Below, piece after piece: positions 1 to 64,000 of a stretch of 64,000 nucleotides of DNA; within the stretch, counting starts at the first letter, position 1; every line of letters begins with the position of its first letter. This DNA is from Flavobacteriales bacterium. Its GTDB lineage: Bacteria > Bacteroidota > Bacteroidia > Flavobacteriales_E > Vicingaceae. The notes beneath the pieces were generated by a model. The model was given only the letters and a program-made list of their open reading frames with translations. It searched no databases and was not told the DNA's origin. The DNA is taken from contig PALM01000044.1 in the NCBI GenBank assembly GCA_002706365.1, positions 1 through 64,000 of the forward strand, read 5' to 3'. The translations under genes were made by a program, and so were the position numbers.

Positions 1-107
1 AGTTTCTCTATCAATGCATATACTTCATCTGCAATTTCTATCCCCATTTTCCAAATATGAAGCTTCTTATAGTTGTGACGCTTTTCCATAAGTTTTGATT
101 TTGTCAT
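1..107 (-). CDS. Four-helix-bundle protein, S23/23S-IVS-like (5' part only)
   Basis: The gene starts with ATG at 107 on the minus strand and leaves the window after 35 codons. The visible residues contain the stretch RHNYKKLHIWKMGIEI, which is how free-standing members of the S23-type four-helix-bundle family (named after proteins in 23S rRNA intervening sequences) usually begin. A second, decayed copy of the same gene lies near 29,267 on the other strand, and the leaders of the two copies are also alike. A block of ARYCTAG repeats lies about 45 bp upstream of the start codon. The family has no established catalytic role; I infer that it belongs to a small dispersed element. Confidence 0.75.
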   Translation of the reverse strand, partial: MTKSKLMEKRHNYKKLHIWKMGIEIADEVYALIEK

Positions 108-151
108 GACTTATTAAAAGGTACAACAATGATCTTATTACCACAATCCTA

Positions 152-186
152 AGTCTAGATTCTAGGCTCTAGACTCTAGACTCTCT
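152..186. repeat. ARYCTAG 7-bp unit array (arm of dispersed element, copy 1)
   Basis: Read on the minus strand this is a run of CTAG-containing heptamers (AGTCTAG, AGTCTAG, AGCCTAG, AATCTAG, then ACTT). The same type of array, ending in the same CTAGACTT, stands before the four-helix gene at 29,190. It lies 6 bp from the stop codon of the HDAC-family gene. The far arm of this copy would be outside the window. Confidence 0.8.
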
Positions 187-191
187 CACAA

Positions 192-1094
192 CTATTCAAA
201 GATTTCCTTCCCCAAGCGATAGGTATTGCTGTGAGCTTCCACAATGACTTTGATATCCTTAGAATACCCACCACCCATACAAGCCATTAAAGAGATGTTC
301 TTGGATTTGGCGGTTTCTAGAACCATTCGATCCCTGGCTTTGCAGTCTTCTAGAGAAACTCCCAATCGACCTAATTTGTCGCCATCCAAGATATCGACCC
401 CCGATTGAAAGAAGATGAAATCCGGATCCAAATGGCTGAAGATCTGATCTAATGCCTTTTCTAAGAGGCCTAAATATTCCGAACCGCTAATGCCATCTTT
501 TAAGGGAACATCCAGATCCGACATTTCTTTCTTTAAAGGATAGTTTTTATCCCCATGCATGCTAAAAGTGAAGACCCGATCGTCATTCTCGAAAATCTTG
601 GCCGTGCCATTGCCTTGATGTACATCCAGATCGATCACTAGGATCTGCTTAGCTAAATTGTTACGCAAGAGGTAGGAGGAAGAAACGGCAATATCGTTTA
701 ACAAACAAAAACCTTCTGCTCTGTCGGCATAGGCATGATGCGTACCACCTGCTATATTGTATGCAATGCTATTTTCCAATGCATGTAGTGAAGCTTGAAT
801 GCTACCACCGGTGATCACCAGTTCGCGATCTACCAATTCGCGACTCAGTGGAAATCCCGAACGCAACTGTTCTTGACGGTTTAACTTTAAGCCATTCAAT
901 TTTTCCCAATATTCGGAATCATGAACCGCTAGAATGTCTTCCAATGACACCGCAGAAGGTTCGAAAAAATTCTCTTCTTCCATAGTGCCTTCAAGCTTTA
1001 GCTGCATGGGAAGTAGTTCGTACTTCTCCATGGGAAAACGATGGTTCTTTGGGAGTGGGTGGACGTAAATAGGTGCCCAGGCAATCTTGATCAA
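192..1094 (-). CDS. Histone-deacetylase-superfamily (AcuC/HDAC-like) deacetylase
   Basis: A 300-residue zinc-dependent amidohydrolase of the arginase/deacetylase fold. The metal- and substrate-site motifs are visible: GGTHHAY near residue 115, VIDLDVHQGNGT near 153-164 (Asp and His zinc ligands) and a GGGYS stretch near 275. Bacterial relatives deacetylate acetylpolyamines or acetyl-CoA synthetase; the actual substrate cannot be told. The conserved N-terminus (KIAWAPIYVHPLP) begins directly at a TTG codon at 1094 and no ATG lies upstream in frame, so I accept TTG as the start. The gene points away from the nos operon and shares only the intergenic region with it. Its stop codon abuts the CTAG repeat array. 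Confidence 0.85.
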   Translation of the reverse strand: MIKIAWAPIYVHPLPKNHRFPMEKYELLPMQLKLEGTMEEENFFEPSAVSLEDILAVHDSEYWEKLNGLKLNRQEQLRSGFPLSRELVDRELVITGGSIQASLHALENSIAYNIAGGTHHAYADRAEGFCLLNDIAVSSSYLLRNNLAKQILVIDLDVHQGNGTAKIFENDDRVFTFSMHGDKNYPLKKEMSDLDVPLKDGISGSEYLGLLEKALDQIFSHLDPDFIFFQSGVDILDGDKLGRLGVSLEDCKARDRMVLETAKSKNISLMACMGGGYSKDIKVIVEAHSNTYRLGKEIFE

Positions 1095-1211
1095 AATTTG
1101 GGTGTTAGAGCTTAATTTCTATATTAGACACATGATTAATATTAACAAATAAAGAATAAGAACAGTTTTTTTTTAACAAAAAAGGATAAAAAGGTCCTTT
1201 ATTATTAAATA

Positions 1212-1225
1212 ATGACAATTATCAT
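1212..1225. promoter_or_regulatory. FNR/DNR-type operator upstream of the nos operon
   Basis: The sequence ATGACAATTATCAT fits the CRP/FNR-family pattern TGAY-N4-RTCA with two symmetric deviations. Its centre (1218.5) lies about 42 bp before the start point predicted from the -7 element at 1248, which is class II activator geometry. Assignment to an FNR, DNR or NnrR homologue is inference; no such regulator is encoded in the window. Confidence 0.6.
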
Positions 1226-1227
1226 AT

Positions 1228-1255
1228 TTTGGGCCTTTACCTACTTATACTTTTG
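1228..1255 (+). promoter_or_regulatory. Bacteroidota-type promoter of the nos operon
   Basis: A perfect TAnnTTTG element (TACTTTTG, 1248-1255) is preceded by TTTG at 1228-1231. The 16-bp gap is slightly short for a -33 box, which suits a promoter that depends on an activator. It is 20 bp before the ATG of the cytochrome c gene, with an A-rich leader and no Shine-Dalgarno sequence. Confidence 0.6.
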
Positions 1256-1275
1256 ACAATAAATACTAATAAACC

Positions 1276-1761
1276 ATGAAAAAATTAATGTTATCTGCGC
1301 TCGTATTTGCAACAGCCTTTATCGCTTGCCAGAGCGACTATCAGAAAGAAATTGAAGAAAGAAAAGCTAAAAAGAAAGCCGAAATCGAAGAGGAATCTAA
1401 GGTTCCTGCTTCTGAAAGGATCACTCTAGATAACAAGGGTGTAGGACCAATAAAGAATATTGAGTTGACTGCCGAAATCGATGAAGAGATGGTGCAAAGA
1501 GGAATGGAGCTTTTTAAGACCAATTGTACAGCATGTCATAAGGTAGATAAAAGGTTTATAGGTCCATCACCAAAAGGAATCATGAAGAGAAGAAGCCCTG
1601 AATGGATTATGAACATGATTTTGGATCCTCAACTTATGGTAGAGCAAGATAGATGTGCTAAAGATCTCTTGGTTGAGTTCAATGGGGCTGCAATGGCAAA
1701 TCAAAATATGACAGAAGAACAAGCTAGGGATATTCTTGAGTATTTCAGAACGCTTGAATAA
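1276..1761 (+). CDS. Monohaem cytochrome c lipoprotein, nos operon
   Basis: A 161-residue lipoprotein. A signal peptide ends in a lipobox (FIAC, Cys at about 19), followed by a charged Glu/Lys-rich linker (about 25-45) and one c-type haem site CTACH at residues 84-88. Met residues near 138 can serve as the sixth ligand. As first gene of the nos operon it is likely the periplasmic electron carrier that feeds NosZ, replacing the NosR route of clade I systems, as cytochromes c do in clade II nos clusters. The donor role is inferred from position. Start: ATG 20 bp after the promoter element. Confidence 0.88.
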   Translation: MKKLMLSALVFATAFIACQSDYQKEIEERKAKKKAEIEEESKVPASERITLDNKGVGPIKNIELTAEIDEEMVQRGMELFKTNCTACHKVDKRFIGPSPKGIMKRRSPEWIMNMILDPQLMVEQDRCAKDLLVEFNGAAMANQNMTEEQARDILEYFRTLE

Positions 1762-1788
1762 TAAGAATCAAACACTAAACCAACTATC

Positions 1789-2352
1789 ATGAAAAAACTA
1801 GTAAAGCTACTATTCGGACTAATTGTGATTACAGCTGTTAGTTGTACTTCAACTAGCCAGAACTCCCAGGACAACTCTTCTGAAGAGTTGCAGATGGATA
1901 AGACTGAAGGCCAGGCCTTTGTGGAAGATGATGTATCCAATCCAAATATCTTACAGGTTGCTTCAAAGTCAGAAGACCATTCTACTTTGGTAGCGGCCGT
2001 GCAAGCTGCAGATCTTGAAAATGCTTTGGTAAATGCAGGCCCATTAATGGTTTTTGCACCTGTGAATGCGGCTTTCGATGCCTTACCGGATGGCACAGTT
2101 GAAAGTCTATTAAAAGAAGAGAATAAGGATCAGCTAGCTAATATTCTCAAGTATCATGTAACTCCTGGTAAATATTCAAAAGACTTCTTAAAGAAGTTCA
2201 AAAAACTCGGACAGGCCAATGACCAAAGTGTCGAGGTTAAAGTTGAAGGAGATGATGTATATGTGGGAGGAGCCAAGATTATCGCTTCTGTTGAAGCAAG
2301 TAATGGAATTATTCATGTAGTGGATAAAGTAATTATTCCACCATCAGAATAG
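1789..2352 (+). CDS. Fasciclin (FAS1)-domain lipoprotein in nos operon
   Basis: A 187-residue protein with a lipobox signal peptide (TAVSC, Cys about 19), a short acidic linker and one FAS1 domain over roughly residues 50-186. The H1-like segment MVFAPVNAAFDALP and the H2-like end NGIIHVVDKVIIP are both clear. FAS1 domains mediate protein or surface contacts and have no known enzymatic part in N2O reduction. The gene sits 27 bp after the cytochrome gene and 23 bp before nosZ, so it is almost certainly co-transcribed. A role as an outer- or inner-membrane scaffold for NosZ is only a guess. Confidence 0.88.
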   Translation: MKKLVKLLFGLIVITAVSCTSTSQNSQDNSSEELQMDKTEGQAFVEDDVSNPNILQVASKSEDHSTLVAAVQAADLENALVNAGPLMVFAPVNAAFDALPDGTVESLLKEENKDQLANILKYHVTPGKYSKDFLKKFKKLGQANDQSVEVKVEGDDVYVGGAKIIASVEASNGIIHVVDKVIIPPSE

Positions 2353-2375
2353 ATGTACTAACTATAAAATTATAA

Positions 2376-4343
2376 ATGATGAAAAATAGATTGATGAAAA
2401 TCTCAAGCCTACTCTTCGCAGCTAGCCTATTTGCTGCTTGTGGCGGGGACATGGCCAAGAATTCTGGGAGTGGAGGAGCACTAGGCTCAAGTGTAGCTGA
2501 AAAGGTTTATATTGCTCCAGGAGAACAAGATGATTACTATGCTTTCATGTCAGGTGGGTATAGTGGAAATATCACAGTTTATGGACTTCCATCTGGAAGG
2601 CTATTCAAAGAGATCCCTGTATTCTCACAATTCCCAACATCAGGCTACGGGTATTCTGAAGAAACAAAACCAATGCTAAATACTTCATTTGGCTTTGTTC
2701 CATGGGATGATGCTCACCACCCGGATATTTCTCAAACGAACGGAGAATTAGATGGAAGGTGGATGTTTATCAATGGAAATAACACACCTCGAATTGCCAG
2801 AATTAGTCTGAGCACATTCGAAACTGAAGAGATTATTGAGGTGCCAAATAGTGCCGGTAATCACAGCTCTTCTTTTATTACTGAGAACACTGAGTATGTG
2901 GTTGCTGGAACCCGTTTTGCAGTTCCAGTACCTCAGGCTGATGTGCCAATTTCTGAATATAAAGGAAGCTTCAAAGGTGCTTTGTCTTTTATTTCTATAG
3001 AACCAGAGCACGGTCATATGGATATAAAATTCCAATTGATCATGCCGGGCTTTAATTACGATCTATCTCACCCAGGTAGAAACAAATCTCACGGTTGGTT
3101 CTTCTTTTCTACTTACAATACTGAAGAAGCCAGTACGCTGCTGGAAGTCAATGCTTCACAAAACGACAAGGACTTTATTGCAGCTGTTAATTGGAAGAAG
3201 ATAGAGGAGTTTGTAGAGAATGGCGGCGGTACCAAGATGCCAGTTGAGTATATGCATAATGTATATGATGAGGCTACACACACTGCTACATCAACTTTAA
3301 AAAAGGAGGTTGTAACGGTTAACCCGGCTGATGTTCCTGGAGCAATTTATTTGTTACCCACGCCAAAATCACCTCATGGATGTGATGTAGATCCTTCTGG
3401 GAATTACATTATTGGAAGTGGAAAATTATCTGCTGACGTCACAGTTCACTCTTTTGAGAATATGTTGGCTGCAATCGAAGCAGAAAAATTTGATGGTGAA
3501 GCCTATGGAATACCAATTCTAAATTTTGAGGATGTAATGGCTGGAACCGTTAAGAGTGGTGGCTTAGGGCCTTTGCATACTGAGTTTGACGGCAAGGGTA
3601 ATGCATATACGACCTTCTTTATTTCTTCTGAAGTAGTAAAATGGGAATTGGGAAGCTGGGAAGTGATAGACCGTCAGCCTACCTATTATTCTGTTGGTCA
3701 CCTTATGATCCCAGGTGGTAATTCAAGAAAGCCATTTGGAAAATATATGGTAGCCTTGAACAAGATCACCAAGGATAGATACCTTCCAACTGGTCCTGAA
3801 ATGGAGCACTCTGCCCAATTATATGATATTTCTGGAGAGAAGATGGAGCTGTTATCCGACTTTCCAACACATGGAGAGCCTCACTATGCAGCCGGTTGTC
3901 CTGCAGAACTGCTTAGAGAAAATTCCAAAAAGATCTACCGTATTGATGAAAATGAACATCCTTATGCTATAAAGGATCCTTCTCAAGCGAGAGTTGAGAG
4001 AGATGGAAAAGAAGTACATATTTATATGTCGACGATTCGAAGCCATTTTACACCTGATAATATTGAAGGTATTAAGGTAGGAGATAAAGTGTACTTCCAT
4101 ATTACAAACCATGAGCAGGATTTTGATGTTCCACATGGGTTCTCAATGATCGGTCAGAACACATCCGAACTTTTGGTAATGCCCGGACAAACAAAATCTA
4201 GTTTGTGGGAGCCTAAAAAGGTTGGAGTATGGCCATTTTATTGCACAGATTTCTGTTCAGCATTGCACCAGGAAATGCAAGGGTATATAAGAGTATCTCC
4301 TGCAAGTTCTGACTTAGAGCTAAGTTGGTCTTTAGGAGATTAG
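2376..4343 (+). CDS. nosZ: Nitrous-oxide reductase, clade II (Sec/lipoprotein type)
   Basis: A 655-residue terminal reductase that converts N2O to N2. The N-terminus is a Sec lipoprotein signal (LFAAC, Cys about 21) without a twin-arginine motif, which marks clade II. The seven-bladed propeller carries the His-containing stretches for the CuZ cluster, including DDAHH near 111-115, SPHGCDV, GPLHTEF and MEHSAQL. The C-terminal cupredoxin has the CuA motif C-x3-C-x3-H-x2-M at residues 623, 627, 631 and 634, and an upstream His in VPHGFSM. Copper-site assembly genes follow directly. All expected ligand regions are present, so the enzyme should be functional. Confidence 0.97.
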   Translation: MMKNRLMKISSLLFAASLFAACGGDMAKNSGSGGALGSSVAEKVYIAPGEQDDYYAFMSGGYSGNITVYGLPSGRLFKEIPVFSQFPTSGYGYSEETKPMLNTSFGFVPWDDAHHPDISQTNGELDGRWMFINGNNTPRIARISLSTFETEEIIEVPNSAGNHSSSFITENTEYVVAGTRFAVPVPQADVPISEYKGSFKGALSFISIEPEHGHMDIKFQLIMPGFNYDLSHPGRNKSHGWFFFSTYNTEEASTLLEVNASQNDKDFIAAVNWKKIEEFVENGGGTKMPVEYMHNVYDEATHTATSTLKKEVVTVNPADVPGAIYLLPTPKSPHGCDVDPSGNYIIGSGKLSADVTVHSFENMLAAIEAEKFDGEAYGIPILNFEDVMAGTVKSGGLGPLHTEFDGKGNAYTTFFISSEVVKWELGSWEVIDRQPTYYSVGHLMIPGGNSRKPFGKYMVALNKITKDRYLPTGPEMEHSAQLYDISGEKMELLSDFPTHGEPHYAAGCPAELLRENSKKIYRIDENEHPYAIKDPSQARVERDGKEVHIYMSTIRSHFTPDNIEGIKVGDKVYFHITNHEQDFDVPHGFSMIGQNTSELLVMPGQTKSSLWEPKKVGVWPFYCTDFCSALHQEMQGYIRVSPASSDLELSWSLGD

Positions 4344-4355
4344 TGGTTTGTTAAA

Positions 4356-4391
4356 TTGTTAGGAGTGGGAATAGTCTTCCACTCCTAACAA
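4356..4391 (+). terminator. Strong hairpin between nosZ and the downstream maturation genes
   Basis: Perfect 13-bp arms (TTGTTAGGAGTGG and its complement) enclose a 10-nt loop. No U-run follows; the next bases are AAATTCCC. The next gene starts 17 bp later, so this may be a partial terminator or an mRNA-stabilising 3' end that gives more nosZ message than nosB-nosY message. Confidence 0.65.
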
Positions 4392-4408
4392 AATTCCCTT
4401 AAATCTTT

Positions 4409-5023
4409 ATGAAAAAAGCAAGTATAATAATGATCATTGGCTCTCTATGTCTATTGAGTCTTTTTGTATTTCCTATGTGGAATATTCAGCTGGGAGCACC
4501 TCAGTATCCAGAACCATTGGGAATAGATATCTATATAACCGGTCTTCAAGGACAAAGTGAGTTTGATATTCAGAATATTGATGGACTGAACCATTACATA
4601 GGAATGAAAACACTACCAAAACCCGACGATATGTGGGAGTTCTCTGTGTTTCCAATGGTTACACTGGGAATGTCGATTCTAGGAGTTCTTTTGGGTATTC
4701 TAGGACTAATGAGAAAGATTAGGCCGAGTTTTTTCTTGTATTGGTTTCTTCTTATGAGTGTACTTGGAATACTTGGTGTTTATGATTTTAATCAATGGTT
4801 GGTTGAATATGGAACTGATCTTGATCCAAATGCCATAATGAAACTTCAAAACCCAGATGGAACACCAATGAAATATAATCCACCTCTATTTGGGCACAAA
4901 AAGCTATTGAACTTTGATGCTTATTCGTATCCAAGAATTGGAGGAATTTTGTTGTGGGTAGGAATGATGCTCACCTTACTTGCTTTTTTTGTAGGTAAAA
5001 GAGATAAAAGTCTCATTTCATGA
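4409..5023 (+). CDS. NosB-like membrane protein of the nos operon
   Basis: A 204-residue protein with about four transmembrane segments (about 5-25, 85-105, 110-130 and 175-195) and a periplasmic loop between the first two that holds an aromatic/proline-rich stretch. Clade II nos clusters characteristically carry a membrane protein of unknown function, NosB, right after nosZ; the position and topology here match, but I cannot confirm homology by eye, so no symbol is given. It overlaps nosL by 4 bp (ATGA), which indicates translational coupling. Confidence 0.7.
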   Translation: MKKASIIMIIGSLCLLSLFVFPMWNIQLGAPQYPEPLGIDIYITGLQGQSEFDIQNIDGLNHYIGMKTLPKPDDMWEFSVFPMVTLGMSILGVLLGILGLMRKIRPSFFLYWFLLMSVLGILGVYDFNQWLVEYGTDLDPNAIMKLQNPDGTPMKYNPPLFGHKKLLNFDAYSYPRIGGILLWVGMMLTLLAFFVGKRDKSLIS

Positions 5024-5451
5024 TGAAGTTCATTTCTAGCTTAGTTCTGATTTCCTTACTCACAGCATGTTCAATAGAGCCGAAACCAATTGAGTATGGG
5101 ACAGATACTTGCCATTATTGTAGAATGACAATAGTGGATAAGATCCATGCCGCAGAGATAGTTACAGATAAGGGCAAAGTATTCAAGTTTGATGCAGCAG
5201 AATGTCTACTCAACTACAAGTCCGAATTGGAATCAACTGAAAGTTATCTTTTTCTAACAAATACATTTGATAAGCCCTCTCAGCTTGTATCAATGAATGA
5301 AGCGCACTATCTGATTAGTGAAGAATTGCCCAGTCCAATGGGAGCCTTTTTAACTGCCTTTGAATCTGAAAAACAGATTGTGAAGGTCCACAAAGATAAA
5401 GGAGGAATAATTTTCAGCTTCTCAGAATTAGAAGAGAAGTTCAACAAATAA
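5020..5451 (+). CDS. nosL: NosL copper chaperone lipoprotein
   Basis: A 143-residue lipoprotein (lipobox LLTAC, Cys about 16) of the NosL family, which delivers Cu(I) to apo-NosZ in the periplasm. The motif C-x2-C-R-M is at residues 31-35, followed by the FDAAECLLNY segment and the family hallmark LPSPMGAF near 107-114. It overlaps the NosB-like gene by 4 bp. A second NosL domain, fused to a barrel, is encoded by the next gene. Confidence 0.93.
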   Translation: MMKFISSLVLISLLTACSIEPKPIEYGTDTCHYCRMTIVDKIHAAEIVTDKGKVFKFDAAECLLNYKSELESTESYLFLTNTFDKPSQLVSMNEAHYLISEELPSPMGAFLTAFESEKQIVKVHKDKGGIIFSFSELEEKFNK

Positions 5452-5490
5452 TTAAATTAGTTCAAAACCTCTGAGCCCTCAAAAATATAA

Positions 5491-6921
5491 GTGATGTTAA
5501 GATTGAAGAATGTATTTATCCTAATGCTGGGTCTTTTTCTCTCATTTAAACTCAGTGCACAAACGAAAGAGTATTGTAGTTTATGTAATATGATCATCAA
5601 AGATGACCTTCATAAAGCTACTGCAGAAGAGAATGGAGAGACCTTAAATTTTGATGCAATTGAATGCCTTTTCAATTATCAAAAGAAAGAGAATGTAAAC
5701 TTAGAAAATATGAAGGTAATCGATTATAATACCGGAGATTATATTGATGCAACATCAGCATATTATCTTAAGTGTAAAGAAATTCCAAGTCCAATGGGAG
5801 CATTCCTCTCTGCCTTCAATAGTCAAGAAGAAGCTCAAAAGATGAAATTGGATAAAGGCGGAGAGGTTTATGATTATGAGGAATTAAAAGCACGTTTTGA
5901 AAAATCGGACTTTGGCGACAATGATCATGGTCATCATCACCATCATAATAGAGCCGACGCTCATGCTCCAATTGGTGTTATGGGCGATCACCTTCACCCT
6001 AAAGGCGGCCTTATGATATCATACCGTCATATGAATATGTTTATGGATGGCAATCGCGATGGATCTAACTTGATCGATGATAGTGAAGTATACAATGATT
6101 ATATGGTAGCTCCTCAAGAGATGGGAATGGAAATGCATATGCTAGGACTGATGTATGCTCCGTCTGACCGACTAACCATCATGATTATGCAATCCTATAT
6201 TAGTAATCAAATGGACCTAATAGCCAGAATGAAGATGGACGGGGGAATGAATGGTATGATGGGTTCAATGTTCATGATGAGAGAATTCTCAACCTCAAGT
6301 CAAGGACTAGGAGACCTTAAATTGAGTGCACTTTATGGGTTGATGAATAGAGAAAAGAGCAGTCTTCATATGAATCTCAAGTTGAGTTTGCCTACTGGAA
6401 GTATTTCTGAAACAGATGATACCCCAATGAAAGATGGTGTCAGACTTCCTTACCCTATGCAATTGGGAAGTGGTACAGTCGACTATGGCCTAGGTGCCAC
6501 ATACAAAAAGATGTATAGGAAATTCTCATTGGGCTGTCAACTCAATACACTTTTCAGAGCTGGAGAGAATACTGAAGGATACAGATGGGGTGACATTTAC
6601 GAATTGAATACATGGGGAGCTTATTTACTATCACAAAGTTTTAGCCTTTCTGCACGTTTAAATGCAACACACACTTCTGAAATGTTGGGTAATGATGAGA
6701 ATCTGAATTCAGAAATGGTCTCAACTGCAGATCCAAATAACTTCAGCGGGGAGGTATTCAATACATTTATTGGCCTGAACTATGCCTTTTCTGATGATTC
6801 TAAACTGAGCAAGATCCAATTGGGAGCTGAAGCCGGAGTGCCATTATATCAGAATTATTCAGGGGTGCATATGAATTCACAGTATGCCATTAATTTAGGG
6901 CTAAAGTATAATCTACTTTAG
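5491..6921 (+). CDS. NosL domain fused to an outer-membrane beta-barrel
   Basis: A 476-residue protein with a cleavable signal peptide (to about residue 24) and a complete NosL-like domain at about 25-138 (CSLCNM with Cys29 and Cys32; FDAIECLFNY; IPSPMGAF). A His-rich hinge at about 147-172 (five consecutive His, then DHLHPKGG) leads into a Met-rich C-terminal region that looks like an outer-membrane beta-barrel of the transporter type found near copper genes. Amphipathic strands and paired Met residues (MEMHML, MNGMMGSMFMM) are visible. Known: NosL binds Cu(I). Inferred: the protein carries copper across or at the outer membrane to the NosZ pathway. The fusion is continuous, without a frameshift. 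Confidence 0.85.
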   Translation: MMLRLKNVFILMLGLFLSFKLSAQTKEYCSLCNMIIKDDLHKATAEENGETLNFDAIECLFNYQKKENVNLENMKVIDYNTGDYIDATSAYYLKCKEIPSPMGAFLSAFNSQEEAQKMKLDKGGEVYDYEELKARFEKSDFGDNDHGHHHHHNRADAHAPIGVMGDHLHPKGGLMISYRHMNMFMDGNRDGSNLIDDSEVYNDYMVAPQEMGMEMHMLGLMYAPSDRLTIMIMQSYISNQMDLIARMKMDGGMNGMMGSMFMMREFSTSSQGLGDLKLSALYGLMNREKSSLHMNLKLSLPTGSISETDDTPMKDGVRLPYPMQLGSGTVDYGLGATYKKMYRKFSLGCQLNTLFRAGENTEGYRWGDIYELNTWGAYLLSQSFSLSARLNATHTSEMLGNDENLNSEMVSTADPNNFSGEVFNTFIGLNYAFSDDSKLSKIQLGAEAGVPLYQNYSGVHMNSQYAINLGLKYNLL

Positions 6922-8171
6922 TGCAGAAATTCTACCTACATAGTAGCCGGTTAATCTTTTTCTTGGCTTTTCTTTTTGTCTTTCAGAATGCAGAGGCAAA
7001 AACGATAGATGTATGCAAAGAATGCAACTCTACCACCATACAAAAAGGAATAGATAAATCCTCAGCAGGAGATACTATTCGAATAGCTTCAGGGATTTAT
7101 TACGAGCACAACATTCTGATCGACAAACCTATAACAGTTGTAGGAATAGATATGCCAACGGTTGACGGAGAGGAGCAAGGTGGAATCTTTAGTATTTCAG
7201 CAGATGGAGTGAGTCTTATTGGACTAAAGGTCATCAATGTAGGTGTGAGTTTTACTTCAGATTTTGCAGCGGTCTACTTATCGAGATGTAGTGATTTTAC
7301 ATTGAAGAATCTTGTTTTGGAAGACCTTTTCTTTGGTTTCTTGATTGAAAAATCCTCCAATGGCTTGGTTGAGGGCAATAAAATTATTGGAGAAGCAAAA
7401 GATGAATACAATTCAGGAAATGGCATCCATCTTTGGTATTCAAATAATATAAAGATCTACAACAATCATATTGAAGGTGTAAGAGATGGTATTTATCTTG
7501 AATTTGCCGATACTATTGATGTGAAACGAAATGTGAGCAAGAATAATTTGCGATATGGTTTGCATTTCATGTTTTCCAATAATGATGAGTATTCAGAAAA
7601 TATATTCCAAAATAATGGAGCTGGAGTGGCTGTTATGTTCTCTAAACACATCAGAATGTATAAGAATGAGTTTCGCGATAATTGGGGTACGGCCTCTTTT
7701 GGATTGTTACTTAAAGAGATCAATGACCTTGAGGTAATAGATAATACATTTAGTAATAACACGATCGCAATCAGTGTCGAAGGGGCAAATCGAGTCAATT
7801 ATAGGTCAAACACATTTTCTTCTAATGGATGGGCCATTAAAGTGAGAGGGGCTTGCTACTCTAATCGCTTTCAGGCTAATGAGTTCTTGAATAACTCTTT
7901 TGACCTTTCATACAATAGTCGAATTAACGACAATCTCTTTGAAGGTAATTATTGGAGTCAGTATAGTGGATATGATTTAGATAGAGATGGTGTTGGAGAT
8001 GTTCCTTATCGTCCTGTGAAGCTTTTTTCTTATATCGTTAATAGAACTCCGGAAGCCATCGTGCTTCTGAGAAGTTTGTTTATTGATATAATTGATTTTT
8101 CAGAAAAAGTCTCTCCCGTATTCACACCTGATGAACTCAAAGATGAGAAACCATTAATGAAACCGCTATGA
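6921..8171 (+). CDS. nosD: NosD, periplasmic copper-site assembly protein
   Basis: A 416-residue right-handed beta-helix protein with CASH/NosD-type repeats (many NxI/NxF turns from about 90 to 340) after a signal peptide ending near AEA-KT. NosD works with the NosFY ABC transporter in building the CuZ sulfide-bridged copper cluster. The start is a GTG at 6921 whose first base is the last base of the preceding TAG stop, so translation is probably coupled. It overlaps nosF by 4 bp at the other end. Confidence 0.93.
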   Translation: MQKFYLHSSRLIFFLAFLFVFQNAEAKTIDVCKECNSTTIQKGIDKSSAGDTIRIASGIYYEHNILIDKPITVVGIDMPTVDGEEQGGIFSISADGVSLIGLKVINVGVSFTSDFAAVYLSRCSDFTLKNLVLEDLFFGFLIEKSSNGLVEGNKIIGEAKDEYNSGNGIHLWYSNNIKIYNNHIEGVRDGIYLEFADTIDVKRNVSKNNLRYGLHFMFSNNDEYSENIFQNNGAGVAVMFSKHIRMYKNEFRDNWGTASFGLLLKEINDLEVIDNTFSNNTIAISVEGANRVNYRSNTFSSNGWAIKVRGACYSNRFQANEFLNNSFDLSYNSRINDNLFEGNYWSQYSGYDLDRDGVGDVPYRPVKLFSYIVNRTPEAIVLLRSLFIDIIDFSEKVSPVFTPDELKDEKPLMKPL

Positions 8172-8875
8172 TCAAAGTTGAAGGGGTAAAGAAGCAATTC
8201 AATAAGAATCCAGTTTTGATTGGCTTGGATGTAGAGATCAAAGAAGGTGATGTGGTAGCCATACTCGGACCAAATGGTTCGGGAAAGACTACCTTGATAA
8301 AATCGATCCTGGGAATGGTTGTTCCGGATTCTGGGATAATCACTGTGAAAGGAGAATCAAACAGAAAGGACTCAAGCTATAGAAATCAGATCGATTACCT
8401 ACCACAGATCGCAAACTTTCCGGCCAACTTAAAAGTTGCTGAGCTACTTAAAATGATCAATGATATTCGAGGGGGAAGTGTAAGAGAAAAGGAATTGATC
8501 GCTACTTTCGGCATAGAACCCTTCTTGAATAAGAAGCTGAGTAAGCTTTCCGGAGGAACCAAGCAGAAGGTGAATATCGTTCTTGCCTTTATGTTCGACA
8601 GCCCTATCCTAATTCTAGATGAGCCAACAACCGGACTTGATCCATTGGCACTCATCAAATTGAAAGTCTTGATTGAAGAGGAGAAAGCAAAAGGCAAGAC
8701 TATCCTTATTACATCTCATATTATGAGCTTTGTTGAAGAAGTCGCCAATCGAATAATATTTCTTCTCGAAGGCAAGACTTATTTCAATGGGAGTTTAGAA
8801 GAGATTAAATCACAAACCAAGCAAGCTGATCTTGAACACGCCATTGCCACTTTCTTAGAAAAAGAATATGCTTAA
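8168..8875 (+). CDS. nosF: NosF, ABC transporter ATP-binding subunit
   Basis: A 235-residue ABC ATPase. Visible motifs are Walker A GPNGSGKTT near 35-43, the signature LSGGTKQK near 128-135, and Walker [12 protein letters not shown] near 148-158 followed by the H-loop ITSH. It partners with NosY and NosD in maturation of the CuZ site, probably by exporting a sulfur-containing compound. It overlaps nosD by 4 bp and nosY by 8 bp. Confidence 0.94.
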   Translation: MIKVEGVKKQFNKNPVLIGLDVEIKEGDVVAILGPNGSGKTTLIKSILGMVVPDSGIITVKGESNRKDSSYRNQIDYLPQIANFPANLKVAELLKMINDIRGGSVREKELIATFGIEPFLNKKLSKLSGGTKQKVNIVLAFMFDSPILILDEPTTGLDPLALIKLKVLIEEEKAKGKTILITSHIMSFVEEVANRIIFLLEGKTYFNGSLEEIKSQTKQADLEHAIATFLEKEYA

Positions 8876-9650
8876 AGTACTTAAATACAGCTTTTACGAT
8901 TTGGGTAGAAGTAGATGGAGCTACATTTATTTCTGCTTTTACCTAGCATTGGGTTTTGTATTGCTCTTCCTGAATAATGATCTATCGAAGGCCATAATCA
9001 CGCTAATGAATGTGATTATAGTTCTGGTCCCGCTGATCGGGACGATTTTTGGAGTAATGTATTATTACAATTCAGTAGAATTTACCGAACTACTCTTGGC
9101 GCAACCGATCAAAAGAAGGAATATCTTCCTAGGTCAATACCTTGGAATTTCAATATCTCTTTCGCTAAGTCTTTTACTCGGAATTGGAATTCCATTTATG
9201 ATATATGGGCTTTTAAAATCGGCTGCTATATTTGACTTTTTCTTATTACTGTTAACTGGGGCTTTTCTCACTTTCATCTTTGTGGCCTTGGCATTCAATA
9301 TCTCGCTTCGCAATGAGAACAAAATAAAAGGCTTTGGCTATGCTGTTCTGCTTTGGTTATTTTTGGCTGTGATCTACGATGGAATTTTTCTGATGTCTTT
9401 AATGGTTTTTGAAGATTACCCTCTAGATAAATTCTCATTGATTGGTACACTATTGAACCCAATTGACCTTTCGCGGACATTGATACTACTCAAACTGGAT
9501 ATTTCTGCGCTAATGGGTTATACTGGGGCTGTGTTCAAGAATTTTTTCGGTACATCAAGTGGTATGATCATTTCTATAGTTTCTTTGTTCTTATGGATAA
9601 TCTTTCCTGTCTTTGCATTTGTCTTGAAGGCTAGAACAAAAGACTTTTAG
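8868..9650 (+). CDS. nosY: NosY, ABC transporter permease
   Basis: A 260-residue ABC-2-type permease with about six transmembrane segments and the YYNSVEFTELLLAQPIKRR region (about 65-85) that is typical of NosY and related permeases. It forms the membrane part of the NosFY transporter. The stop is 7 bp before the Rrf2 gene, so the operon continues. Confidence 0.92.
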   Translation: MLKVLKYSFYDLGRSRWSYIYFCFYLALGFVLLFLNNDLSKAIITLMNVIIVLVPLIGTIFGVMYYYNSVEFTELLLAQPIKRRNIFLGQYLGISISLSLSLLLGIGIPFMIYGLLKSAAIFDFFLLLLTGAFLTFIFVALAFNISLRNENKIKGFGYAVLLWLFLAVIYDGIFLMSLMVFEDYPLDKFSLIGTLLNPIDLSRTLILLKLDISALMGYTGAVFKNFFGTSSGMIISIVSLFLWIIFPVFAFVLKARTKDF

Positions 9651-9657
9651 AGAAATT

Positions 9658-10065
9658 ATGCTATCTACTTCTGCTAAATATGCTATAAGAGCGGTTGAAT
9701 TCCTATTAGATCATTCAACTGAGAATAAGAGGATAAGAGCAATTGAGATTTCAATTGGTATAGCTGTTCCTCAGCCATATCTTTCAAAGATTTTGCAGGA
9801 TCTCTCAAAAGGTGATATAATCTCATCAGCCAAAGGGCCAAATGGTGGTTTTTATTTGAATAAGGCTAATAAAGAGAAATCCCTCTGGGATGTTGTTGTC
9901 TGCATAGATGGTATTGCTGAATTTAATAAATGCTATATGGGAACTCCAAATTGCGACGCAAATAATCCTTGTTCATTGCACGATTTAGCCTTGGAATTTA
10001 GGACCAGTCTGATCAATAATCTCAAAGGAAGAAGGGTTGACCGCTTGGGTGTGCACAAGAAGTAA
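9658..10065 (+). CDS. Rrf2-family regulator with three cysteines (nos operon)
   Basis: A 135-residue winged-helix regulator of the Rrf2 family (MLSTSAKYAIRAVEFL start; GPNGGFYL wing near 61-68). Three cysteines near 92-105 (C-x6-C-x5-C) can hold an iron-sulfur cluster, as in NsrR, IscR and RsrR. Its place between nosY and the NnrS-like gene points to NO or redox sensing. It is a paralogue of the Rrf2 protein at 14,614-15,048. Its target is unknown: no copy of the TARTGGA-N8-TCCATTA operator was seen at the nos promoter. Confidence 0.85.
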   Translation: MLSTSAKYAIRAVEFLLDHSTENKRIRAIEISIGIAVPQPYLSKILQDLSKGDIISSAKGPNGGFYLNKANKEKSLWDVVVCIDGIAEFNKCYMGTPNCDANNPCSLHDLALEFRTSLINNLKGRRVDRLGVHKK

Positions 10066-10079
10066 GAATTTCATGGTTT

Positions 10080-11321
10080 ATGCTTAAGTCTCGGTATTCT
10101 TGCATCTTTAGAGAGAAAAGCTGGTTCAGCTTAACTCTTTTATACTTACTACTTACTGCTCTGTTCGGCCTGTTTTTAAGGGTATTACAGACCTGGTCGT
10201 TCGATATTAAGTTCACTAATATCTTACATGCACACTCTCATACAGCTTTATTAGGATGGTGTAGTACAGCATTCTTCTTGCTGCTCGTAAATGCCTTTGT
10301 AGAAAGTTCTCCTAAGCGAAGTATAAGCTATCGCAGGATCTTTTACGCCTTTCAGTTCTCAATATTTGGAATGATCATCTTCTTCCCATTTCAAGGTTAT
10401 TCAATAACTACCATTGCTTTTTCTTCATTCTATATTCTTGTCTCCTATGCCTTTGCTTTTAGATTCTTGAAAGACACATCGAATCATAGGAAGATATCAA
10501 TAGCAGTTCGATTTGCCAGATATTCGGTAATCTTCTTTGTAATCTCATCTATTGGGCCTTGGAGTTTAGGGCCGCTGAATGCAATTGGAATGGGAGGGAG
10601 TGACCTTTATTTTAATATGATCTACTTCTATTTACACTTCCTCTACAATGGTTGGTTCCTCTTTGCGATTCTGGCTTTGTGTTTCGCTTATTTAGAAAAG
10701 AGAGGAATTCGCTATAGCGAGAAAAGAGCCAATAGGGTACTTATACTTTTTACGATCTCTACTTTAGTCGCTTTCTCTCTTTCAACACTTTGGGTAGAGC
10801 CTCCCTTTGTTGTATATATCTGCGGGATTGTTGCTATGCTCCTTCAATTGATTGCCTTTATAGACTTAATTCAATTAATACGGAATGTGAGTAATAAAAT
10901 AGCCTTTAGATCAAAACTGTTCAAATGGATAACTTACGGAGTGTTTATTGCATTTGCTTTGAAGATTATGTTGCAATCCCTTTCTGCAATCCCTTCAATT
11001 GCTTATGAAATTGCTTTACGCAGAGAATGGGTCTTGGCTTATTTGCATTTGATCTTCCTGGGAATTGTTACACCTTTTCTACTGTTATTATTCATTCGGG
11101 ATTACCTTGCAGGACAGTTTAATATCCTAATCAAATGGGGAGGAGGCATTTTTATCATTGCTTTCTTTTTCAACGAGATCTTGATGTTCGTTAAAGGACT
11201 TGGAGGAAGCTTTATTCATATCAATCGATTTTTATTGATTGCAGCGGTTGGTCTCTTTATTGGAATTCTATTAGTGAATATCAGTTTCTTTAGATCAGAT
11301 AATAAGAATCACCAACCATGA
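10080..11321 (+). CDS. Polytopic membrane protein, NnrS / haem-copper subunit I-like
   Basis: A 413-residue protein with about twelve transmembrane segments. Conserved-looking histidines lie in helices: LHAHSHTALLGW near 49-60, FYLHFLYNGW near 180-190 and AYLHLIFLGIVTP near 325. These resemble haem-ligand patterns of subunit-I-like and NnrS-type proteins. It lacks the usual full set of oxidase ligands and has no partner subunit nearby, so an NnrS-like role in NO tolerance is more likely than respiration. It is the last gene of the nos run and its 3' end overlaps the converging gene by 13 bp. Confidence 0.6.
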   Translation: MLKSRYSCIFREKSWFSLTLLYLLLTALFGLFLRVLQTWSFDIKFTNILHAHSHTALLGWCSTAFFLLLVNAFVESSPKRSISYRRIFYAFQFSIFGMIIFFPFQGYSITTIAFSSFYILVSYAFAFRFLKDTSNHRKISIAVRFARYSVIFFVISSIGPWSLGPLNAIGMGGSDLYFNMIYFYLHFLYNGWFLFAILALCFAYLEKRGIRYSEKRANRVLILFTISTLVAFSLSTLWVEPPFVVYICGIVAMLLQLIAFIDLIQLIRNVSNKIAFRSKLFKWITYGVFIAFALKIMLQSLSAIPSIAYEIALRREWVLAYLHLIFLGIVTPFLLLLFIRDYLAGQFNILIKWGGGIFIIAFFFNEILMFVKGLGGSFIHINRFLLIAAVGLFIGILLVNISFFRSDNKNHQP

Positions 11322-11776
11322 CTTCCCGCTACCCCAGCAGCAATGGTTATAAGGCTGAGGAGTAGAAGTACCCAATGCGCTCTTTGCATGATCCTTAAGC
11401 TTTTTTCTTGATTTTCTTGGATGAACCTTTTAAATAATCCGCGCAATAGAAAAGGTTCAAGAACAAAAAGGATGAGTGTAAAGATCAACCATATAATTGT
11501 CATAGCATGTAGCCACCAAAAGGAAAGGTCCAGGTATCTATGCCATGCATCTAACACATAAAGCATGTAAAAGCCACTGAGCGCAGTTAATATTGTGGCT
11601 ATTTTGGCAATGCTGGCAAATTTTCCTTCTATCTGTTCAAAGCTATTGAGTTGAGTTTCTTTTTTCTGCATCTTCTTTATAGATGGTATGATCACCGTGG
11701 TAACCATAGAAACTCCTCCTATCCACACAACAACTGCAAGTACGTGGAGTATTCTGGCAAATAGAAATTCATTCAT
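11309..11776 (-). CDS. Four-helix membrane protein, CopD-like
   Basis: A 155-residue protein with four transmembrane helices. The first carries LHVLAVVVWIGG, a pattern common in CopD and related b-haem or copper membrane proteins. Further membrane histidines occur in WWLHAMT and RAHWVLL. It is the last gene of the NO-defence operon and starts 12 bp after the lipoprotein gene. A haem-binding or copper role is possible but not proven. Its 3' end overlaps the converging NnrS-like gene by 13 bp. Confidence 0.65.
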   Translation of the reverse strand: MNEFLFARILHVLAVVVWIGGVSMVTTVIIPSIKKMQKKETQLNSFEQIEGKFASIAKIATILTALSGFYMLYVLDAWHRYLDLSFWWLHAMTIIWLIFTLILFVLEPFLLRGLFKRFIQENQEKSLRIMQRAHWVLLLLSLITIAAGVAGSHGW

Positions 11777-11788
11777 AAACTCAATATA

Positions 11789-12208
11789 CTATTCAAAATA
11801 GTGGTCAAACACATTTAATTGAGCTTGAATTCTTCTTGCAAGTGAATCCAATTCATTCGCATTGCTATTTTGCAATTTCTTTATATCCGCCATTAATGGC
11901 ACTAAATAGTTATGCAACTGTTCGTGTGACTCACCTTTCATCGTACATTCAGCGAAGATATATTTCAACTCTTCTGATAATTCAGCATGAAGCTCTTCAG
12001 TTGTTTTATGGTCGCTTGACTCTATGATCTTAATCATCTGTTCTATGCCTTCCTTCGTCTCAGGATTGGCTTGCCATTTTTCGCCATTGTTGTAGATTAG
12101 GTTATCCGGTACCATAGAATGATCAAGTTTTCCTGCTGAATCAACTTGATTGTCGCATGAAAATATGATGAAAAAGAATGCTATGGATATTATCTTTATA
12201 TACTGCAT
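11789..12208 (-). CDS. Small lipoprotein of the NO-defence operon
   Basis: A lipoprotein of about 139 residues. I choose the ATG at 12208 rather than the one at 12223 because it gives a standard signal peptide (MQYIKIISIAFFFIIFSC). The mature part is helical and contains CTMKG-x-SHEQLHNYLVPLM, a Cys/Met/His-rich block that could bind haem or a metal. I do not know a function. It overlaps the 3' end of the RIC gene, so it is co-transcribed with the NO-repair genes. Confidence 0.75.
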   Translation of the reverse strand: MQYIKIISIAFFFIIFSCDNQVDSAGKLDHSMVPDNLIYNNGEKWQANPETKEGIEQMIKIIESSDHKTTEELHAELSEELKYIFAECTMKGESHEQLHNYLVPLMADIKKLQNSNANELDSLARRIQAQLNVFDHYFE

Positions 12209-12957
12209 GACGGCATTGTACAACTATTACTGAATTTATTATTTAGGTCACTTTCCATTTCAATTGCCCTAGGGAATAGAATATTATTTTCTAGGTGAAT
12301 ATGCTGATGCAAGTTCTCTTCGAAATCTCTCAGCATGGCATAAGTAACCCTGTAGGTGTTGCATGCATCTTGTGGAGGGTTGTATGAATTACTCAATTTT
12401 GAAATACGTCTAAAGCGCACTCCTTCGGTATCGTGTTCTTGCATCATCATTTCTACCGGGTTCTCAACGCTTCCGAAATGAGCCGGATCCACTTTCTCTC
12501 CTTTCTCCTTTGCCAAAACCATCTTATTAATATATGGGAAGAGCACCAATTCTTCTTTTTTCATGTGCATACTCAATTCTCCAGCTGATTTAAGGAACTC
12601 AGCTTGAATTTCAACGAGCTCTGGATGATTATTTCCATGCACCTTTACTACTTTGCCTAAAAATGGTTTTATCTCATTGATCTTTGACTCTACATAACGA
12701 TGATGTGTTTTCTCTATGTAATCGATCAATAGATCCAATGGCCAAGCATTAAAGTAGATCTGGTTTTGTGCAGTTTGTTTAGTTAATTCATTGATCTCTT
12801 TCAAGAGAATAGTCCTATCTAATTTATTCTCAATTGCAGTTTTAATTGTTCGATTTCCATTGCAGCAAAAATCGATTCTCATTCTTTTGAATATTGAAGC
12901 GGTTCGATAATCTTTTGCCACTACTTCTCCGATAATGTCTGTCTCTTTTATTTCCAT
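12196..12957 (-). CDS. ric: RIC (ScdA/YtfE) iron-sulfur-cluster repair protein
   Basis: A 253-residue di-iron protein that repairs iron-sulfur clusters damaged by NO or oxidants. The N-terminal ScdA-N/DUF542 domain carries the diagnostic IDFCCNGN with Cys31 and Cys32. The C-terminal hemerythrin-like domain has the iron ligands in HHRYVE, HMKKEELVLFPYI, EHDTEG and HQHIHLENNILFPRA. It is 29 bp downstream of the dioxygenase gene in the operon. The last residues include an additional Cys pair (NSCTMPSCSI) of unknown meaning. Confidence 0.95.
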   Translation of the reverse strand: MEIKETDIIGEVVAKDYRTASIFKRMRIDFCCNGNRTIKTAIENKLDRTILLKEINELTKQTAQNQIYFNAWPLDLLIDYIEKTHHRYVESKINEIKPFLGKVVKVHGNNHPELVEIQAEFLKSAGELSMHMKKEELVLFPYINKMVLAKEKGEKVDPAHFGSVENPVEMMMQEHDTEGVRFRRISKLSNSYNPPQDACNTYRVTYAMLRDFEENLHQHIHLENNILFPRAIEMESDLNNKFSNSCTMPSCSI

Positions 12958-12986
12958 GATTTCTGTTATTATATTATTTGATGTTA

Positions 12987-13889
12987 TTACTTATCCTTAC
13001 CCCAATCCTCAATTTCTTCGGCACTCCAGAGTGAAGGGAAGAATTTCCTTTGCTGGAATTTTGGGTGTAAATATTTTTTCCATTCACTGCCACCTGTAGC
13101 GGCCTTGTTCTCCCCTTTTTTATCCAAGTAATGCTGAGCTGTCTCTAAATGAACCATAGGCCATTTTACATTGTAGAAATAATCGAAAGCTTTTAGCCTC
13201 TCTTTCAATGCTTCCGAATGTTCATTTTGTAGGATTGTTTCTTCCAAAGTTCGGCCCTCACATTTTTCAGCGAGCCGAAGAAAACGATCTAGATACTTTT
13301 CTTCAAACTGTCTGAGAGTGAGTGACTTCTTACCGCTTTTTCGGTCAAGTCCTGCATCTTTCCAGTAGATATGTTCAAAGTAGTCACCTATACTTGGATT
13401 CTTTGATATTCTTTCTTTCCCTTGAATATTCAATAGGTTTTCAAGTCTGGTACAATAGATCTCTATTTCTCTAAATTGAGCACTTTGAAATCCGCTAGCT
13501 GGAGCAAGAGTGTTTCTAAAGGTATTGTAATCATCATAGTTCATGCCCGATTTCATGACATCAAATGAAGTGATGAGCATATCAGTGTATCGAATGATCC
13601 TGTTGAGCTTGTCAAGCCATATGGTCTCATTGAACTCTTCTTCACTCATTTGTTTGATTTCATGAACTATCATTTTTAGTACTAGTTCGGTCACCTGATG
13701 ATACATGATGAAGATCTCCTCATCTTTGAAGTTGGTTCTTGGTTTTTGAAGTGAAAGAAGTGTTTCAACCTCTACATAATCCCAATAGTTAATCGGTTTA
13801 GCATGTAATAGTCCCTTTAAATAGGTTTCGGGATTTTCACCTTCACTACTGTATTTCTGGTGGATTTGGTCTATTAATTGATTACTCAT
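12987..13889 (-). CDS. Tryptophan 2,3-dioxygenase family haem protein
   Basis: A 300-residue all-helical protein with the family's features: LLSLQKPRT and EIFIMYHQVTELVLKMIVHEI (the distal and substrate-binding region, His near 64), RNTLAPASGFQSAQFREIE near 125-143, and a C-terminal WPMVHLETAQHYL with the candidate proximal His near 246. Tryptophan 2,3-dioxygenase opens the indole ring to N-formylkynurenine with O2. It lies between a truncated globin and RIC with 1- and 29-bp gaps, and no other kynurenine gene is near. In this setting it may be a haem protein acting on NO or nitrite, or a true TDO induced by nitrosative stress. Confidence 0.85.
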   Translation of the reverse strand: MSNQLIDQIHQKYSSEGENPETYLKGLLHAKPINYWDYVEVETLLSLQKPRTNFKDEEIFIMYHQVTELVLKMIVHEIKQMSEEEFNETIWLDKLNRIIRYTDMLITSFDVMKSGMNYDDYNTFRNTLAPASGFQSAQFREIEIYCTRLENLLNIQGKERISKNPSIGDYFEHIYWKDAGLDRKSGKKSLTLRQFEEKYLDRFLRLAEKCEGRTLEETILQNEHSEALKERLKAFDYFYNVKWPMVHLETAQHYLDKKGENKAATGGSEWKKYLHPKFQQRKFFPSLWSAEEIEDWGKDK

Positions 13890-13890
13890 A

Positions 13891-14277
13891 TTATTTCAAT
13901 GGGATTGATTTGGATTTTTTGAAGTATTCGATCTTATGGTGAAACATGGCAGCCATCATCCTCGCCCTTTCTTTAGCTTCTTCGGCTTTGCTTCCTTGAA
14001 AATTCTCATCTATAGTTTGGTTGAACAATTGCTTCCAACGATCAAAATGGTCTATATCTACTGGCATTTTTGCATGTGGCAAGAAAGGACTGCCTTTATA
14101 AGTATGTTCATCTAATAGGACAGTCTGCCAAAAACGATACATCTTGTCTAAATGTGCTGGCCAGAGGTCACCGATTCTCTCATTGAAGATGTCCTTCAAT
14201 AGTTCATCCTCCTTAACCTTGGAGTAGAATTCATTAATTAAAGTTCTTATATCATCTAAAGAATTGATCTCCTTCAT
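13891..14277 (-). CDS. Truncated haemoglobin, group III-like
   Basis: A 128-residue globin. HLDKMYRFWQTVLL, followed by SPFLPHAKMPVDIDHFDRWKQLF with the proximal His near 76, is typical of group III truncated haemoglobins. Proteins of this group bind O2 and NO and are linked to nitrosative stress. The gene is 1 bp from the dioxygenase gene and 3 bp from the preceding small membrane protein gene, so all are probably translated from one mRNA controlled by the upstream Rrf2-type operator. Confidence 0.88.
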   Translation of the reverse strand: MKEINSLDDIRTLINEFYSKVKEDELLKDIFNERIGDLWPAHLDKMYRFWQTVLLDEHTYKGSPFLPHAKMPVDIDHFDRWKQLFNQTIDENFQGSKAEEAKERARMMAAMFHHKIEYFKKSKSIPLK

Positions 14278-14280
14278 CTG

Positions 14281-14556
14281 CTAATATTTAATTACTTCAA
14301 TAAGTATGATTACAGTATTTACAATCGTTGCAATACTAAAAACTGAAACACACCATTTTGCAGGTCCTTGCGCAATAAGTACAGTATTGTTTAGCATCGT
14401 CACGCTTCCGCAAATGGCCAGATTCAAAATGGTTTCATTATCATAGCTTAATCCTGCGGCAATTGAGCCCCAACACGTTTGAATGGCTAACATCATTGCC
14501 ATAGCCCCAAAGCGGGATCTTTCAAACTTTGTTACTTGAATGTCATACCAATTCAT
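14281..14556 (-). CDS. Small membrane protein heading the NO-defence operon
   Basis: A 91-residue protein with about three transmembrane helices after a short charged N-terminus (DIQVTKFERSRFG). No known family is recognised. It is the first gene of the operon and is followed 3 bp later by the globin gene. The operator at 14577-14598 lies 21 bp upstream of its ATG. Cysteines in helices 1 and 2 and a Trp-Cys near 69 are visible but not diagnostic. Confidence 0.7.
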   Translation of the reverse strand: MNWYDIQVTKFERSRFGAMAMMLAIQTCWGSIAAGLSYDNETILNLAICGSVTMLNNTVLIAQGPAKWCVSVFSIATIVNTVIILIEVIKY

Positions 14557-14576
14557 AATGTTGATCTATTTGGTTA

Positions 14577-14598
14577 TAGTGGATAAGAATGTCCATTA
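14577..14598. promoter_or_regulatory. Rrf2-type operator before the NO-defence operon
   Basis: TAGTGGA-N8-TCCATTA is an inverted repeat that matches the site at 15086-15107 at 13 of 14 arm positions. On the minus strand a TTTG (-33 candidate, 14605-14608) lies just upstream of it, so the operator would cover the space between -33 and -7 and block transcription. The likely ligand is the Rrf2 protein encoded next door. Confidence 0.72.
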
Positions 14599-14613
14599 AT
14601 ATTTCAAATTTTT

Positions 14614-15048
14614 TTAACTCTTTAAAAAAGCAAGACCATCATTGATCTCATTTGCTAATGTTATAATTCTTGTATTGCTAAGAAGCTCAGCCAAACCATC
14701 CCTAACCTTTGCAAATTCAAAATGGATAGGGCAGGGCTTGTTTGCATTACAGGCTTTTAAACCCAGGCCGCATCCTTGATAAATTGAATCTCCGTCGAAA
14801 CAATAGACAATTTCTTCTAAAGTGGTTTTTTCTAACTTTTCTTTCTCCATGGAAAAGCCTCCTCTCGGACCTTTATCGGATCGGATGATCTCGTGCTTTT
14901 TCAATTGCTGCAGTATTTTTGAGGTATAAGCTTCCGGTGAATCGATAGCTTTCGTAGTTTCTTTTAAACTGACTTTTCTGCCCTCTATCGACTGCTTGGC
15001 TACAAAAATTGTAGCTCTAATACCATATTCACATGCCTTGGAAAACAA
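14614..15048 (-). CDS. Rrf2-family iron-sulfur regulator, NsrR-like
   Basis: A 144-residue regulator. It has an Rrf2 winged helix (FSKACEYGIRATIFVA; wing GPRGGFSM near 70-77) and a cysteine cluster C-x6-C-x5-C near 104-117, fitting an NO-sensitive iron-sulfur cluster. It is encoded directly before the NO-defence operon, and identical-type operators precede both units. By analogy with NsrR it should repress the globin/dioxygenase/RIC genes until NO damages its cluster, and it probably represses itself. It might instead sense redox or iron; the symbol is therefore left blank. Confidence 0.87.
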   Translation of the reverse strand: MFSKACEYGIRATIFVAKQSIEGRKVSLKETTKAIDSPEAYTSKILQQLKKHEIIRSDKGPRGGFSMEKEKLEKTTLEEIVYCFDGDSIYQGCGLGLKACNANKPCPIHFEFAKVRDGLAELLSNTRIITLANEINDGLAFLKS

Positions 15049-15064
15049 CTCTTTACTTTTCTTT

Positions 15065-15107
15065 CAAAATTAGGCAACAATTATTTAATGGACAAAAACA
15101 TCCATTA
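15065..15107 (-). promoter_or_regulatory. Autoregulated promoter of the Rrf2 gene (operator plus -7)
   Basis: A perfect inverted repeat TAATGGA-N8-TCCATTA covers 15086-15107. On the minus strand a TTTG inside it (15093-15096) is separated by 20 bp from a perfect -7 element TAATTTTG (15065-15072). The operator therefore overlaps the -33 box, which predicts negative autoregulation. Confidence 0.75.
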
Positions 15108-15150
15108 TTAATGCGATATATGCTTTAATGAATTTTTAGTTCTCTCTAGG

Positions 15151-15675
15151 TTAGTTTATAACTTCAACACCTGTAGTTGTGAAAGCTAGTCCATGCTTGC
15201 CTCTTGTAGATATCATTACAGCTTCAAAGTGAGGTTTGGAATCTGCTTTTCTTGCAGCCCATTCAAATATGAAATTTCCTTCTTCATGCTCTTCTATATT
15301 TAAGCCTTCTTTTCTAAAGATCACCAATTCTAGGGTTTCCATTGGCTCTATGAAAATTGGATGTCTTAAGTAATCTCTAATGAAACTTCCATTTGCTTTA
15401 TAGAGCTCTGCACTTTTGACATAAACCCTATCTTTCCTACTGGTGTTTCGTATAGTGATAATTGAAGTGAGTTCATGTACTATATCCCTTTTTAATCCAT
15501 AGACTTGTGAGTATACTGAAAGATATGTGGTACCTTCAATTAAGCTGTCAGAAGACTTTAATGAAGCACTTCGCTCTCCCCAATCTGTTATTTGTTCCGA
15601 TTCGGGATTGCTAAGTATGCTTTGACAGCCGATAAATGAGATTGTGATAATTAGTAGGGTGAGGTATCTATTCAT
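15151..15675 (-). CDS. DUF3124-family lipoprotein (copy 1)
   Basis: About 174 residues from the ATG at 15675, which gives a proper lipoprotein signal (TISFIGC); the upstream ATG at 15693 adds six residues before it. The mature part holds the family pattern: YLSVYSQVYG near 50, ITIRNTS near 75 and the C-terminal FEAVMISTRGKHGLAFTT. Function unknown. The start overlaps the end of the Rnk-like gene. A paralogue lies at 22497-23036 beside the two-component system, so two DUF3124 genes bracket the cassette. Confidence 0.82.
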   Translation of the reverse strand: MNRYLTLLIITISFIGCQSILSNPESEQITDWGERSASLKSSDSLIEGTTYLSVYSQVYGLKRDIVHELTSIITIRNTSRKDRVYVKSAELYKANGSFIRDYLRHPIFIEPMETLELVIFRKEGLNIEEHEEGNFIFEWAARKADSKPHFEAVMISTRGKHGLAFTTTGVEVIN

Positions 15676-16111
15676 ATTGACTGGGATAAACATGTGACGT
15701 ATATGAGTTTTGTTTAATTCGAGAATTGTCTATTTGGATTATCTCAATGATCTCATCTTTCTCTGGAAATTTCCATATTGCTTTTGCTCCCTGTAAATTA
15801 CCGAATATGGCAACTCCTAAGGTTGAAATTATTGAGAGTTTTCTCTCATTTAAGTTAGCTTCATCTGGCATCACGATCTGAAGATCCACTTTTCTTCCAA
15901 AGGGAGTAGATACAGTTATAATACTGTAAAGCCCAGCAATGTTCAATTCAACAATGGTTGAAAGGATTCTTGCTTTTCCAATCTTGTATTTTAGTCTTGA
16001 CAAGGAGTCTTTCACTTCAGAATCAACAGTTTGATGACTGAGAATGAGTTGATTGATTTGATTGAGATCGTTTTCTGAGACAAAGAGTTGGTTTGGGTTA
16101 TCTTTAATCAT
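15668..16111 (-). CDS. Rnk/GreA-C-domain protein (copy 1)
   Basis: A 147-residue protein. An N-terminal helical hairpin is followed by a GreA/GreB C-terminal-like domain (about 75-135) with STLGVAIFGNLQGAKAIWKFP, the usual form in Rnk-type regulators of nucleoside diphosphate kinase. These bind RNA polymerase or act as small regulators; the actual role here is not known. It overlaps DUF3124 and follows pntB after a 100-bp gap, the widest in the run. A second copy is at 20000-20419. Confidence 0.8.
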   Translation of the reverse strand: MIKDNPNQLFVSENDLNQINQLILSHQTVDSEVKDSLSRLKYKIGKARILSTIVELNIAGLYSIITVSTPFGRKVDLQIVMPDEANLNERKLSIISTLGVAIFGNLQGAKAIWKFPEKDEIIEIIQIDNSRIKQNSYTSHVYPSQYE

Positions 16112-16211
16112 TTGTCATAGTTGAGATTTAGGCTATTGATATTGTACATTTTGAGGACTGAAATGGCAGAGATGCCTGGCTTTGTAATGTGGCTGTCGTT
16201 ATGATGTCTCA

Positions 16212-17597
16212 CTAAATTTTCTTCAATTCGTCTAAGACTTGAAGCAAAGAGTTTTTTGCGTCACCAAATAAGAGTTTGCAATTATTCCGATCAAAAAGAG
16301 TGTTGGTAGCTCCCGAATAACCAGATGCCATGCTTCTTTTCAGTACTACCACTTGCTTGGAGTTATGAGCTTTAATGATTGGCATACCGTAGATCACACT
16401 TTGCTCATCCTCTTCAGCGGCAGGATTTACAACATCATTTGCCCCAATGATCATAACAGCATCATAATCGTGCATCTTATGATTCACTTCATCCATGTCT
16501 AGTATATATTTATAGTCGATATTGGCTTCGGCTAATAGCACATTCATATGACCGGGCATTCTACCTGCTACAGGATGGATAATATAATTTACATCTGTGC
16601 CACTGCTTTCTAATCGTTGGTGAATTTCAAAGCATTCTTTTTGTGCTTGAGCAACTGCCATACCAAAGCCCGGAATAATCGCCACCTTTTTAGAGAATGC
16701 GAGAAGAGTTGCTGTTTCTGCTGCACTAGTGGTTTGAACCTCTTGAGTTTCTGAATTATCATTATCTAGACCTATAGATTTTGTAGTACCTATCAATACG
16801 GTCTTTAACGATCGATTCATCGCTTTACACATCTGAATGGTCAAGAGCACACCTGTAGAACCTACTAATATTCCTCCTAGCAGCATTATCGTACTTTCAA
16901 ACACAATCCCAGACAATGCTGTTGCAAGTCCGGTTACCGCATTAAGAAGTGAGATTAGTACTGGCATATCTGCCCCGCCAATGGGTACTGAAAACAATAT
17001 CCCGTATAGTAATGCTGAAGCTCCTAGAGCCAATGCTAAATGATTAAATGAGAAAGCATTTGGGTAGAAGTAATGTAGTAATGACATAACTACTATTAGG
17101 ACCAGTGTAAGAATGGAATAGAGTCTAGATTTTATTTGCCATTTTAATTTATTACTTAACTTGAAGTATGCTATTATACTACCGGTAAAGGACGCAGCTC
17201 CCAATACTACTCCCAATAGGAGTATGCTCTTATCCATAATATAGAGTTGGTTAGCATCTTTGAGAAAGGCTTCGTTTACGCCTATAATCATCGCACAAAG
17301 CCCACCGAAAGCATTAAATAGAGAAATCAGCTCAGGCATTTGGGTGATAGCAAATTTGCCGGAAAGCAATTTGCCAATAATACTTCCTGAAATTAATAGA
17401 AGAAAGACAAGTAGCCCATTGGTATAGCCTATCCCTGAAGTGGAATGCCAGTAAATAGTAGCTGTAATAGCTATGCCCATTGCAATTGCAGAAACCATAT
17501 TTCCCAACTTGGCTTTAGTTGGTTTGGCCATAAACTTAAGGCCTAGGATAAAACCTACTGCCGATAGCAGATAGCTTGCATTAATTAATAGTGTCAT
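16212..17597 (-). CDS. pntB: NAD(P) transhydrogenase subunit beta (PntB)
   Basis: A 461-residue membrane subunit of proton-translocating transhydrogenase. About eight to nine helices fill residues 1-270, including the GGADMPVLISLLNAVTG segment. A soluble NADP(H)-binding domain follows with IIPGFGMAVAQAQ near 305, HPVAGRMPGHMNVLLAEA near 340 and IIGANDVVNPAA near 385. It exchanges hydride between NADH and NADP+ using the proton gradient. The gene is 20 bp after pntAB and is complete. Confidence 0.96.
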   Translation of the reverse strand: MTLLINASYLLSAVGFILGLKFMAKPTKAKLGNMVSAIAMGIAITATIYWHSTSGIGYTNGLLVFLLLISGSIIGKLLSGKFAITQMPELISLFNAFGGLCAMIIGVNEAFLKDANQLYIMDKSILLLGVVLGAASFTGSIIAYFKLSNKLKWQIKSRLYSILTLVLIVVMSLLHYFYPNAFSFNHLALALGASALLYGILFSVPIGGADMPVLISLLNAVTGLATALSGIVFESTIMLLGGILVGSTGVLLTIQMCKAMNRSLKTVLIGTTKSIGLDNDNSETQEVQTTSAAETATLLAFSKKVAIIPGFGMAVAQAQKECFEIHQRLESSGTDVNYIIHPVAGRMPGHMNVLLAEANIDYKYILDMDEVNHKMHDYDAVMIIGANDVVNPAAEEDEQSVIYGMPIIKAHNSKQVVVLKRSMASGYSGATNTLFDRNNCKLLFGDAKNSLLQVLDELKKI

Positions 17598-17617
17598 TAG
17601 CTTTTTTGTTTGTTGGA

Positions 17618-17908
17618 TTATGAGAACATACTTAACATTCTGTGGGTGACAAAGAAGCCTCCAGAAACATTAATTGTCCCAATTAATACAGCAATGGAAG
17701 AGGCAACTATTGAGCTGATATCGCTTATAGATAGAGTTAATAGATGAATGATTCCACCAATTACAATAATTCCACTTATTGCATTTGCTCCAGACATTAG
17801 TGGGGTGTGTAGTACCGCCGGTACATTTTTGATTAATTCAATGCCGATTAATACACTGAATACAATTACATATATTCCGTCTATATTAGACAGGTAAAAT
17901 GATTCCAT
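17618..17908 (-). CDS. pntAB: NAD(P) transhydrogenase subunit alpha, membrane part (PntAB)
   Basis: A 96-residue protein with three transmembrane helices and the family segment VPAVLHTPLMSGANAISG near 28-45. It supplies the alpha-side helices of the proton channel. The stop of pntAA is 1 bp upstream of its ATG. The split into pntAA, pntAB and pntB is the three-subunit arrangement known from Rhodospirillum and many other bacteria. Confidence 0.94.
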   Translation of the reverse strand: MESFYLSNIDGIYVIVFSVLIGIELIKNVPAVLHTPLMSGANAISGIIVIGGIIHLLTLSISDISSIVASSIAVLIGTINVSGGFFVTHRMLSMFS

Positions 17909-17909
17909 T

Positions 17910-19028
17910 TTATAGGGCGTTTACTTCGTTGATTAATTGTTGATTTATGATCTTACCATTTGATACAACCTTTGTTGATGAAAGGATTTCGTTGGATTCT
18001 TCTTGATCAATATGATTCAAATAATATTTTATGAATGAGGTGAAATTGTTAGACGCCAGAGTAGATACAGAATGAGCACATCTATTTAACATTGATGCAA
18101 GTCCTACTATGTGCACTCCATTATGATCTATTATTTCATTTCTTCTTGTAAGTTCGCAGTTGCCCCCATTTTCAGCTGCTAGGTCAATGATTACCGAGCC
18201 CGGCTTCATTTTATCTACTGTTGATTTTAGAACTAAGGTTGGTGCTTGTTTGCCAGGAATTTTAGCCGTTGTGATAACCACATCAGCATTTATGCACTCT
18301 TCGGCAATCCTCTTATTTACTAGATCCAAATATTCAGCTGATTGTTGAACTGCATAACCTCCTGCATTCTGATTCTCCACTGCACCCTTAATTTCAATAA
18401 ATTGGGCACCTAAACTCTCAACTTCATTTTTAGTGTTTTTCCGCACATCAAATGCTTTAACACTTGCTCCTAGACGCTTGGCAGTTGCAATTGCTTGAAG
18501 TCCAGCTACACCTGCACCAAGAATCAAAAATTTGGCTGGCTTAAGTGTACCTCCAGCACTGGTGACCATAGGTACAACCATAGGGGACATCTCAGCTGCA
18601 GTTAATACAGCCTGATAACCAGATATTGATGCTACCGATGAGATGATATCCATTGCTTGTGCAATCGTACTTCTTGGGATTAGATCCAGACTGTATACAT
18701 CAGCCTCTATATTTGTATAGGGAAGTACTACTGTCTTATCATTCAATACATTGAAGAATCCGATAAACACCTTCTTACAATTGAGTTTGTACTCTCCAAT
18801 TCTACTGGAGAAACTCAAAAGGATATCAGAGTTCACGATTACTTCTTTTGAGTCTTTACAAATAATTGCACCTGAATCTTTATACATTTCATTCGTGAAC
18901 CCAGCCAATTGTCCTGCTCCGTCTTCCACGAACACTTGAAAATCTGCTGAAAGTTTCTCTACTCCAGAAGGGCTAAGAGCCACTATTTTATCTACGATAC
19001 CTTCTTTAAGAAGTCCTAATTTTTTCAT
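17910..19028 (-). CDS. pntAA: NAD(P) transhydrogenase subunit alpha, NAD-binding part (PntAA)
   Basis: A 372-residue soluble NAD(H)-binding subunit related to alanine dehydrogenase. The Rossmann motif ILGAGVAGLQAIATAKRLGA is near 168-187, with RSTIAQAMDIISS near 133 and TTAKIPGKQAP near 253. It has no membrane helices, which matches the three-subunit type. It starts 12 bp after the universal stress protein gene. Together with the glutamate dehydrogenase encoded upstream, this points to control of NADH/NADPH balance. Confidence 0.95.
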   Translation of the reverse strand: MKKLGLLKEGIVDKIVALSPSGVEKLSADFQVFVEDGAGQLAGFTNEMYKDSGAIICKDSKEVIVNSDILLSFSSRIGEYKLNCKKVFIGFFNVLNDKTVVLPYTNIEADVYSLDLIPRSTIAQAMDIISSVASISGYQAVLTAAEMSPMVVPMVTSAGGTLKPAKFLILGAGVAGLQAIATAKRLGASVKAFDVRKNTKNEVESLGAQFIEIKGAVENQNAGGYAVQQSAEYLDLVNKRIAEECINADVVITTAKIPGKQAPTLVLKSTVDKMKPGSVIIDLAAENGGNCELTRRNEIIDHNGVHIVGLASMLNRCAHSVSTLASNNFTSFIKYYLNHIDQEESNEILSSTKVVSNGKIINQQLINEVNAL

Positions 19029-19039
19029 TCTTTTATATT

Positions 19040-19537
19040 TTAGCCAACTAGTCTAATCTCCTCCAATGCAGGGCATTCCGATGTCTTGCAATTCTTTGGA
19101 GTGGTTAGTACTATGCACTCTTTGTTGTCTTCAATTACTTGATTGACTTTCTTTTCTTTAAATTTTTTGGTTTGAGGATCTTTTCCACTTGTGTTCATCA
19201 ATATCAGATCAATATTGAATCTTATTCTAGCTTCTTTAACACCAACGGCAAAATCGCCATCCCTACATAAGAGCTTGAATTTGTGTAAACTACTAGGATT
19301 ATTTTCAATGAAATAGCTTGATTGTTTTACCATCTTGATTAATACATCCAAATTTTTCTTTTCAAAGTACTCAGTTCTATCATGAAGCAAGCTTAAGGCA
19401 TCAAGTCCAAGCATTGAGTAATCATAGTTGTGAAAGAAATAGAAAACACAGGCTTCATCCTTGAATGCTTCTAATGCAGTTTCTATTAGCTCATCTGATT
19501 CATTACTGAAATCTGTTAGAATTAGGATGTTTTTCAT
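19040..19537 (-). CDS. Universal-stress-like protein
   Basis: A 165-residue single-domain protein with a Usp-type Rossmann-like start (NILILTDFSNESDELIETAL) and an LILMNTSGKDP segment near 112-122. The usual G-x2-G-x9-G(S/T) ATP-binding pattern is not evident, so nucleotide binding is uncertain. It is encoded in tight order between a coiled-coil gene and pntAA, hinting at a stress-linked adaptor for this cassette. Confidence 0.7.
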   Translation of the reverse strand: MKNILILTDFSNESDELIETALEAFKDEACVFYFFHNYDYSMLGLDALSLLHDRTEYFEKKNLDVLIKMVKQSSYFIENNPSSLHKFKLLCRDGDFAVGVKEARIRFNIDLILMNTSGKDPQTKKFKEKKVNQVIEDNKECIVLTTPKNCKTSECPALEEIRLVG

Positions 19538-19568
19538 AATAGCACTTTTTGTTTGTTCATATCATTTG

Positions 19569-19988
19569 CTAAGCATACTTCAAAGCTTCAATATTTACTA
19601 CAGCTTTTCTTCCATAGAGGAGCTGATGGATGCGGTTCTTCAATAACCTATATTCATTTAAGTAATCTAAGTATGAATCCCTCTGCAATTCATGCATTTT
19701 AAGTATATCTAGATCACATTTGAAATCCTCACATAGGTTTTGATCTGGTTTCGTATGCTGATATTTTTTGAATTTTGATGAAAGAGTATCTGCTTGTTTC
19801 ATCATTGAATTGAGTTGTTGGAGGACCTTGTCGTCCCCCAACTGGCCATCCACATCTAGCGTGATCATTTTCTCTAGAAAATTGATCTCTTTCTTAAGAC
19901 GATTTAGATGCTTCAACCAAACGCTCAATTCTAAGCTATTTAGCTTATATGTTATATCCAGTTCTGTGTCTGTACTAAGTATTTCCAT
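19569..19988 (-). CDS. Helical coiled-coil protein, function unknown
   Basis: A 139-residue cytoplasmic protein without signal or membrane segment. It is nearly all helical, with heptad-like leucines from about 12 to 45 and 60 to 130, two cysteines near 87-91 (LCEDFKC) and a basic C-terminus (LLYGRKAVVN). No family is recognised. It is 11 bp after the Rnk-like gene and 31 bp before the stress protein gene, so it belongs to the same transcript. Confidence 0.65.
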   Translation of the reverse strand: MEILSTDTELDITYKLNSLELSVWLKHLNRLKKEINFLEKMITLDVDGQLGDDKVLQQLNSMMKQADTLSSKFKKYQHTKPDQNLCEDFKCDLDILKMHELQRDSYLDYLNEYRLLKNRIHQLLYGRKAVVNIEALKYA

Positions 19989-19999
19989 ATCCTAAGTTT

Positions 20000-20419
20000 T
20001 TATATTGCCACTTTCCTTTGCGGTGTTAAATCCTCTTGCTCTACTTTAAGAATGGTTATCTTTTTCATTCCACTTGGAAACTCCCAAAGAAGTTGATCAC
20101 CCTCTGCATAACCTATCAATGCAGACCCCATAGGAGTTAAGATTGATATTTTATTATTAGCTACATCTTTGAGCGCAGGCTTCACTAGTTGAATATTTAT
20201 CTTTCTACTTCCGTCGATCGTAATGGCAATTTTGCTATTGAATCGAATCACGTCTGAAGGCATTTCTCCTTCATTCAATACTATAGCTGTCAGCAGCTCT
20301 GTCCTCAGTTTTTCGAGAGACTCTCTAGTTTCTCGATTATTATCAAATCCAGCTACATTTAGCATGCTTTTTAAGTAGACAAAATCCTTCTTCTCAATTA
20401 TTATGTCTTTATATTTCAT
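20000..20419 (-). CDS. Rnk/GreA-C-domain protein (copy 2)
   Basis: A 139-residue paralogue of the protein at 15668-16111. A helical N-terminal half of about 50 residues is followed by a GreA-C-like domain with ISILTPMGSALIGYAEGDQLLWEFPSG-like features near 93-118 and a C-terminal MKKITILKVEQ. It probably acts on RNA polymerase or on nucleotide metabolism, by analogy with Rnk. It follows the glutamate dehydrogenase gene after 16 bp. Confidence 0.82.
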   Translation of the reverse strand: MKYKDIIIEKKDFVYLKSMLNVAGFDNNRETRESLEKLRTELLTAIVLNEGEMPSDVIRFNSKIAITIDGSRKINIQLVKPALKDVANNKISILTPMGSALIGYAEGDQLLWEFPSGMKKITILKVEQEDLTPQRKVAI

Positions 20420-20435
20420 AACTGAAGTTTTTTAA

Positions 20436-21770
20436 TTATGGGAAAATTCCTCTCTGTACATAAGCTTTCTCTATTCGCTCGATCGCAATACAGTAGGCTG
20501 CTGTGCGCAGATCTGTATCATTGTTCTTAGAATAGTTAAAGACCTTTTCAAAAGACTCATTAAGCTTTTTCTCTAGTTTCTTAATGACTTCCTCCATCTG
20601 CCATAACTCTCCGTTTCTATTCTGTAGCCATTCAAAATAACTTGCTATAACTCCTCCTGAATTACAAAGTATATCTGGTATAATACTTATGCCTCTTTCT
20701 AAAAGGATCTTTTCTCCCTCTACATTGGTAGGCCCGTTTGCTCCTTCAGCAATTAATTTTGCATTTATATCTTTTGCATTTTGCTCAGTAATCTGATTTC
20801 CCAAAGCAGCTGGTATCAGTATGTCACAGTTTGTTGCAAAGAAATTTTTGTTGTCGATACGTTCCGCGCCTGAATAATTGATTACACTCCCATTATTTGA
20901 TAAGGAATATTGGAATAGTGATTCAACTTCAATCCCCTTCTCATTGTAAATACTTCCGAAAGCATCCTGTACGGCAATCATTCTAGCTCCTTCCTTTTCA
21001 AGGAAGTGAGCTGCCCAGTATCCTACATTTCCGAAGCCTTGTACAATGAAAGTTTTGTCTTTCAAGATGTAGTTATTCTTATTTGCCCAAAGTCTAATTG
21101 TTGAGAATACTCCATAACCTGTAGCACGGTCTCTCCCTTCTAAACCTCCACTACCTACTGGTTTTCCCGTGACAACATGTTGATTCATTGCCCTCTGAGT
21201 TTGTGGTTTTGTACCCATATAGGTATCAGCCATCCATGCCATTGTCTGACTATTGGTATTCACATCTGGAGCCGGAATGTCATATTCAGGACCAATATTA
21301 TCTCCTAATGCATAAGTGAACCGACGGGTGATTCTTTCTAATTCAGTTTGCGAGTACAGTGATGGATTCAATTGAATACCTCCTTTCGCTCCGCCATATG
21401 GCAAACCCGCCAAAGATGTTTTCCAAGTCATCCACATTGCTAAAGCTCTTGCTGCATCTATATCTACTGTAGGATGGTATCTTAATCCACCTTTGTAAGG
21501 TCCTAAGGCATTGTTGTGCTGTACTCTGTAACCTGAAAATATCTCTACTTCTCCATTGTCCATTTTTACAGGGAAATGCACTATAATCTCATTGTTCGTA
21601 ATGCTTAAGATCTTTCTTATATTAGGATGTAAGTTGATCTCATCGGCAGCACTGTTGAACTGCTCAAGCACATTTTCAACCATATTCTTAGCATTAACTG
21701 CCTTTGGTTTATTATTTTCCTTTGTGATTATCATTTCGTTCTTTTTAGAATTTTGATTCTTTTTATTCAT
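20436..21770 (-). CDS. gdhA: Glutamate dehydrogenase
   Basis: A 444-residue Glu/Leu/Phe/Val dehydrogenase that interconverts glutamate and 2-oxoglutarate plus ammonia with NAD(P). The catalytic Lys segment PYGGAKGGI is near 124-132, the dinucleotide fold FIVQGFGNVGYWAA near 242-255, and AEGANGPTNVEG near 343. A lysine/asparagine-rich extension of about 25 residues precedes the core. Its ATG overlaps the TGA of the small membrane peptide gene upstream (ATGA), a sign of coupled translation. Neighbouring transhydrogenase genes suggest a link of nitrogen and redox metabolism. Confidence 0.94.
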   Translation of the reverse strand: MNKKNQNSKKNEMIITKENNKPKAVNAKNMVENVLEQFNSAADEINLHPNIRKILSITNNEIIVHFPVKMDNGEVEIFSGYRVQHNNALGPYKGGLRYHPTVDIDAARALAMWMTWKTSLAGLPYGGAKGGIQLNPSLYSQTELERITRRFTYALGDNIGPEYDIPAPDVNTNSQTMAWMADTYMGTKPQTQRAMNQHVVTGKPVGSGGLEGRDRATGYGVFSTIRLWANKNNYILKDKTFIVQGFGNVGYWAAHFLEKEGARMIAVQDAFGSIYNEKGIEVESLFQYSLSNNGSVINYSGAERIDNKNFFATNCDILIPAALGNQITEQNAKDINAKLIAEGANGPTNVEGEKILLERGISIIPDILCNSGGVIASYFEWLQNRNGELWQMEEVIKKLEKKLNESFEKVFNYSKNNDTDLRTAAYCIAIERIEKAYVQRGIFP

Positions 21771-21889
21771 TGATTAGTTTGTTTCTTGTAAACATTTTGC
21801 TTTCTTTCTTCCTTTTCTTTTTTTAGACTATTAGCTGAACTTTTGGTCCAAAAAAATAGGAGAGCAGCTAATATCAATACATAGAGCAT
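21767..21889 (-). CDS. 40-residue membrane peptide upstream of gdhA
   Basis: A short open frame with ATG at 21889 and TGA at 21767-21769. The product has one hydrophobic helix (MLYVLILAALLFFW) followed by a strongly basic, Lys/Glu/Gln-rich tail. The start is 2 bp after the stop of the Cys-rich gene, and the stop overlaps the gdhA ATG by 4 bp, which supports real translation. No family is recognised. A regulator or anchor for a membrane complex is possible, but this is only inference. Confidence 0.6.
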   Translation of the reverse strand: MLYVLILAALLFFWTKSSANSLKKEKEERKQNVYKKQTNQ

Positions 21890-21891
21890 GA

Positions 21892-22128
21892 TTATTCTGC
21901 AACTTCTAGTTTAAGCACCTCATTTGAGTTAGGTTGCTTCGGTATTTTTTCTACCGTGATTTGATCTTCGATATTCCTGTCGTGTTTATACATGTTCACT
22001 GAATCATCATATTCACTACATGAAAAGACCTTCTCCTTCTGACTTGTAAGAAAACAATTGTCTAGATTCGCGCATGTTACACATATACCCATTTGCTTCA
22101 TTTGTTCATTATAAATGTTGTTCGGCAT
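21892..22128 (-). CDS. Small Cys-rich protein, first gene of the gdhA-pnt cassette
   Basis: The open frame begins at 22158, but the conserved-looking part starts near MGICVTCANLDNC. I therefore place the start at the ATG at 22128 (alternatives 22101 and 22092). A C-x2-C-x5-C group and a further FSCSEYDD Cys resemble a small zinc- or iron-binding knuckle. The acidic C-terminus has no signature. It is encoded 2 bp before the 40-residue peptide gene. Two GGG-N9-CCC palindromes lie about 115-150 bp upstream. Confidence 0.65.
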   Translation of the reverse strand: MPNNIYNEQMKQMGICVTCANLDNCFLTSQKEKVFSCSEYDDSVNMYKHDRNIEDQITVEKIPKQPNSNEVLKLEVAE

Positions 22129-22241
22129 GCCAAAGTCAAATAGGAGGCCAAGAATCAATAGGTATTCACTAGAATTGGGTCAATGCAATGAAAATGAGCT
22201 AATTAACAATTTCATTTTTCAACGGTAATACATTTAAAGAC

Positions 22242-22275
22242 GGGGTGTAATTTCCCAGGCGGGTAAAATTTACCC
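22242..22275. promoter_or_regulatory. Tandem GGG-N9-CCC palindromes upstream of the gdhA-pnt cassette
   Basis: Two 15-bp inverted repeats lie 19 bp apart: GGGGTGTAATTTCCC (22242-22256, imperfect) and GGGTAAAATTTACCC (22261-22275, perfect 7-bp arms around one A). They are about 115-150 bp before the first gene, a normal distance for an enhancer-type site of a sigma54 activator such as the one encoded at 23033-24379. No clear -24/-12 promoter was found between them and the gene, so the link is tentative. The rest of the gap 22129-22496 shows nothing clear except a short palindrome at the DUF3124 stop codon. Confidence 0.5.
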
Positions 22276-22496
22276 ACTATTATATCTAATTAATAGTACT
22301 TGGAAAAGGATGAAAGACCAGCTAGTAAAAATTCATCCTATTGGAATTAAGCTTTCTGATCTTGTCTTATTAGTTGCCTTTTAGGCTCAGATTTGAAAGT
22401 CCACCATTGAAAGATGAAGTTGGAGTAGGTAGGAAAATAGAGCGTAATTATTTAGAGTCTATCTGAGTATTAGCTGAATGAAAATTGATCTAAAGA

Positions 22497-23036
22497 TCAC
22501 TCAATTCGTTTTGCAGTGGTAGTAAAAGATATTCCTCTAGCCATCGTTGAATTCATCACTGCTTCGAAGATTGGTTCAGGGCAAGTTTTTGAAGCATACC
22601 AATCGAAAATAAAATTTGATCCAGTTCCTCCCGAGATATCCAACTCGTCAATAATGATCTCTATTGTTTCCATTGGCGCTAAGTAAATAATATCCTCATG
22701 ATAAGATCTCACTAAATTGCCGTTAGTATCAAAATAGTGACTATTTTCAAGATATATAGTGTCTTTATCACTTGTATTTCTCAAGCTTACCATAACTGTG
22801 AGATTATGTGTTCTGTGCTCTGTTTCACTGTAAATCAAAGAGTAAATTGAAAGATATGATTTACCAAATTGAAGAGAATCCTTATTAACCTCATTTACTA
22901 CCCGTTTAGCCCAATTAGCAGAAGGGATAGGTTTACTTGCCCTATCATCAGTACACCCAATGAATAAGATAGAAAACATGATAACAGGCAATGCTAGTGA
23001 TATAATTCTAATCATACTTATGTAAATTAATTTCAT
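22497..23036 (-). CDS. DUF3124-family lipoprotein (copy 2)
   Basis: A 179-residue lipoprotein. ATG at 23036 overlaps the TGA of the response-regulator gene (ATGA), so I keep this start; an ATG eight codons in would give a shorter signal. The lipobox is LFIGC, then YLSIYSLIYS near 65, MVSLRNTSDKD near 87 and FEAVMNSTMARGISFTT near the end. It is a paralogue of 15151-15675. Its coupling to the two-component genes suggests an envelope-side partner of that system. Confidence 0.82.
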   Translation of the reverse strand: MKLIYISMIRIISLALPVIMFSILFIGCTDDRASKPIPSANWAKRVVNEVNKDSLQFGKSYLSIYSLIYSETEHRTHNLTVMVSLRNTSDKDTIYLENSHYFDTNGNLVRSYHEDIIYLAPMETIEIIIDELDISGGTGSNFIFDWYASKTCPEPIFEAVMNSTMARGISFTTTAKRIE

Positions 23037-24379
23037 TTATTAGAGTTCAATTTGTCATCTTTCAACTTCTCTCTTAGTGTCTTTCTATCTATCTGAAGAA
23101 TCTCCGCAGCCCTTGTCTTATTATCATTTGTGAAATTCAAGACCTTCTTAATGTATTGCAATTCAATTTCCTTCAAAGGGAAGAGTTTGTCTTTTGGAAA
23201 ATCTATTACATACTTTAAATTTTCAGGTAAATCAGAAACCCCTATGATTCTATTACCTAAAATTACCGCTCTTTGGATAACATTTTCCAACTCCCTTATA
23301 TTTCCCGGCCAATCATATCGCATTAACACATCAAGTGCTTGTGGGTCTATCCGCATGAATCGATCATGATACTCTATCGCGTATTTTGTCAAGAACTTAT
23401 CTACTAGCAATGGTATGTCTTCTTTTCTCTCTCTTAAAGGTGGCAAATTGATTTCAACCACAGTAAGCCTATAATAGAGGTCTTCTCGAAAACTTCCTTT
23501 ACTGATCATCTCTTTAAGACTGCTATTGGTAGCTGCAATGACTCTTAAGTCTATACTTTCAGTTTTTTGAGAGCCTACTCTAACTACTTCCTTTTCTTGA
23601 AGAACTCTTAGTAATCTACTCTGAACAGCTAAGGATGCGTTGGCAATTTCATCAAGAAAAATACTACCACCATTGGCAGCTTGAAAGAACCCTTCTCTAT
23701 CTTTCTCGGCACCTGTAAAAGCACCTTTTACATAACCAAATAGTTCAGTTTCTAGAAGATTTTCTGGAATTCCTCCACAGTTTACAGCAATAAAAGGGAA
23801 GTTGGCAAATTTCCCTTGATAATGAATTGATCTGGCTACTAACTCTTTACCAGTTCCACTTTCTCCATTTATAAATACGGTAGCCTTATTATCTTTTAGT
23901 CGATCAATGATCTCAAATATATGCTCAATGCTCTCAGAACCTCCAGTCATTTCTCCATAACCTTCACCTTCTTTTGTTTGATGACCTTTCTGTTCGACCT
24001 CATTTTCATTAATTGAAATTGCCCTGTCTATGGCTTCTTTTAGTTCATCCTTTGTGAATGGCTTTGTGAGATATTCATGAACCCCTGATTTGATTGCAGC
24101 TAACGAATCTTGAACAGATGGATATCCCGTAACCACCAATCTAGGGAGATCTGGGTAGTGCTCAGAGACAAACTTCAAAAGCTCCGTCCCATCTATTTCT
24201 GGCATTTTCAAATCTGTGATCAAAAGACTTAGACGTGTATCTTTAAGTATGGCAACTGCTTCTTTTACAGATACTGCTTTATATACATGAAAGTTCCAAG
24301 AATGAAGGTGCCTTTGAAGAAGCTCTAAGACATTGGTGTCATCATCTACAATAAGAATATTCTCCTTCCGTAATTTCAT
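23033..24379 (-). CDS. NtrC-type sigma54 response regulator
   Basis: A 448-residue protein in three parts. The receiver domain (1-120) has the acidic triad near 12-14 and phospho-acceptor Asp56 in LLITDLKMP. The AAA+ domain has Walker A GESGTGKE near 175, the sigma54-contact loop GAFTGA near 220, and Walker B FLDEIA. The Fis-type helix-turn-helix at the end reads AAEILQIDRKTLREKL. It activates sigma54 promoters by ATP hydrolysis. It is encoded 6 bp after the kinase gene and probably controls the gdhA-pnt cassette lying downstream in the same direction. Confidence 0.95.
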   Translation of the reverse strand: MKLRKENILIVDDDTNVLELLQRHLHSWNFHVYKAVSVKEAVAILKDTRLSLLITDLKMPEIDGTELLKFVSEHYPDLPRLVVTGYPSVQDSLAAIKSGVHEYLTKPFTKDELKEAIDRAISINENEVEQKGHQTKEGEGYGEMTGGSESIEHIFEIIDRLKDNKATVFINGESGTGKELVARSIHYQGKFANFPFIAVNCGGIPENLLETELFGYVKGAFTGAEKDREGFFQAANGGSIFLDEIANASLAVQSRLLRVLQEKEVVRVGSQKTESIDLRVIAATNSSLKEMISKGSFREDLYYRLTVVEINLPPLRERKEDIPLLVDKFLTKYAIEYHDRFMRIDPQALDVLMRYDWPGNIRELENVIQRAVILGNRIIGVSDLPENLKYVIDFPKDKLFPLKEIELQYIKKVLNFTNDNKTRAAEILQIDRKTLREKLKDDKLNSNK

Positions 24380-24385
24380 TTACTA

Positions 24386-25477
24386 CTATTTTGGCAAAGT
24401 TACTGTAAAGCAAGCCCCTTTATCAAGATTGTTTTCAACTTGTATAGTACCTTGGTGACTATTCACTATTCCATGTACCACACTTAAACCCAGGCCAGAA
24501 CCATCTCCAACAGGCTTTGTGGTGTAAAATGGCTGAAATACTTTATCTAATGACTCTTCACTTAATCCAACACCCTCATCTGATATCTTTAAGATCACAG
24601 AATTTGCAACTTCTTTAGCATTTATCCTCACTAATCCTCCTTTCTGACTAAAGTATATTGCATTCATACATAAGTTGAAAATGATCTGAGTTAATTGAAT
24701 AGGATCAGCCCTCAACCAAATCTCTTTCTGATCGATCTCAACAAGATATTTTACCTCATTTTTTCTAAAACTCGAATCCAATAGATTAATCGAATCCATT
24801 ATCACAGGAACAAGATTTACCTCCTTCATTTCTTGAGGCATCTCACAAGCAAAGAACATTAATTTCTTAACTACTTCTCTAGAGAAAATTGTGTTTTGAA
24901 TGATCTTTTCTAAGTCTTTCTTGACCACAAGGTCGTGTTCAAATCTAGATTCTAGCAGCTCTGCAAATCCAAGGATATTCGCCAATGGAGTGTTTAATTC
25001 ATGTGCAATTCCCGCTGTTAATTCACCCAGTATAACTAAGCGATCTGCTCTCTCCATTTGCCTGCGAAGCGAACTTTCCTTCTTGCTAATTTCAATACGT
25101 TCCATCAAGCTTCCTACCTTCATTGCCACATTGTCTAAAAGGTCTTGCTCTTCTTTTAGGAAACTTGGATTAGCTAATTCTTGAAAGTATGCAGTTATTC
25201 TTCCTTTTTCTTCATTGAATGTCCGAATAGGACTCTCGATCTTTAAGGGAGTAGATTGAATTTTTTCATTTGTACTTATTTGGAAATCTTCAAAATCGAT
25301 ACTAACTTCTATCAATTCCGGTTGCTGGAATGCCTTTTTAAGGCTTTTTGTGATCCTTAAAAGAATATTGCTGATATCATCTTTGTCAGAATCAACAATA
25401 ATTGAAGAAACCTCATATAGGCAGCTCAATTCTTTGATCCGTTCCTTTAATTCGAACTTTGTGTTGTTCTTGTTCAT
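24386..25477 (-). CDS. Cytoplasmic sensor histidine kinase
   Basis: A 363-residue kinase without transmembrane segments. The N-terminal 130 residues look like a GAF-type sensor. Then come the H-box ELTAGIAHELNTPLANILG near 150-168 with the phosphorylated His, the N-box LCMNAIYFS, and the ATP-lid motifs DEGVGLS and GDGSGLGLSVVHGI. It should phosphorylate the NtrC-type regulator encoded 6 bp downstream. A soluble sensor implies an intracellular signal such as redox, haem or metabolite state. The ligand cannot be told from the sequence. Confidence 0.92.
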   Translation of the reverse strand: MNKNNTKFELKERIKELSCLYEVSSIIVDSDKDDISNILLRITKSLKKAFQQPELIEVSIDFEDFQISTNEKIQSTPLKIESPIRTFNEEKGRITAYFQELANPSFLKEEQDLLDNVAMKVGSLMERIEISKKESSLRRQMERADRLVILGELTAGIAHELNTPLANILGFAELLESRFEHDLVVKKDLEKIIQNTIFSREVVKKLMFFACEMPQEMKEVNLVPVIMDSINLLDSSFRKNEVKYLVEIDQKEIWLRADPIQLTQIIFNLCMNAIYFSQKGGLVRINAKEVANSVILKISDEGVGLSEESLDKVFQPFYTTKPVGDGSGLGLSVVHGIVNSHQGTIQVENNLDKGACFTVTLPK

Positions 25478-25527
25478 TTCAGACGATTGATTTTTAATGC
25501 GTTCAATTATTCTGAGCTAATCCAACC

Positions 25528-25535
25528 CAAATTTA
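25528..25535 (-). promoter_or_regulatory. -7 element for the two-component operon
   Basis: TAAATTTG on the minus strand fits TAnnTTTG exactly and lies about 50 bp before the kinase ATG. No convincing -33 TTTG is seen at the usual spacing. Confidence 0.45.
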
Positions 25536-25651
25536 AATAATCAATCTCCTAGAAGTTGAGGAACAGTGCAATTACAGCTAAAGTCTGATCCTAAGAATAT
25601 CTGTTCTACTTTATCCAATAATTACGGTGCAGAACTGGACTCTAGTTAACA

Positions 25652-26539
25652 CTACTTCTTTTTACCTCTAACTTGCTGTTCAATAAAATCCCACATTTCT
25701 TCTGGAACGGCATCTAAACCAGTAAATTCACCTGCATTATAGATCCACTCACCTCCGTCTATGGTTACCACCTCACCATTTACATAGGCCGAGAAGTCAG
25801 ACATTAAATATGCGGCTAGATTGGCCAACTCTTGATGATCTCCATAACGCTTTAATGGGATGCGTTTCAAAGGATCGATCTTTTCTTTTAGTCCTTCCGG
25901 GAATAAACGACTAAATGCGCCGGTGGTAGGGAATGGACCTGGAGCAATAGCATTTGTCCTGATCTTGTATTTAGCCCATTCTGCTGCCAATGACCTGGTT
26001 AAACTCAATACACCTGCTTTAGCCACGGCCGATGGAACTACAAAACCTGAGCCTGTCCAGCTGTATGTGGTAACTATATTCAACATGGTAGCCGGTATCC
26101 CTTTCTCGATCCAATATTTTCCAAGCAAAAGACTACAATTGTAGCTCCCCTTCAATACAATATCTACGATCACATCAAAGGCCTTTGGAGAAAGACGCTC
26201 GGTCGGACTCACAAAATTCCCGGCTGCATTATTCAACAATCCATTGATCTCGCCAAACTCTGCAATACCCGCTTCGATCACCTTTTCCACTTCCAAAGGC
26301 TTTCGCACATCACAAGCAATTGGCAAGATCTTGCCTCCTGTACTTTTTCGTAATTCTTCGGCGGTTTTATCGAGTACTTCTTGTTTGCGACTGGCAATAA
26401 TTGTATTGGCGCCCAACTTCATGAAATACTCAGTCATTGAACGACCCAATCCTGTTCCTCCACCAGTGATCAATATGGTTTTGCCCTTTAGCTCATCTGC
26501 TTTGAACATGGGCTGGGTATATTTCTTTTCGTCTGCCAT
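25652..26539 (-). CDS. 2,4-dienoyl-CoA reductase-like SDR
   Basis: A 295-residue short-chain dehydrogenase. The cofactor motif TGGGTGLG is near 33-40 and LNNAAGNF near 108. The active-site region SGFVVPSAVAKAGV has a Lys but lacks the standard Tyr of YxxxK, as is known for mammalian-type 2,4-dienoyl-CoA reductases. The end GAFSRL...ELANLAAYLMSDFSAYVNG also matches that subgroup. It likely reduces dienoyl-CoA intermediates of unsaturated fatty-acid beta-oxidation with NADPH. The C-terminal GEFTGLD extension is typical. The stop of the gene upstream overlaps its start by 1 bp. Confidence 0.88.
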   Translation of the reverse strand: MADEKKYTQPMFKADELKGKTILITGGGTGLGRSMTEYFMKLGANTIIASRKQEVLDKTAEELRKSTGGKILPIACDVRKPLEVEKVIEAGIAEFGEINGLLNNAAGNFVSPTERLSPKAFDVIVDIVLKGSYNCSLLLGKYWIEKGIPATMLNIVTTYSWTGSGFVVPSAVAKAGVLSLTRSLAAEWAKYKIRTNAIAPGPFPTTGAFSRLFPEGLKEKIDPLKRIPLKRYGDHQELANLAAYLMSDFSAYVNGEVVTIDGGEWIYNAGEFTGLDAVPEEMWDFIEQQVRGKKK

Positions 26540-26892
26540 TAAAACTCTTCTTTTTTCGATGATTTTTCAAATAGAGAACTGAAAAATGATAGTACCAAAC
26601 TAAATAGTAAAGCCCACCAGAATCCATCCACCATGAAGCCGGAGATCATGGCATCAGCAAGCATGATGATTCCCGCATTGATCACCAATAAGAACAAACC
26701 AAAGGTTAAAATGGTGAAAGGAATGGTGATGATTATCAAGAGTGGTTTTAAAAAAGTATTGAGAAGTGCCAGTGAAATTGCGACTCCAAGGGCCGACCAG
26801 AAACTACTGATCTTAACCGCTGAATCCGGTAAGATCCAAGCAATGAAAATCACCAAAATGGTGCGTAAAATTAGTTTCAAGAACCAGTTCAT
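26539..26892 (-). CDS. Phage-holin superfamily IV-like membrane protein (PF04020 type)
   Basis: A 117-residue protein with four transmembrane helices and the segment LALLNTFLKPLLIIITIPFTILTFGLF spread over about 38-66, which is typical of the small chromosomal family named after a mycobacterial phage holin. It is not part of a prophage here. Its function is unknown; a role in envelope upkeep is possible. It overlaps the SDR gene by 1 bp. Confidence 0.85.
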   Translation of the reverse strand: MNWFLKLILRTILVIFIAWILPDSAVKISSFWSALGVAISLALLNTFLKPLLIIITIPFTILTFGLFLLVINAGIIMLADAMISGFMVDGFWWALLFSLVLSFFSSLFEKSSKKEEF

Positions 26893-26927
26893 AATCGTTG
26901 AGTTTAGGTTTGGATGAATTTAAGCTT

Positions 26928-28193
26928 TTATGGGGAAACTACTTGCATCAATTGGGCACAAAATATGGCCCCAAATGTCCCCACTGCATATCCAAATACT
27001 GCTAATAGTACTCCCACCGGAGCAAGCGACGGACTAAAGGCCGAAGCTACGATAGGGGCTGAAGCTGCGCCACCTACATTGGCCTGAGAGCCAACTGCGA
27101 CAAAGAAAAATGGCGCCTTGATCAATTTAGCCACCCCTAAGAGTATGATCACATGCACTAGCATCCATATAATCCCTACTAGGAACAGTCCAATATTGTC
27201 GAAAATGGCCATGATGTCCATCTTCATCCCAATTGTGGCCACTAAGACATATAGGAATGCCGATCCAAACTTTGAAGCTCCTGCTCCCTCATATTGTTTC
27301 AGTTTGGTAAATGAAAAGGCTAAGCCCATCAAAGTTGCTACCACAACGATCCAAAAGAAATGAGAACTGAGCGAAGTGAGTCGATAGGTCTCTAAGAACT
27401 CCTTCTTTGATTCCATTATTGGAGTCATTATATCTGCAACAACATGAGAGAAAGCCGTACCTCCAAATCCAATGGCGCATATGATCATGATATCGGTTAG
27501 ACTGGTATTCCTAGCTATACTGGCGTGATAATCGGCCACCTTTTGCTTTAATGAGCTAATTGCTGAGGTATCACCCTTGAATACATTGTCGATTCGCTCC
27601 GACATGCCAGCGCCAATAAGTAAGAAAGCCATCCATAGATTGGCAACGATCACATCAACCGTGATCATGGCAGAAAACAACTCATCACTAGCTTGATAGA
27701 TCTCTTTCATCGCAGTTTGATTGGCACCACCACCAATCCAACTACCTGCCACAGTGGCCAATCCCCTCCAAACTTCATCGGGTCCACTACCCCCTACGAT
27801 CTCTGGAGCAAATGCAGAAACGGATAAAATAGCTATTGGTCCGCCCAGGATAATCCCAATCGTCCCTGCAAAGAACATGATCAATGCTTTTGGACCTAGC
27901 TTTAGGATTCCGTCTAGATCAATACTTAAACACAATAGAACAAGAGAGGTGGGGAGAAGATATCGAGATGCTACAAAGTATAGATTGGATTCTTCACCGG
28001 ATATAAGTCCTGCAGAGTTTAAAATTGAAGGAATAAAGTAACAAAGCAGTAAAGCCGGTATGAATTTGTAGAATTTGACCCAAAAATTGCTTTTCTGACT
28101 TGCTGTGTAGAAGATCAAAGCCAAGATTCCTATCAATATGCCAAGAACCACGGCATCATTCGTAAAAACAGCTGTATTACTAGCTTCTTCCAT
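26928..28193 (-). CDS. DUF819-family membrane protein (YjcL-like)
   Basis: About 421 residues from the ATG at 28193, chosen because the following EEASNTAVFTNDAVVLGILIG is the normal family start; an in-frame ATG at 28232 adds 13 polar residues. About ten to twelve helices are present, with GGSGPDEVWRGLATVAGSWIGGGANQTAMKEI near 135-165 (shown in family members to be conserved) and GSQANVGGAASAPIVAS near 375. The transport substrate is unknown. The gene stands alone before the divergent PAS protein gene. Confidence 0.87.
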   Translation of the reverse strand: MEEASNTAVFTNDAVVLGILIGILALIFYTASQKSNFWVKFYKFIPALLLCYFIPSILNSAGLISGEESNLYFVASRYLLPTSLVLLCLSIDLDGILKLGPKALIMFFAGTIGIILGGPIAILSVSAFAPEIVGGSGPDEVWRGLATVAGSWIGGGANQTAMKEIYQASDELFSAMITVDVIVANLWMAFLLIGAGMSERIDNVFKGDTSAISSLKQKVADYHASIARNTSLTDIMIICAIGFGGTAFSHVVADIMTPIMESKKEFLETYRLTSLSSHFFWIVVVATLMGLAFSFTKLKQYEGAGASKFGSAFLYVLVATIGMKMDIMAIFDNIGLFLVGIIWMLVHVIILLGVAKLIKAPFFFVAVGSQANVGGAASAPIVASAFSPSLAPVGVLLAVFGYAVGTFGAIFCAQLMQVVSP

Positions 28194-28311
28194 ATATTTT
28201 CTGCTTTGGAGGTTTTGAAAAAGAAGAGGCAAAATAGCAATAATAAACCTTTGTTCATCTTTTTCGTAGAGATGAAATGCCGATATTTATGGCATAAGAC
28301 AAGCTTTTCTC

Positions 28312-29187
28312 ATGAATAAGGATATAGATACTTCACAAACCGACGATGACTTGAAGGCTGAGGGACTGAGAATATCCAAGACTACAATGCCGGAAGATCC
28401 TCGCAAGATCTCCGCATCTAAAACGGATTCAGAAGATGATTTTCTGAAGATTCTAAACCGACAGTCAAGGGAGTTATCCATGGTTATCAACCTGGAGGGT
28501 AAGATCAAATTCTGCTCTCAGGCAATTAAGATCCTATTGGGTTATGAATCATCACGACTGATAGGTAATAATGTAAAAGAGATTATTCCAGTCCAGCAAT
28601 GGGTAGCTTTTAGGGCTGCCTTAAGGGCTAGTGAAGAAGAATCTGAAGAGCCCATTTATATCAACTGTGGTTTCATTGATATCGACGATAAGCGTCAACA
28701 TTTTAGTGTTTCTGTGGTAGATGCCAGACATCATCCTACAATCGAAGGTTATATCATACATGCTCACTTGATCAGTAGACAAAAGAAGTTGGAGCATCGA
28801 TTGGGATTGCGAGATGCTGCTTTAAGTGTGGTGAAAGAGGCTGTGATCGTGATCGATCCCAAAATTCAAAAGGTATTGTATGCCAATCAAGCTTTCTACG
28901 ACTTAAGTGGATTCAGTTCCTCAGAAATAGTAGGAGGAAAGTTGGATATTTTCAAATCGCCCTATTCAGAGATGCTGTTTGATGATAGAACAGACGCCAA
29001 AGAGATTGAGAAGTTCAGAAAGGCGATCTCTAATAACAAAAAGTATCAAGGACGCATTTACAGTAAGAAGAAGAATGGCGATGTGTTCTATAATCGCTTT
29101 TCACTAACCCCTACCTTCGATAGCGAGGACAATTTGCAATATTATGTTGCGAATGCGAGTGAGATACAGTCACGTAAGAAAGGGTGA
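28312..29187 (+). CDS. Two-PAS-domain protein without output domain
   Basis: A 291-residue protein. A disordered N-terminus (about 45 residues) is followed by two PAS domains (about 50-165 and 172-287). The first has GYESSRLIGNNVKEIIP; the second has VLYANQAFYDLSGFSSSEIVGG and ends in YYVANASEIQSRKKG. PAS domains normally continue into a kinase, cyclase or other effector. Here the stop comes right after the second PAS and the CTAG repeat element begins 3 bp later. Either it works as a stand-alone sensor or the element has cut off its effector. Confidence 0.85.
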   Translation: MNKDIDTSQTDDDLKAEGLRISKTTMPEDPRKISASKTDSEDDFLKILNRQSRELSMVINLEGKIKFCSQAIKILLGYESSRLIGNNVKEIIPVQQWVAFRAALRASEEESEEPIYINCGFIDIDDKRQHFSVSVVDARHHPTIEGYIIHAHLISRQKKLEHRLGLRDAALSVVKEAVIVIDPKIQKVLYANQAFYDLSGFSSSEIVGGKLDIFKSPYSEMLFDDRTDAKEIEKFRKAISNNKKYQGRIYSKKKNGDVFYNRFSLTPTFDSEDNLQYYVANASEIQSRKKG

Positions 29188-29189
29188 TT

Positions 29190-29680
29190 AAGAGCCTAGA
29201 ATCTAGAACCTAGAGTCTAGACTTCTTTTGTGGAGGCAATTTTAATGTTGTACCTTTTTATAAGTAACCGTTAATTCAAAACTTATAGAAAAGCGTCACA
29301 ATTATAAGAAACTCCAAATATGGAAGCTTGGAATAGAAATTACAGATGAAGTGTACGAATTGATCGAAAAACTTCCTAAGTCAGAGACCCATGGATTGAA
29401 TTCCCAAATGAGGAGAGCTTCATCTTCGATTCCGTCCAACATTGCAGAAGGATCAAGTAGATCAAATAGGTCATTTTCTCATTTTCTAGATATATCGCTT
29501 GGCTCTTCATATGAGCTAGAGACCCAATTGATTATATCAGAACGAAGAAAGTATTTTAAAGCCACAGATTGTATTGCTTTGACTTAAAAAATTGTTGAAC
29601 TCCAAAAAATGTTGAAAGAATTCAAAAACAATCTAGGCTCAGTCTAGATTCTAGACTCTAGGTTCTAGATTCTTATAAAA
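29190..29680. mobile_element. Inverted-repeat-bounded element with decayed four-helix gene (copy 2)
   Basis: The left arm (29191-29222) and right arm (29642-29673) are arrays of ARYCTAG heptamers. A 24-bp block, 29198-29221, is the exact inverse complement of 29650-29673. The arms enclose an S23-like gene remnant with the same leader as the copy at the window start. The arms lie within 0-10 bp of the stop codons of the PAS gene and of the SirB1-like gene. No transposase or obvious target duplication is visible; calling it mobile rests on its dispersal. Confidence 0.6.
29267..29647 (+). pseudogene. Decayed S23-like four-helix-bundle gene
   Basis: Aligned with the copy at the window start, the reading frame continues from 29267, but the start ATG has become ACC and the internal Met codon ATA. 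A TAA stop at 29585-29587 cuts the frame; the rest (KIVELQKMLKEFKNN) continues in the same frame to a TAG inside the right CTAG arm. The body is well preserved (QMRRASSSIPSNIAEGSSR; SSYELETQLIISERR), which points to recent loss. A GTG at 29351 would give only 78 residues lacking the first helix. Confidence 0.8.
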
Positions 29681-30545
29681 GATTCTTCCTCAAATCCAGC
29701 AGATCATTCACCTTTTCATCCTCCTCATGCTGATTGTAGGCGTATATGAGATTGTTGATCAGGCGTTTTACTACTTCTAATTTGCTGCAGGGCAGGTAGA
29801 ATTCCGATTTGACTTCCAATTGCAATTGAGAGAGGAACTCTTCAATATCTTCCATCTGGAAAAAGCTTCCCTGATTGAATAGATTGATGTAAAAAAGGAT
29901 ATTGTTTGGATCTCTTCTATCGCCAAATGGCAGTGGAAGATCGGTATAGGCCAAGACAAAATGTTCTGGCAGGTTCACGCCATAAACAGGAACTCTCAAT
30001 CTACTTGCAATCTCTAAATAGAGTATGGCCAAGCTGATCGGACTGCCTTTTCTGCGATCCAATACCTGATTGATGTAAGCATTCTTCGGGTGATGGAAGT
30101 CTTCTTTATTTCCGTGAAAACCATAGATTGAAAAGAAGACCTTATTGATCACACCGGCCTTTTCCATAGCTGTGTAATTGGGGTTCAATTCGATCCAAAT
30201 GTCCTGAGTAAGTTGATCTACAAAGTCGCGTATGGCTTGTTCGTTGAGTTCTGGATACTGATATCTGGCAATGATGATTGATGCATCCAGATAGCTACCA
30301 TCTGCTTTCTTCCAATCCATGAGCATGGCACCCACATTGGATAGATTGATCTTGTGGATTAAATTCTCCAGTCGATTTTGGAGACGCTTGTCGTAAGATT
30401 TCTCCCAGCGTTCCTCAAGAATAGGAACAATGGCATTACCAAAGTTTATGAGTTCCCCCTTGATCTGATCGTAGATCTGTTGATCCGGATCATCCAGTAA
30501 ACTCATTAAGGCATCTAATTTCGACTTGTCTTCCATCCTTAACAA
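29673..30545 (-). CDS. SirB1/transglutaminase-like protein
   Basis: A 290-residue protein. The N-terminal helical repeat region (about 1-75) is followed by the SirB1 domain (transglutaminase-like fold) with RKGSPISLAILYLEIASRL near 172-190, VYGVNLPEHFVLAYT near 195-210 and an INLFNQGSFF stretch near 232. The equivalent Cys of true transglutaminases is replaced in this family, so it is probably not a peptidase. Function unknown. Its stop codon touches the right arm of the CTAG element. Confidence 0.85.
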   Translation of the reverse strand: MLRMEDKSKLDALMSLLDDPDQQIYDQIKGELINFGNAIVPILEERWEKSYDKRLQNRLENLIHKINLSNVGAMLMDWKKADGSYLDASIIIARYQYPELNEQAIRDFVDQLTQDIWIELNPNYTAMEKAGVINKVFFSIYGFHGNKEDFHHPKNAYINQVLDRRKGSPISLAILYLEIASRLRVPVYGVNLPEHFVLAYTDLPLPFGDRRDPNNILFYINLFNQGSFFQMEDIEEFLSQLQLEVKSEFYLPCSKLEVVKRLINNLIYAYNQHEEDEKVNDLLDLRKNLL

Positions 30546-30629
30546 AGATAAAAAACGGCTAGCCTGATATTTTTTGAATTTCTGGAGTTATCCACCGCCA
30601 ATTGTTCAATTGAGGGGGTTTTATAGTAT

Positions 30630-31496
30630 TTATAAGCGCTCAAGCACTGCTTCAACAAGCTTTTTCATTGCTTGGGGGTAGTTCTTGCTGAAAGAATTTG
30701 CAGTTCGATTTGCAACTACCAGACATAAAGTAGCAGCATCATGACCCAATAAGCGACTTAAACCATAGAGTGCGGAAGTCTCCATTTCATAGTTCACCAA
30801 ACGATGACCTTTGTGATGGAAGTCTGCAAACATCTCATTTTGGTTCGCTAATGCTGCTTTTAGACGAATAGAACGTCCTTGAGGTCCATAAAACCCCGGA
30901 GCAGTTAGTGTAATTCCTTTATTTACTCCTTCAATCGATGAAAATCGCTCAATTTGAGCATTGGATCCTGCTACAAGGTAAGGAGTGTTGATGTTATCGG
31001 GCCAATTGCAATGACTTAGAAAGGAGTTTAAAATCTCATTTTCTTCCTGTTCAGCCTTCCAATCATAATAATTCAGCAATCCATCCAGTCCCACAGCATG
31101 AGAAGAGAGCACGATCTGATCAGCTAGCACATCTTTTTGAATCGACCCGCAGGTACCAATACGAAGTAGCTTTAAGCTTCTTTTTTGATCTTTGATTTCC
31201 CTTTTTTCAAGGTCTACATTTACTAAAGCATCCAGCTCATTTAGCACTATGTCGATGTTGTCTGTGCCAATTCCAGTTGCAAGAACACTGATTCCTTTGC
31301 CATTGAATTCACCAGTATGGGTAATGAACTCTCGGTTTTCTACCTTATGATCAATACTGTCGAAATAGCTCGAGATCAGGCTTACCCTTCCTGGGTCTCC
31401 TACAAGGATTACTTCATCTGCTAGTTGCTCAGGATGTAGTTTAAGGTGATAGATTGAACCATCACTATTTAAAACGAGTTCAGAAGGATTAATCAT
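30630..31496 (-). CDS. Nucleoside phosphorylase (uridine/purine phosphorylase family)
   Basis: A 288-residue enzyme of the PNP/UDP family that splits nucleosides with phosphate for salvage. The phosphate-loop start EVILVGDPGRV is near 28-38, the central LRIGTCGSIQ near 110-119, and the substrate-side NYEMETSALYGLSRLLGH near 236-253. The overall form is nearest to uridine phosphorylase, but substrate choice cannot be read reliably. It is a single gene with its own intergenic regions on both sides. Confidence 0.9.
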   Translation of the reverse strand: MINPSELVLNSDGSIYHLKLHPEQLADEVILVGDPGRVSLISSYFDSIDHKVENREFITHTGEFNGKGISVLATGIGTDNIDIVLNELDALVNVDLEKREIKDQKRSLKLLRIGTCGSIQKDVLADQIVLSSHAVGLDGLLNYYDWKAEQEENEILNSFLSHCNWPDNINTPYLVAGSNAQIERFSSIEGVNKGITLTAPGFYGPQGRSIRLKAALANQNEMFADFHHKGHRLVNYEMETSALYGLSRLLGHDAATLCLVVANRTANSFSKNYPQAMKKLVEAVLERL

Positions 31497-31596
31497 TGAT
31501 CTTTTTTTGCGAAGCTACGAAAGCCTTCACAATAGGCTGAAATCTTTTCACTGTGCCGAATAAAATGAATAAATTCGAAGCAAATAAATACCAACC

Positions 31597-32505
31597 ATGA
31601 AAAAACCGTTTGAAGTAAACAAAATTCTAATTCCTGTTGATTTTTCTGAAACCTCGCTTTTGGCTTTAGAACATGCCGCTATCTTTTGCGGAAAATTCAG
31701 TTCAAAACTTCACCTTTTGCATGTTTATAAAGGGAGAGATATTGATGTCTTACCGGAAATTGGTTTGGGGTCTACAGACCATGAATCAATAAAGAAGAAC
31801 GTTGTTTCGCAATTGGAGAAACTTTCTGCCGGATTTAGTAGCGACTACGGTATTGAAGTAGATATAGAAATTAGAGAAGGTACTATTGCCAAGGAGATTG
31901 CCGCAGTGGCAAATGATGTTAATGCAGATATGATCGTTATGGGAACTCACGGTACAAGTGGATTTGAGGAGTTCTTCATTGGAAGTAATGCCTTCAAGGT
32001 GGTTACTGCCTCACCATTGCCTGTGTTAACTGTTCAAAATCACACCAAGTCAAAGGATTATAAGAATATCTTCTTGGGAATTGATAGTTCTGCACATACT
32101 CGTGATAAGGTGTCTCATGTGGCTACCTTAGCTAAAGCTTTTGGTTCTAAAGTGCATATCTGTTCTTTGATCACTGAAGAGCATGAAGAAGAAAAGAAGA
32201 TTTTCAATTTGAAGGTAAAGCAAATTGAAGAATATCTTGATCACCAAGATGTACAATATGAAAATAGTGAAGTACATGGTGAGAATATAGCAGATATGGT
32301 TCTTGAGAAAGCTAAAGAAGTTGGGTCAGAAATGATTGCTATCATGACTGAACAAGAAGCTTCTACGGGTCTATTTATGGGTTCATACGCGCAACAGATC
32401 GTGAATCACTCAGATATTCCGGTGCTTTCTGTTACTCCATTTTCAGTTGTGGAATCTTTCTCTCAATCTGATCTGGAAGCCAATTTCCGTCCGTTTAACT
32501 TCTAA
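31597..32505 (+). CDS. Tandem universal stress protein (two Usp domains)
   Basis: A 302-residue protein with two Usp domains (about 8-148 and 154-292). The first has ILIPVDFSETSLLALEHA and the ATP-type motif MGTHGTSGFEEFFIGSNAFKV near 125; the second has FLGIDSSA and IMTEQEASTGLFMGSYAQQIV, in which the G-x2-G pattern is weaker. It probably acts as a homodimer-like stress or adenylate sensor. It precedes cinA by 15 bp and may be co-transcribed. Confidence 0.92.
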   Translation: MKKPFEVNKILIPVDFSETSLLALEHAAIFCGKFSSKLHLLHVYKGRDIDVLPEIGLGSTDHESIKKNVVSQLEKLSAGFSSDYGIEVDIEIREGTIAKEIAAVANDVNADMIVMGTHGTSGFEEFFIGSNAFKVVTASPLPVLTVQNHTKSKDYKNIFLGIDSSAHTRDKVSHVATLAKAFGSKVHICSLITEEHEEEKKIFNLKVKQIEEYLDHQDVQYENSEVHGENIADMVLEKAKEVGSEMIAIMTEQEASTGLFMGSYAQQIVNHSDIPVLSVTPFSVVESFSQSDLEANFRPFNF

Positions 32506-32519
32506 GTAGTCGCGATTGA

Positions 32520-33776
32520 ATGTTTGCTGAAATAATCACCATCGGTGATGAGATCCTCATCGGTCAAACAGTCGATACCAATTCTGCCTGGATGGCTCAG
32601 AATCTCAATCGCATGGGAGTCGAGCTCATTCAGAGTCGCTCTGTGAGTGATAAGGAAGCAAGTATCATCAAAGCTTTAGATAGCGTTGATACTCAATCTC
32701 AACTGATCTTGATCACGGGAGGTTTAGGTCCAACGAGAGATGATATTACCAAAAGGGTCTTGTCTGAGTACTTTGGTGCTAGCTTGGTTAGAAATCAGGA
32801 AGTCCTTGAGAAGATAGAGGATTATTTTTCTCAAAGGGGCCGACAAATACTCGAATCCAATCGCCGACAAGCGGATTTACCCGATAAAGCTACCATCCTT
32901 CCCAACCCATTGGGCACGGCTAGTGGTATGTGGTTCGAAAAAGGGGATAAGATCTATGTGAGTATGCCGGGAGTACCTTATGAGATGAAAGGTCTCATGA
33001 CGAATGAAGTACTCCCGAGAATAAAAGAGAGATTCGACTTGCCCAAGATCTATTATCGCACTTTGATGACAGAGGGTATTGGTGAGTCATTTCTAGCAGA
33101 GATCATTCAAGATTGGGAATCTTCATTGACCGATAAAGGAATATCCATAGCCTACTTGCCCTCACCCGGAGTTGTAAAGATCCGTTTAGGAGCTAAGGGT
33201 AATGATGAAGCCGAAATCAAAGAGAAGGTAGATTTTGAGATCCAGCAACTCTACAAGCTAATTCCAAGCTATATTTTCGGAGAGAATGATATCAGCATGC
33301 CTGAGGCAATCTCACCCAAATTGAAAAAAAGTGGCAAGACCATCTCAACAGCGGAAAGCTGCACAGGTGGCTATTTGGCTCATTTGATCACTACAATCCC
33401 CGGTAGCTCGGATTATTTCAAAGGCAGTGTGATAGCTTATTCCAATGAGGTAAAGATGGCACAGCTTGAGGTTAAAAAGGCCGATCTGGATGCTAATGGA
33501 GCGGTTAGTGAAGCGGTAATTCGCCAAATGGCAGAAGGTGCGCGCAAGCACTTGCAAACAGATCTGGCTTTGGCAACTTCCGGAGTAGCCGGCCCTGATG
33601 GCGGTAGCGATGAGAAACCCGTAGGAACTGTCTGGATTGCCCTAGCAGCAAAAGAAGGCGTTTATGCCAAGAAATACACCTTCGAAAAGAATCGAAGTCG
33701 GAACATTAGAAGAGCTTCTCTAGCAGCTTTGAGTCTGGTGAGAAGGTATCTTGACGGACAGCTAGAATTGACTTAG
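32520..33776 (+). CDS. cinA: CinA-family NMN amidohydrolase / nucleotide-binding protein
   Basis: A 418-residue two-domain protein. The N-terminal MoCF-like domain has EIITIGDEILIGQTVDTNS at the start, TGGLGPTRDDITK near 67-79 and SMPGVPYEMKGL near 148. The C-terminal CinA domain has STAESCTGGYLAHLIT near 273 and ATSGVAGPDGGSDEKPVGTVWIA near 352. Known relatives deamidate NMN and recycle pyridine nucleotides. Its 3' end overlaps the converging LOG gene by 4 bp. Confidence 0.95.
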   Translation: MFAEIITIGDEILIGQTVDTNSAWMAQNLNRMGVELIQSRSVSDKEASIIKALDSVDTQSQLILITGGLGPTRDDITKRVLSEYFGASLVRNQEVLEKIEDYFSQRGRQILESNRRQADLPDKATILPNPLGTASGMWFEKGDKIYVSMPGVPYEMKGLMTNEVLPRIKERFDLPKIYYRTLMTEGIGESFLAEIIQDWESSLTDKGISIAYLPSPGVVKIRLGAKGNDEAEIKEKVDFEIQQLYKLIPSYIFGENDISMPEAISPKLKKSGKTISTAESCTGGYLAHLITTIPGSSDYFKGSVIAYSNEVKMAQLEVKKADLDANGAVSEAVIRQMAEGARKHLQTDLALATSGVAGPDGGSDEKPVGTVWIALAAKEGVYAKKYTFEKNRSRNIRRASLAALSLVRRYLDGQLELT

Positions 33777-34483
33777 AAGTTCGGCTTCAGTAAGTATCTA
33801 GAATAGAAGTCGTCAATGAATTCTGCCGCTTCTTCTACATCATCTGTTAGGAAAAAGAGATCTAGGTCTTCAGGACTAATCGTCTTGCTGTGTTCCAACA
33901 ATGTACTTTTGATCCAATCTAACAGTCCTTCCCAATAAGTTTTGCCGATCAATACAATTGGGAATTTGGCGATCTTCTCGGTTTGGATCAAAGTAAGTGC
34001 TTCAAACAGCTCATCCAGAGTTCCAAAGCCTCCCGGAAAGACCACAAAACCTTGAGCATACTTCACAAACATCATTTTCCTAACGAAGAAGTAGTTGAAA
34101 TTCAGGCTTTTGTCTTTATCAATAAAAGGATTATCATTCTGCTCAAATGGTAAGTCTATATTTAATCCAACCGACTTCCCCTTAGCTCGATTTGCACCTT
34201 TATTGGCCGCCTCCATAATTCCTGGTCCACCACCGGTAATGATCCCGTATCCTTCAGAACAAATTCGAAAGGCCAATTCATCAGCCATTTGATAATAGGG
34301 TTCATCGGGCTTGGTTCTAGCTGATCCAAAAATGGATACGCAAGGACCGATCTTTGACAGTCGGTCAAAGCCATCGACGAATTCCGACATTATTCGGAAC
34401 ACCGACCAAGAGTCATTACTCCTGATCTCATTCCATTCCTTTTCCTTGAATTTTTTCCGAATTCGATCTTCCTTATTTTCCAT
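33773..34483 (-). CDS. LOG-family (TIGR00730) protein
   Basis: A 236-residue Rossmann-like protein. The phosphate- and substrate-binding stretches GGGPGIMEAANKGA near 80-93 and PGGFGTLDELFEALTLIQT near 151-169 are the family signature. LOG proteins act as cytokinin-activating or nucleotide 5'-monophosphate phosphoribohydrolases; in bacteria the substrate is usually unproven. The N-terminal 30 residues are basic and helical. It overlaps the end of uvrA by 11 bp. Confidence 0.92.
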   Translation of the reverse strand: MENKEDRIRKKFKEKEWNEIRSNDSWSVFRIMSEFVDGFDRLSKIGPCVSIFGSARTKPDEPYYQMADELAFRICSEGYGIITGGGPGIMEAANKGANRAKGKSVGLNIDLPFEQNDNPFIDKDKSLNFNYFFVRKMMFVKYAQGFVVFPGGFGTLDELFEALTLIQTEKIAKFPIVLIGKTYWEGLLDWIKSTLLEHSKTISPEDLDLFFLTDDVEEAAEFIDDFYSRYLLKPNF

Positions 34484-37325
34484 TTTCCAATTCCATTTTT
34501 AAATACTTGGCAGTATGACTTTTAGTGGATTTGGCCACCTTTTCAGGACTGCCTTGAGCAATGATCTGTCCACCATCCTTACCTCCCTCAGGCCCTAGAT
34601 CAATGATATGATCGGCCACTTTTACAATGTCGAGATTGTGTTCAATGATCAAAACGGTATTCCCGGTATCTACCAAACGATTTAGCACCTGCAAGAGTAT
34701 GCGAATATCTTCAAAGTGAAGACCCGTTGTTGGCTCGTCCAAGATATAAAAAGTATTACCTGTACTGCGCTTCGCCAATTCTGTTGCCAATTTCACCCTT
34801 TGAGCTTCACCTCCTGAAAGTGTGGTGCTCGATTGCCCCAAATGAATATACCCTAAGCCCACATCCTGCAAGGTTTTGATCTTCTGCAGTATAGAGGGAA
34901 CATTTTCAAAGAAATCTACGGCTTGATTCACCGTCATGTCTAGAATGTCAGAGATCGATTTGCTTTTATATCTCACTTCCAGCGTTTCTCTATTGTATCG
35001 CTTTCCGTAGCATTGCGGACAATCGACATAGACATCAGGCAAGAAGTTCATCTCTATAGTCATCATGCCGGCTCCCTGGCATTTTTCACATCTTCCACCT
35101 TTTACATTGAATGAGAATCTGCCTGGTTTATAGCCTCGAATCTTGGCTTCCGGCAAGGCGGCGAATAATGTTCTAATATCGGTGAATACTCCGGTGTAAG
35201 TTGCGGGATTCGATCGCGGTGTTCTTCCAATTGGAGATTGGTCGATCTCAATGATCTTATCGATATGCTTTACTCCACTGATCGATTTGTAAGGAAGAGG
35301 GTTGCGTTTGCCATTGTAGATCTCGCGATTGAGAATAGGGTAGAGGGTCTCATCGATCAAAGTCGATTTACCACTTCCCGATACTCCAGTCACGCAGATC
35401 AATTTTCCAAGCGGGAATTTCACATTTACATTCTTGAGGTTATGTCCGCTAGCTCCTTTGAGTTCGATCTGGAACTGGCTGCCTTTACCTCTTCTTCTCT
35501 TTTTGGGTATTTCAATTTTCTTTTCTCCCCTTAGATATTCTGCAGTTTCGCTGGTTCCCTTTACAAATTCTTCTGGACTGCCTTGTGCAACGATCTTACC
35601 TCCATGTCGGCCGGCACCCGGACCAATATCGATCAAATGATCTGATGCCAGCATAATATCTTTATCGTGCTCAACTACAATGATTGAGTTCCCCAACTCT
35701 CTTAATTGGATGAGCGCCTCGATCAATTGGTGATTATCTCTTTGATGTAGACCAATACTAGGCTCATCAAGAATATATAGAACACCAACCAATTGAGAGC
35801 CGATCTGAGTAGCCAATCGAATTCGCTGAGCTTCACCACCACTTAGCGATCGTGCAGATCTATTCAAGGATAGATACACGAGCCCCACATCTACTAAGAA
35901 GCCAATTCTATTTCTGAGCTCTTTCAGTATGTCTCTGGCAATGATCTGCTTTCTTTCATCCAAAAGCTCTTCCACAGCATTCATCCATACCCCCAACTCA
36001 CTAATGTCGATATTGCTTAGATCTGCAATGTTCTTATCGCCAATTCTAAAGTAGAGGGCTTCTTTCTTCAATCTGCTTCCATTGCATTCGGTGCAGGGAA
36101 TCTTGTTCATGAACTGTATGGCCCATTTGCCAATGGATTTGCCTTTGTTCTCTTCATATTGTCGTGCAATGAAGTCTGAGATTCCCTCAAACTCAAATGC
36201 GTGCTTGGATGTACTGCTTCCGTTCTTTTCATTGAGGTAGATAGCAGTTGAGGTTCCATTCAAAAGGATGCTTATCAGTTCATCTGGGTATTCAGAAAGG
36301 GGAGTAGTGATCTTATAGTTGTAATGACTGATGAGTTTTTCGATCTGTTTAAAGATCCATTTGTTGGAGTATTTTCCCAATGGCTTGATGCCACCTTGTT
36401 TTATAGAGAGCTTCGGTTCGGGAATGATCTTTTCTCGGCTTACTTCAGCAGTTTCTCCAAGACCATTGCATTTGGGGCAAGCTCCATAAGGTGAGTTGAA
36501 AGAAAAGCTGTTTGGCGATGGCTCATCATAGGAAATGCCACTAGTTGGGCACATTAAGTTCTTGCTGAAGTAGCGAGGTTCCTCTTTTTCCTTGCCTTTT
36601 TCAAGGATCATGGCTACTCCTTTACCTTGTTTCATAGCCTGAGAAAGCGCATCTCTCAGGCGGTTCGTATTCGTATCGCTTACATTCAATCTATCGATCA
36701 CGATCTCTATATCGTGAGTCTTGTATCGATCTAGTTTGGTATTGCGGTCGATATCGATGATCTCACCATCTACTCTGGCTTTTAGATAGCCTTGTTTGAG
36801 TATGGATCTGAAGAGTTCGGCATAATGTCCTTTTCTACCCTTGATCAATGGGGAAAGAATGCTAATCCCTTTGCCATTATAATCTTTCTGAATCAGCTCA
36901 AGGATCTCCTTTTCGGTATACTTCACCATTTTCTCTCCACTCACATAGGAGTAGGCGTCTGATACTTTGGCAAAAAGGAGTCTGAGGAAGTCGTAGATCT
37001 CAGTGATAGTACCCACTGTGGATCGCGGGTTCTTACTCACTGTCTTTTGTTCGATAGCGATAACAGGACTTAGACCATTGATCTTATCTACATCTGGTCT
37101 TTCTAGGGTTCCAAGAAATTGACGGGCATAGGATGCAAAGCTTTCAATATATCTTCTTTGTCCTTCAGCATAGACCGTATCAAAAGCTAGAGAAGACTTT
37201 CCACTACCACTTAAGCCGGTGATCACCACCAGTTTCTCTCGGGGTATTTTAAGTGAAATGTTCTTCAGGTTGTGGACTCGGGCACCTTCGATTTCGAGTT
37301 CCTCAACAATAGGGTCTGCTGTCAT
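34473..37325 (-). CDS. uvrA: Excinuclease ABC subunit A
   Basis: A 950-residue DNA-damage recognition ATPase of nucleotide excision repair. It has two ABC modules: Walker [10 protein letters not shown] near 38 and GVSGSGKST near 650, and signature motifs [12 protein letters not shown] and [12 protein letters not shown]. Zinc-site pairs are visible in [16 protein letters not shown] and CEKCQGAG...CPQCYGKRY. Length and domain order are those of standard UvrA. Confidence 0.98.
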
Positions 37326-37374
37326 AGACTTCAGTAAAATTTAGGTCGATAAAAATCAACCTCAAAAGCCCAAA

Positions 37375-38316
37375 TTAGTTCAATTTGTAGTCACCAGAAG
37401 TTGGAATCTTTACCTGGTATTCCTTGTTTGAGGAATTCTTTAGGTATACCTGACGCAACCATGGGTTGAAACGCTTAAGCGTTTTGTAACTGATTTGATG
37501 ATCTCTTGAAAAATCAGCCCAATTCTCCACACTGCTATCGATTTTCACTAAATCATAAGAGTAAGGAGAGTAGAGGTCTGTTTTTCTAATATGGAATCCA
37601 TAATCTTCCGGAGCTGCAAAAATTTGCTTAACCGCCATAATGCGGAAGAGGTATCTGGAAGTTTCTTGATTGAGCAAAAGATCAAAGTAATTGTCGGTCT
37701 TTTGTCGCTCAAGTTCATTGTCAATTCTATTCTTGCCAACATTGTAAGATGCTGCTACCAGAGCCCAATCACCGTATTTGGAATAAGCGTCATTGAGGTA
37801 TTTGCAAGCAGCCTCAGTGGATTTTTCCATATGGTAACGCTCATCAACTTCATCATCTACCTCAAGCCCATATTCCTTCGCTGTTTCTTCCATAAACTGC
37901 CAATAACCGGCTGCACCAACAGGAGAAACTACATTTTGCAATCCACTTTCAACCAGAGCTAAGTATTTGAAATCATCCGGAATGCCATTCTTTTGAAGAA
38001 TTGGCTCAATTACGGGAAACCATCTGTTTGCTCTTTTGAAATAGAGTATTGTATTTGAATGAAAGTAGGTATTGGAATGCAATTCTCTATCGAATCGTTC
38101 GTAAACCTCAGGATCCTCCATAGGAACTTTAGAACCTGCAAACTCAAAATTTTCAGGCGGACTCAAACTGTAAATATTGTAGCTTTCTTTGATGCGGTCT
38201 TTATGCGCCTGCTCTTCTTTATCAGTGTCTATACCCTGAAAGAATATTTGCAACAGGCCAACCACAGCTAGTGGTAAGATGATCCAATTAAGCGCTTTTC
38301 CGAACTTCATTCTCAT
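37375..38316 (-). CDS. Lytic transglycosylase (SLT domain)
   Basis: A 313-residue envelope protein with an N-terminal membrane anchor/signal (WIILPLAVVGLL) and a goose-lysozyme-type SLT domain at about 110-225. ALVESGLQNVVSPVGAAGYWQFM holds the catalytic Glu. It cuts peptidoglycan glycan strands with formation of anhydromuramoyl ends. The C-terminal 70 residues resemble a degenerate LysM-like region. The gene overlaps the 3' end of the WecA-like gene by 29 bp. Confidence 0.9.
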   Translation of the reverse strand: MRMKFGKALNWIILPLAVVGLLQIFFQGIDTDKEEQAHKDRIKESYNIYSLSPPENFEFAGSKVPMEDPEVYERFDRELHSNTYFHSNTILYFKRANRWFPVIEPILQKNGIPDDFKYLALVESGLQNVVSPVGAAGYWQFMEETAKEYGLEVDDEVDERYHMEKSTEAACKYLNDAYSKYGDWALVAASYNVGKNRIDNELERQKTDNYFDLLLNQETSRYLFRIMAVKQIFAAPEDYGFHIRKTDLYSPYSYDLVKIDSSVENWADFSRDHQISYKTLKRFNPWLRQVYLKNSSNKEYQVKIPTSGDYKLN

Positions 38317-39385
38317 AATTTTCTTGCTTCTTTTCTGCTTTGGAAATACGACTCACTAAAAATAACGAAATGAATAGCAGTATCGCATAGGCACCGAAAA
38401 GAATTGTGAATAATCCCGTCCAGTGGTTAGCAGCTAACATTATAAAACTCAAAGCAGCAGAAAGTATGCCAATTCCTGCTAATAAGAGTGCCACTGATTG
38501 TTCGGCTAGCCCAGCATAGGAAAGATGATGGGTGGTATGATCCTTACCACCTACAAAAGGGGAATCGCCTCTACTCAATCGATTGATCGTAACTGTTGTG
38601 GTATCTGATATTGGAACTACAAAAGCCAGAGCAACCAAAACGATCCTTGTGATTTCAGATGTGCCTTCTATTTGAAAATTCCACAAGAAAGGAATCGCCA
38701 AAGCTGCGAGAAGTACTCCTAAGAACTGACTTCCGGTGTCGCCCATATACATTCTTGAAGGGCTCCAATTAAAGAATAGAAATCCCAAGAGTGCACCTCC
38801 CAATCCCAAGAGGATCAAAAAGTAGATCGAATGCAATGATTGAGAGTAGATCATTCCAATAAGGATACAAGCAATAGCAGAAATAGCCGAAACAGTGGCT
38901 ACTGCATCCATATTGTCGAGCATATTGATCGAATTCATCATTCCAATCACCCAAAAGATGGTAAGGGCATAATTGGCCCAATCCCATTGGAATAGGTCTA
39001 TATAAGTACCGGTCAAGACCAAGATCAATCCGCAAAAGAACTGGGCAATGAATTTTAAACTAGGGTTGGTATTATACGCATCATCAGCCAGTCCGACTAA
39101 GAATGCCGAAGCAGTTGCCAATAGAATTCCAATCAATTTGGAATCGAAAGTATTACCAAGATCGGGAAAGACGAACTGACCAATTGTAAGAACTAGAAGA
39201 AAGACAATAAAGAAAGAAATACCGCCAAAAGAAGGCTTGGAAGTAGAGGCCCACCGAATGATCTTGTCATCTAGATTCCTAATCCCAAGATTTCTTGAAA
39301 AGCGCAGGAATAGTCTATTTACCAGCACGCTGAATATGAGTGCCAATAAGAAGAGAACACAAGCTTTTGCTAGGAATAATTCCAA
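38288..39385 (-). CDS. MraY/WecA-family glycosyl-1-phosphate transferase
   Basis: A 365-residue membrane enzyme with about eleven helices. The catalytic motifs LVGLADDAYNTNPSLKF near 96-112 and NSINMLDNMD near 151-160 (metal-binding Asp) are clear, as is GDTGSQFLG near 216, and GGKDHTTHHLSYAG near 272 holds the cytosolic His motif. It transfers a sugar phosphate to undecaprenyl phosphate and so starts polysaccharide synthesis. Placement with rfbC, wzc and wza fits a WecA-type role rather than MraY. Confidence 0.9.
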   Translation of the reverse strand: MELFLAKACVLFLLALIFSVLVNRLFLRFSRNLGIRNLDDKIIRWASTSKPSFGGISFFIVFLLVLTIGQFVFPDLGNTFDSKLIGILLATASAFLVGLADDAYNTNPSLKFIAQFFCGLILVLTGTYIDLFQWDWANYALTIFWVIGMMNSINMLDNMDAVATVSAISAIACILIGMIYSQSLHSIYFLILLGLGGALLGFLFFNWSPSRMYMGDTGSQFLGVLLAALAIPFLWNFQIEGTSEITRIVLVALAFVVPISDTTTVTINRLSRGDSPFVGGKDHTTHHLSYAGLAEQSVALLLAGIGILSAALSFIMLAANHWTGLFTILFGAYAILLFISLFLVSRISKAEKKQENYENEVRKSA

Positions 39386-39394
39386 AATAATTCG

Positions 39395-39937
39395 TTAAAA
39401 CGGACTCACAAAGCCGCTGAAAGCATCTGCCACTTGATCTTTTTCCGATATAATCGGATTTTCTATTGGCCAGCTTATATTCAGATCGGGATCGTTCCAC
39501 ATCAGTGCACCTTCGGCCTCTTTGTTATAGTTATTTGTGCATTTGTAAGAGAAGATCGTATTGTCTTCCAATGTCAAAAAACCATGGGCAAAACCCTCAG
39601 GCACATAGAGTTGGTTTTTGTCCTTATCGTCTATTTCTATACTGAAATGCTGCCCATAGGTTTCAGAATTCTTTCGAATATCTACTACCACATCTAAAAC
39701 TGCACCTTTGATTACCTGAATGAGTTTACCTTGAGCATACGGTGGTTTTTGGAAATGCATACCCCTTAGGACTCCTTTTTGAGATTTTGAAAGGTTGTCT
39801 TGAACGAAGGTTTCGTCAAAACCAATTTCTTTCATTTTCTCTCGGTTGTAAGACTCAAAAAAGAAGCCTCTATCGTCTTTAAACACTTTAGGTTTAATGA
39901 TCAACAATCCTTTGAATCCAGTTTCTAAAATCTCCAT
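39395..39937 (-). CDS. rfbC: dTDP-4-dehydrorhamnose 3,5-epimerase
   Basis: A 180-residue cupin enzyme of dTDP-L-rhamnose synthesis. The catalytic base is in RGMHFQKPPYAQGKLIQV near 58-75, and PEGFAHGFLTLED near 112-124 is also typical. The other three rhamnose genes are not in the window. It is encoded 9 bp before the WecA-like gene. Confidence 0.95.
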   Translation of the reverse strand: MEILETGFKGLLIIKPKVFKDDRGFFFESYNREKMKEIGFDETFVQDNLSKSQKGVLRGMHFQKPPYAQGKLIQVIKGAVLDVVVDIRKNSETYGQHFSIEIDDKDKNQLYVPEGFAHGFLTLEDNTIFSYKCTNNYNKEAEGALMWNDPDLNISWPIENPIISEKDQVADAFSGFVSPF

Positions 39938-39940
39938 TGT

Positions 39941-42385
39941 CTATTTTTTCTTGAATCTCGACCAAAAGGTCTTTGGTTTGGCCTCAACTTCATCGTAATA
40001 TCCTTGTCCGTAACCAACCCCATATCCATAACCATAACCGTAGCCGTATCCATAACCATATCCATAGCTCTGTTTTTGTGGATCTACGCCATTGAGTACC
40101 ACAGATAAATTATGGATCCTGCTCTCATGCATCAATCTATCGATACTATGAATAAAGTGTTTCTTAGAGTATTCAGCTCTGAAGATATAGATTGGGTAAT
40201 CGGCTTTTTGAATTACTTCTACACCATCAGTTACCAAGCCTACCGGTGGATTATCACAAATAATTAGATCGTAAGACTGCTTCAAATAATCAATGATATT
40301 GTCCAACTTACCGTTGATGATCAATTCTGATGGATTTGGCGGTACTGGTCCGGCTGTGATGAAGTCGAGATTCTCTTGCTTAGAATGATGAATACAATTT
40401 TCTATTTCGTCCTTTTCGATCAATAGCGTACTCATACCTCTTGTATTTTCCACATCAAAACCTTTATGGATCTTGGGCTTTCGCATATCAAGGTCGAGAA
40501 TGATCACTTTTTTACCGCCGTAAGCGATTATTCCTCCTAGATTGATGGCTATAAATGTTTTTCCTTCTCCAGAAACGGTAGAAGTTACCGCCATGATCTT
40601 GGGTTTATTCTCTTTTGAGATGAATTGCAGATTGGTTCTGATCGATCTAAAGGCCTCTGCAATGATAGATTTTGGGTTGCGGTTAACGATCAACTGAGAG
40701 ATTGGAATGTCTTTCTTGTATTTAGGTACCACACCCAAAACACTCACATTGGCATGACTGTAATTCTGAATCTCTGCCACAGAAGTGATCTTGTTGTGCA
40801 ACAAGTATTTGAGAATTACCAGGATCATACTCAACAAGATCCCCAGAGCGATAAAACTTGTAATGATAAGCTCTTTGTTTGGAGAGATTGGAGCTTGTGG
40901 CAGCTTTGCAGCATCAAGGAGGTTTACATTTGATACAAATCCTTCCTGAGAAATGGAATACTCTGTCTTCTTTTCCAATAAAAGGGTGTAGAACTTCTCA
41001 TTGATATCATAAGTCCTCTTCAACCTCAAGAGCTCTATTTCCTGATCTGGTACATCAAAATAGCTTTCTTCTAGGTCTTCAGCCTTCTTGTTCAAGCTAT
41101 CTAATCGCTCCTGTAATTTTTCACGAAGCGATTTCACGCTCTTAATGATCAGGTTTTTTTGGATCTCGATCTGATAATCGATCTTCTTTACCGGATCGCT
41201 GCCCTCTTTGGTGGTGTAGAGCATCCTTTGTCTCTCTAGCAAAAGGTCGTTCAAACCATCCATCAATTTGGAAATACTGCCTTCAGAGCTACTACCGGCT
41301 AGAATTGGAAGTAATTCATATACATCAATATCTCCTTCGGTGTTGAGACTTCCGGTGATCTGGTCTAGAAGCGACATCTGAATCTCGAGATCTACTCTAG
41401 CTTCATCGATCTGATTCAAGCGGTCGACGAATATGGTAGATACCTCAGAAACATCTGAGATGTTATTCTCTCTCTTGAATGCTTGTATCTCTTTTTCGGC
41501 ACTTTTTTGTTGATCGTATACTGCGTTGATCTGATCCGTGAGGAATTGCAGGATCTGCTTAGAACTCTGCTTTTTCTTCTCCACATTGTAGGCCTTGAAT
41601 TCTTTTACAATTGTGCTTACAATCTCCTGTGCTTTAAGTCGGTTGTTGTCGCTATAGCTCAGTTTAACCGTGTTGGCAGTGAGATTTTGAATCTCGATAT
41701 CCAGATTATTGGATAGTTCTTTGGCGAGGCTAGCTTGATTGTTCAGCACAAAGAAATACTCCAGTGGCTTTACTGCTTTTATGTCTTTTGATATCCGCTG
41801 ATAATCGAGGATATAGATCTTGAGGGTAGCGAAAGGCAATTCAACCACCTCTCCAAAAGTGATTTCCTTTTTCTGATCATCTCCCCAGATCAATGCTCCA
41901 TTCCGTTCATTTTCAAAATTCAGATCAATGCGAGTACTAGTAAGATTGCTGTCTTTGAGTAGAAGTTCAACCTCAAAAGGGGAGGAGCGATAGATCTCAT
42001 TGGTGAGGAATTGCCCTTGAGTAAAGTAAGATACTTCAAGAGGTAGTCTAGCAATCGCATTCTTGGCGATCAGATTTGATCGCAGTAATTCGATCTCTGC
42101 AGATATATCATTCGTTTCATAGAAGTCGTCGACTTCCAATACCTTATTGGCCTTATTCGACTTCTCAATCTGGATTAAGGTGCTTGCATTGTAGATCGGA
42201 CTGCTGTAGCGGATGTACAAAAGACTGACAACAACTGATAATACAAGGGTGAGAAGCACCCAGATCAGATTCTTCTTGAAGATATAAACGAACAGACCAA
42301 GATCGAACTCCGTGTTGAAGGTGGTCAGCCGATCTTGTGTCGTGCCGACTTTCTTAAGTTCATTTGGTTCGATGTGATCTTGCAA
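39941..42385 (-). CDS. Wzc-like polysaccharide co-polymerase / tyrosine autokinase
   Basis: An 814-residue inner-membrane protein. The Wzz-type domain has membrane helices near 35-55 and 510-530 flanking a long periplasmic coiled coil. A cytoplasmic BY-kinase domain follows, with Walker A VSGEGKT near 607, Walker A' KVIILDLDMRKPK near 633 and Walker B YDLIICDNPP near 710. The C-terminus is a Tyr-Gly repeat (about 785-802), the site where such kinases autophosphorylate. It controls chain length and export together with the Wza protein encoded 11 bp upstream. Confidence 0.95.
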   Translation of the reverse strand: MQDHIEPNELKKVGTTQDRLTTFNTEFDLGLFVYIFKKNLIWVLLTLVLSVVVSLLYIRYSSPIYNASTLIQIEKSNKANKVLEVDDFYETNDISAEIELLRSNLIAKNAIARLPLEVSYFTQGQFLTNEIYRSSPFEVELLLKDSNLTSTRIDLNFENERNGALIWGDDQKKEITFGEVVELPFATLKIYILDYQRISKDIKAVKPLEYFFVLNNQASLAKELSNNLDIEIQNLTANTVKLSYSDNNRLKAQEIVSTIVKEFKAYNVEKKKQSSKQILQFLTDQINAVYDQQKSAEKEIQAFKRENNISDVSEVSTIFVDRLNQIDEARVDLEIQMSLLDQITGSLNTEGDIDVYELLPILAGSSSEGSISKLMDGLNDLLLERQRMLYTTKEGSDPVKKIDYQIEIQKNLIIKSVKSLREKLQERLDSLNKKAEDLEESYFDVPDQEIELLRLKRTYDINEKFYTLLLEKKTEYSISQEGFVSNVNLLDAAKLPQAPISPNKELIITSFIALGILLSMILVILKYLLHNKITSVAEIQNYSHANVSVLGVVPKYKKDIPISQLIVNRNPKSIIAEAFRSIRTNLQFISKENKPKIMAVTSTVSGEGKTFIAINLGGIIAYGGKKVIILDLDMRKPKIHKGFDVENTRGMSTLLIEKDEIENCIHHSKQENLDFITAGPVPPNPSELIINGKLDNIIDYLKQSYDLIICDNPPVGLVTDGVEVIQKADYPIYIFRAEYSKKHFIHSIDRLMHESRIHNLSVVLNGVDPQKQSYGYGYGYGYGYGYGYGVGYGQGYYDEVEAKPKTFWSRFKKK

Positions 42386-42396
42386 AATGCGAAGGC

Positions 42397-43164
42397 TTAT
42401 AGTCCATTTATAACCACATAGAGCGTTATCAAAGTAGTTACAAATGTTAGGACAGGGGCAAGTTCTCTGGCAACTTGTCTTACTGTAGTTCCTAAAGGTT
42501 CTACATAAATAATATCTCCGGCTTGTAAGATGATATTTCCTTGACTAATCCCTTCAATATGGGAAAGATCAATATGATGGATCATTGGGTCTGCTAAATC
42601 GCCCCTGATCAGTGTTATTCGATTAGCCCTTCCATCTTCTCTTAGTCCGCCTGCAAGAGCTAATGCTTCCAAAAGAGTCACATTGTTATTTTGAAGGGTG
42701 ATCACCATGCCATTACCTCCATTTCCTGGGAAAATGGTAACTCTTCTATTGGTTACATTCAGCATGATGAATGGGTCTATATATACTTCTTCATAGAGCT
42801 CTTCCAAAAAGAGCTCTGCTTCTCTAAGGGTTTTCCCGGCAATATCTACCCTGCCAATTATTGGAAGATTTACAATACCGTCGTATTCAACCGTGTAATT
42901 GATCCCTTCATTGAGCATTCGCATTTGCTGCAGATTCTCATTGGTTACATCGATCAGTCTGAATCCATTATTGGTGAAAAGACGAAAGCTTATGATGTCA
43001 TTTGGAGCGATCTTCCACTCATTGATTGAGTCTCTAACTATCTCATCATATTCATAACCTCTATCAGTTTTGAACATAATGCTTGGGTTATAGGGTGCAC
43101 AAGCAGCAAAAAAGCTAGCGATAATAGCAACAAGGGCAATCTTTCTTATCATAGTAGAGCTCAA
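42397..43164 (-). CDS. Wza-like polysaccharide export lipoprotein
   Basis: A 255-residue lipoprotein (lipobox FFAAC, Cys about 21) with the Poly_export domain (IAPNDIISFRLF near 52) and two SLBB-type segments (VNLPIIGRVDIAGKTLREAE near 97; a second near 155-215). A C-terminal hydrophobic helix is probably the outer-membrane-spanning part (VTTLITLYVVI). It forms the outer-membrane channel that works with the Wzc-like kinase. It is shorter than E. coli Wza, which is usual in Bacteroidota. Confidence 0.93.
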   Translation of the reverse strand: MSSTMIRKIALVAIIASFFAACAPYNPSIMFKTDRGYEYDEIVRDSINEWKIAPNDIISFRLFTNNGFRLIDVTNENLQQMRMLNEGINYTVEYDGIVNLPIIGRVDIAGKTLREAELFLEELYEEVYIDPFIMLNVTNRRVTIFPGNGGNGMVITLQNNNVTLLEALALAGGLREDGRANRITLIRGDLADPMIHHIDLSHIEGISQGNIILQAGDIIYVEPLGTTVRQVARELAPVLTFVTTLITLYVVINGL

Positions 43165-43205
43165 AAATGCAAATCTATCAATTTATAAATGTACAGAAGA
43201 CCGGA

Positions 43206-44393
43206 TTACGCAAGAAGGGATTGGTAAAGTTGGTCCATATCCCTAACCAGCCTGCTGTAATGATACTTGTTGCTGGCATATTCCCAACCCTGCTCGGATA
43301 GATTTTTCCGCAATTTAGCGTCTTCTACCAATTCTAACAAGCCTTGTTGAAAGCCATGATGGTCTTCAGCTTCTTTTACAATTGCAGTTTTGTTTGGCAG
43401 AACGGTATTGATCACACCTCCTACCTTGGTAGTGATAATTGGTTTTCCGGCAGCCTGTGCTTCAATTAGGCTTACAGGAGTGCCTTCATTGAGTGAAGTA
43501 AGGGCTACAATATCCAAACCTGCGGTTACTGTATCAATTCCCTTGATCCAGGAGGTGAAATGCAAGCTGGCCTTTCTCATCTGGCTTACATCTCCGTTGA
43601 CATAATCTATTCCTAAGCTAGCGCTGTAGGCTTTTAAACTTTCTCTTTCTAAACCATCGCCAACAATAAAGCCTCTTACTTTCTGATTGCTATTCTCCAA
43701 ACTGTGCTTGAAAGCGTCGATAAAGAGTTTATGGTTCTTAATAGGCACCAATCTTCCGATTATTCCCACCGCAATCTCATCATCCTCTAAAAGGAACTCA
43801 TCTCTAAACGCCTTTCTTTTAGCTGCCTGATCTTCACGAAATTTCTCCAATTCAAAACCCAATGGAATGACTTCGATCTTAGAGGCATTGCATATTCTGT
43901 ATCGCCGACTCAATTCCAATTTCTGACGTTCGCTAATAGCAACGATCTTATCTGTCTTAAGTGCCAATACACGCTCAATATTCTTGTAAAGACTACTCTT
44001 GAACCTGCCAAAATAGGAGTGGAATACATGTCCGTGAAAGGTATGTACCATTTTAGCCTTGCCATAAGCAATTCCGGCACTTCTACCAATTGCTCCGGCT
44101 TTAGAGGCATGAGTATGGATTATATCCGGCTTGAAATCCTTGATGATCTGCTTGATATGCTTGTAGGCAATGCGATCATTATTGAAATCCACATCCCTAT
44201 GCATCCCATCGATCAAATGACCTTTAACACCTACTTGATTGAGTATGTGATTCGAGCTTTCCTCTGAGTCTTCTTCTCTACCTCCAACCAATAAAGTCTC
44301 ATATTCAGGCGAAAGGTATTTTGTAAGTAAGGCCGCATTGAATGTAGGACCTCCTAGATTAAAGCGATTTATGATCCTAAGAATCTTAGGCAT
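43206..44393 (-). CDS. Glycosyltransferase family 4
   Basis: A 395-residue GT-B enzyme. N-terminal RFNLGGPTFNA, IIHTHASKAGAIGR near 92 and a C-terminal nucleotide-sugar region (VGIIGRLVPIKNHKLFIDAF near 212, SLNEGTPVSLIEAQAAGKPIITTKVGGV near 302) are typical. It probably adds a sugar during surface polysaccharide synthesis. Substrates are not predictable. It stands between wza and asnB with small gaps. Confidence 0.92.
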   Translation of the reverse strand: MPKILRIINRFNLGGPTFNAALLTKYLSPEYETLLVGGREEDSEESSNHILNQVGVKGHLIDGMHRDVDFNNDRIAYKHIKQIIKDFKPDIIHTHASKAGAIGRSAGIAYGKAKMVHTFHGHVFHSYFGRFKSSLYKNIERVLALKTDKIVAISERQKLELSRRYRICNASKIEVIPLGFELEKFREDQAAKRKAFRDEFLLEDDEIAVGIIGRLVPIKNHKLFIDAFKHSLENSNQKVRGFIVGDGLERESLKAYSASLGIDYVNGDVSQMRKASLHFTSWIKGIDTVTAGLDIVALTSLNEGTPVSLIEAQAAGKPIITTKVGGVINTVLPNKTAIVKEAEDHHGFQQGLLELVEDAKLRKNLSEQGWEYASNKYHYSRLVRDMDQLYQSLLA

Positions 44394-44434
44394 AATTGAT
44401 TTGGTCTATTAAAAATGGTGTTTAGTCGACGAAT

Positions 44435-46330
44435 TTAGGCAATATATCGCTTCCACCAATGGTTGAAGACAACAAGCGCCCATATATTCGCCTGAACGTC
44501 GGCAGGTCTGTTCGACTGCAAACGATCCTTTAGGAAATTTACGTAAGAAACGTTGAATAAGTTTTGCTCTTGCAAGAATTCTGTCGACAATAAGTCGTCG
44601 AAAACCAGCTCTTTAAGTTCGTTGTTCAACCAACTCCACAATGGTACCTCAAAGCCTTGTTTAGGCTTGGAATATAGAGCTTCGGGTAGGAAGGGTCTGG
44701 CGGCATCTCGCAAGATCCTTTTTGTTGAAAACTCGCTAATCTTATAAGTTGAGGGTAATTGGAAAGCGAAATCTACCATCTTGTGGTCGAGAAAAGGTGT
44801 GCGGACTTCAAGACTGCACGACATCGACATCAAGTCGACCTTTCGAAGCATGTCGCTCAGCAAGACCATATTCAGATCGGTGTAAAGTACATTGTTAAAA
44901 TCATCAGATTGCATCAAGGCATGCAATAGATTGTATTTTCTTCTGCGATATACATCTCCTTCAAGCTGTTTGATCATCAAATTGGCCGCATTGGCTTCAT
45001 TTTGCAAGCCTGCCCACAACCAGTATCGCTCGGGTATACTCAAAGCAGAGCCTTCTGAGAACTTGTGAAGCTTTCTAATGAAATTTCCAAGCTTGGTATG
45101 TCTGCTTTTTGGCATGACCTGCCATAATGTGCTGAGGTTCTTGGTAAGGCTGGTCTTTAGACCTTCCTTGCGCATCATGAACTCTCCTCTATGCTTGTTG
45201 TAACCGGCAAAGATCTCATCAGCCCCATCGCCTGAAAGGGCTACTTTCACTGCTCCCGCTGTTTTCTTACTCAATGCGTGTACTGCTAAGGCAGATGAAT
45301 CGGCGAAAGGCTCATCGATATAGTTCAAGCTATACTCCAAACTTTCGAGTAGGTCATTTTCACCAAGCATATAGGCCGTATGATCAGTTTTGTACTTCTT
45401 GGCCAGTAGAAGAGCGTGTTCACTCTCGTCGAAATGCTTGTTGTCTTTGAATCCAACTGAAAAGGTTTTAAGATCTTTCTGATGTCTACTTGCCAATGCA
45501 GTTATCAATGAAGAATCGATTCCACCACTTAGAAAGGTGCCCAAAGGAACATCTGATACAAGTCTGTTCTTTACAGAATTCTCCAATATCTCGATCAATT
45601 TGATCTGAGCATCATCATAGCTTATCCTGCTGTAATTTGGATTCGCAGGATCGTATTCCAATTGATAGAACGGAATACTTTGTAGTCTCTTTTGAGAATC
45701 CACCTTGAGATAATGTCCCGGCTCCAATTTTTTAAGATCCTTGATGATCGAATGCGGTTCCGGGATGTAATTAAGCTGAAGATAGGTGTATAGTGAGTTG
45801 TGGTCTAATTCTCTTGGAATATCAAATTCCAGCAGAGCTTTCATCTCAGATCCAAAGGCAAAATATTCTTCAGAATTATAGAAAAGCAATGGTTTAATGC
45901 CAAATCTATCCCTAGCCAGAAGCAATGCATTCTCTTCTCTATCGAAAATGGCCAAGGCGAAGAATCCATCTAGCTTATTCAGGAATGCTGTGCCAAATTG
46001 AATGTAGGCATGCAAAAGGACTTCAGTATCTCCAGAAGTTTTGAACTGTATGCCATGAGCTTCGAGCTCTTTTTTGATCTCACGGTAATTGTAGATCTCC
46101 CCATTAAAGACTATACAATATCTTCTCGTAGGATCGAAAAAGGGTTGATTAGAGGCTTCAGAGGTATCTAGAATTGCCAATCTGCGATGCCCAAGTCCAG
46201 CTCTCTCGAAGAATTCTATACCCATGGAGTCAGGCCCGCGTTTGCTAAGCTTATCGACAGCCGCCTTAAGAGCTTTCTTTTGCTCTTCTTTGATGACTCC
46301 ACTGGAAAATATCCCGCTAATTCCGCACAT
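44435..46330 (-). CDS. asnB: Glutamine-hydrolysing asparagine synthase family
   Basis: A 631-residue two-domain protein. The N-terminal Ntn amidohydrolase begins MCGISGIF with Cys2 as nucleophile. The C-terminal ATP-binding synthetase has the PP-motif LSGGIDSSLI near 268-277 and a second GDGADEIFAGYNKHR near 375. It converts Asp to Asn, or amidates a sugar when, as here, it is encoded in a polysaccharide cluster. The family occurs often in exopolysaccharide loci. Confidence 0.94.
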   Translation of the reverse strand: MCGISGIFSSGVIKEEQKKALKAAVDKLSKRGPDSMGIEFFERAGLGHRRLAILDTSEASNQPFFDPTRRYCIVFNGEIYNYREIKKELEAHGIQFKTSGDTEVLLHAYIQFGTAFLNKLDGFFALAIFDREENALLLARDRFGIKPLLFYNSEEYFAFGSEMKALLEFDIPRELDHNSLYTYLQLNYIPEPHSIIKDLKKLEPGHYLKVDSQKRLQSIPFYQLEYDPANPNYSRISYDDAQIKLIEILENSVKNRLVSDVPLGTFLSGGIDSSLITALASRHQKDLKTFSVGFKDNKHFDESEHALLLAKKYKTDHTAYMLGENDLLESLEYSLNYIDEPFADSSALAVHALSKKTAGAVKVALSGDGADEIFAGYNKHRGEFMMRKEGLKTSLTKNLSTLWQVMPKSRHTKLGNFIRKLHKFSEGSALSIPERYWLWAGLQNEANAANLMIKQLEGDVYRRRKYNLLHALMQSDDFNNVLYTDLNMVLLSDMLRKVDLMSMSCSLEVRTPFLDHKMVDFAFQLPSTYKISEFSTKRILRDAARPFLPEALYSKPKQGFEVPLWSWLNNELKELVFDDLLSTEFLQEQNLFNVSYVNFLKDRLQSNRPADVQANIWALVVFNHWWKRYIA

Positions 46331-46343
46331 TGGCTAGATCAAA

Positions 46344-46733
46344 TTATTGATATGCTTTTCTTAAACTCTTGATCAATAAGACCGTCCAGCCGATGATCAA
46401 TAAAGTGCCTCCAATAGGAGTGATCGGACCGAGATTTTCCAATCCCTCAATACCGATCAGCTCTCTTGTGCTTAATAGATAGATCGAAAAGGAAAAGCAA
46501 ATCGTGCCCGACACTATCAACCATAATAGCAGCTTGCTTCTGAATTCATCGTAAGGTTGAAAGCCGAGTACCATGAGAAGGATCGCATGATACATTTGAT
46601 ATCGAACTCCGGTCTGGAAACTATCGACCAGCGAATCGCCCAATACTGAACTGAGGGCGTGTGAGGCCATGGCTCCATTGATCACGGCGGTTAGGCCGAA
46701 AAAGAAGGCCCATGACAAAAAACTTCTTCTCAT
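46344..46733 (-). CDS. DUF423-family membrane protein
   Basis: A 129-residue protein with four transmembrane helices; GVRYQMYHAILLMVLG near 42-57 and ITPIGGTLLIIGW near 103 are the family marks. Function unknown. The gene diverges from the saccharopine dehydrogenase gene and ends 13 bp before asnB starts on the same strand, so the two may form one transcript. Confidence 0.92.
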   Translation of the reverse strand: MRRSFLSWAFFFGLTAVINGAMASHALSSVLGDSLVDSFQTGVRYQMYHAILLMVLGFQPYDEFRSKLLLWLIVSGTICFSFSIYLLSTRELIGIEGLENLGPITPIGGTLLIIGWTVLLIKSLRKAYQ

Positions 46734-46809
46734 TTTCCAAAGATAACCAATGGGAAAGATTAAAATTGTGGAATCAATAAATGACTGAATTTCAACACGC
46801 CAGATATTA

Positions 46810-48165
46810 ATGAGCCAAGAAGGAGAACATAAAAAGATATTATTGATCGGGGCTGGTCGCTCTTCGCAGTATTTGATCCACTACCTTATCAAGAATGCTA
46901 AAACTGAAGGCTGGAAGCTTAAGATTGCCGACCTCAACTTTTCAGACGACTTCAAGACTAAGATGCAAGCAAATGAGCTTGTAGAACTGGTTCAATTAGA
47001 TATCAAAGAAGAGGAAGCCCGAAGAAAAGAGGTAAATGCATCGGATCTTGTGATTTCAATGTTACCTGCTCATATGCATATTGAGGTAGCTAAGGATTGT
47101 ATCTCCTTCAAAAAGCATATGGTTACAGCTTCCTATATCTCTCCAGAAATGAAAGCTCTTGAAGCTGATGCAAAGGCCGCAGGTGTTTGTATGATCAATG
47201 AGATAGGAGTAGATCCAGGTATTGATCATTGCTCGGCAATGGAGCAGATTGATGCCATTAGAGATGCAGGAGGGAAGATGCTCGACTTCGAAACATTCAC
47301 CGGAGGATTAGTAGCCCCAGATTCAGACAATAACCCTTGGAACTATAAATTCTCTTGGAATCCAAGGAATGTGGTTATTGCCGGACAAGGTGGTGCAGTG
47401 AAGTTCATTCAGGAAGGAACCTACAAATACATTCCTTATCATAAACTTTTCAGAAGAACTGAATTGATCCAAATTGATGGATTTGGAAAGTTCGAAGGTT
47501 ATGCCAACCGCGATTCACTGAAATACCGACAGGTTTATGGTTTAGAGGATATCCGAACCATGTTCAGAGGGACATTGAGAAGAACTGGTTTCTGCAGAGC
47601 CTGGGATGCATTCATTCAATTGGGAGCTACAGATGATTCATATGTCATCGAGAATTCTGCTGAACTTACTTTTAGAGAATTCATCAATCTTTTCTTGCCT
47701 TATAATCCACACGATTCTGTGGAGCTAAAGCTCAGACATTATCTCAATCTGGCGCATGATGAGGTTGAACTTTTCGATAAGCTGGCTTGGCTAGATATCT
47801 TTGAAGAGATTCCGGTTGAATTGGAAAGAGCCACTCCAGCGCAAATCTTGCAAAAGATCCTAGAGCGCAAATGGAAGCTTGAAGAAGGCGATCACGATAT
47901 GATCGTAATGTGGCATAAATTCGTCTATGAGATGGATGGTGTGGAGCGTGAAAAACATTCCTCCATGGTCTTGAAGGGAGATGATGATTTCACTGCTATG
48001 TCTAAGAGTGTTGGACTTCCCGTTGCATTATCTGCACGTTTGATCTTGGATGGTAGTATCACAGAAAGTGGAATCCATGTACCCATCAAAAAGGGAATGT
48101 ATACGCCAATACTAAAAGCTCTGGAAGAGGAGGGAATACGTTTTACTGAAAAACAGATCCGCTAA
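46810..48165 (+). CDS. Saccharopine dehydrogenase family protein
   Basis: A 451-residue protein. An N-terminal Rossmann domain (ILLIGAGRSSQYLIHYL) is followed by the saccharopine-reductase-type C-terminal domain with EIGVDPGIDHCSAMEQID near 137-154 and GGLVAPDSDNNPWNYKFSWNP-like features near 169-190. It likely acts in lysine catabolism or an analogous NAD(P)-linked step. The end of the gene touches the converging FAH gene with no gap. Confidence 0.9.
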   Translation: MSQEGEHKKILLIGAGRSSQYLIHYLIKNAKTEGWKLKIADLNFSDDFKTKMQANELVELVQLDIKEEEARRKEVNASDLVISMLPAHMHIEVAKDCISFKKHMVTASYISPEMKALEADAKAAGVCMINEIGVDPGIDHCSAMEQIDAIRDAGGKMLDFETFTGGLVAPDSDNNPWNYKFSWNPRNVVIAGQGGAVKFIQEGTYKYIPYHKLFRRTELIQIDGFGKFEGYANRDSLKYRQVYGLEDIRTMFRGTLRRTGFCRAWDAFIQLGATDDSYVIENSAELTFREFINLFLPYNPHDSVELKLRHYLNLAHDEVELFDKLAWLDIFEEIPVELERATPAQILQKILERKWKLEEGDHDMIVMWHKFVYEMDGVEREKHSSMVLKGDDDFTAMSKSVGLPVALSARLILDGSITESGIHVPIKKGMYTPILKALEEEGIRFTEKQIR

Positions 48166-48777
48166 TTATCGGATATCTATAGCTAATACTTTTTCGCCAC
48201 CCAATACGGCTTCTAAACGATCTCCTTTTTGAACAGCTCCTACACCTTCGGGTGTACCGGTATAGATAAGATCTCCGATCTTCAATGTGAAAAAGCCGGA
48301 TATATAAGAGATCAGTTCATCAATTGAAAAGATCATGTCTTTGCTATTTCCATCTTGTTTCTTTTCTCCGTTTTGGAAGAGTTGAAAGTCGATGCTCTGC
48401 ATATCCTTGAACTTTTCTTTGGATACGAATTTCCCAACAGGAGATGAACCGTCGAAAGCTTTTGCTTTGTCCCAAGGCAGACCCTTTTTCTTGCATTCAG
48501 CCTGTATGTCCCTGGCCGTAAAATCAATTCCCAAACTCAGCTCATCATAGTATTTATGAGCGAATTCTGGAGCAATGTGTTTGCCTACCTTTTTGATCCT
48601 CACTACCACTTCCACTTCATAATGGATGTCATTTGAGAAGTCGGGATAGAAGAATGGTTGGCCCTTTATAGGTATAGATGTCTGCGGTTTTAAGAAGAGT
48701 ACAGGTTCCTTAGGTACTTCGTTCTTTAATTCAGCCGCATGGGCGCGATAGTTTCTGCCAACGCAAATGATCTTCAT
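48166..48777 (-). CDS. Fumarylacetoacetate-hydrolase-family protein
   Basis: A 203-residue protein. CVGRNYRAHAAELKNEVP at the start, HYEVEVVVRIKKVGKHI with the metal-binding Glu pair near 51-67, and TGTPEGVGAVQKGD near 172 are typical. Short members such as YcgM hydrolyse acylpyruvates or decarboxylate oxaloacetate. It overlaps nothing but is 6 bp after the exonuclease gene and shares its strand. Confidence 0.9.
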   Translation of the reverse strand: MKIICVGRNYRAHAAELKNEVPKEPVLFLKPQTSIPIKGQPFFYPDFSNDIHYEVEVVVRIKKVGKHIAPEFAHKYYDELSLGIDFTARDIQAECKKKGLPWDKAKAFDGSSPVGKFVSKEKFKDMQSIDFQLFQNGEKKQDGNSKDMIFSIDELISYISGFFTLKIGDLIYTGTPEGVGAVQKGDRLEAVLGGEKVLAIDIR

Positions 48778-48783
48778 CTGATT

Positions 48784-49551
48784 CTAATTATTGAAATCGC
48801 GCAATTTGATCGAGGTTAAAACCTTTTTGGTGTATTGTGGAAAATCACCATCCATCATCCAAGCATAATAAGAGGGCTCTTTTTTAAAGACCTCGCTTAC
48901 ACTTTTACCTCTGTGTTTTCCAAAGTTGAAGACTTCTACATTGTTTTCATCGTAGACAATCCGACCAACCAAATCAACATTGCGCTGGCGCTCAGAGAAT
49001 TCAGCTAGAAAGTCCACATCATTCTCAAGTTCTGCGTATTTGTCGAGCTGTGCTTCAAGCACTTCATGAGTGGCAATGATATCAGCTTCAGCAGAGTGAG
49101 CATCTACCAATTCCTTATCGCAGTAAAACTTATATGCGGCTACCAAGGTTCGCTGCTCCATTTTATGGAAGATGTTCTGCACATCAACGCATTTGCGATT
49201 TTCCAGATCGAAATCTACTCCTACTCTCAAGAACTCTTCAGCTAGCAAAGGCACATCGAATTTATTGGAATTGTATCCTGCCAGATCACTATTGCCGATG
49301 AATTGAGCAAGACTTTTGGCTAGTGCTCTGAAAGTGGGCTCATCTTTAACATCTTCATCATAGATCCCATGCACTTCAGAAGATTGTTCAGGGATAGGCA
49401 TTTCGGGATTCACTCGGCGTGTTTTGATCTCTTTTTCTCCATTGGGATGCAATTTCAAAATAGAGATCTCAACAATGCGATCCTTGGATACATCTACACC
49501 TGTGGTTTCAAGATCGAAAAAAACGATAGGCTTCTTTAATTCTAACTGCAT
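48784..49551 (-). CDS. DnaQ-like 3'-5' exonuclease
   Basis: A 255-residue DEDDh exonuclease: VFFDLETTGVDVSKDRIVEISI (first acidic pair near 13-15), GYNSNKFDVPLLAEEF near 94 and a late HSAEADIIAT with His and Asp near 152-156. A C-terminal extension (about 190-255) with FNFGKHRGKSVSEV resembles the small domain found in many Bacteroidota exonucleases of this kind. It may be a proofreading-type or a stand-alone repair nuclease. Confidence 0.9.
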   Translation of the reverse strand: MQLELKKPIVFFDLETTGVDVSKDRIVEISILKLHPNGEKEIKTRRVNPEMPIPEQSSEVHGIYDEDVKDEPTFRALAKSLAQFIGNSDLAGYNSNKFDVPLLAEEFLRVGVDFDLENRKCVDVQNIFHKMEQRTLVAAYKFYCDKELVDAHSAEADIIATHEVLEAQLDKYAELENDVDFLAEFSERQRNVDLVGRIVYDENNVEVFNFGKHRGKSVSEVFKKEPSYYAWMMDGDFPQYTKKVLTSIKLRDFNN

Positions 49552-49555
49552 AAAT

Positions 49556-51952
49556 CTATTTGATGAAAATTCTCACAAATTGATACTTCTCATAAGTAGA
49601 GTGATTGCTTTTAGCATCGTACTTATACTCAGGACCGGTAATCAATGTGTTTATGTCTACAAAGTTGTATCGAGCTTCTTCAATTCCTCTTTGCTTTAAG
49701 ACAGTTTCGAGCAATCTTTTGGTGTCGTAAGCTCTTTTTCTAGTGAGGGCTTGATTGCTTTTATATGTTCTAGTAGGCACTTTAGATGCACTTGAAGTAA
49801 TGATGATCTGAACTGATCCTTTACTTTCCACTACATCCACAATATCATTAATGAAAGAGATGAAATCAGCATTTTGCAAATTGATGCCGGTTGCATTGTA
49901 AGGGAAGTACTTTTGGAAGTAAGCGATCACATTGGCCAATTCCTCCGGCTGAGGATAAGTCTCCTTAAATGCTCTTTCGTCATTTACGCTAACCGTATAA
50001 GCTTTAAGTGCTGGTTTTTTCGGTGGAACGTATTGATAAACTCCTTCTTTGACCTTTAAAAAGGTCATTTTCTCACCTTTGTCGTTGTACAAGACGATCA
50101 TATCACCATCCGGTACATTTGATCCAAAGTCCATTAAATAGGCTTCATCCATTGCCAAGGCGGCAAAATGGAATCCACCTTTTTCATCGGTAGATTGTAC
50201 ATCGATCACATTTCCATTTTCATCCAAGAGTTTTACATTCATTCCGGCTACAGCAATTCCATTGAATTTTGCTTGTGCTCCCGGCTCTGGTCTACTGCTA
50301 GATGCAATAATGCTATCTGTTTTAACTTCAACAGCTTTCAGCTTGATGTCTTTGTAGATCTCTTGATAGCTTGATCCTTCAGGCACGAAGATATCTTCCT
50401 CATAGGTTTCGAAATCATCTGCTTCATAGATGATGTGATATGATCTATTAGGCTCCAGGATCACAGAGAACTCACCATCTCTTTGTCTGGGCGAGTAGGT
50501 TCCAACCAGTTCTCCATCCGCATTGTCCAATACGGTGACTTCCGCACCAACAGGAGGCCTGCTGCTATTTGCATAGACGAATTTTCCTCTGTAAAGGGTA
50601 AGCGGAGTTTCTTCAGCATCGATCAATTTCAACATATAGATATCGGTCTCTCCAAAGCCTTCATCCTTATAAGATGAAAAATAAGCTCTCTTACCATCTG
50701 GGGTTGTGGCAAAGAAGATATCATTCTCTAAAGAGTTTACCGGATAGCCGAGATTTTCAGGACTGCTCCAGCCTTTCTCTTCTACGAAATTGGATGAGAA
50801 GATGTCGTATCCTCCCATGCTAGGGTGACCATCAGAACTGAAATAAAGTGTTTTTCCATCTGGGTGTATAAATACCCCATCTTCATTGAATTTGGTATTT
50901 ATACCGGGACCCATATTCACCGCATCAGCCCACTCTCCATTTGGAAGCTTTCTGCAGAAATAAACATCCATACCACCATAACCACCTTCTCTATCACTAG
51001 TGAAATACAATCTTTCTCCACTTGGTGCAATACTCACATGCGTTTCATTTGCTTTTGGATCATTTATGTTCGAGCCTAATAACTCAGGAGTAGACCATTT
51101 CTCAATACCTGCTGAGTCACCTTCTAAATTCGATTCGTACAATGCGCCATTATTGCCTTCACCTTTATAGATAAATAGCGTTTTCCCGTCGGCAGATAAT
51201 GAAAGTATCGCCTCATTGCCATCCGTGCTTATGTTCAATTGTGAAGGTTCAGACCACACACCATTGTCGTTGAATGAAATGTAGATGTCCTCAAAGTATT
51301 GTCCGTCAATTGGGTCAACAAGTTCACTATTCGAACCATCAGCGCGCAACCTTCTTGAAGTGAAATAGATTGCAGATTCATCAATTCGAATTGCCGGACT
51401 ATAATCGGCGTATTGCGAATTGAGATTCTCTCCTAAATTGGTAAACTCAACCTTTCTTATGTTTTTTATAGCATCTTTTGCATACTCAGACATTTTGATC
51501 CTGTTCTGCACATCTTCATAAAGGTAATGCTTGTTATTGATGAATCCTTGGAACTTTTTGAAGTTCAAGATGGCATCATCAAATCGGAGTCTAGAGTGCA
51601 GCGCTAAACCGTAATAATAATGCGCATCAATGGGGGCGTTCTCTTCTCTTGAGCTGTATGGGGTGTAATTTGGGTCTACATCCTTGATCGACTTCTCAAA
51701 ATATTGCAGAGCAGCTTCCTGATCCTTCTTTCGAGGCGACTTTGACATTGCCAATCCCATATTGAAGTTGAGGTTGGCATTCTCGGGATCCGACTGAAGT
51801 AGTTCTTGAAGGAGTGGTTGAGCTTGTGTAAAACGCTTTTCATCCATTAGATAAAGCGCTTCTGTGAATTTCTCCTTATCAGTTGATTGCGCAGTAAGGG
51901 CTATATTGATACCCAGGCTAAACAGTAAGCAGAGGAATATGCTATTTTTCAT
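49556..51952 (-). CDS. PorE-like envelope protein (TPR, PD40 propeller, CRD, OmpA)
   Basis: A 798-residue exported protein. The signal peptide ends near AQS. TPR repeats fill about 25-150, PD40/WD40-like repeats about 180-435 (IYFTSRR, LYFTSDREGGYGGMDVYF, LYFSSDGHPSMGGYDIF), and two carboxypeptidase-regulatory-type domains about 450-640. The OmpA-like C-terminus is about 680-798. This order is that of PorE, a peptidoglycan-binding part of the type IX secretion machinery, and of related gliding-type proteins. The final SKVPTRTYKSNQALTRKRA segment fits a divergent OmpA domain. Assignment to T9SS is inference. Confidence 0.85.
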   Translation of the reverse strand: MKNSIFLCLLFSLGINIALTAQSTDKEKFTEALYLMDEKRFTQAQPLLQELLQSDPENANLNFNMGLAMSKSPRKKDQEAALQYFEKSIKDVDPNYTPYSSREENAPIDAHYYYGLALHSRLRFDDAILNFKKFQGFINNKHYLYEDVQNRIKMSEYAKDAIKNIRKVEFTNLGENLNSQYADYSPAIRIDESAIYFTSRRLRADGSNSELVDPIDGQYFEDIYISFNDNGVWSEPSQLNISTDGNEAILSLSADGKTLFIYKGEGNNGALYESNLEGDSAGIEKWSTPELLGSNINDPKANETHVSIAPSGERLYFTSDREGGYGGMDVYFCRKLPNGEWADAVNMGPGINTKFNEDGVFIHPDGKTLYFSSDGHPSMGGYDIFSSNFVEEKGWSSPENLGYPVNSLENDIFFATTPDGKRAYFSSYKDEGFGETDIYMLKLIDAEETPLTLYRGKFVYANSSRPPVGAEVTVLDNADGELVGTYSPRQRDGEFSVILEPNRSYHIIYEADDFETYEEDIFVPEGSSYQEIYKDIKLKAVEVKTDSIIASSSRPEPGAQAKFNGIAVAGMNVKLLDENGNVIDVQSTDEKGGFHFAALAMDEAYLMDFGSNVPDGDMIVLYNDKGEKMTFLKVKEGVYQYVPPKKPALKAYTVSVNDERAFKETYPQPEELANVIAYFQKYFPYNATGINLQNADFISFINDIVDVVESKGSVQIIITSSASKVPTRTYKSNQALTRKRAYDTKRLLETVLKQRGIEEARYNFVDINTLITGPEYKYDAKSNHSTYEKYQFVRIFIK

Positions 51953-52063
51953 AGATCATTTAATAATTGAAGCCTGTCCTCGCAAATATATCGCAATCAA
52001 TCGATTGAATGTGATTTAGATCACATTTATAGCCAACAAAATCTTGTTTATTTATTGATGTGC

Positions 52064-53398
52064 CTAGATCTTACGATCCATATCGAAGTCTTCCAGGATC
52101 TCAGCAACACGCTTCACAAACTGTCCGCCAAGTGATCCATCTACCACTCTGTGGTCGTAAGAAAGTGATAAGAACATCATATGTCTAACTCCAATAGTAT
52201 CTCCAAATGGAGTCTCGATAACCGCAGGCTTTTTGCGAATTGCTCCAACCGCCATAATTGCTACTTGAGGCTGGTTGATGATAGGTGTGCCCATCACATT
52301 CCCGAAGGTTCCTACATTGGTTACTGTGAAAGTACCTCCTTGGATCTCATCAGGACTAAGCTTGTTATTTCTCGCTCTGTTGGCAAGATCATTTACTTCC
52401 TTACTAAGTCCGATCAAGTTCTTTTGGTCGGCATCTCTGATCACAGGTACGATCAAATTACCCGATGGAAGGGCAGTGGCCATTCCCAAATTGATATGCT
52501 TGCGCTTGATAATGGTATCTCCATCAACAGAAACATTAACCATAGGCATTTCTTTGATTGCCTGAGCTACTGCTTCCATGATTATTGGAGTGTATGTGAT
52601 CTTTTCTCCTTCTCTCTTTTGAAAGTCGTTCTTAACCTTCTCTCTCCAGAATACTATATTGCTCACATCAGCTTCTACAAAAGAAGTTACGTGCGCAGAT
52701 GTGCGCTTGGAATCAACCATATGCTCAGAGATCATTTTGCGCATACGATCCATCTGGATTACTTCATCTCCGCTATCTAAAGTAACTGCCTTAGCTTTTG
52801 GAGCTGGTGCTGGTGCAGATGCAGGACTAGCAGCCTGAACTGGAGCAGCTTGTCCCTGACCTGATTCTCTTTGCTCTAGATAGTTTAGCAAATCGTCTTT
52901 GGTTAATCTATCATTCAAGCCACTTCCTGGAATCTTCTCCAATTCGGCTTGGTCTAAGCCTTCTTTCTTGGCAATACTTCTCACCAATGGAGAAAAGAAT
53001 TTGCCTGAAGATGAATGTTTAAGGATTTCCGAGCTCTCAGCTGAACTCTTGCTTTCAGCTACAGGAGCTGCTGCTGCTTGTCCATTGCTGCTTTCCTGTA
53101 CAGGAGCAGATTCTGCTGCTGCAGCCGGACTTCCATTTGCTGAAGTTGGAGCTTCTCCGTCGATCTCAATAATGGCAATAGCCTGACCAACTTGTACCAC
53201 ATCATCCTCTTGAAAAAGGATCTTTTTAATGGTTCCTTCCTCTGGAGCAGGGATCTCAGAATCTACTTTGTCAGTAGCAATTTCCAGTACCGGCTCTTCT
53301 GCCTCAACTTTATCTCCTTCCGATTTCAACCATTTGGTGATGGTAGCCTCGGCAACACTTTCGCCCATCTTGGGCATAGTCAATTCTATTTCTGCCAT
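52064..53398 (-). CDS. 2-oxo-acid dehydrogenase E2 (dihydrolipoamide acyltransferase)
   Basis: A 444-residue core enzyme of a pyruvate-, oxoglutarate- or branched-chain dehydrogenase complex. The lipoyl domain (1-78) has EIATDKVDSEIPAPEEG with the lipoylated Lys near 44. An Ala/Pro/Ser-rich linker and an E3-binding domain follow (about 138-170, FFSPLVRSIAKKEGLDQ). The acyltransferase domain ends in SYDHRVVDGSLGGQF with the catalytic His-x3-Asp. The gene lies alone, so the acyl group cannot be assigned; the lipoyl motif is nearest to branched-chain types. Confidence 0.93.
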   Translation of the reverse strand: MAEIELTMPKMGESVAEATITKWLKSEGDKVEAEEPVLEIATDKVDSEIPAPEEGTIKKILFQEDDVVQVGQAIAIIEIDGEAPTSANGSPAAAAESAPVQESSNGQAAAAPVAESKSSAESSEILKHSSSGKFFSPLVRSIAKKEGLDQAELEKIPGSGLNDRLTKDDLLNYLEQRESGQGQAAPVQAASPASAPAPAPKAKAVTLDSGDEVIQMDRMRKMISEHMVDSKRTSAHVTSFVEADVSNIVFWREKVKNDFQKREGEKITYTPIIMEAVAQAIKEMPMVNVSVDGDTIIKRKHINLGMATALPSGNLIVPVIRDADQKNLIGLSKEVNDLANRARNNKLSPDEIQGGTFTVTNVGTFGNVMGTPIINQPQVAIMAVGAIRKKPAVIETPFGDTIGVRHMMFLSLSYDHRVVDGSLGGQFVKRVAEILEDFDMDRKI

Positions 53399-53517
53399 GG
53401 AATTCCTTTGTATTCAACTGCAAAATTAACCAAATTTTAGTTGGAACTAAGACGACAAATCCGCTCATTTATTCGTCATATTCCTAAGCTTTGCGCAGCT
53501 TTTACGAACTTTATTCT

Positions 53518-54123
53518 ATGAAGTATTCTTTACTCACCTTTTGTTTGTTCCTTCCTTTTCTCGCACATACGCAAGGAAGGTTAGCTGCATTTTCTGCCGT
53601 GAGGCTCGATAGGGAGAATGTGCAAGTGAATTGGACAATGAAAGCTGGGGTTAGTTGTCAGTCGCCCGAGGTTCAAAGAAGTACAGATACCTTGAACTTT
53701 AGCTCTATCTTTAGATATCCCGGAGTATGTGGGGGTGGGGCAACCGAAGAATCATTCAGTTGGATTGATAAGAATGCTTTAGCAGATAGGGATACTTATT
53801 ATAGATTGAGGATCGATGATGGGGAGTTTTCCGAGATCTTCAAGATCGAAGGAGAGGTAGCCCTTGCTGAGAATGCAGTGCAGCCTTACCCATCTCCGGC
53901 AATTGATATACTTAATCTGGCTTACAGAGAAGAGTTAGGCTCAATTGAAGAGATAGGTCTATTCAATTCGCATGGTACAGAGATCAAGATCGATCTACTC
54001 TCTTCACTTAATGAGAGCCCATTGAGAATTCAAACGACAGCCCTTCCGGCCGGACTATATTTTTTGTGGATAGTCTTCTCAGAAGAGAATAGTTTCAAGG
54101 TCAAATTCCTTGTGGTGAAGTAG
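53518..54123 (+). CDS. Exported protein with T9SS-type sorting tail
   Basis: About 201 residues from the ATG at 53518, chosen because it gives a clean signal peptide (KYSLLTFCLFLPFLAHTQG); the frame is open nine codons further upstream. A small beta domain has two Cys near 46 and 71 that may form a disulfide. The last 75 residues have the form of a type IX secretion C-terminal domain (VQPYPSPAIDILNLAY; LPAGLYFLWIVFSEE; FKVKFLVVK). Function of the cargo is unknown. Its stop is 2 bp from the converging GT2 gene. Confidence 0.8.
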   Translation: MKYSLLTFCLFLPFLAHTQGRLAAFSAVRLDRENVQVNWTMKAGVSCQSPEVQRSTDTLNFSSIFRYPGVCGGGATEESFSWIDKNALADRDTYYRLRIDDGEFSEIFKIEGEVALAENAVQPYPSPAIDILNLAYREELGSIEEIGLFNSHGTEIKIDLLSSLNESPLRIQTTALPAGLYFLWIVFSEENSFKVKFLVVK

Positions 54124-54125
54124 GC

Positions 54126-56087
54126 TTATGGTTTGCGCCCTAGCTGACTTAAATTCTTGAAGATGATCTCCAGATCACTTAGGATCTTGTAATTCCTTCC
54201 GTATTCGAAATTGAGTTTCTCAATGATATGCTCATCCAAAGTTTCTCGCTCGTGCAGGTCTGCCGGAGTGAGTATGCCTTTCTTGATCCTCAATTGTTGA
54301 TCATTCCCTCCAAACAAACTGCTGAATCCCACTAAAGACAATTTTCCTATGATCACTTTGAATAGATTGCCGAAATAGCCACCCTTTTCTCGTTGAAATA
54401 GGATCAGAATAGGAGAGAGGATCAAAAAGAAGAAAGATAGAAGGAAGTCGAGCAGTCTCTTATTCCGCTGATTAAAAGGCTTTAAAATGGCATTTGATCC
54501 TATGATGTAATACTCCCCTGAACTTTCAATAGAATTACTGCCAATGATGTACAAGCTTTCCGGTGGGGCAATTTTAAAATCTACTGCCTGCTCATCTATA
54601 TTGCCCATCTGCTTTATGATCTCTTTAGAGCTGATATCCTTGGAGCAGAAGATCACTTCATTGATGTTGTAGATCTCAATAATGTCTTCAAGCTGGTAGA
54701 GCTTTGCCGTGTAATCGTATCCATCATCGAGATTGTCGGCACTGATCGTCACAATGATCTCAGGTTCCAATGGAGTATCGATCAAGAAGGAATTTATGCG
54801 TTTGATCTCTCCAGATTTTCCAATGATAGCGATTCTTTGAGCCTTCGCTTTTTGGAGTCGGCGCAATTTTAAGAGGTGCATAAGATATCTGTATGCCGGC
54901 ACTATGAATAAGCTCCAAAGTATTCCAAAAAGGACAATAGCTCTCGAGAATCTGTAGGATTCATCCAAAAGAGAGTAAATGATCAATGTGATCAGAGAAC
55001 CGGAAAAAACTCCCCTTAGAATATTGTTGAAGGGAGTAGGTATCATATATGCTCCATTCATCAATAAGCTGAAGATATATACGCCAACCATCATCGGAAT
55101 ACCATAGGCTTCCACCTCTGGAGGATAACTTCCACCTTCTACATATTTTACTTGATTCTCATAATAGCCTACAAAGCCCTTGATACCTGCGAATAAGATC
55201 AAAGCGTCTAAGATTGGCAGTATAAAATGCTTTGCGGTACGCGTTATTACAGCCAGTCCAGCCCTTAGGTAGATCGCCAGATTGATCAGGAAGGAGAAGA
55301 GTTTCGCATTGGTCTGCGAGAAATGTTTTTTGGCAAAAATGGCCATAGCCCTATAGAAGACATACACATAGTTGATACTACTCTTCTTGGTGCTTTCTCC
55401 CTTATAATGGATTATTGAGGTATCTGCCAGGTAAAGGTTTTTAAAGCCGGCCTGAGTGATTCGATAAGAAAGGTCGATATCTTCACCATACATGAAGAAA
55501 TTCTCATCCAGCATGCCAATTTTGTCGATCACTTCCTTTCTCAGCATCATAAATGCACCACTGAGTATTTCTACCTCGTGATTTTCGTCTTTGGAAAGAT
55601 GACCGAGATGGTACTGACTAAAACGCTTCGATTTTGGGAAAAGGTTGGATAGGCCAAAGATCTTGTAGAAGGCTACAGAAGGAGTAGGTAGTCCTCTTTT
55701 TGATTCAGGAAGGAAATTCCCTTTACCATCCAGCATCATCACTCCGATACCTCCTACTTTTGGGTCGGCTTCAAATTTTGCAAGACATTTTTCAAAGGTA
55801 TCTTCCTCAACAACAGTATCTGGATTGAGCAAGAGGAAATACTTTCCCTCTGCCACCTTCATGGCTTGATTATTGGCCTTTGAGAATCCCAGGTTATCTC
55901 GATTGGCTATCAGCTTAACTTGGGGGAATCGCTCTTTCAGCATCTTTACAGAGCCGTCTACAGAGTTATTGTCCACCACAATTACTTCTCCATCAATTCC
56001 TTTCATGGCCTGGAATACAGAGTGAAGACAATTCTCTAAGAAGAACTGCACATTGTAGTTTACAATGATTACGCTAAGAGAAGCCAT
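54126..56087 (-). CDS. GT2 glycosyltransferase fused to a degenerate sugar-transferase-like module
   Basis: A 653-residue protein. Residues 1-250 are a family 2 glycosyltransferase (LSVIIVNYNVQFFLENCLHS; ANRDNLGFSKANNQA; LLLNPDTVV). About five helices follow (270-410), then a CoA-binding-like Rossmann part (about 415-500, IAIIGKSGEIKRI). The end (RNKRLLDFLLSFFFLILSPILIL...GKLSLVGF...ILSDLEIIFKNL) looks like an undecaprenyl-phosphate sugar transferase whose central catalytic segment is shortened. It probably adds a sugar to a lipid-linked glycan. It is encoded 7 bp after recR. Confidence 0.82.
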   Translation of the reverse strand: MASLSVIIVNYNVQFFLENCLHSVFQAMKGIDGEVIVVDNNSVDGSVKMLKERFPQVKLIANRDNLGFSKANNQAMKVAEGKYFLLLNPDTVVEEDTFEKCLAKFEADPKVGGIGVMMLDGKGNFLPESKRGLPTPSVAFYKIFGLSNLFPKSKRFSQYHLGHLSKDENHEVEILSGAFMMLRKEVIDKIGMLDENFFMYGEDIDLSYRITQAGFKNLYLADTSIIHYKGESTKKSSINYVYVFYRAMAIFAKKHFSQTNAKLFSFLINLAIYLRAGLAVITRTAKHFILPILDALILFAGIKGFVGYYENQVKYVEGGSYPPEVEAYGIPMMVGVYIFSLLMNGAYMIPTPFNNILRGVFSGSLITLIIYSLLDESYRFSRAIVLFGILWSLFIVPAYRYLMHLLKLRRLQKAKAQRIAIIGKSGEIKRINSFLIDTPLEPEIIVTISADNLDDGYDYTAKLYQLEDIIEIYNINEVIFCSKDISSKEIIKQMGNIDEQAVDFKIAPPESLYIIGSNSIESSGEYYIIGSNAILKPFNQRNKRLLDFLLSFFFLILSPILILFQREKGGYFGNLFKVIIGKLSLVGFSSLFGGNDQQLRIKKGILTPADLHERETLDEHIIEKLNFEYGRNYKILSDLEIIFKNLSQLGRKP

Positions 56088-56094
56088 GCATTAA

Positions 56095-56715
56095 TTATTT
56101 GGCGAAGGTTGATTCGTAAGGTATGCGATTGATGATGGATCTTCCCAGTGTAAGCTCGTCGGCGAATTCTAATTCATCGCCACTGGCAATACCTTGTGCA
56201 AGGGTAGATACTTTTACATTCTTGTCTTTCAATTGCTTGTAGAGATAGTAATTCGTGGTGTCGCCTTCCATAGTGGTGCTCAAGGCGAGGATCACCTCTT
56301 CCACAGAATCTCTTTCCAGCCTTTGGATCAATTCTTCTATCCTAAGATCTGAGGGTCCTATTCCATCCATGGGTGAGATGATCCCTCCCAAAACGTGATA
56401 TTTTCCCCTGAATTGTGCGGTATTCTCAATTGCCATTACATCCCTAATGTCTTCAACCACACAGATCTGCTCATCTATTCGCTTCGGATTACTGCAGATG
56501 CCGCATATTTCTTCATCGGAAATATTATAGCACTGCTTGCAGTAGTTGATGTCTGTTCTCAATTTGATAATGGCTTCACCAAAGTCGGTGACTTCGGCCT
56601 TCGATTGCCGCAATAAGAAGAGAGCCAACCTCAAGGCTGTGCGCTTTCCCACACCGGGAAGAGTGTTGAGCTGGTCTATGGCTTTACCAAGAAGTTTTGA
56701 TGGGTATTCTTCCAA
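56095..56715 (-). CDS. recR: Recombination mediator RecR
   Basis: A 206-residue protein with a helix-hairpin-helix N-terminus (LPGVGKRTALRLALFLL near 20), a four-Cys zinc site (CKQCYNISDEEICGIC near 60-75) and a Toprim domain (VVEDIRDVMAIE; YHVLGGIISPMDGIGPSDLRI near 110-130). It loads RecA at gaps together with RecO and RecF. Length and motifs are standard. Confidence 0.97.
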   Translation of the reverse strand: MEEYPSKLLGKAIDQLNTLPGVGKRTALRLALFLLRQSKAEVTDFGEAIIKLRTDINYCKQCYNISDEEICGICSNPKRIDEQICVVEDIRDVMAIENTAQFRGKYHVLGGIISPMDGIGPSDLRIEELIQRLERDSVEEVILALSTTMEGDTTNYYLYKQLKDKNVKVSTLAQGIASGDELEFADELTLGRSIINRIPYESTFAK

Positions 56716-56824
56716 GATCGATTCTTTGCTTCAAAAGTACCATCATAATTTCACTTTCACTGTGGATTAAAAGTGGAATTGAGCGCAAAATCGATTGAAA
56801 AATTGCCGTTCTCCGTCGCATATT

Positions 56825-58285
56825 ATGAGTCCCACAGCGATCATCATTCTACTGCTGTCCTATTTTGGATTGCTGCTCATCTTGAGCTACTTCACTTCCA
56901 AAGGCGCAGATAATCAGACATTTTTTATCGGTAACCGACAGTCGCCCTGGTATTTGGTGGCTTTTGGGATGATTGGTACCTCACTTTCCGGGGTGACTTT
57001 TATTTCTGTGCCCGCCTGGGTTGAAAGCAGTCAGTTCTCCTATATGCAAATGGTGCTGGGCTATTTGTTGGGCTATGTGGTCATTGCATTTGTGCTCTTG
57101 CCGCTATACTATAGTTTACAGCTTACTTCGATCTATAAGTATCTGGAACAGCGATTTGGTTATTGGTCGTACAAAACCGGAGCCTTCTATTTTATTCTTT
57201 CCCGTTCTCTTGGGGCTTCATTCCGATTGTATCTGGTGGCCACCGTCCTGCAACTAGCTATTTTCGATGCTTGGGGAGTGCCCTATTGGGTGAGTGTAGC
57301 TGTTACGATCTTGCTGATCTGGGTCTATACTTTCAAAGGAGGGATCAAGACTATTGTGTGGACCGACAGCTTGCAAACGCTATTTATGCTCGCCGCTGTA
57401 GGCATCACTATTTGGCAGATCGGCGGTAAGTTGAATCTGGAGATCGGACAAATTGCTCAAATTGTGAGTGATAGTGAGTATTCCAAGACTTTCTTCTTTG
57501 AAGATTGGAAAGACAGCAAGTTCTTCTGGAAGCAGTTCATTAGTGGTGCGTTTATCACGATTGTGATGACAGGCCTAGATCAGGATATGATGCAGAAGAA
57601 CCTCTCTATCCGAAATCTGAAGGAAGCACAATGGAATATTTTCTCCTTCTCTACCATACTGGTCTTGGTGAATGTCTTCTTTCTGAGCTTAGGTGCCTTG
57701 CTCTTCATTTATGCTAACCATATAGGTTTGAGCATACCTGAGAAAACAGATGAGATCTACCCTCTGCTTGCCCTTAAGGGTTATTTGGGACCAATGGCTG
57801 CATTCTTCTTTATCCTGGGATTAACGGCAGCGGCTTATTCAAGCGCAGACTCTGCACTTACGGCACTGACTACCTCAGTTTGTATAGATCTAATAGATGT
57901 GCAACGTTTTGAAGAGGCCAAAGCCATTCGAATTAGAAAGCGAGTGCATTTACTAATGTCGCTCTTACTTTTTGTAATCATCTTGATCTTCTCCTTAGTG
58001 AATGATGAGAATGTGATCAGCAGTTTATTCAAGGCGGCCGGCTATACTTATGGTCCATTGCTTGGGATGTATGCCTTTGGAATGATCCATAAGAAGAAGG
58101 TTTTGGATAAAGGAGTGCCTTTTGTCTGTTTGATAGCCCCCTTTCTAACATACGGACTGCAGTATCAAGCGCCAATTTTGTTCAACGGCTATCAGTTTGG
58201 CTATGAGATCATTGTGATCAATGGTTTTATTACCTATCTGGGACTAGCCTTCTTATCAAGTCGATTCATCTACGCAGAAAGATAA
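56825..58285 (+). CDS. Sodium:solute symporter
   Basis: A 486-residue transporter from the ATG at 56825; the frame extends to a TTG at 56795, but those ten residues are polar and unlike the family. About thirteen helices. The first two carry ADNQTFFIGNRQSPWYLVAFGMIGTSLSGVTFISVPA, in pieces typical of the SSS family, and a sodium-site-like LTAAAYSSADSALTALTTSVCIDL lies near 333-356. The substrate is not predictable from sequence. It is transcribed away from recR. Confidence 0.92.
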   Translation: MSPTAIIILLLSYFGLLLILSYFTSKGADNQTFFIGNRQSPWYLVAFGMIGTSLSGVTFISVPAWVESSQFSYMQMVLGYLLGYVVIAFVLLPLYYSLQLTSIYKYLEQRFGYWSYKTGAFYFILSRSLGASFRLYLVATVLQLAIFDAWGVPYWVSVAVTILLIWVYTFKGGIKTIVWTDSLQTLFMLAAVGITIWQIGGKLNLEIGQIAQIVSDSEYSKTFFFEDWKDSKFFWKQFISGAFITIVMTGLDQDMMQKNLSIRNLKEAQWNIFSFSTILVLVNVFFLSLGALLFIYANHIGLSIPEKTDEIYPLLALKGYLGPMAAFFFILGLTAAAYSSADSALTALTTSVCIDLIDVQRFEEAKAIRIRKRVHLLMSLLLFVIILIFSLVNDENVISSLFKAAGYTYGPLLGMYAFGMIHKKKVLDKGVPFVCLIAPFLTYGLQYQAPILFNGYQFGYEIIVINGFITYLGLAFLSSRFIYAER

Positions 58286-58349
58286 ATTCTCATTGAATCT
58301 TATAAGTCGCACTTCTTTTCTATCTTGGGCATGTAAATCAATTCGCATA

Positions 58350-59264
58350 ATGAAAAAGATCTATTTACTGCTATTGAGCATAAGCGTCTTAGTTGCTTGC
58401 TCCAATAGCTCTGAAAACTCCAATGATGCTAATGGCGATAATGCCGATTCATTGGAAGCTAAGGCGATTGAGCCAGCTGATGAATTCAAGCAACAAGTAT
58501 TCTATCCCATCCCATCTCCTGAGCAGATGTTCGACTTCATTAATGAAGTGGGGATCAATTATTCTGTTGAGTTAATCCAGGATCCTGCGAATGCAGGAAA
58601 GCACAATGACCCTACATCCATGGCATTGAACTTTGGAGTTTATACTGCTGATCTGGCTTATGCTGCTGCTTATGAAGATATAGAAACTACAGTTGAACTC
58701 TATCAGATCGTCAATGATATCGCCGCAGATATGAGTATTGAGGATATGGTGGATAAAGTGGTGATGAAAGAGGTGAAGAGAAACCTTCAGAATAGAGATT
58801 CACTTTCAGTAATTGCCGGAAGGGCCTATTACGATGCTGTTGGATATTTGGAGCAGAATGAAATGCATGGCAAACTTGCATTGATGTCTCTAGGTGGATG
58901 GATCGAGAGCATGTATATCAGTTTGAGTTCTATATCGGAATTCAATGAAGGATCAGTTACCGCACAGCGTATCGCAGATCAGAAGATCACTTTTGGAAAC
59001 CTTTACACTTTCCTAAAGAAATACGAGAATGAAAGGGGAGTATCTGAGGCTACTCAGAAACTGAAGGAAATTCGCTCCTTATTCGCTTCTCTTCCCGAAA
59101 AGCGTGTGGCGAAGAGTTCGCCCAGTAAAGATGGCGGTAAGATGATATTGAGCAGCAGTAGAAAGATCAGTATCAGTGAGAATCAATTCAATATACTGAA
59201 AGAAGCCGTAAATCAATACCGCAGCTCCATTACTTCAACTGCGAAGAACAAGTCACAATCCTAA
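58350..59264 (+). CDS. Lipoprotein of unknown function
   Basis: A 304-residue lipoprotein from the ATG at 58350 (KKIYLLLLSISVLVAC); the longer frame from 58293 has no signal and is rejected. The mature part is helical and soluble, with a low-complexity Asn/Asp/Ser linker after the Cys, and a repeated pattern of paired helices (ALNFGVYTADLAYAAAYED; MSLGGWIESMYISLSSISEF). The C-terminus is Lys/Ser-rich. No family is recognised. It precedes another exported protein by 19 bp and is probably co-transcribed. Confidence 0.8.
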   Translation: MKKIYLLLLSISVLVACSNSSENSNDANGDNADSLEAKAIEPADEFKQQVFYPIPSPEQMFDFINEVGINYSVELIQDPANAGKHNDPTSMALNFGVYTADLAYAAAYEDIETTVELYQIVNDIAADMSIEDMVDKVVMKEVKRNLQNRDSLSVIAGRAYYDAVGYLEQNEMHGKLALMSLGGWIESMYISLSSISEFNEGSVTAQRIADQKITFGNLYTFLKKYENERGVSEATQKLKEIRSLFASLPEKRVAKSSPSKDGGKMILSSSRKISISENQFNILKEAVNQYRSSITSTAKNKSQS

Positions 59265-59283
59265 TCAATAGAAATCACAGATC

Positions 59284-59961
59284 ATGAAAAAGTTTCTTTT
59301 ACTCGCTTTCCTATTTGGGACAATAGTTTCTTTAGAGGCCCAGCAATGCAATTATTATCACAGAAAGAATTGTGAGAATGATAGCGAGTATAAAATGAAA
59401 TACGATAGCCAGTCGCGCTCTGCTTTATTGGGCAAAGGACAAAAATCTGAATTCCATCTGGTGGCTTATAATGGCATGGACTACAGGATTACTGTCTGCG
59501 CTGAAGAAAACTTGGGTGAAGAGATCCACTTTAAGATCTACGAAAAACAGAGAGTGCTAATAAAGCCTGAAAAAGCTGAAGATCTTGCTGTATATGAAGA
59601 AGAGCAGATCGATCTTGAGAGTCAGGATGAATACGCCGATGATACTTATGATCAATACTCAGATAACGCTTACAATGATTCTTATAGCGATCCCTATTCC
59701 GACTATTCAGAAAGCTATTCCGAAGAAACCGTAGCTCAAGGTAGCAATGAACCAAAATTCAAATTGGTGAAGGAATTGCTCTATGACAATACCTCTGATA
59801 GTCTTTCAATGAGCCTTGAATTTACGGCTCAGGGAACTATGAGCTTGATTGTTGAAATAAGTATCCCCGGTGAAGCTCAAACATCAAAACTGGCCCTCCG
59901 CAATATGGGTTGTGTAGGTGTTTTGGTGGAGCATGCCAGCGCTTTGAAAGCAGGTTTTTAG
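59284..59961 (+). CDS. Exported protein with Tyr/Ser/Asp repeat insert
   Basis: A 225-residue protein with a signal peptide (to about EAQQ) and a beta-rich body (about 45-100 and 155-215) split by an acidic linker. The linker, about 113-150, repeats Y-x-D/S units (DPYSDYSESYSEE). Cysteines near 22, 31, 72 and 211 may form disulfides. No family is recognised. It follows the lipoprotein gene directly and ends 59 bp before the CTAG element. Confidence 0.75.
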   Translation: MKKFLLLAFLFGTIVSLEAQQCNYYHRKNCENDSEYKMKYDSQSRSALLGKGQKSEFHLVAYNGMDYRITVCAEENLGEEIHFKIYEKQRVLIKPEKAEDLAVYEEEQIDLESQDEYADDTYDQYSDNAYNDSYSDPYSDYSESYSEETVAQGSNEPKFKLVKELLYDNTSDSLSMSLEFTAQGTMSLIVEISIPGEAQTSKLALRNMGCVGVLVEHASALKAGF

Positions 59962-60019
59962 GAGGAAGTGCTACTGGAGTGCTCTAAAGTGCACTAAAGT
60001 GAGGCTAGAGTTTTTATAT

Positions 60020-60125
60020 GAATCTAGAACCTAGAGTCTAGAATCTAGACATTGAATTTTACTAATGATATGCTACCTCGTCCCTGAATTAGAACTAATC
60101 TAGGCTCTAGATTCTAGGTTCTAGA
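60020..60125. repeat. Gene-less CTAG inverted-repeat element (copy 3)
   Basis: Two arms of ARYCTAG heptamers enclose about 49 bp. The left arm 60023-60049 and the right arm 60099-60125 are inverse complements with only three mismatches in 27 bp, all transitions. The left arm (60020-60050) is identical over 31 bp to the right arm of copy 2 (29642-29672, inverted). No four-helix gene remnant is recognisable inside. It could also fold as an RNA stem and end transcription of the upstream gene. Confidence 0.78.
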
Positions 60126-60148
60126 ATCTCCACAACCATCCATATCCT

Positions 60149-60156
60149 TAATTTTG
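60149..60156 (+). promoter_or_regulatory. -7 element before the M28 peptidase gene
   Basis: TAATTTTG is an exact TAnnTTTG match, 17 bp before the ATG. The expected -33 region falls at the edge of the CTAG arm and holds no TTTG. Confidence 0.5.
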
Positions 60157-60173
60157 CCATCAAATAAATTCCA

Positions 60174-61400
60174 ATGAAAAAGATCACATTCCTATTTGCT
60201 ATTGCAATCCTAATAAGCACTGCTATTCATGCACAGGATGCAGAAGCTAACTTCAAAACATCTATTGAATTCCTGGCAGATGACGCATTGGAAGGAAGAG
60301 AAACCGGTACAGTAGGTGCAGCAATTGCAGCGGGTTATATCGCAGCTGAATTCCAACATTTGGGATTGAGCACAGTTTCGGATGAAGGGTATTTTCAGGA
60401 GTTTATTTATCGACCAAGACTCAATCCTCATTCTACAAAAACAGATACCACTAAGCCCGGTGTGGTCGCTAGAAATGTAATGGGATTCATTGATCATGGC
60501 TCTGAAAAGACTGTTGTGATCGGTGCTCATTATGACCATTTAGGTCATGGAGGAGAAGGTTCTCTCCATGCAGCTAAGGATGGGCAGATCCACAATGGTG
60601 CCGACGACAACGCAAGTGGTGTAGCTATGTTGATCTATTTGGCAAAGGAGCTTCAGAAGGATCAGTATGCAGGAAGTAATTATCTGATCATTGCTTTCTC
60701 CGGTGAGGAAAAAGGATTGCTAGGGTCGAATTTCTATGCGAAGAATCCAATACTCGCTCATGAAACTACCAAGTACATGTTGAACTTTGATATGGTGGGT
60801 CGAATGAGTGCAGATAAAGGTTTGATCATTAATGGAGTGGGTACCGCTTCAGAATGGCTTGATCTGATCGAAAGTTCGAATACGAATAATGTCAAACTGA
60901 CCACTACTGAATCTGGAATTGGTCCATCAGATCATACTTCATTCTATCTTCAAGATATGCCGGTATTACATTTCTTTACTGGAGCTCATGAAGATTATCA
61001 CAAACCATCTGATGATTCGGATAAGATCAATTACAAGGGAATGCAAGAGGTGGCTGATCTAGTTTGTGAGATTATTAAGCAAGCAGATAATAAGGATGCA
61101 TTGAGCTTTCAAAAAACTAAAGAAGAGAAGAGCTCAACGCCTAGATTCACCGTTACCCTAGGTGTAATGCCCGACTACGCATTTGGTGGAGAAGGCATGC
61201 GCATTGATGGGATTATCGAAGACCGTCCGGCTCAAAAAGCAGGACTTGAGAAAGGTGATGTGGTGATCCAATTGGGAGATTACCCTATTGATGGGATGCA
61301 GGGATATATGGAAGCATTGAGTAAGTTCAGTAAGGGAGATAAGACTACTGTAAAGGTCAAAAGAGGGGATGAGGTAATTGAGGAGGAGATCCAATTTTAA
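60174..61400 (+). CDS. M28-family zinc metallopeptidase with C-terminal PDZ domain
   Basis: A 408-residue exported aminopeptidase-like enzyme (signal peptide to about HAQD). Zinc ligands are seen in IGAHYDHLG near 120, HNGADDNASG near 140, SGEEKGLLGS near 172-181, FDMVG near 203 and HEDYHKPSDD near 271-280. A PDZ domain fills about 330-405 (PAQKAGLEKGDVVIQLG; GDKTTVKVKRG). It probably trims peptides in the periplasm or at the cell surface. Confidence 0.93.
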   Translation: MKKITFLFAIAILISTAIHAQDAEANFKTSIEFLADDALEGRETGTVGAAIAAGYIAAEFQHLGLSTVSDEGYFQEFIYRPRLNPHSTKTDTTKPGVVARNVMGFIDHGSEKTVVIGAHYDHLGHGGEGSLHAAKDGQIHNGADDNASGVAMLIYLAKELQKDQYAGSNYLIIAFSGEEKGLLGSNFYAKNPILAHETTKYMLNFDMVGRMSADKGLIINGVGTASEWLDLIESSNTNNVKLTTTESGIGPSDHTSFYLQDMPVLHFFTGAHEDYHKPSDDSDKINYKGMQEVADLVCEIIKQADNKDALSFQKTKEEKSSTPRFTVTLGVMPDYAFGGEGMRIDGIIEDRPAQKAGLEKGDVVIQLGDYPIDGMQGYMEALSKFSKGDKTTVKVKRGDEVIEEEIQF

Positions 61401-61420
61401 TTTTCAATCTGTGAATTATT

Positions 61421-61446
61421 AATGTGTGAATGAAGATTCACACATT
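61421..61446 (+). terminator. Hairpin terminator after the M28 peptidase gene
   Basis: Perfect 11-bp arms (AATGTGTGAAT and complement) with a GAAG loop start 20 bp after the stop codon. The following bases are only partly T-rich, so efficiency is uncertain. Confidence 0.65.
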
Positions 61447-61483
61447 CACATTTATTTCCCTTCTAAATACCATAGCTATTTAG

Positions 61484-61534
61484 CTGATAGCGGCTATCAG
61501 GAATTGCTGCCCAATTCATAAAACCGTAATTTTG
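61484..61534 (+). promoter_or_regulatory. Promoter and palindromic operator of the fused mutase gene
   Basis: A perfect 17-bp palindrome CTGATAGC-G-GCTATCAG (61484-61500) ends 3 bp before a TTG (61504-61506). This is 20 bp upstream of an exact -7 element TAATTTTG (61527-61534). The ATG follows at 61561. A site touching -33 suggests control by a dimeric regulator, perhaps one responding to acyl-CoA; the regulator is unknown. Confidence 0.6.
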
Positions 61535-61560
61535 CATTCCTTCAAGACAAAGAGAATTCT

Positions 61561-64000
61561 ATGGAAACAGTAGCTCCTTATAAACCAAAGAATAAGATCA
61601 GAATTGTAACTGCAGCCTCACTTTTTGATGGCCATGATGCGGCTATCAATGTGATGCGCAGAATCATTCAAGCTACCGGCGTTGAGGTGATCCATTTAGG
61701 TCATGATCGATCGGTACAGGAAGTAGTAGATACTGCGATTCAGGAAGATGCAAATGCCATTGCAATGACATCCTACCAAGGCGGACATACAGAGTACTTC
61801 AAATACATGAAGGATCTCTTGAAAGAAAGAGGTGCAGAACACATTAAGATCTTCGGTGGAGGAGGTGGAGTAATTCTACCAGAAGAGATCAAAGAGCTAC
61901 ATGAATATGGAATAGATCGAATTTACTCTCCAGATGATGGAAGAGAACTTGGATTGCAGGGAATGATCAATGATCTTGTGGAGAGAAGTGATTATCCAAC
62001 AGGTAAGGGATTGAATGGAGAGATCAATCATATTGGCGATAAAGACAGTAAGGCAATTGCCAGCTTGATCTCAGGAGCGGAAAACTTCCCTGAAGAGTCT
62101 AAAGGCATCCTTGAGAAAGTACACAAGCTAGCCGAAAAGGTTGAAACTCCTGTTCTGGGAATCACCGGAACAGGTGGAGCAGGTAAATCATCTTTAGTAG
62201 ATGAGTTGGTGCGTCGTTTCTTGATCGATTTTGAAGATAAAACCATCGGTATCATCTCAGTGGATCCTTCAAAGAGAAAGACAGGTGGTGCATTATTGGG
62301 AGATAGAATTCGCATGAATTCCATCCGAAACGATAGAGTTTATATGCGCTCTTTGGCTACTCGCCAGTCGAACCTTGCCCTTTCTAAGCATGTGAAAGAA
62401 GCAGTTTCTATCTTGAAAGCTGCGCAGTATGATCTGATCATTCTTGAAACCTCTGGTATTGGTCAGTCTGATACGGAGATTACAGATCATTCAGACCTGA
62501 GCTTATATGTGATGACACCGGAATTTGGTGCAGCTACCCAATTGGAGAAGATCGATATGCTCGACTTTGCCGATGTAGTGGCCATCAATAAATTCGATAA
62601 GCGAGGCGCATTGGATGCACTTAGAGATGTAAAGAAGCAATTCATGCGCAATCATCAGCTTTGGGATGCCAAGGATGAGGATCTTCCTGTTTATGGAACT
62701 ATCGCTTCTCAATTCAATGATCCCGGAACCAATCAACTCTACAAGAGATTGATGGATCTGATCGTGGAAAGAACCGGTGCAGAATTGAAATCTTCTTTTG
62801 AGATATCCGATGAGATGTCGGAGAAGATCTTCATCATCCCGCCGAAGCGTACACGTTATCTTTCTGAGATCTCAGAGAACAACCGCTCTTATGATGAGTG
62901 GGTTGAACAACAAGCAGAGGTGGCACAGAAGCTCTATGGAATGCAGAAATCAATGGATGCCATATCTGAGCTGGATGTAGACGATAAGGACAGATTGATC
63001 AAGGATCTGCAAGCTTCATTTGAGAAGGTGAAATTGGAATTGGATCCAAAGAATTTCCAATTGATCCAGGAATGGGAAGGAAAGAAGAAAAGATATAGCG
63101 ATGATGTCTATACTTTCAAAGTAAGAGATAAAGAGATCAAAATGGAGACTCACACTACCTCATTGAGTCATACCAAGATCCCAAAAGTGGCTTTGCCAAA
63201 GTATCAAGCTTGGGGAGATATCCTCAAATGGCATTTGCAAGAGAATGTACCAGGAGAATTTCCATATACCGCTGGATTATTCCCTTTCAAACGAAAAGGT
63301 GAAGATCCAACAAGGATGTTTGCCGGAGAAGGCGGACCGGAAAGAACAAACCGCAGATTCCACTATGTTTCTAAAGAACTGCCTGCTAAGCGTTTGTCAA
63401 CGGCTTTCGATTCTGTAACCCTTTACGGACACGATCCGGCTTATCGTCCGGATATCTATGGAAAGATCGGTAATGCGGGAGTGTCGATATGCTGCTTGGA
63501 TGATGCCAAAAAACTTTATTCTGGTTTCAATCTAGCGGATCCAATGACATCGGTATCTATGACCATTAATGGTCCGGCTCCAATGCTATTGGGATTCTTT
63601 ATGAATGCCGCCATCGACCAGCAATGCGAGATCTACATCAAGGAGAACGGCCTTGAAAAAGAGGTGGAGAAAAAGATCGAAAAGATCTACAAGGATAAAG
63701 GTGTTGATAGACCTGCTTATCAAGGTAAATTGCCTGAAGGAAATGATGGTCTGGGCTTGATGCTTCTCGGTGTTACGGGAGATCAAGTGCTAGATAAGGA
63801 TGTATATGCCAAGATCAAAAAAGACACCATTTCAAGAGTAAGAGGTACGGTTCAAGCTGATATCCTCAAAGAAGATCAGGCTCAGAATACCTGTATCTTC
63901 TCTACTGAGTTTGCGTTGAGACTGATGGGCGATGTGCAGGAGTACTTCATCGATAATCAAGTGAGAAACTTCTATTCAGTATCCATTTCAGGTTATCACA
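61561..64000 (+). CDS. icmF: Fused isobutyryl-CoA mutase IcmF (3' end beyond window)
   Basis: At least 813 codons, open to the window end. An N-terminal B12-binding domain has DGHD with the cobalt-ligating His25. The MeaB-like G-protein chaperone domain follows with P-loop GTGGAGKSS near 203 and NKFDKRGA near 343. A linker leads to the acyl-CoA mutase barrel, from about 540. This domain order is that of IcmF, which isomerises isobutyryl-CoA and butyryl-CoA and repairs its own cofactor. Methylmalonyl-CoA mutases are organised differently. A related substrate such as pivalyl-CoA is not excluded. Confidence 0.95.

Follow-up and report, generated by a model that had tools for sequence, protein, structure and literature searches.

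How does copper cross the outer membrane on its way to nitrous oxide reductase? When copper is short the enzyme fails and cells release N2O, according to the accessible text of PMC6530538, which also describes NosL as serving the copper assembly of NosZ, proposes Cu(I) binding at its CXM motif (CXXCXM in clade II) and predicts that a lipid anchor holds the protein at the outer membrane. In the text examined, no description was found of the route that copper takes across the outer membrane to reach N2O reductase. Here we consider a gene of a Flavobacteriales bacterium in which a NosL domain is joined to a predicted outer-membrane barrel, and ask what such a union might be for.

The nos operon and its fused NosL

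The window, by which we mean the whole stretch of 64,000 nucleotides analysed (contig PALM01000044.1, positions 1 to 64,000), carries a nos operon with the following genes:

1276..1761, + strand: c-type cytochrome at the operon head (PF00034, 43.5 bits)
starts at 1789: fasciclin-domain protein, between the cytochrome c and NosZ
2376..4343, + strand: NosZ, clade II, Sec-dependent (TIGR04246, 927.5 bits, cut-off 625)
4409..5023, + strand: conserved membrane protein of 204 aa, encoded between nosZ and nosL (no Pfam family above cut-off)
5020..5451, + strand: separate NosL lipoprotein with lipobox LTAC (PF05573, 41.6 bits)
5491..6921, + strand: NosL-barrel fusion gene, 476 codons (open reading frame list, Pfam, 18 distinct fusions)
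6921..8171, + strand: NosD, overlapping the fusion stop codon (PF05048, 120 bits)
8168..8875, + strand: NosF-type ABC ATPase (PF00005, 104.5 bits), named by operon position
8868..9650, + strand: NosY-type ABC permease (ABC2_membrane matches weak and below cut-off), named by operon position
starts at 9658: Rrf2 regulator, following the NosY-like gene

The fusion gene begins 39 bases past the end of nosL, whose product is the ordinary NosL that the initial annotation had placed just upstream, and its stop overlaps the nosD start. The frame opens with GTG-ATG, and the real start may be the ATG at 5494. A scan for promoters and terminators returned hits no more numerous than in shuffled sequence.

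Two membrane proteins of this neighbourhood deserve a brief description of their own. The 204-aa protein, which we take to be perhaps the NosB of clade II operons, was found in all 11 named fusion loci, and in two genomes from the same family as the window (L011:820-1842, L012:1498-2526) NosL lies in frame with it, giving a joined frame of ~340 aa with a lipobox-like stretch still ahead of NosL; many NosL frames of 340-410 aa in the class sample may resemble these. Near the operon, at 10080-11321, lies a membrane protein of ~400 aa with no Pfam match above cut-off, and proteins judged by eye to be like it occur in three fusion loci (L048, L053, L055).

The fusion protein itself is made up of these parts:

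5491..5559, + strand: export signal, residues 1-23, ending SAQ, with no lipobox Cys ahead of CxxC (sequence)
5560..5892, + strand: NosL domain, residues 24-134 (PF05573, 7og7 fold match, motifs)
5917..5955, + strand: flexible His-rich hinge, residues 143-155 (pLDDT <50 at 143-149, His counts)
5956..6009, + strand: conserved His/Met segment at residues 156-173, DAHAPIGVMGDHLHPKGG, which overlaps the N-terminal plug of COG4313 barrels (4rl8 fold alignment; H167, H169 and M164 conserved)
6010..6912, + strand: predicted outer-membrane beta-barrel, residues 174-474, COG4313-like (AlphaFold2, 4rl8 fold match)
6010..6237, + strand: Met ladder of strands 1-3, M175, 181, 183, 185, 211, 213, 215, 217, 221, 231, 233 and 241 (alignment column counts)

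The full NosL domain with CxxC and SPMGAF motifs that had been read from the sequence is borne out by the Pfam profile (PF05573, residues 24-134, 47.9 bits, cut-off 24), with CSLCNM at residues 29-34 (C29-x-x-C32-x-M34) and SPMGAF at 100-105 (S100-P-M102-G-A); CxxCxM and SPMGA are kept in 18/18 fused NosL domains. The join through a His-rich hinge (DHGHHHHHNR) to a Met-rich barrel likewise holds: the 38-residue hinge-plus-plug stretch contains 6 to 9 His in every one of the 18 fusions, and 30 of the 317 barrel residues of the window's protein are Met (9.5%); in 151 open reading frames of related loci Met averages 3.1% (sd 1.6) and reaches 7.9% at most. PF13557 (Phenol_MetA_deg, the COG4313 family) matches residues 237-440 at 27 bits (cut-off 22), and the CopB/PcoB family is absent from the Pfam matches of this protein up to E 10. 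Among the aligned fusions the NosL profile matches 12/12 and PF13557 11/12 (E up to 0.01).

Predicted structure

AlphaFold2, supplied with 79 aligned sequences (12 fusions and 67 free-standing barrels), gave a model of the fusion with a mean pLDDT of 91.6 and a pTM of 0.78, in which it is uncertain how the two domains are oriented to each other; confidence is low at residues 20-24 and 143-149 (pLDDT <50), and lies between 60 and 70 over the signal. A barrel had been expected within residues 170-476, and one is confidently predicted at 174-474. Among Foldseek PDB matches aligned with VIA-align, its best counterpart is the COG4313 channel 4rl8 (Z 25.2, rmsd 2.5, 253 aligned), from model residue 162 and chain residue 2 onwards, followed by FapF (Z 24.7); the copper barrel PcoB (7pge) falls far below 4rl8 (Z 12.4, rmsd 3.8, 188 aligned, 8% identity). 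Residues 25-136 match NosL 7og7 (Z 14.6, rmsd 2.0, 112 aligned). DSSP divides the modelled barrel into 13 segments, of which 260-273 and 276-286 are read as one bulged strand because the parity of the conserved side switches there, leaving 12 strands, the number given for the 4rl8 barrel in the accessible text of PMC4493636.

A ladder of methionines

The methionines of the barrel are conserved in place. Of the 45 free barrels, 36 to 44 have Met at each of 13 ladder and loop positions (175, 181, 183, 185, 211, 213, 215, 217, 221, 231, 233, 241 and 323), as do 11 or 12 of the 12 distinct fusions; H167 and H169 are conserved in 40/45 and 42/45 free barrels, respectively. These 45 barrels and 12 fusions came from a whole-protein search in which no motif pattern was used. 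A separate peptide-pattern search employed two patterns, one of them fixing Met 211-217, and of the 291 relatives it found the best 80 were retained; Met 211-217 is thus partly built into the loci found in that way, and the conservation claim therefore rests on the whole-protein-search set. Fused barrels are richer in Met than free-standing ones (means of 8.5%, n=12, and 6.3%, n=67).

Within strands 1-3 all conserved Met are odd-numbered, and the ladder spans nearly the full length of the strands. Judged by strand parity, the Met-bearing side is probably the lumen face, since the conserved S177 and R179 share it.

Distribution of the fusion and its link to N2O reduction

We found 18 distinct fusion proteins, all in Bacteroidota, in overlapping samples whose searches begin with a loose first pass, so that counts are lower bounds; this number of distinct fusions rules out chance or assembly error as the source. 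Eleven fusions aligned with that of the window are 47-58% identical to it. Of the 291 confirmed relatives from the pattern search of genome contigs, the best 80 comprised 11 full-length fusions and 69 barrels without NosL. Carriers are few in every sample, at least 3/46 genomes of the order, 2/395 of the class and 9/397 of the family of genome G309, and those with a family or genus name belong to Flavobacteriaceae or Acidiluteibacter (Cryomorphaceae). Cultivable carriers include Maribacter thermophilus, Leptobacterium flavescens and Flagellimonas onchidii. Phage records yielded no match to the fusion, and the nine plasmid records that matched did so with barrel-only or NosL-only proteins.

Where the fusion occurs, it keeps company with the nos genes. 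It would have spoken against the proposed link had it been equally frequent elsewhere, and the survey found otherwise: 17/18 fusions lie between nosL and nosD of a nos operon. The exception, in genome G516 (locus L155, contig C80), stands alone between unrelated genes on an 8.8-kb contig, and the same genome has an intact nos operon in nosL-nosD order with no fusion inside. In the family sample of 397 genomes, NosZ is present in 9/9 fusion carriers and 180/397 genomes overall (hypergeometric p 0.0007, relatedness ignored), and the fusion was found in 0/217 NosZ-negative genomes. The fusion is rare among NosZ-positive genomes of this sample (9/180), and therefore N2O reduction does not need it. 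Nor is the barrel alone tied to N2O reduction, since only 12 of the 39 genomes with free-standing barrels in the same sample possess NosZ.

Free-standing barrels and their copper neighbourhood

Relatives of the barrel that stand alone carry the annotations 'transporter', 'outer membrane beta-barrel protein' or 'alpha-amylase'. In Bacteroidota their genes often adjoin those of MbnP (PF20243, 82.9 bits) and an HMA-domain protein, one example of each having been scanned, and a short Cys-containing open reading frame. Short frames with C-x(2-4)-C and a terminal PP lie upstream of 37/45 free barrels in the whole-protein-search set, and of 22/68 in the pattern-search set compared with 5/435 other frames; the latter pair is the like-for-like comparison, in which the pattern was defined after examples had been seen, the control frames come solely from L056-L124, three barrel loci with <400 bases upstream were excluded, and a handful of the 22 seem spurious (e.g. 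L057, L085). Eleven upstream frames end in R[AS]PP, and of the 10 scanned two passed the DUF2946 cut-off, three fell below it and five had no match.

According to the accessible text of PMC9426467 and PMC9973294, CruR of DUF2946 and the CutF family are upstream frames that sense copper, of which CruR-type members repress an importer in one case and favour a copper oxidase in another. As these effects differ in direction, the upstream frames indicate copper control and not import. CruR/DUF2946-like frames with a Cys pair and terminal PP occur at L017-L040, L134-L154, L070, L081, L083, L084, L089, L094, L107 and L122, and three scanned examples of the Bacteroidota form (CxxxC, ending like FHPPxx) had no Pfam match. 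No such short frame lies directly upstream of the nos-operon fusion, where nosL occupies that place.

Two candidates were set aside. In Oleispira (L058:7908-9014) a free Met-rich barrel is divergent from nosR-nosZ-nosD-nosF-nosY; as an independent link to nos this is one case only, absent within the 1.5-kb flanks of two family relatives that have the barrel, and may be chance. Long N-terminal extensions of other barrels were considered as further chaperone fusions, and no chaperone domain was found in the 10 scanned with Pfam; several have the look of low-complexity sequence or of misplaced starts.

Origin of the fusion and absence of the lipid anchor

A branch with support 100/99 sets the fused NosL domains apart from 29 separate NosL, and in a tree built by a quick method a branch with support 100 does the same for the fused barrels, whose neighbours there (support 91) are free barrels nearly all from Flavobacteriaceae or the G309-family sample. 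Fused barrels derive from free-standing Met-rich barrels, a family spread over many phyla, and, with both halves forming clades, most likely one nosL copy joined one barrel once, the pair being later lost or passed on unevenly.

Fused and paired forms differ at the N-terminus. All 18 paired separate NosL have a Cys before CxxC at the signal end, 13 of them within a strict lipobox pattern; among the 18 fused NosL, 10 have some Cys before CxxC and one a strict pattern, which lies within the hydrophobic core. The signals of fused forms mostly end in AQ, like those of ordinary exported proteins, and that of the window has no lipobox, so the protein holds a NosL domain but is not a canonical NosL lipoprotein. 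Because NosL is predicted at the outer membrane (PMC6530538, accessible text) and the fused form is without a lipobox, the barrel seems to take over outer-membrane anchoring from the lipid, and would thereby keep NosL in its place.

A candidate copper port for nitrous oxide reductase

The initial annotation had suggested a dedicated copper entry port or store for N2O reductase. Part of this stands: the conserved Met on one side of the barrel strands and the copper-gene neighbourhoods of its relatives support a copper role. The dedication has to be narrowed, as the Met/His barrel is not specific to nos and only its fusion to NosL is tied to those genes. We consider the chances about even that the fusion serves as a copper(I) port of the outer membrane, carrying an attached NosL chaperone of its own and dedicated to nitrous oxide reductase. 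With its C-terminal COG4313-type barrel seated in the outer membrane, copper would enter along the ladder of Met side chains on the putative lumen face of strands 1-3, meet the His/Met-rich N-terminal plug and travel through the flexible His hinge to the NosL domain facing the periplasm, which would then load apo-NosZ, either directly or via lipoprotein NosL and NosD. The analysis shows the gene and its domains, the predicted folds, the conserved Met and His, the place in the operon, the tie to NosZ, a probable single origin and the missing lipid anchor; from these we infer copper binding by the barrel, the inward direction and the handover, together with the lumen orientation that strand parity suggests. 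PcoB, another copper barrel, is described as admitting copper in the accessible text of PMC9210255. Counting against a port, the nearest solved barrels, 4rl8 and FapF, are not metal-linked, being tied to hydrophobic molecules or protein export (PMC4493636, accessible text, and PDB titles), and PcoB fits less well; one fusion (that of G516) also lies outside a nos operon, and carriers are few.

The same features might serve to hold copper instead of passing it, the Met-lined barrel and His hinge acting as a store or buffer charged from the periplasm, on which the NosL domain draws. The high Met content and the two His/Met-rich segments would suit this, as would the plug, which nearly closes the solved COG4313 barrel (PMC4493636, accessible text) and favours holding over flow; a membrane-spanning barrel is nevertheless a costly store and the ladder extends over almost the whole strand length. 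We regard storage as unlikely. Quite unlikely is that the barrel does no more than stand in for the lipid anchor, holding a second NosL at the outer membrane by means of a barrel whose channel is irrelevant to NosZ. That the strict lipobox of paired copies is largely gone from fused ones (1/18 vs 13/18), and that the paired NosL is still present, fits such a reading, against which the barrel's Met/His positions are retained in the fused clade and Met is further enriched.

That the barrel clears excess copper while the nos genes are on seems very improbable. An outer-membrane barrel, PcoB, does belong to the Pco copper-resistance system (PMC9210255, accessible text), and sensor-kinase-like genes, recognised by eye, lie near the barrel in 17/75 grouped loci; the fusion gene, however, sits among assembly factors, not efflux pumps, in 17/18 cases, and NosL serves the copper assembly of NosZ (PMC6530538, accessible text). 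We give least credence, and scarcely any, to a barrel that transports some non-metal molecule, hydrophobic or otherwise, as is proposed for other COG4313 channels, the NosL domain being incidental: the nearest solved relatives and the very name of PF13557 point that way, but the Met/His pattern is conserved and free relatives adjoin copper genes.

Known systems and implications

The fusion shares with NosL (PF05573; 7og7, and the NosDFYL complex 7osf) its domain, the CxxCxM and SPMGA motifs, the fold and the nos operon, but NosL of 7og7/7osf is a separate protein (chains of 134 to 198 aa), whereas the window's protein is without a lipobox and bears a C-terminal barrel. With COG4313/PF13557 channels such as Pput2725 (4rl8) it has in common the barrel fold and an N-terminal segment aligned to the plug; it differs in being Met/His-rich, fused to NosL and outside any context of hydrophobic uptake, the function proposed for that family in the accessible text of PMC4493636. 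Its likeness to PcoB (7pge) is that of an outer-membrane barrel tied to copper handling, but the fold match is weaker, identity is 8%, Pfam gave no match to CopB/PcoB, and PcoB has no fused NosL. A multicopper oxidase of Bizionia argentinensis with a C-terminal PcoB-like region also unites a Bacteroidota periplasmic copper protein with a porin-like region; its partners are different, and the nos operon is not mentioned with it in the accessible text (PMC11213822). Related as well are the free-standing Met-rich barrels beside MbnP found here in Bacteroidota, which have the barrel family and Met pattern of the fusion but lack NosL, have a copper-type neighbourhood of their own and are not tied to NosZ. 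Within the open-access literature searched, neither a NosL-barrel fusion nor a copper role for COG4313/PF13557 barrels was found described.

A broader reading, to which we lean a little less than evenly, is that an unrecognised family of Met-ladder copper(I) channels, often CruR-sensed, extends over many phyla, and that Flavobacteriales fused one of them to a duplicated NosL, giving a single enzyme, N2O reductase, a copper supply of its own that starts outside the cell. If true, a metallochaperone would here be covalently bound to the outer-membrane port for its metal. With a likely port and a chaperone united in one gene, the outer-membrane copper step becomes directly testable, and the gene points beyond itself to a large barrel family whose members may be copper channels.

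Follow-up and report, generated by a model that had tools for sequence, protein, structure and literature searches.

Within the window, which is the whole stretch of 64,000 nucleotides of a Flavobacteriales genome that was analysed, a single small gene lies between two mutually inverted rows of the 7-bp unit ARYCTAG. This arrangement raises the question of what kind of genetic unit occupies the site and by what means it could have spread. The site at 29191-29673 probably holds a copy, now decayed, of a small mobile element in which a gene of the S23 family is enclosed by inverted rows of heptamers. Its parts are the following:

29191-29221, plus strand: left arm, AGA followed by four RYCTAGA units; homology to the copy on contig C33 starts here
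29222-29284, plus strand: leader of the S23 gene with a genus-specific TTGTTGTAACTT-like motif, here ATGTTGTACCTTTTTATAAG
29285-29617, plus strand: decayed S23 gene (23S_rRNA_IVP, PF05635), 113.5 bits, with one TAA
29642-29673, minus strand: right arm, RYCTAGA unit inverted, abutting the stop codon of a convergent gene

A decayed S23 gene between heptamer arms

The first-pass annotation had described tandem ARYCTAG arms and a 24-bp block recurring as its inverse complement. Both are real, and the block is exact (29198-29221 and 29650-29673). The four-helix gene placed between the arms is indeed of the S23 type, as its profile match to PF05635 reaches 113.5 bits against a curated cut-off of 33.8. 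It is the sole gene between the arms, and two protein genes flank the element. The gene is a pseudogene: a TAA interrupts it at 29585-29587, and ATA stands at the start position (29285-29287), whereas the two sister copies begin with ATG. Another S23 copy is likewise a pseudogene. Since the window copy is decaying, the suggestion of a domesticated element finds no support. The TTGTA motif of the leader is mostly limited to the host genus, and the idea of an S23 promoter motif conserved across phyla was dropped for this reason.

The arms had also been noted to lie within a few bases of stop codons at the gene-bearing loci, and this is borne out. The left arm begins at 29191, 3 bp past the stop codon (29185-29187) of a PAS-like upstream gene, the right arm ends about 1 bp from the stop codon of a convergent gene (29673-30545, minus strand), and the distance is 9 bp at the second copy.

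ARYCTAG arrays in the host genome

The sequence ARYCTAGARYCTAG occurs 14 times in the window, compared to 0.03 expected occurrences. ARYCTAG is found at three loci of the window (1-182, 29191-29673 and 60019-60129), the other two of which comprise:

1-115, minus strand: 5′ part of the second S23 copy, truncated at the contig edge, with an intact start codon
153-182, minus strand: ARYCTAG arm of the second S23 copy, 9 bp past the stop codon of the neighbouring gene
60019-60050, plus strand: left arm of a convergent pair without a gene
60098-60129, minus strand: right arm of this pair

The 51-bp interior of the gene-less pair shows no relation to the S23 gene. Just upstream of it, at 59966-60001, lies an array of the AAGTGCACTA type, which is the unit of another S23 family of the host genome (C46:110637), so different array families co-occur in one intergenic region.

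In the host genome (3.02 Mb, 47 contigs) 344 overlapping 14-mer matches were counted, and a single one with the reversed pattern as control. As each four-unit array yields three such matches, more than 100 ARYCTAG arrays are present. In 805 kb of host genome stretches, some of them picked for holding arrays, 70 ARYCTAG arrays were found versus 2 in the reversed DNA, four units being the commonest size. Most of these arrays have no gene; an S23 gene lies inside ARYCTAG arms at three loci only (29.3 kb, the contig start at 1-182, and contig C33). A 21-base ARYCTAG pattern was present in 2 of 100 genomes searched, namely the host genome and one congener. The search of the genome and its relatives that the annotation had proposed thus located arrays in the host and one congener, while the expectation of a four-helix gene in every pair of arms failed, because most arrays are solo. 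The annotation had named widespread arrays unlinked to four-helix genes as evidence against its element. Formally, arrays without such a gene are indeed widespread; conversely, S23 genes are nearly always armed.

Dispersal is not limited to this unit, as most other arm units of the host S23 genes also form arrays away from the gene. In the 805 kb, AATCAGA gave 41 arrays versus 6 in the control, and several other units gave 8-15 versus 0-2. Heptamer arrays of the ATRTGAR type were seen as well (10 versus 0, for instance near position 4030 of L062), for which no S23 gene was found in the host genome; the S23 gene of this family may have been lost or may lie in the missing part of the assembly. 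At 18 of 53 other loci the best match of an arm within 10 kb of its own gene was better than at any of 15 other loci (3.3 expected). GTAC-type arms had 100 and 123 matches in the two genomes whose S23 genes bear them, compared to 0-9 in 14 other S23-bearing genomes. The pattern TGAGAYN was found 45 and 63 times in the two genomes with the clearest such arms and 27 times in one unrelated control genome; the presence of several S23 families within a genome is the probable reason. A 23-base ARYCAAG pattern, which was too strict, gave no dispersal signal. In several genomes, then, the arm unit of an S23 gene is scattered through its own genome.

Inverted heptamer arms at S23 genes of other bacteria

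The host genome contains 12 PF05635 genes, whereas 14 control genomes contain none. All 12 are flanked by inverted short-tandem arms (lowest score 12.0), with the units RYCTAGA, TTTAGAR, GGTCGRG, GAGTCCGAGGAAC, GAGGAC, GGAGRTCGAAGAC, GGGAGAT, AGTGTGCTTGA, AATCAGA and AAGGATTA. Inverted arms were also found at 8 of the 9 S23 genes of a congener and at 71 of 91 S23 loci from genomes other than these two, including cyanobacterial plasmids. For the inverted-flank score a cut of 12.5 was used, the 99th percentile of the control being 12. This cut was reached by 90 of 112 S23 loci from several phyla. Among these, named records supplied 79 loci, of which 62 reached it; most of them are from Bacteroidota, others from Planctomycetota, Omnitrophica, Betaproteobacteria and Nomurabacteria, and an earlier count whose margin differed slightly had put 52 of the 79 above 12. 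Of 12 plasmid loci (cyanobacteria, Azospirillum, Gemmatirosa) 9 reached the cut. About one fifth of the S23 loci lack clear arms. Among 175 small genes used as a control 12 reached 12.5, and at least 5 of those 12 are S23 genes themselves. A period of 7 was best for 141 of 181 arms, compared to 185 of 2000 random stretches. Arm similarity rises with the similarity of the S23 proteins (Mantel rho 0.31, 0 of 2000 permutations), and common descent may partly lie behind this correlation. The design of an S23 gene with inverted arms therefore recurs in many bacteria, with a unit that differs from gene to gene.

Three further observations were made at these loci. Stop codons interrupt the S23 frame in 5 of the 79 named-record loci (L081, L086, L088, L094 and L099), which fits a decay of element copies that is still under way. 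In two cyanobacteria the cas6-cas4 interval of a type I-D CRISPR locus is occupied by an S23 gene whose heptamer arms differ (L157:2995-3354 and L159:2986-3354), which suggests an inserted element and not a Cas accessory gene; 23S_rRNA_IVP genes in cas loci have been noted in one published paper. Many Bacteroidota S23 elements are directly preceded by the stop codon of a gene with a thiolase-like C-terminus (CVGTGQGAxGIFEF; loci L082, L087, L090, L091, L094, L106, L107, L113, L121 and L127), and this neighbourhood reflects either repeated insertion at one kind of site or one ancient insertion inherited in common.

Occupied and empty sites

Comparison of occupied with empty sites, as had been proposed, revealed both kinds. 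The alignment of the window copy with the C33 copy runs from outer arm edge to outer arm edge and does not continue beyond. In the congener the orthologous interval consists of 76 bp between the same two genes, with neither arms nor an S23 gene. Nostoc plasmids are polymorphic at base level, the insertions lying at stop codons. At site B2 the empty sequence is GGTTCTAGGTTATGC and the occupied one is GGTTCTA, the element and TTCTAGTTATGC; the scar is a duplication of about 5 bp, although TTCTA also resembles an arm unit. At site B1 the insertion took place at an overlapping stop/start TAATG with duplication of at least ATG, and about 40 additional bases lie beyond the right arm. At site A the element has taken the place of about 45 intergenic base pairs that follow the stop codon. 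At the nrdB/nrdA site of Nostoc the arm adjoins the nrdA stop codon, and Calothrix has no element there. As the scars are not uniform (duplications of 3-5 bp or replacement), they do not point to a standard transposase. With homology ending at the arms and with empty sites at hand, the proposal of a selfish or mobile element, in which folding repeats frame an S23 gene, was upheld.

The placement at gene ends is general. Of 64 arrays, 34 start no more than 20 bp past a stop codon on the sense strand, compared to 6.2% of intergenic positions expected. At 57 other S23 loci with clear arms the left arm starts at a median of 6 bp after the upstream stop codon; the upstream gene is on the S23 strand at 54 of them (baseline 76%, p = 2e-4), and both neighbours are at 50 (baseline 57%, p = 8e-7). 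Simple longest-frame gene calls underlie these placement figures.

Arms are also turned over. At two positions, one next to frr and the other flanked by hmgA- and hppD-like genes, as we take these neighbours to be, both congeners keep the S23 gene with differing units. Furthermore, several gene ends that bear a solo array in the host genome bear a different array or an S23 element in the congener. Either such ends are hot spots or arms are rewritten in place, and a differing congener array at the same end does not separate these two readings from fresh insertion.

Unit variation and RNA folding

The 246 NNCTAGA units comprise 205 of the RY form, 34 inverted ones (YT) and 7 of any other form. 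Because these last are so few, the earlier statement that units differ by transitions only holds for the ARYCTAG family. As a general rule it was dropped, since differences between adjacent units in other genomes comprise 219 transitions versus 252 transversions. In an RNA fold of the window element the arms pair as a basal stem (z = -6.3; C33 copy, z = -2.8). The further claim that R/Y variation preserves G-U pairs did not stand, as the two arms of a pair are no more alike than arms taken from different loci (permutation p = 0.91) and thus show no covariation. For the same reason the exact 24-bp match is not special. A simpler reading would be that whatever reads the RYCTAGA unit tolerates either base at the R and Y positions.

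The S23 protein and known systems

For the intact C33 copy AlphaFold2 predicts a four-helix bundle (pLDDT 95.4), which resembles XCC0516 (2gsc; TM 0.91), Avd (4dwl; TM 0.81) and the DGR ribonucleoprotein (8ub7/8ub8; 0.73-0.81). A sister copy matches TIGR02436 at 107 bits (cut-off 24), and Pfam yields only 23S_rRNA_IVP and a weak bAvd match for the S23 protein. To our knowledge the S23 fold has no catalytic site. XCC0516 is a homopentamer (PMC4990558). The Avd/bAvd fold is shared with diversity-generating retroelements; unlike in these, no reverse transcriptase (RVT_1) was detected in the host genome, which is 95.7% complete.

A closer parallel are the intervening sequences (IVS) of 23S rRNA. 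IVS with an S23 ORF in Leptospira and Coxiella are regarded as selfish elements whose insertion can replace a few host bases, and the Coxiella IVS is excised by RNase III without religation (PMC4990558). The window copy resembles them in having a single S23 gene enclosed by inverted arms that pair as a stem. It differs in lying between two protein genes, as the S23 elements described here are multicopy units between protein genes at stop codons, their heptamers vary per paralogue, and their arms are scattered as solo arrays and gene-less pairs. A location inside an rRNA gene was found only on the Azospirillum lipoferum plasmid AZO_p2, where an S23 gene with GGACRGA arms, reading in rRNA direction, lies inside a full-length LSU rRNA match. 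This locus is the known IVS arrangement, with the heptamer-arm S23 design inside 23S rRNA.

The resemblance in outline to REP/RAYT systems without a transposase, which the first-pass annotation had pointed out, was confirmed. As in REP/REPIN-RAYT systems, a single gene is framed by inverted repeats and many non-autonomous repeat copies occur genome-wide, often in 3′ intergenic positions. In contrast to these, the S23 element has no Y1/HUH tyrosine transposase and no RAYT gene flanked by the repeat, and its repeat is a tandem heptamer array instead of a short palindrome with a conserved tetranucleotide. The host genome contains three Y1_Tnp (PF01797) genes, none with ARYCTAG within 1.5 kb, which leaves a RAYT as mobiliser of ARYCTAG unsupported. 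GC-rich REP-like palindromes occur near at least two of them (L252 and L253), and the genome apparently harbours a REP/RAYT system separate from ARYCTAG. Nor does the element resemble an insertion sequence with a DDE transposase, as only the S23 gene lies between the arms and the scars are 3-5 bp duplications or replacements. No match was obtained in 50,697 phage records or with defence-system models.

Heptamer repeats have been published as GGGAATC in Xanthomonas and GGGGAYT in Nostoc (PMC4692102) and as TAACTGA (PMC4679880). The Xanthomonas arrays mostly have four units, many form convergent pairs, and they are found on the coding strand, 0-50 bp past a stop codon (PMC4692102). Like the arrays described here, these repeats and the cyanobacterial STRRs have 7-bp units, and the Xanthomonas arrays agree in unit number and placement as well. 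The arms of the Nostoc plasmid S23 genes are G-rich heptamers of the same kind as GGGGAYT. S23 is not mentioned in the searched text of the two papers, of which one sees no general link of the repeats to mobile elements and the other states that no mechanism is evident (PMC4692102; PMC4679880). No link between S23 and heptamer repeats was found in the open-access literature searched.

Proposed mechanism and alternatives

We consider it reasonably likely that the S23 element, of about 480 bp and probably selfish, spreads by its S23 protein together with host enzymes, which would insert elements or arms at gene ends. To the observed anatomy, association of arms and gene, family-specific dispersal, placement at stop codons and empty sites, this reading adds a putative binding of the S23 protein to the arms, a spreading driven by that protein and a chemistry supplied by the host. 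The arms would be the cis sites of their cognate S23 protein. Insertion would be promoted by this protein and host enzymes, not by a transposase or reverse transcriptase of the element, and would place whole elements as well as solo arms at gene ends, usually just past the stop codon and in sense orientation, so that neighbouring reading frames stay intact. In the transcript the arms may pair as a stem with the S23 frame in the loop, as in the IVS excised by RNase III.

Alternatively, the S23 gene could be a passenger that only protects or regulates, while the element is mobilised in trans by some unrelated enzyme, for instance a Y1/HUH transposase, or by general recombination. The heterogeneous target scars, the three Y1_Tnp genes and an S23 protein without a catalytic domain would agree with this. 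We nevertheless regard it as unlikely: the Y1 genes lack neighbouring ARYCTAG and at least two of them are accompanied by their own REP-like palindromes, RVT_1 is not found in the genome, and a common trans enzyme does not predict an arm unit that changes with the S23 lineage.

The strong sense-orientation placement just past stop codons, shared by the published Xanthomonas arrays (PMC4692102), and the occurrence of Avd-fold proteins in RNA-protein complexes could also be taken to mean that the arrays are mRNA 3′-end or termination signals, read by S23 as an RNA-binding regulator encoded within its own targets. This is quite improbable, given that 98 of the 100 genomes searched lack the long ARYCTAG pattern, closely related plasmids differ in which sites are occupied, each genome holds many S23 paralogues whose units are unrelated, the design also occurs inside 23S rRNA, and the window copy and another one are pseudogenes. 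Even less credible is an origin of the heptamers by local replication slippage with a coincidental link to S23. Bacteria commonly contain heptamer repeats, and slippage has been put forward as their source (PMC4692102; PMC4679880), but arms flank S23 genes far above the control, one unit recurs at many loci in an orientation fixed relative to stop codons, and whole-element homology stops at the arms. The microsatellite reading is therefore disfavoured.

Beyond the S23 element of this host, we tentatively put forward a wider reading, which is possible but falls short of being probable. S23/Avd-fold proteins might mark out a superfamily of mobile elements that is widespread and uses neither transposase nor reverse transcriptase; heptamer arrays would be recognised by a non-enzymatic ring of five four-helix bundles, which would steer their copying to gene ends. 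The 23S rRNA IVS, the four-helix orphan genes and the scattered heptamers of cyanobacteria, Xanthomonas and Bacteroidota would then be forms of this superfamily, unit and protein diverging together.

Implications

If the S23 element spreads as proposed, one more kind of mobile element would exist, without a recognised recombinase. For S23 genes in cas operons an alternative reading is offered, namely that they are inserted elements and not functional partners. We know of no role for the orphan four-helix S23 genes and of no way of spreading for the heptamer repeats that have been described for decades. With each S23 gene tied to its own heptamer unit, these two puzzles become one experimental question, and the S23 design offers a testable explanation for the scattered bacterial heptamer repeats of unknown origin.
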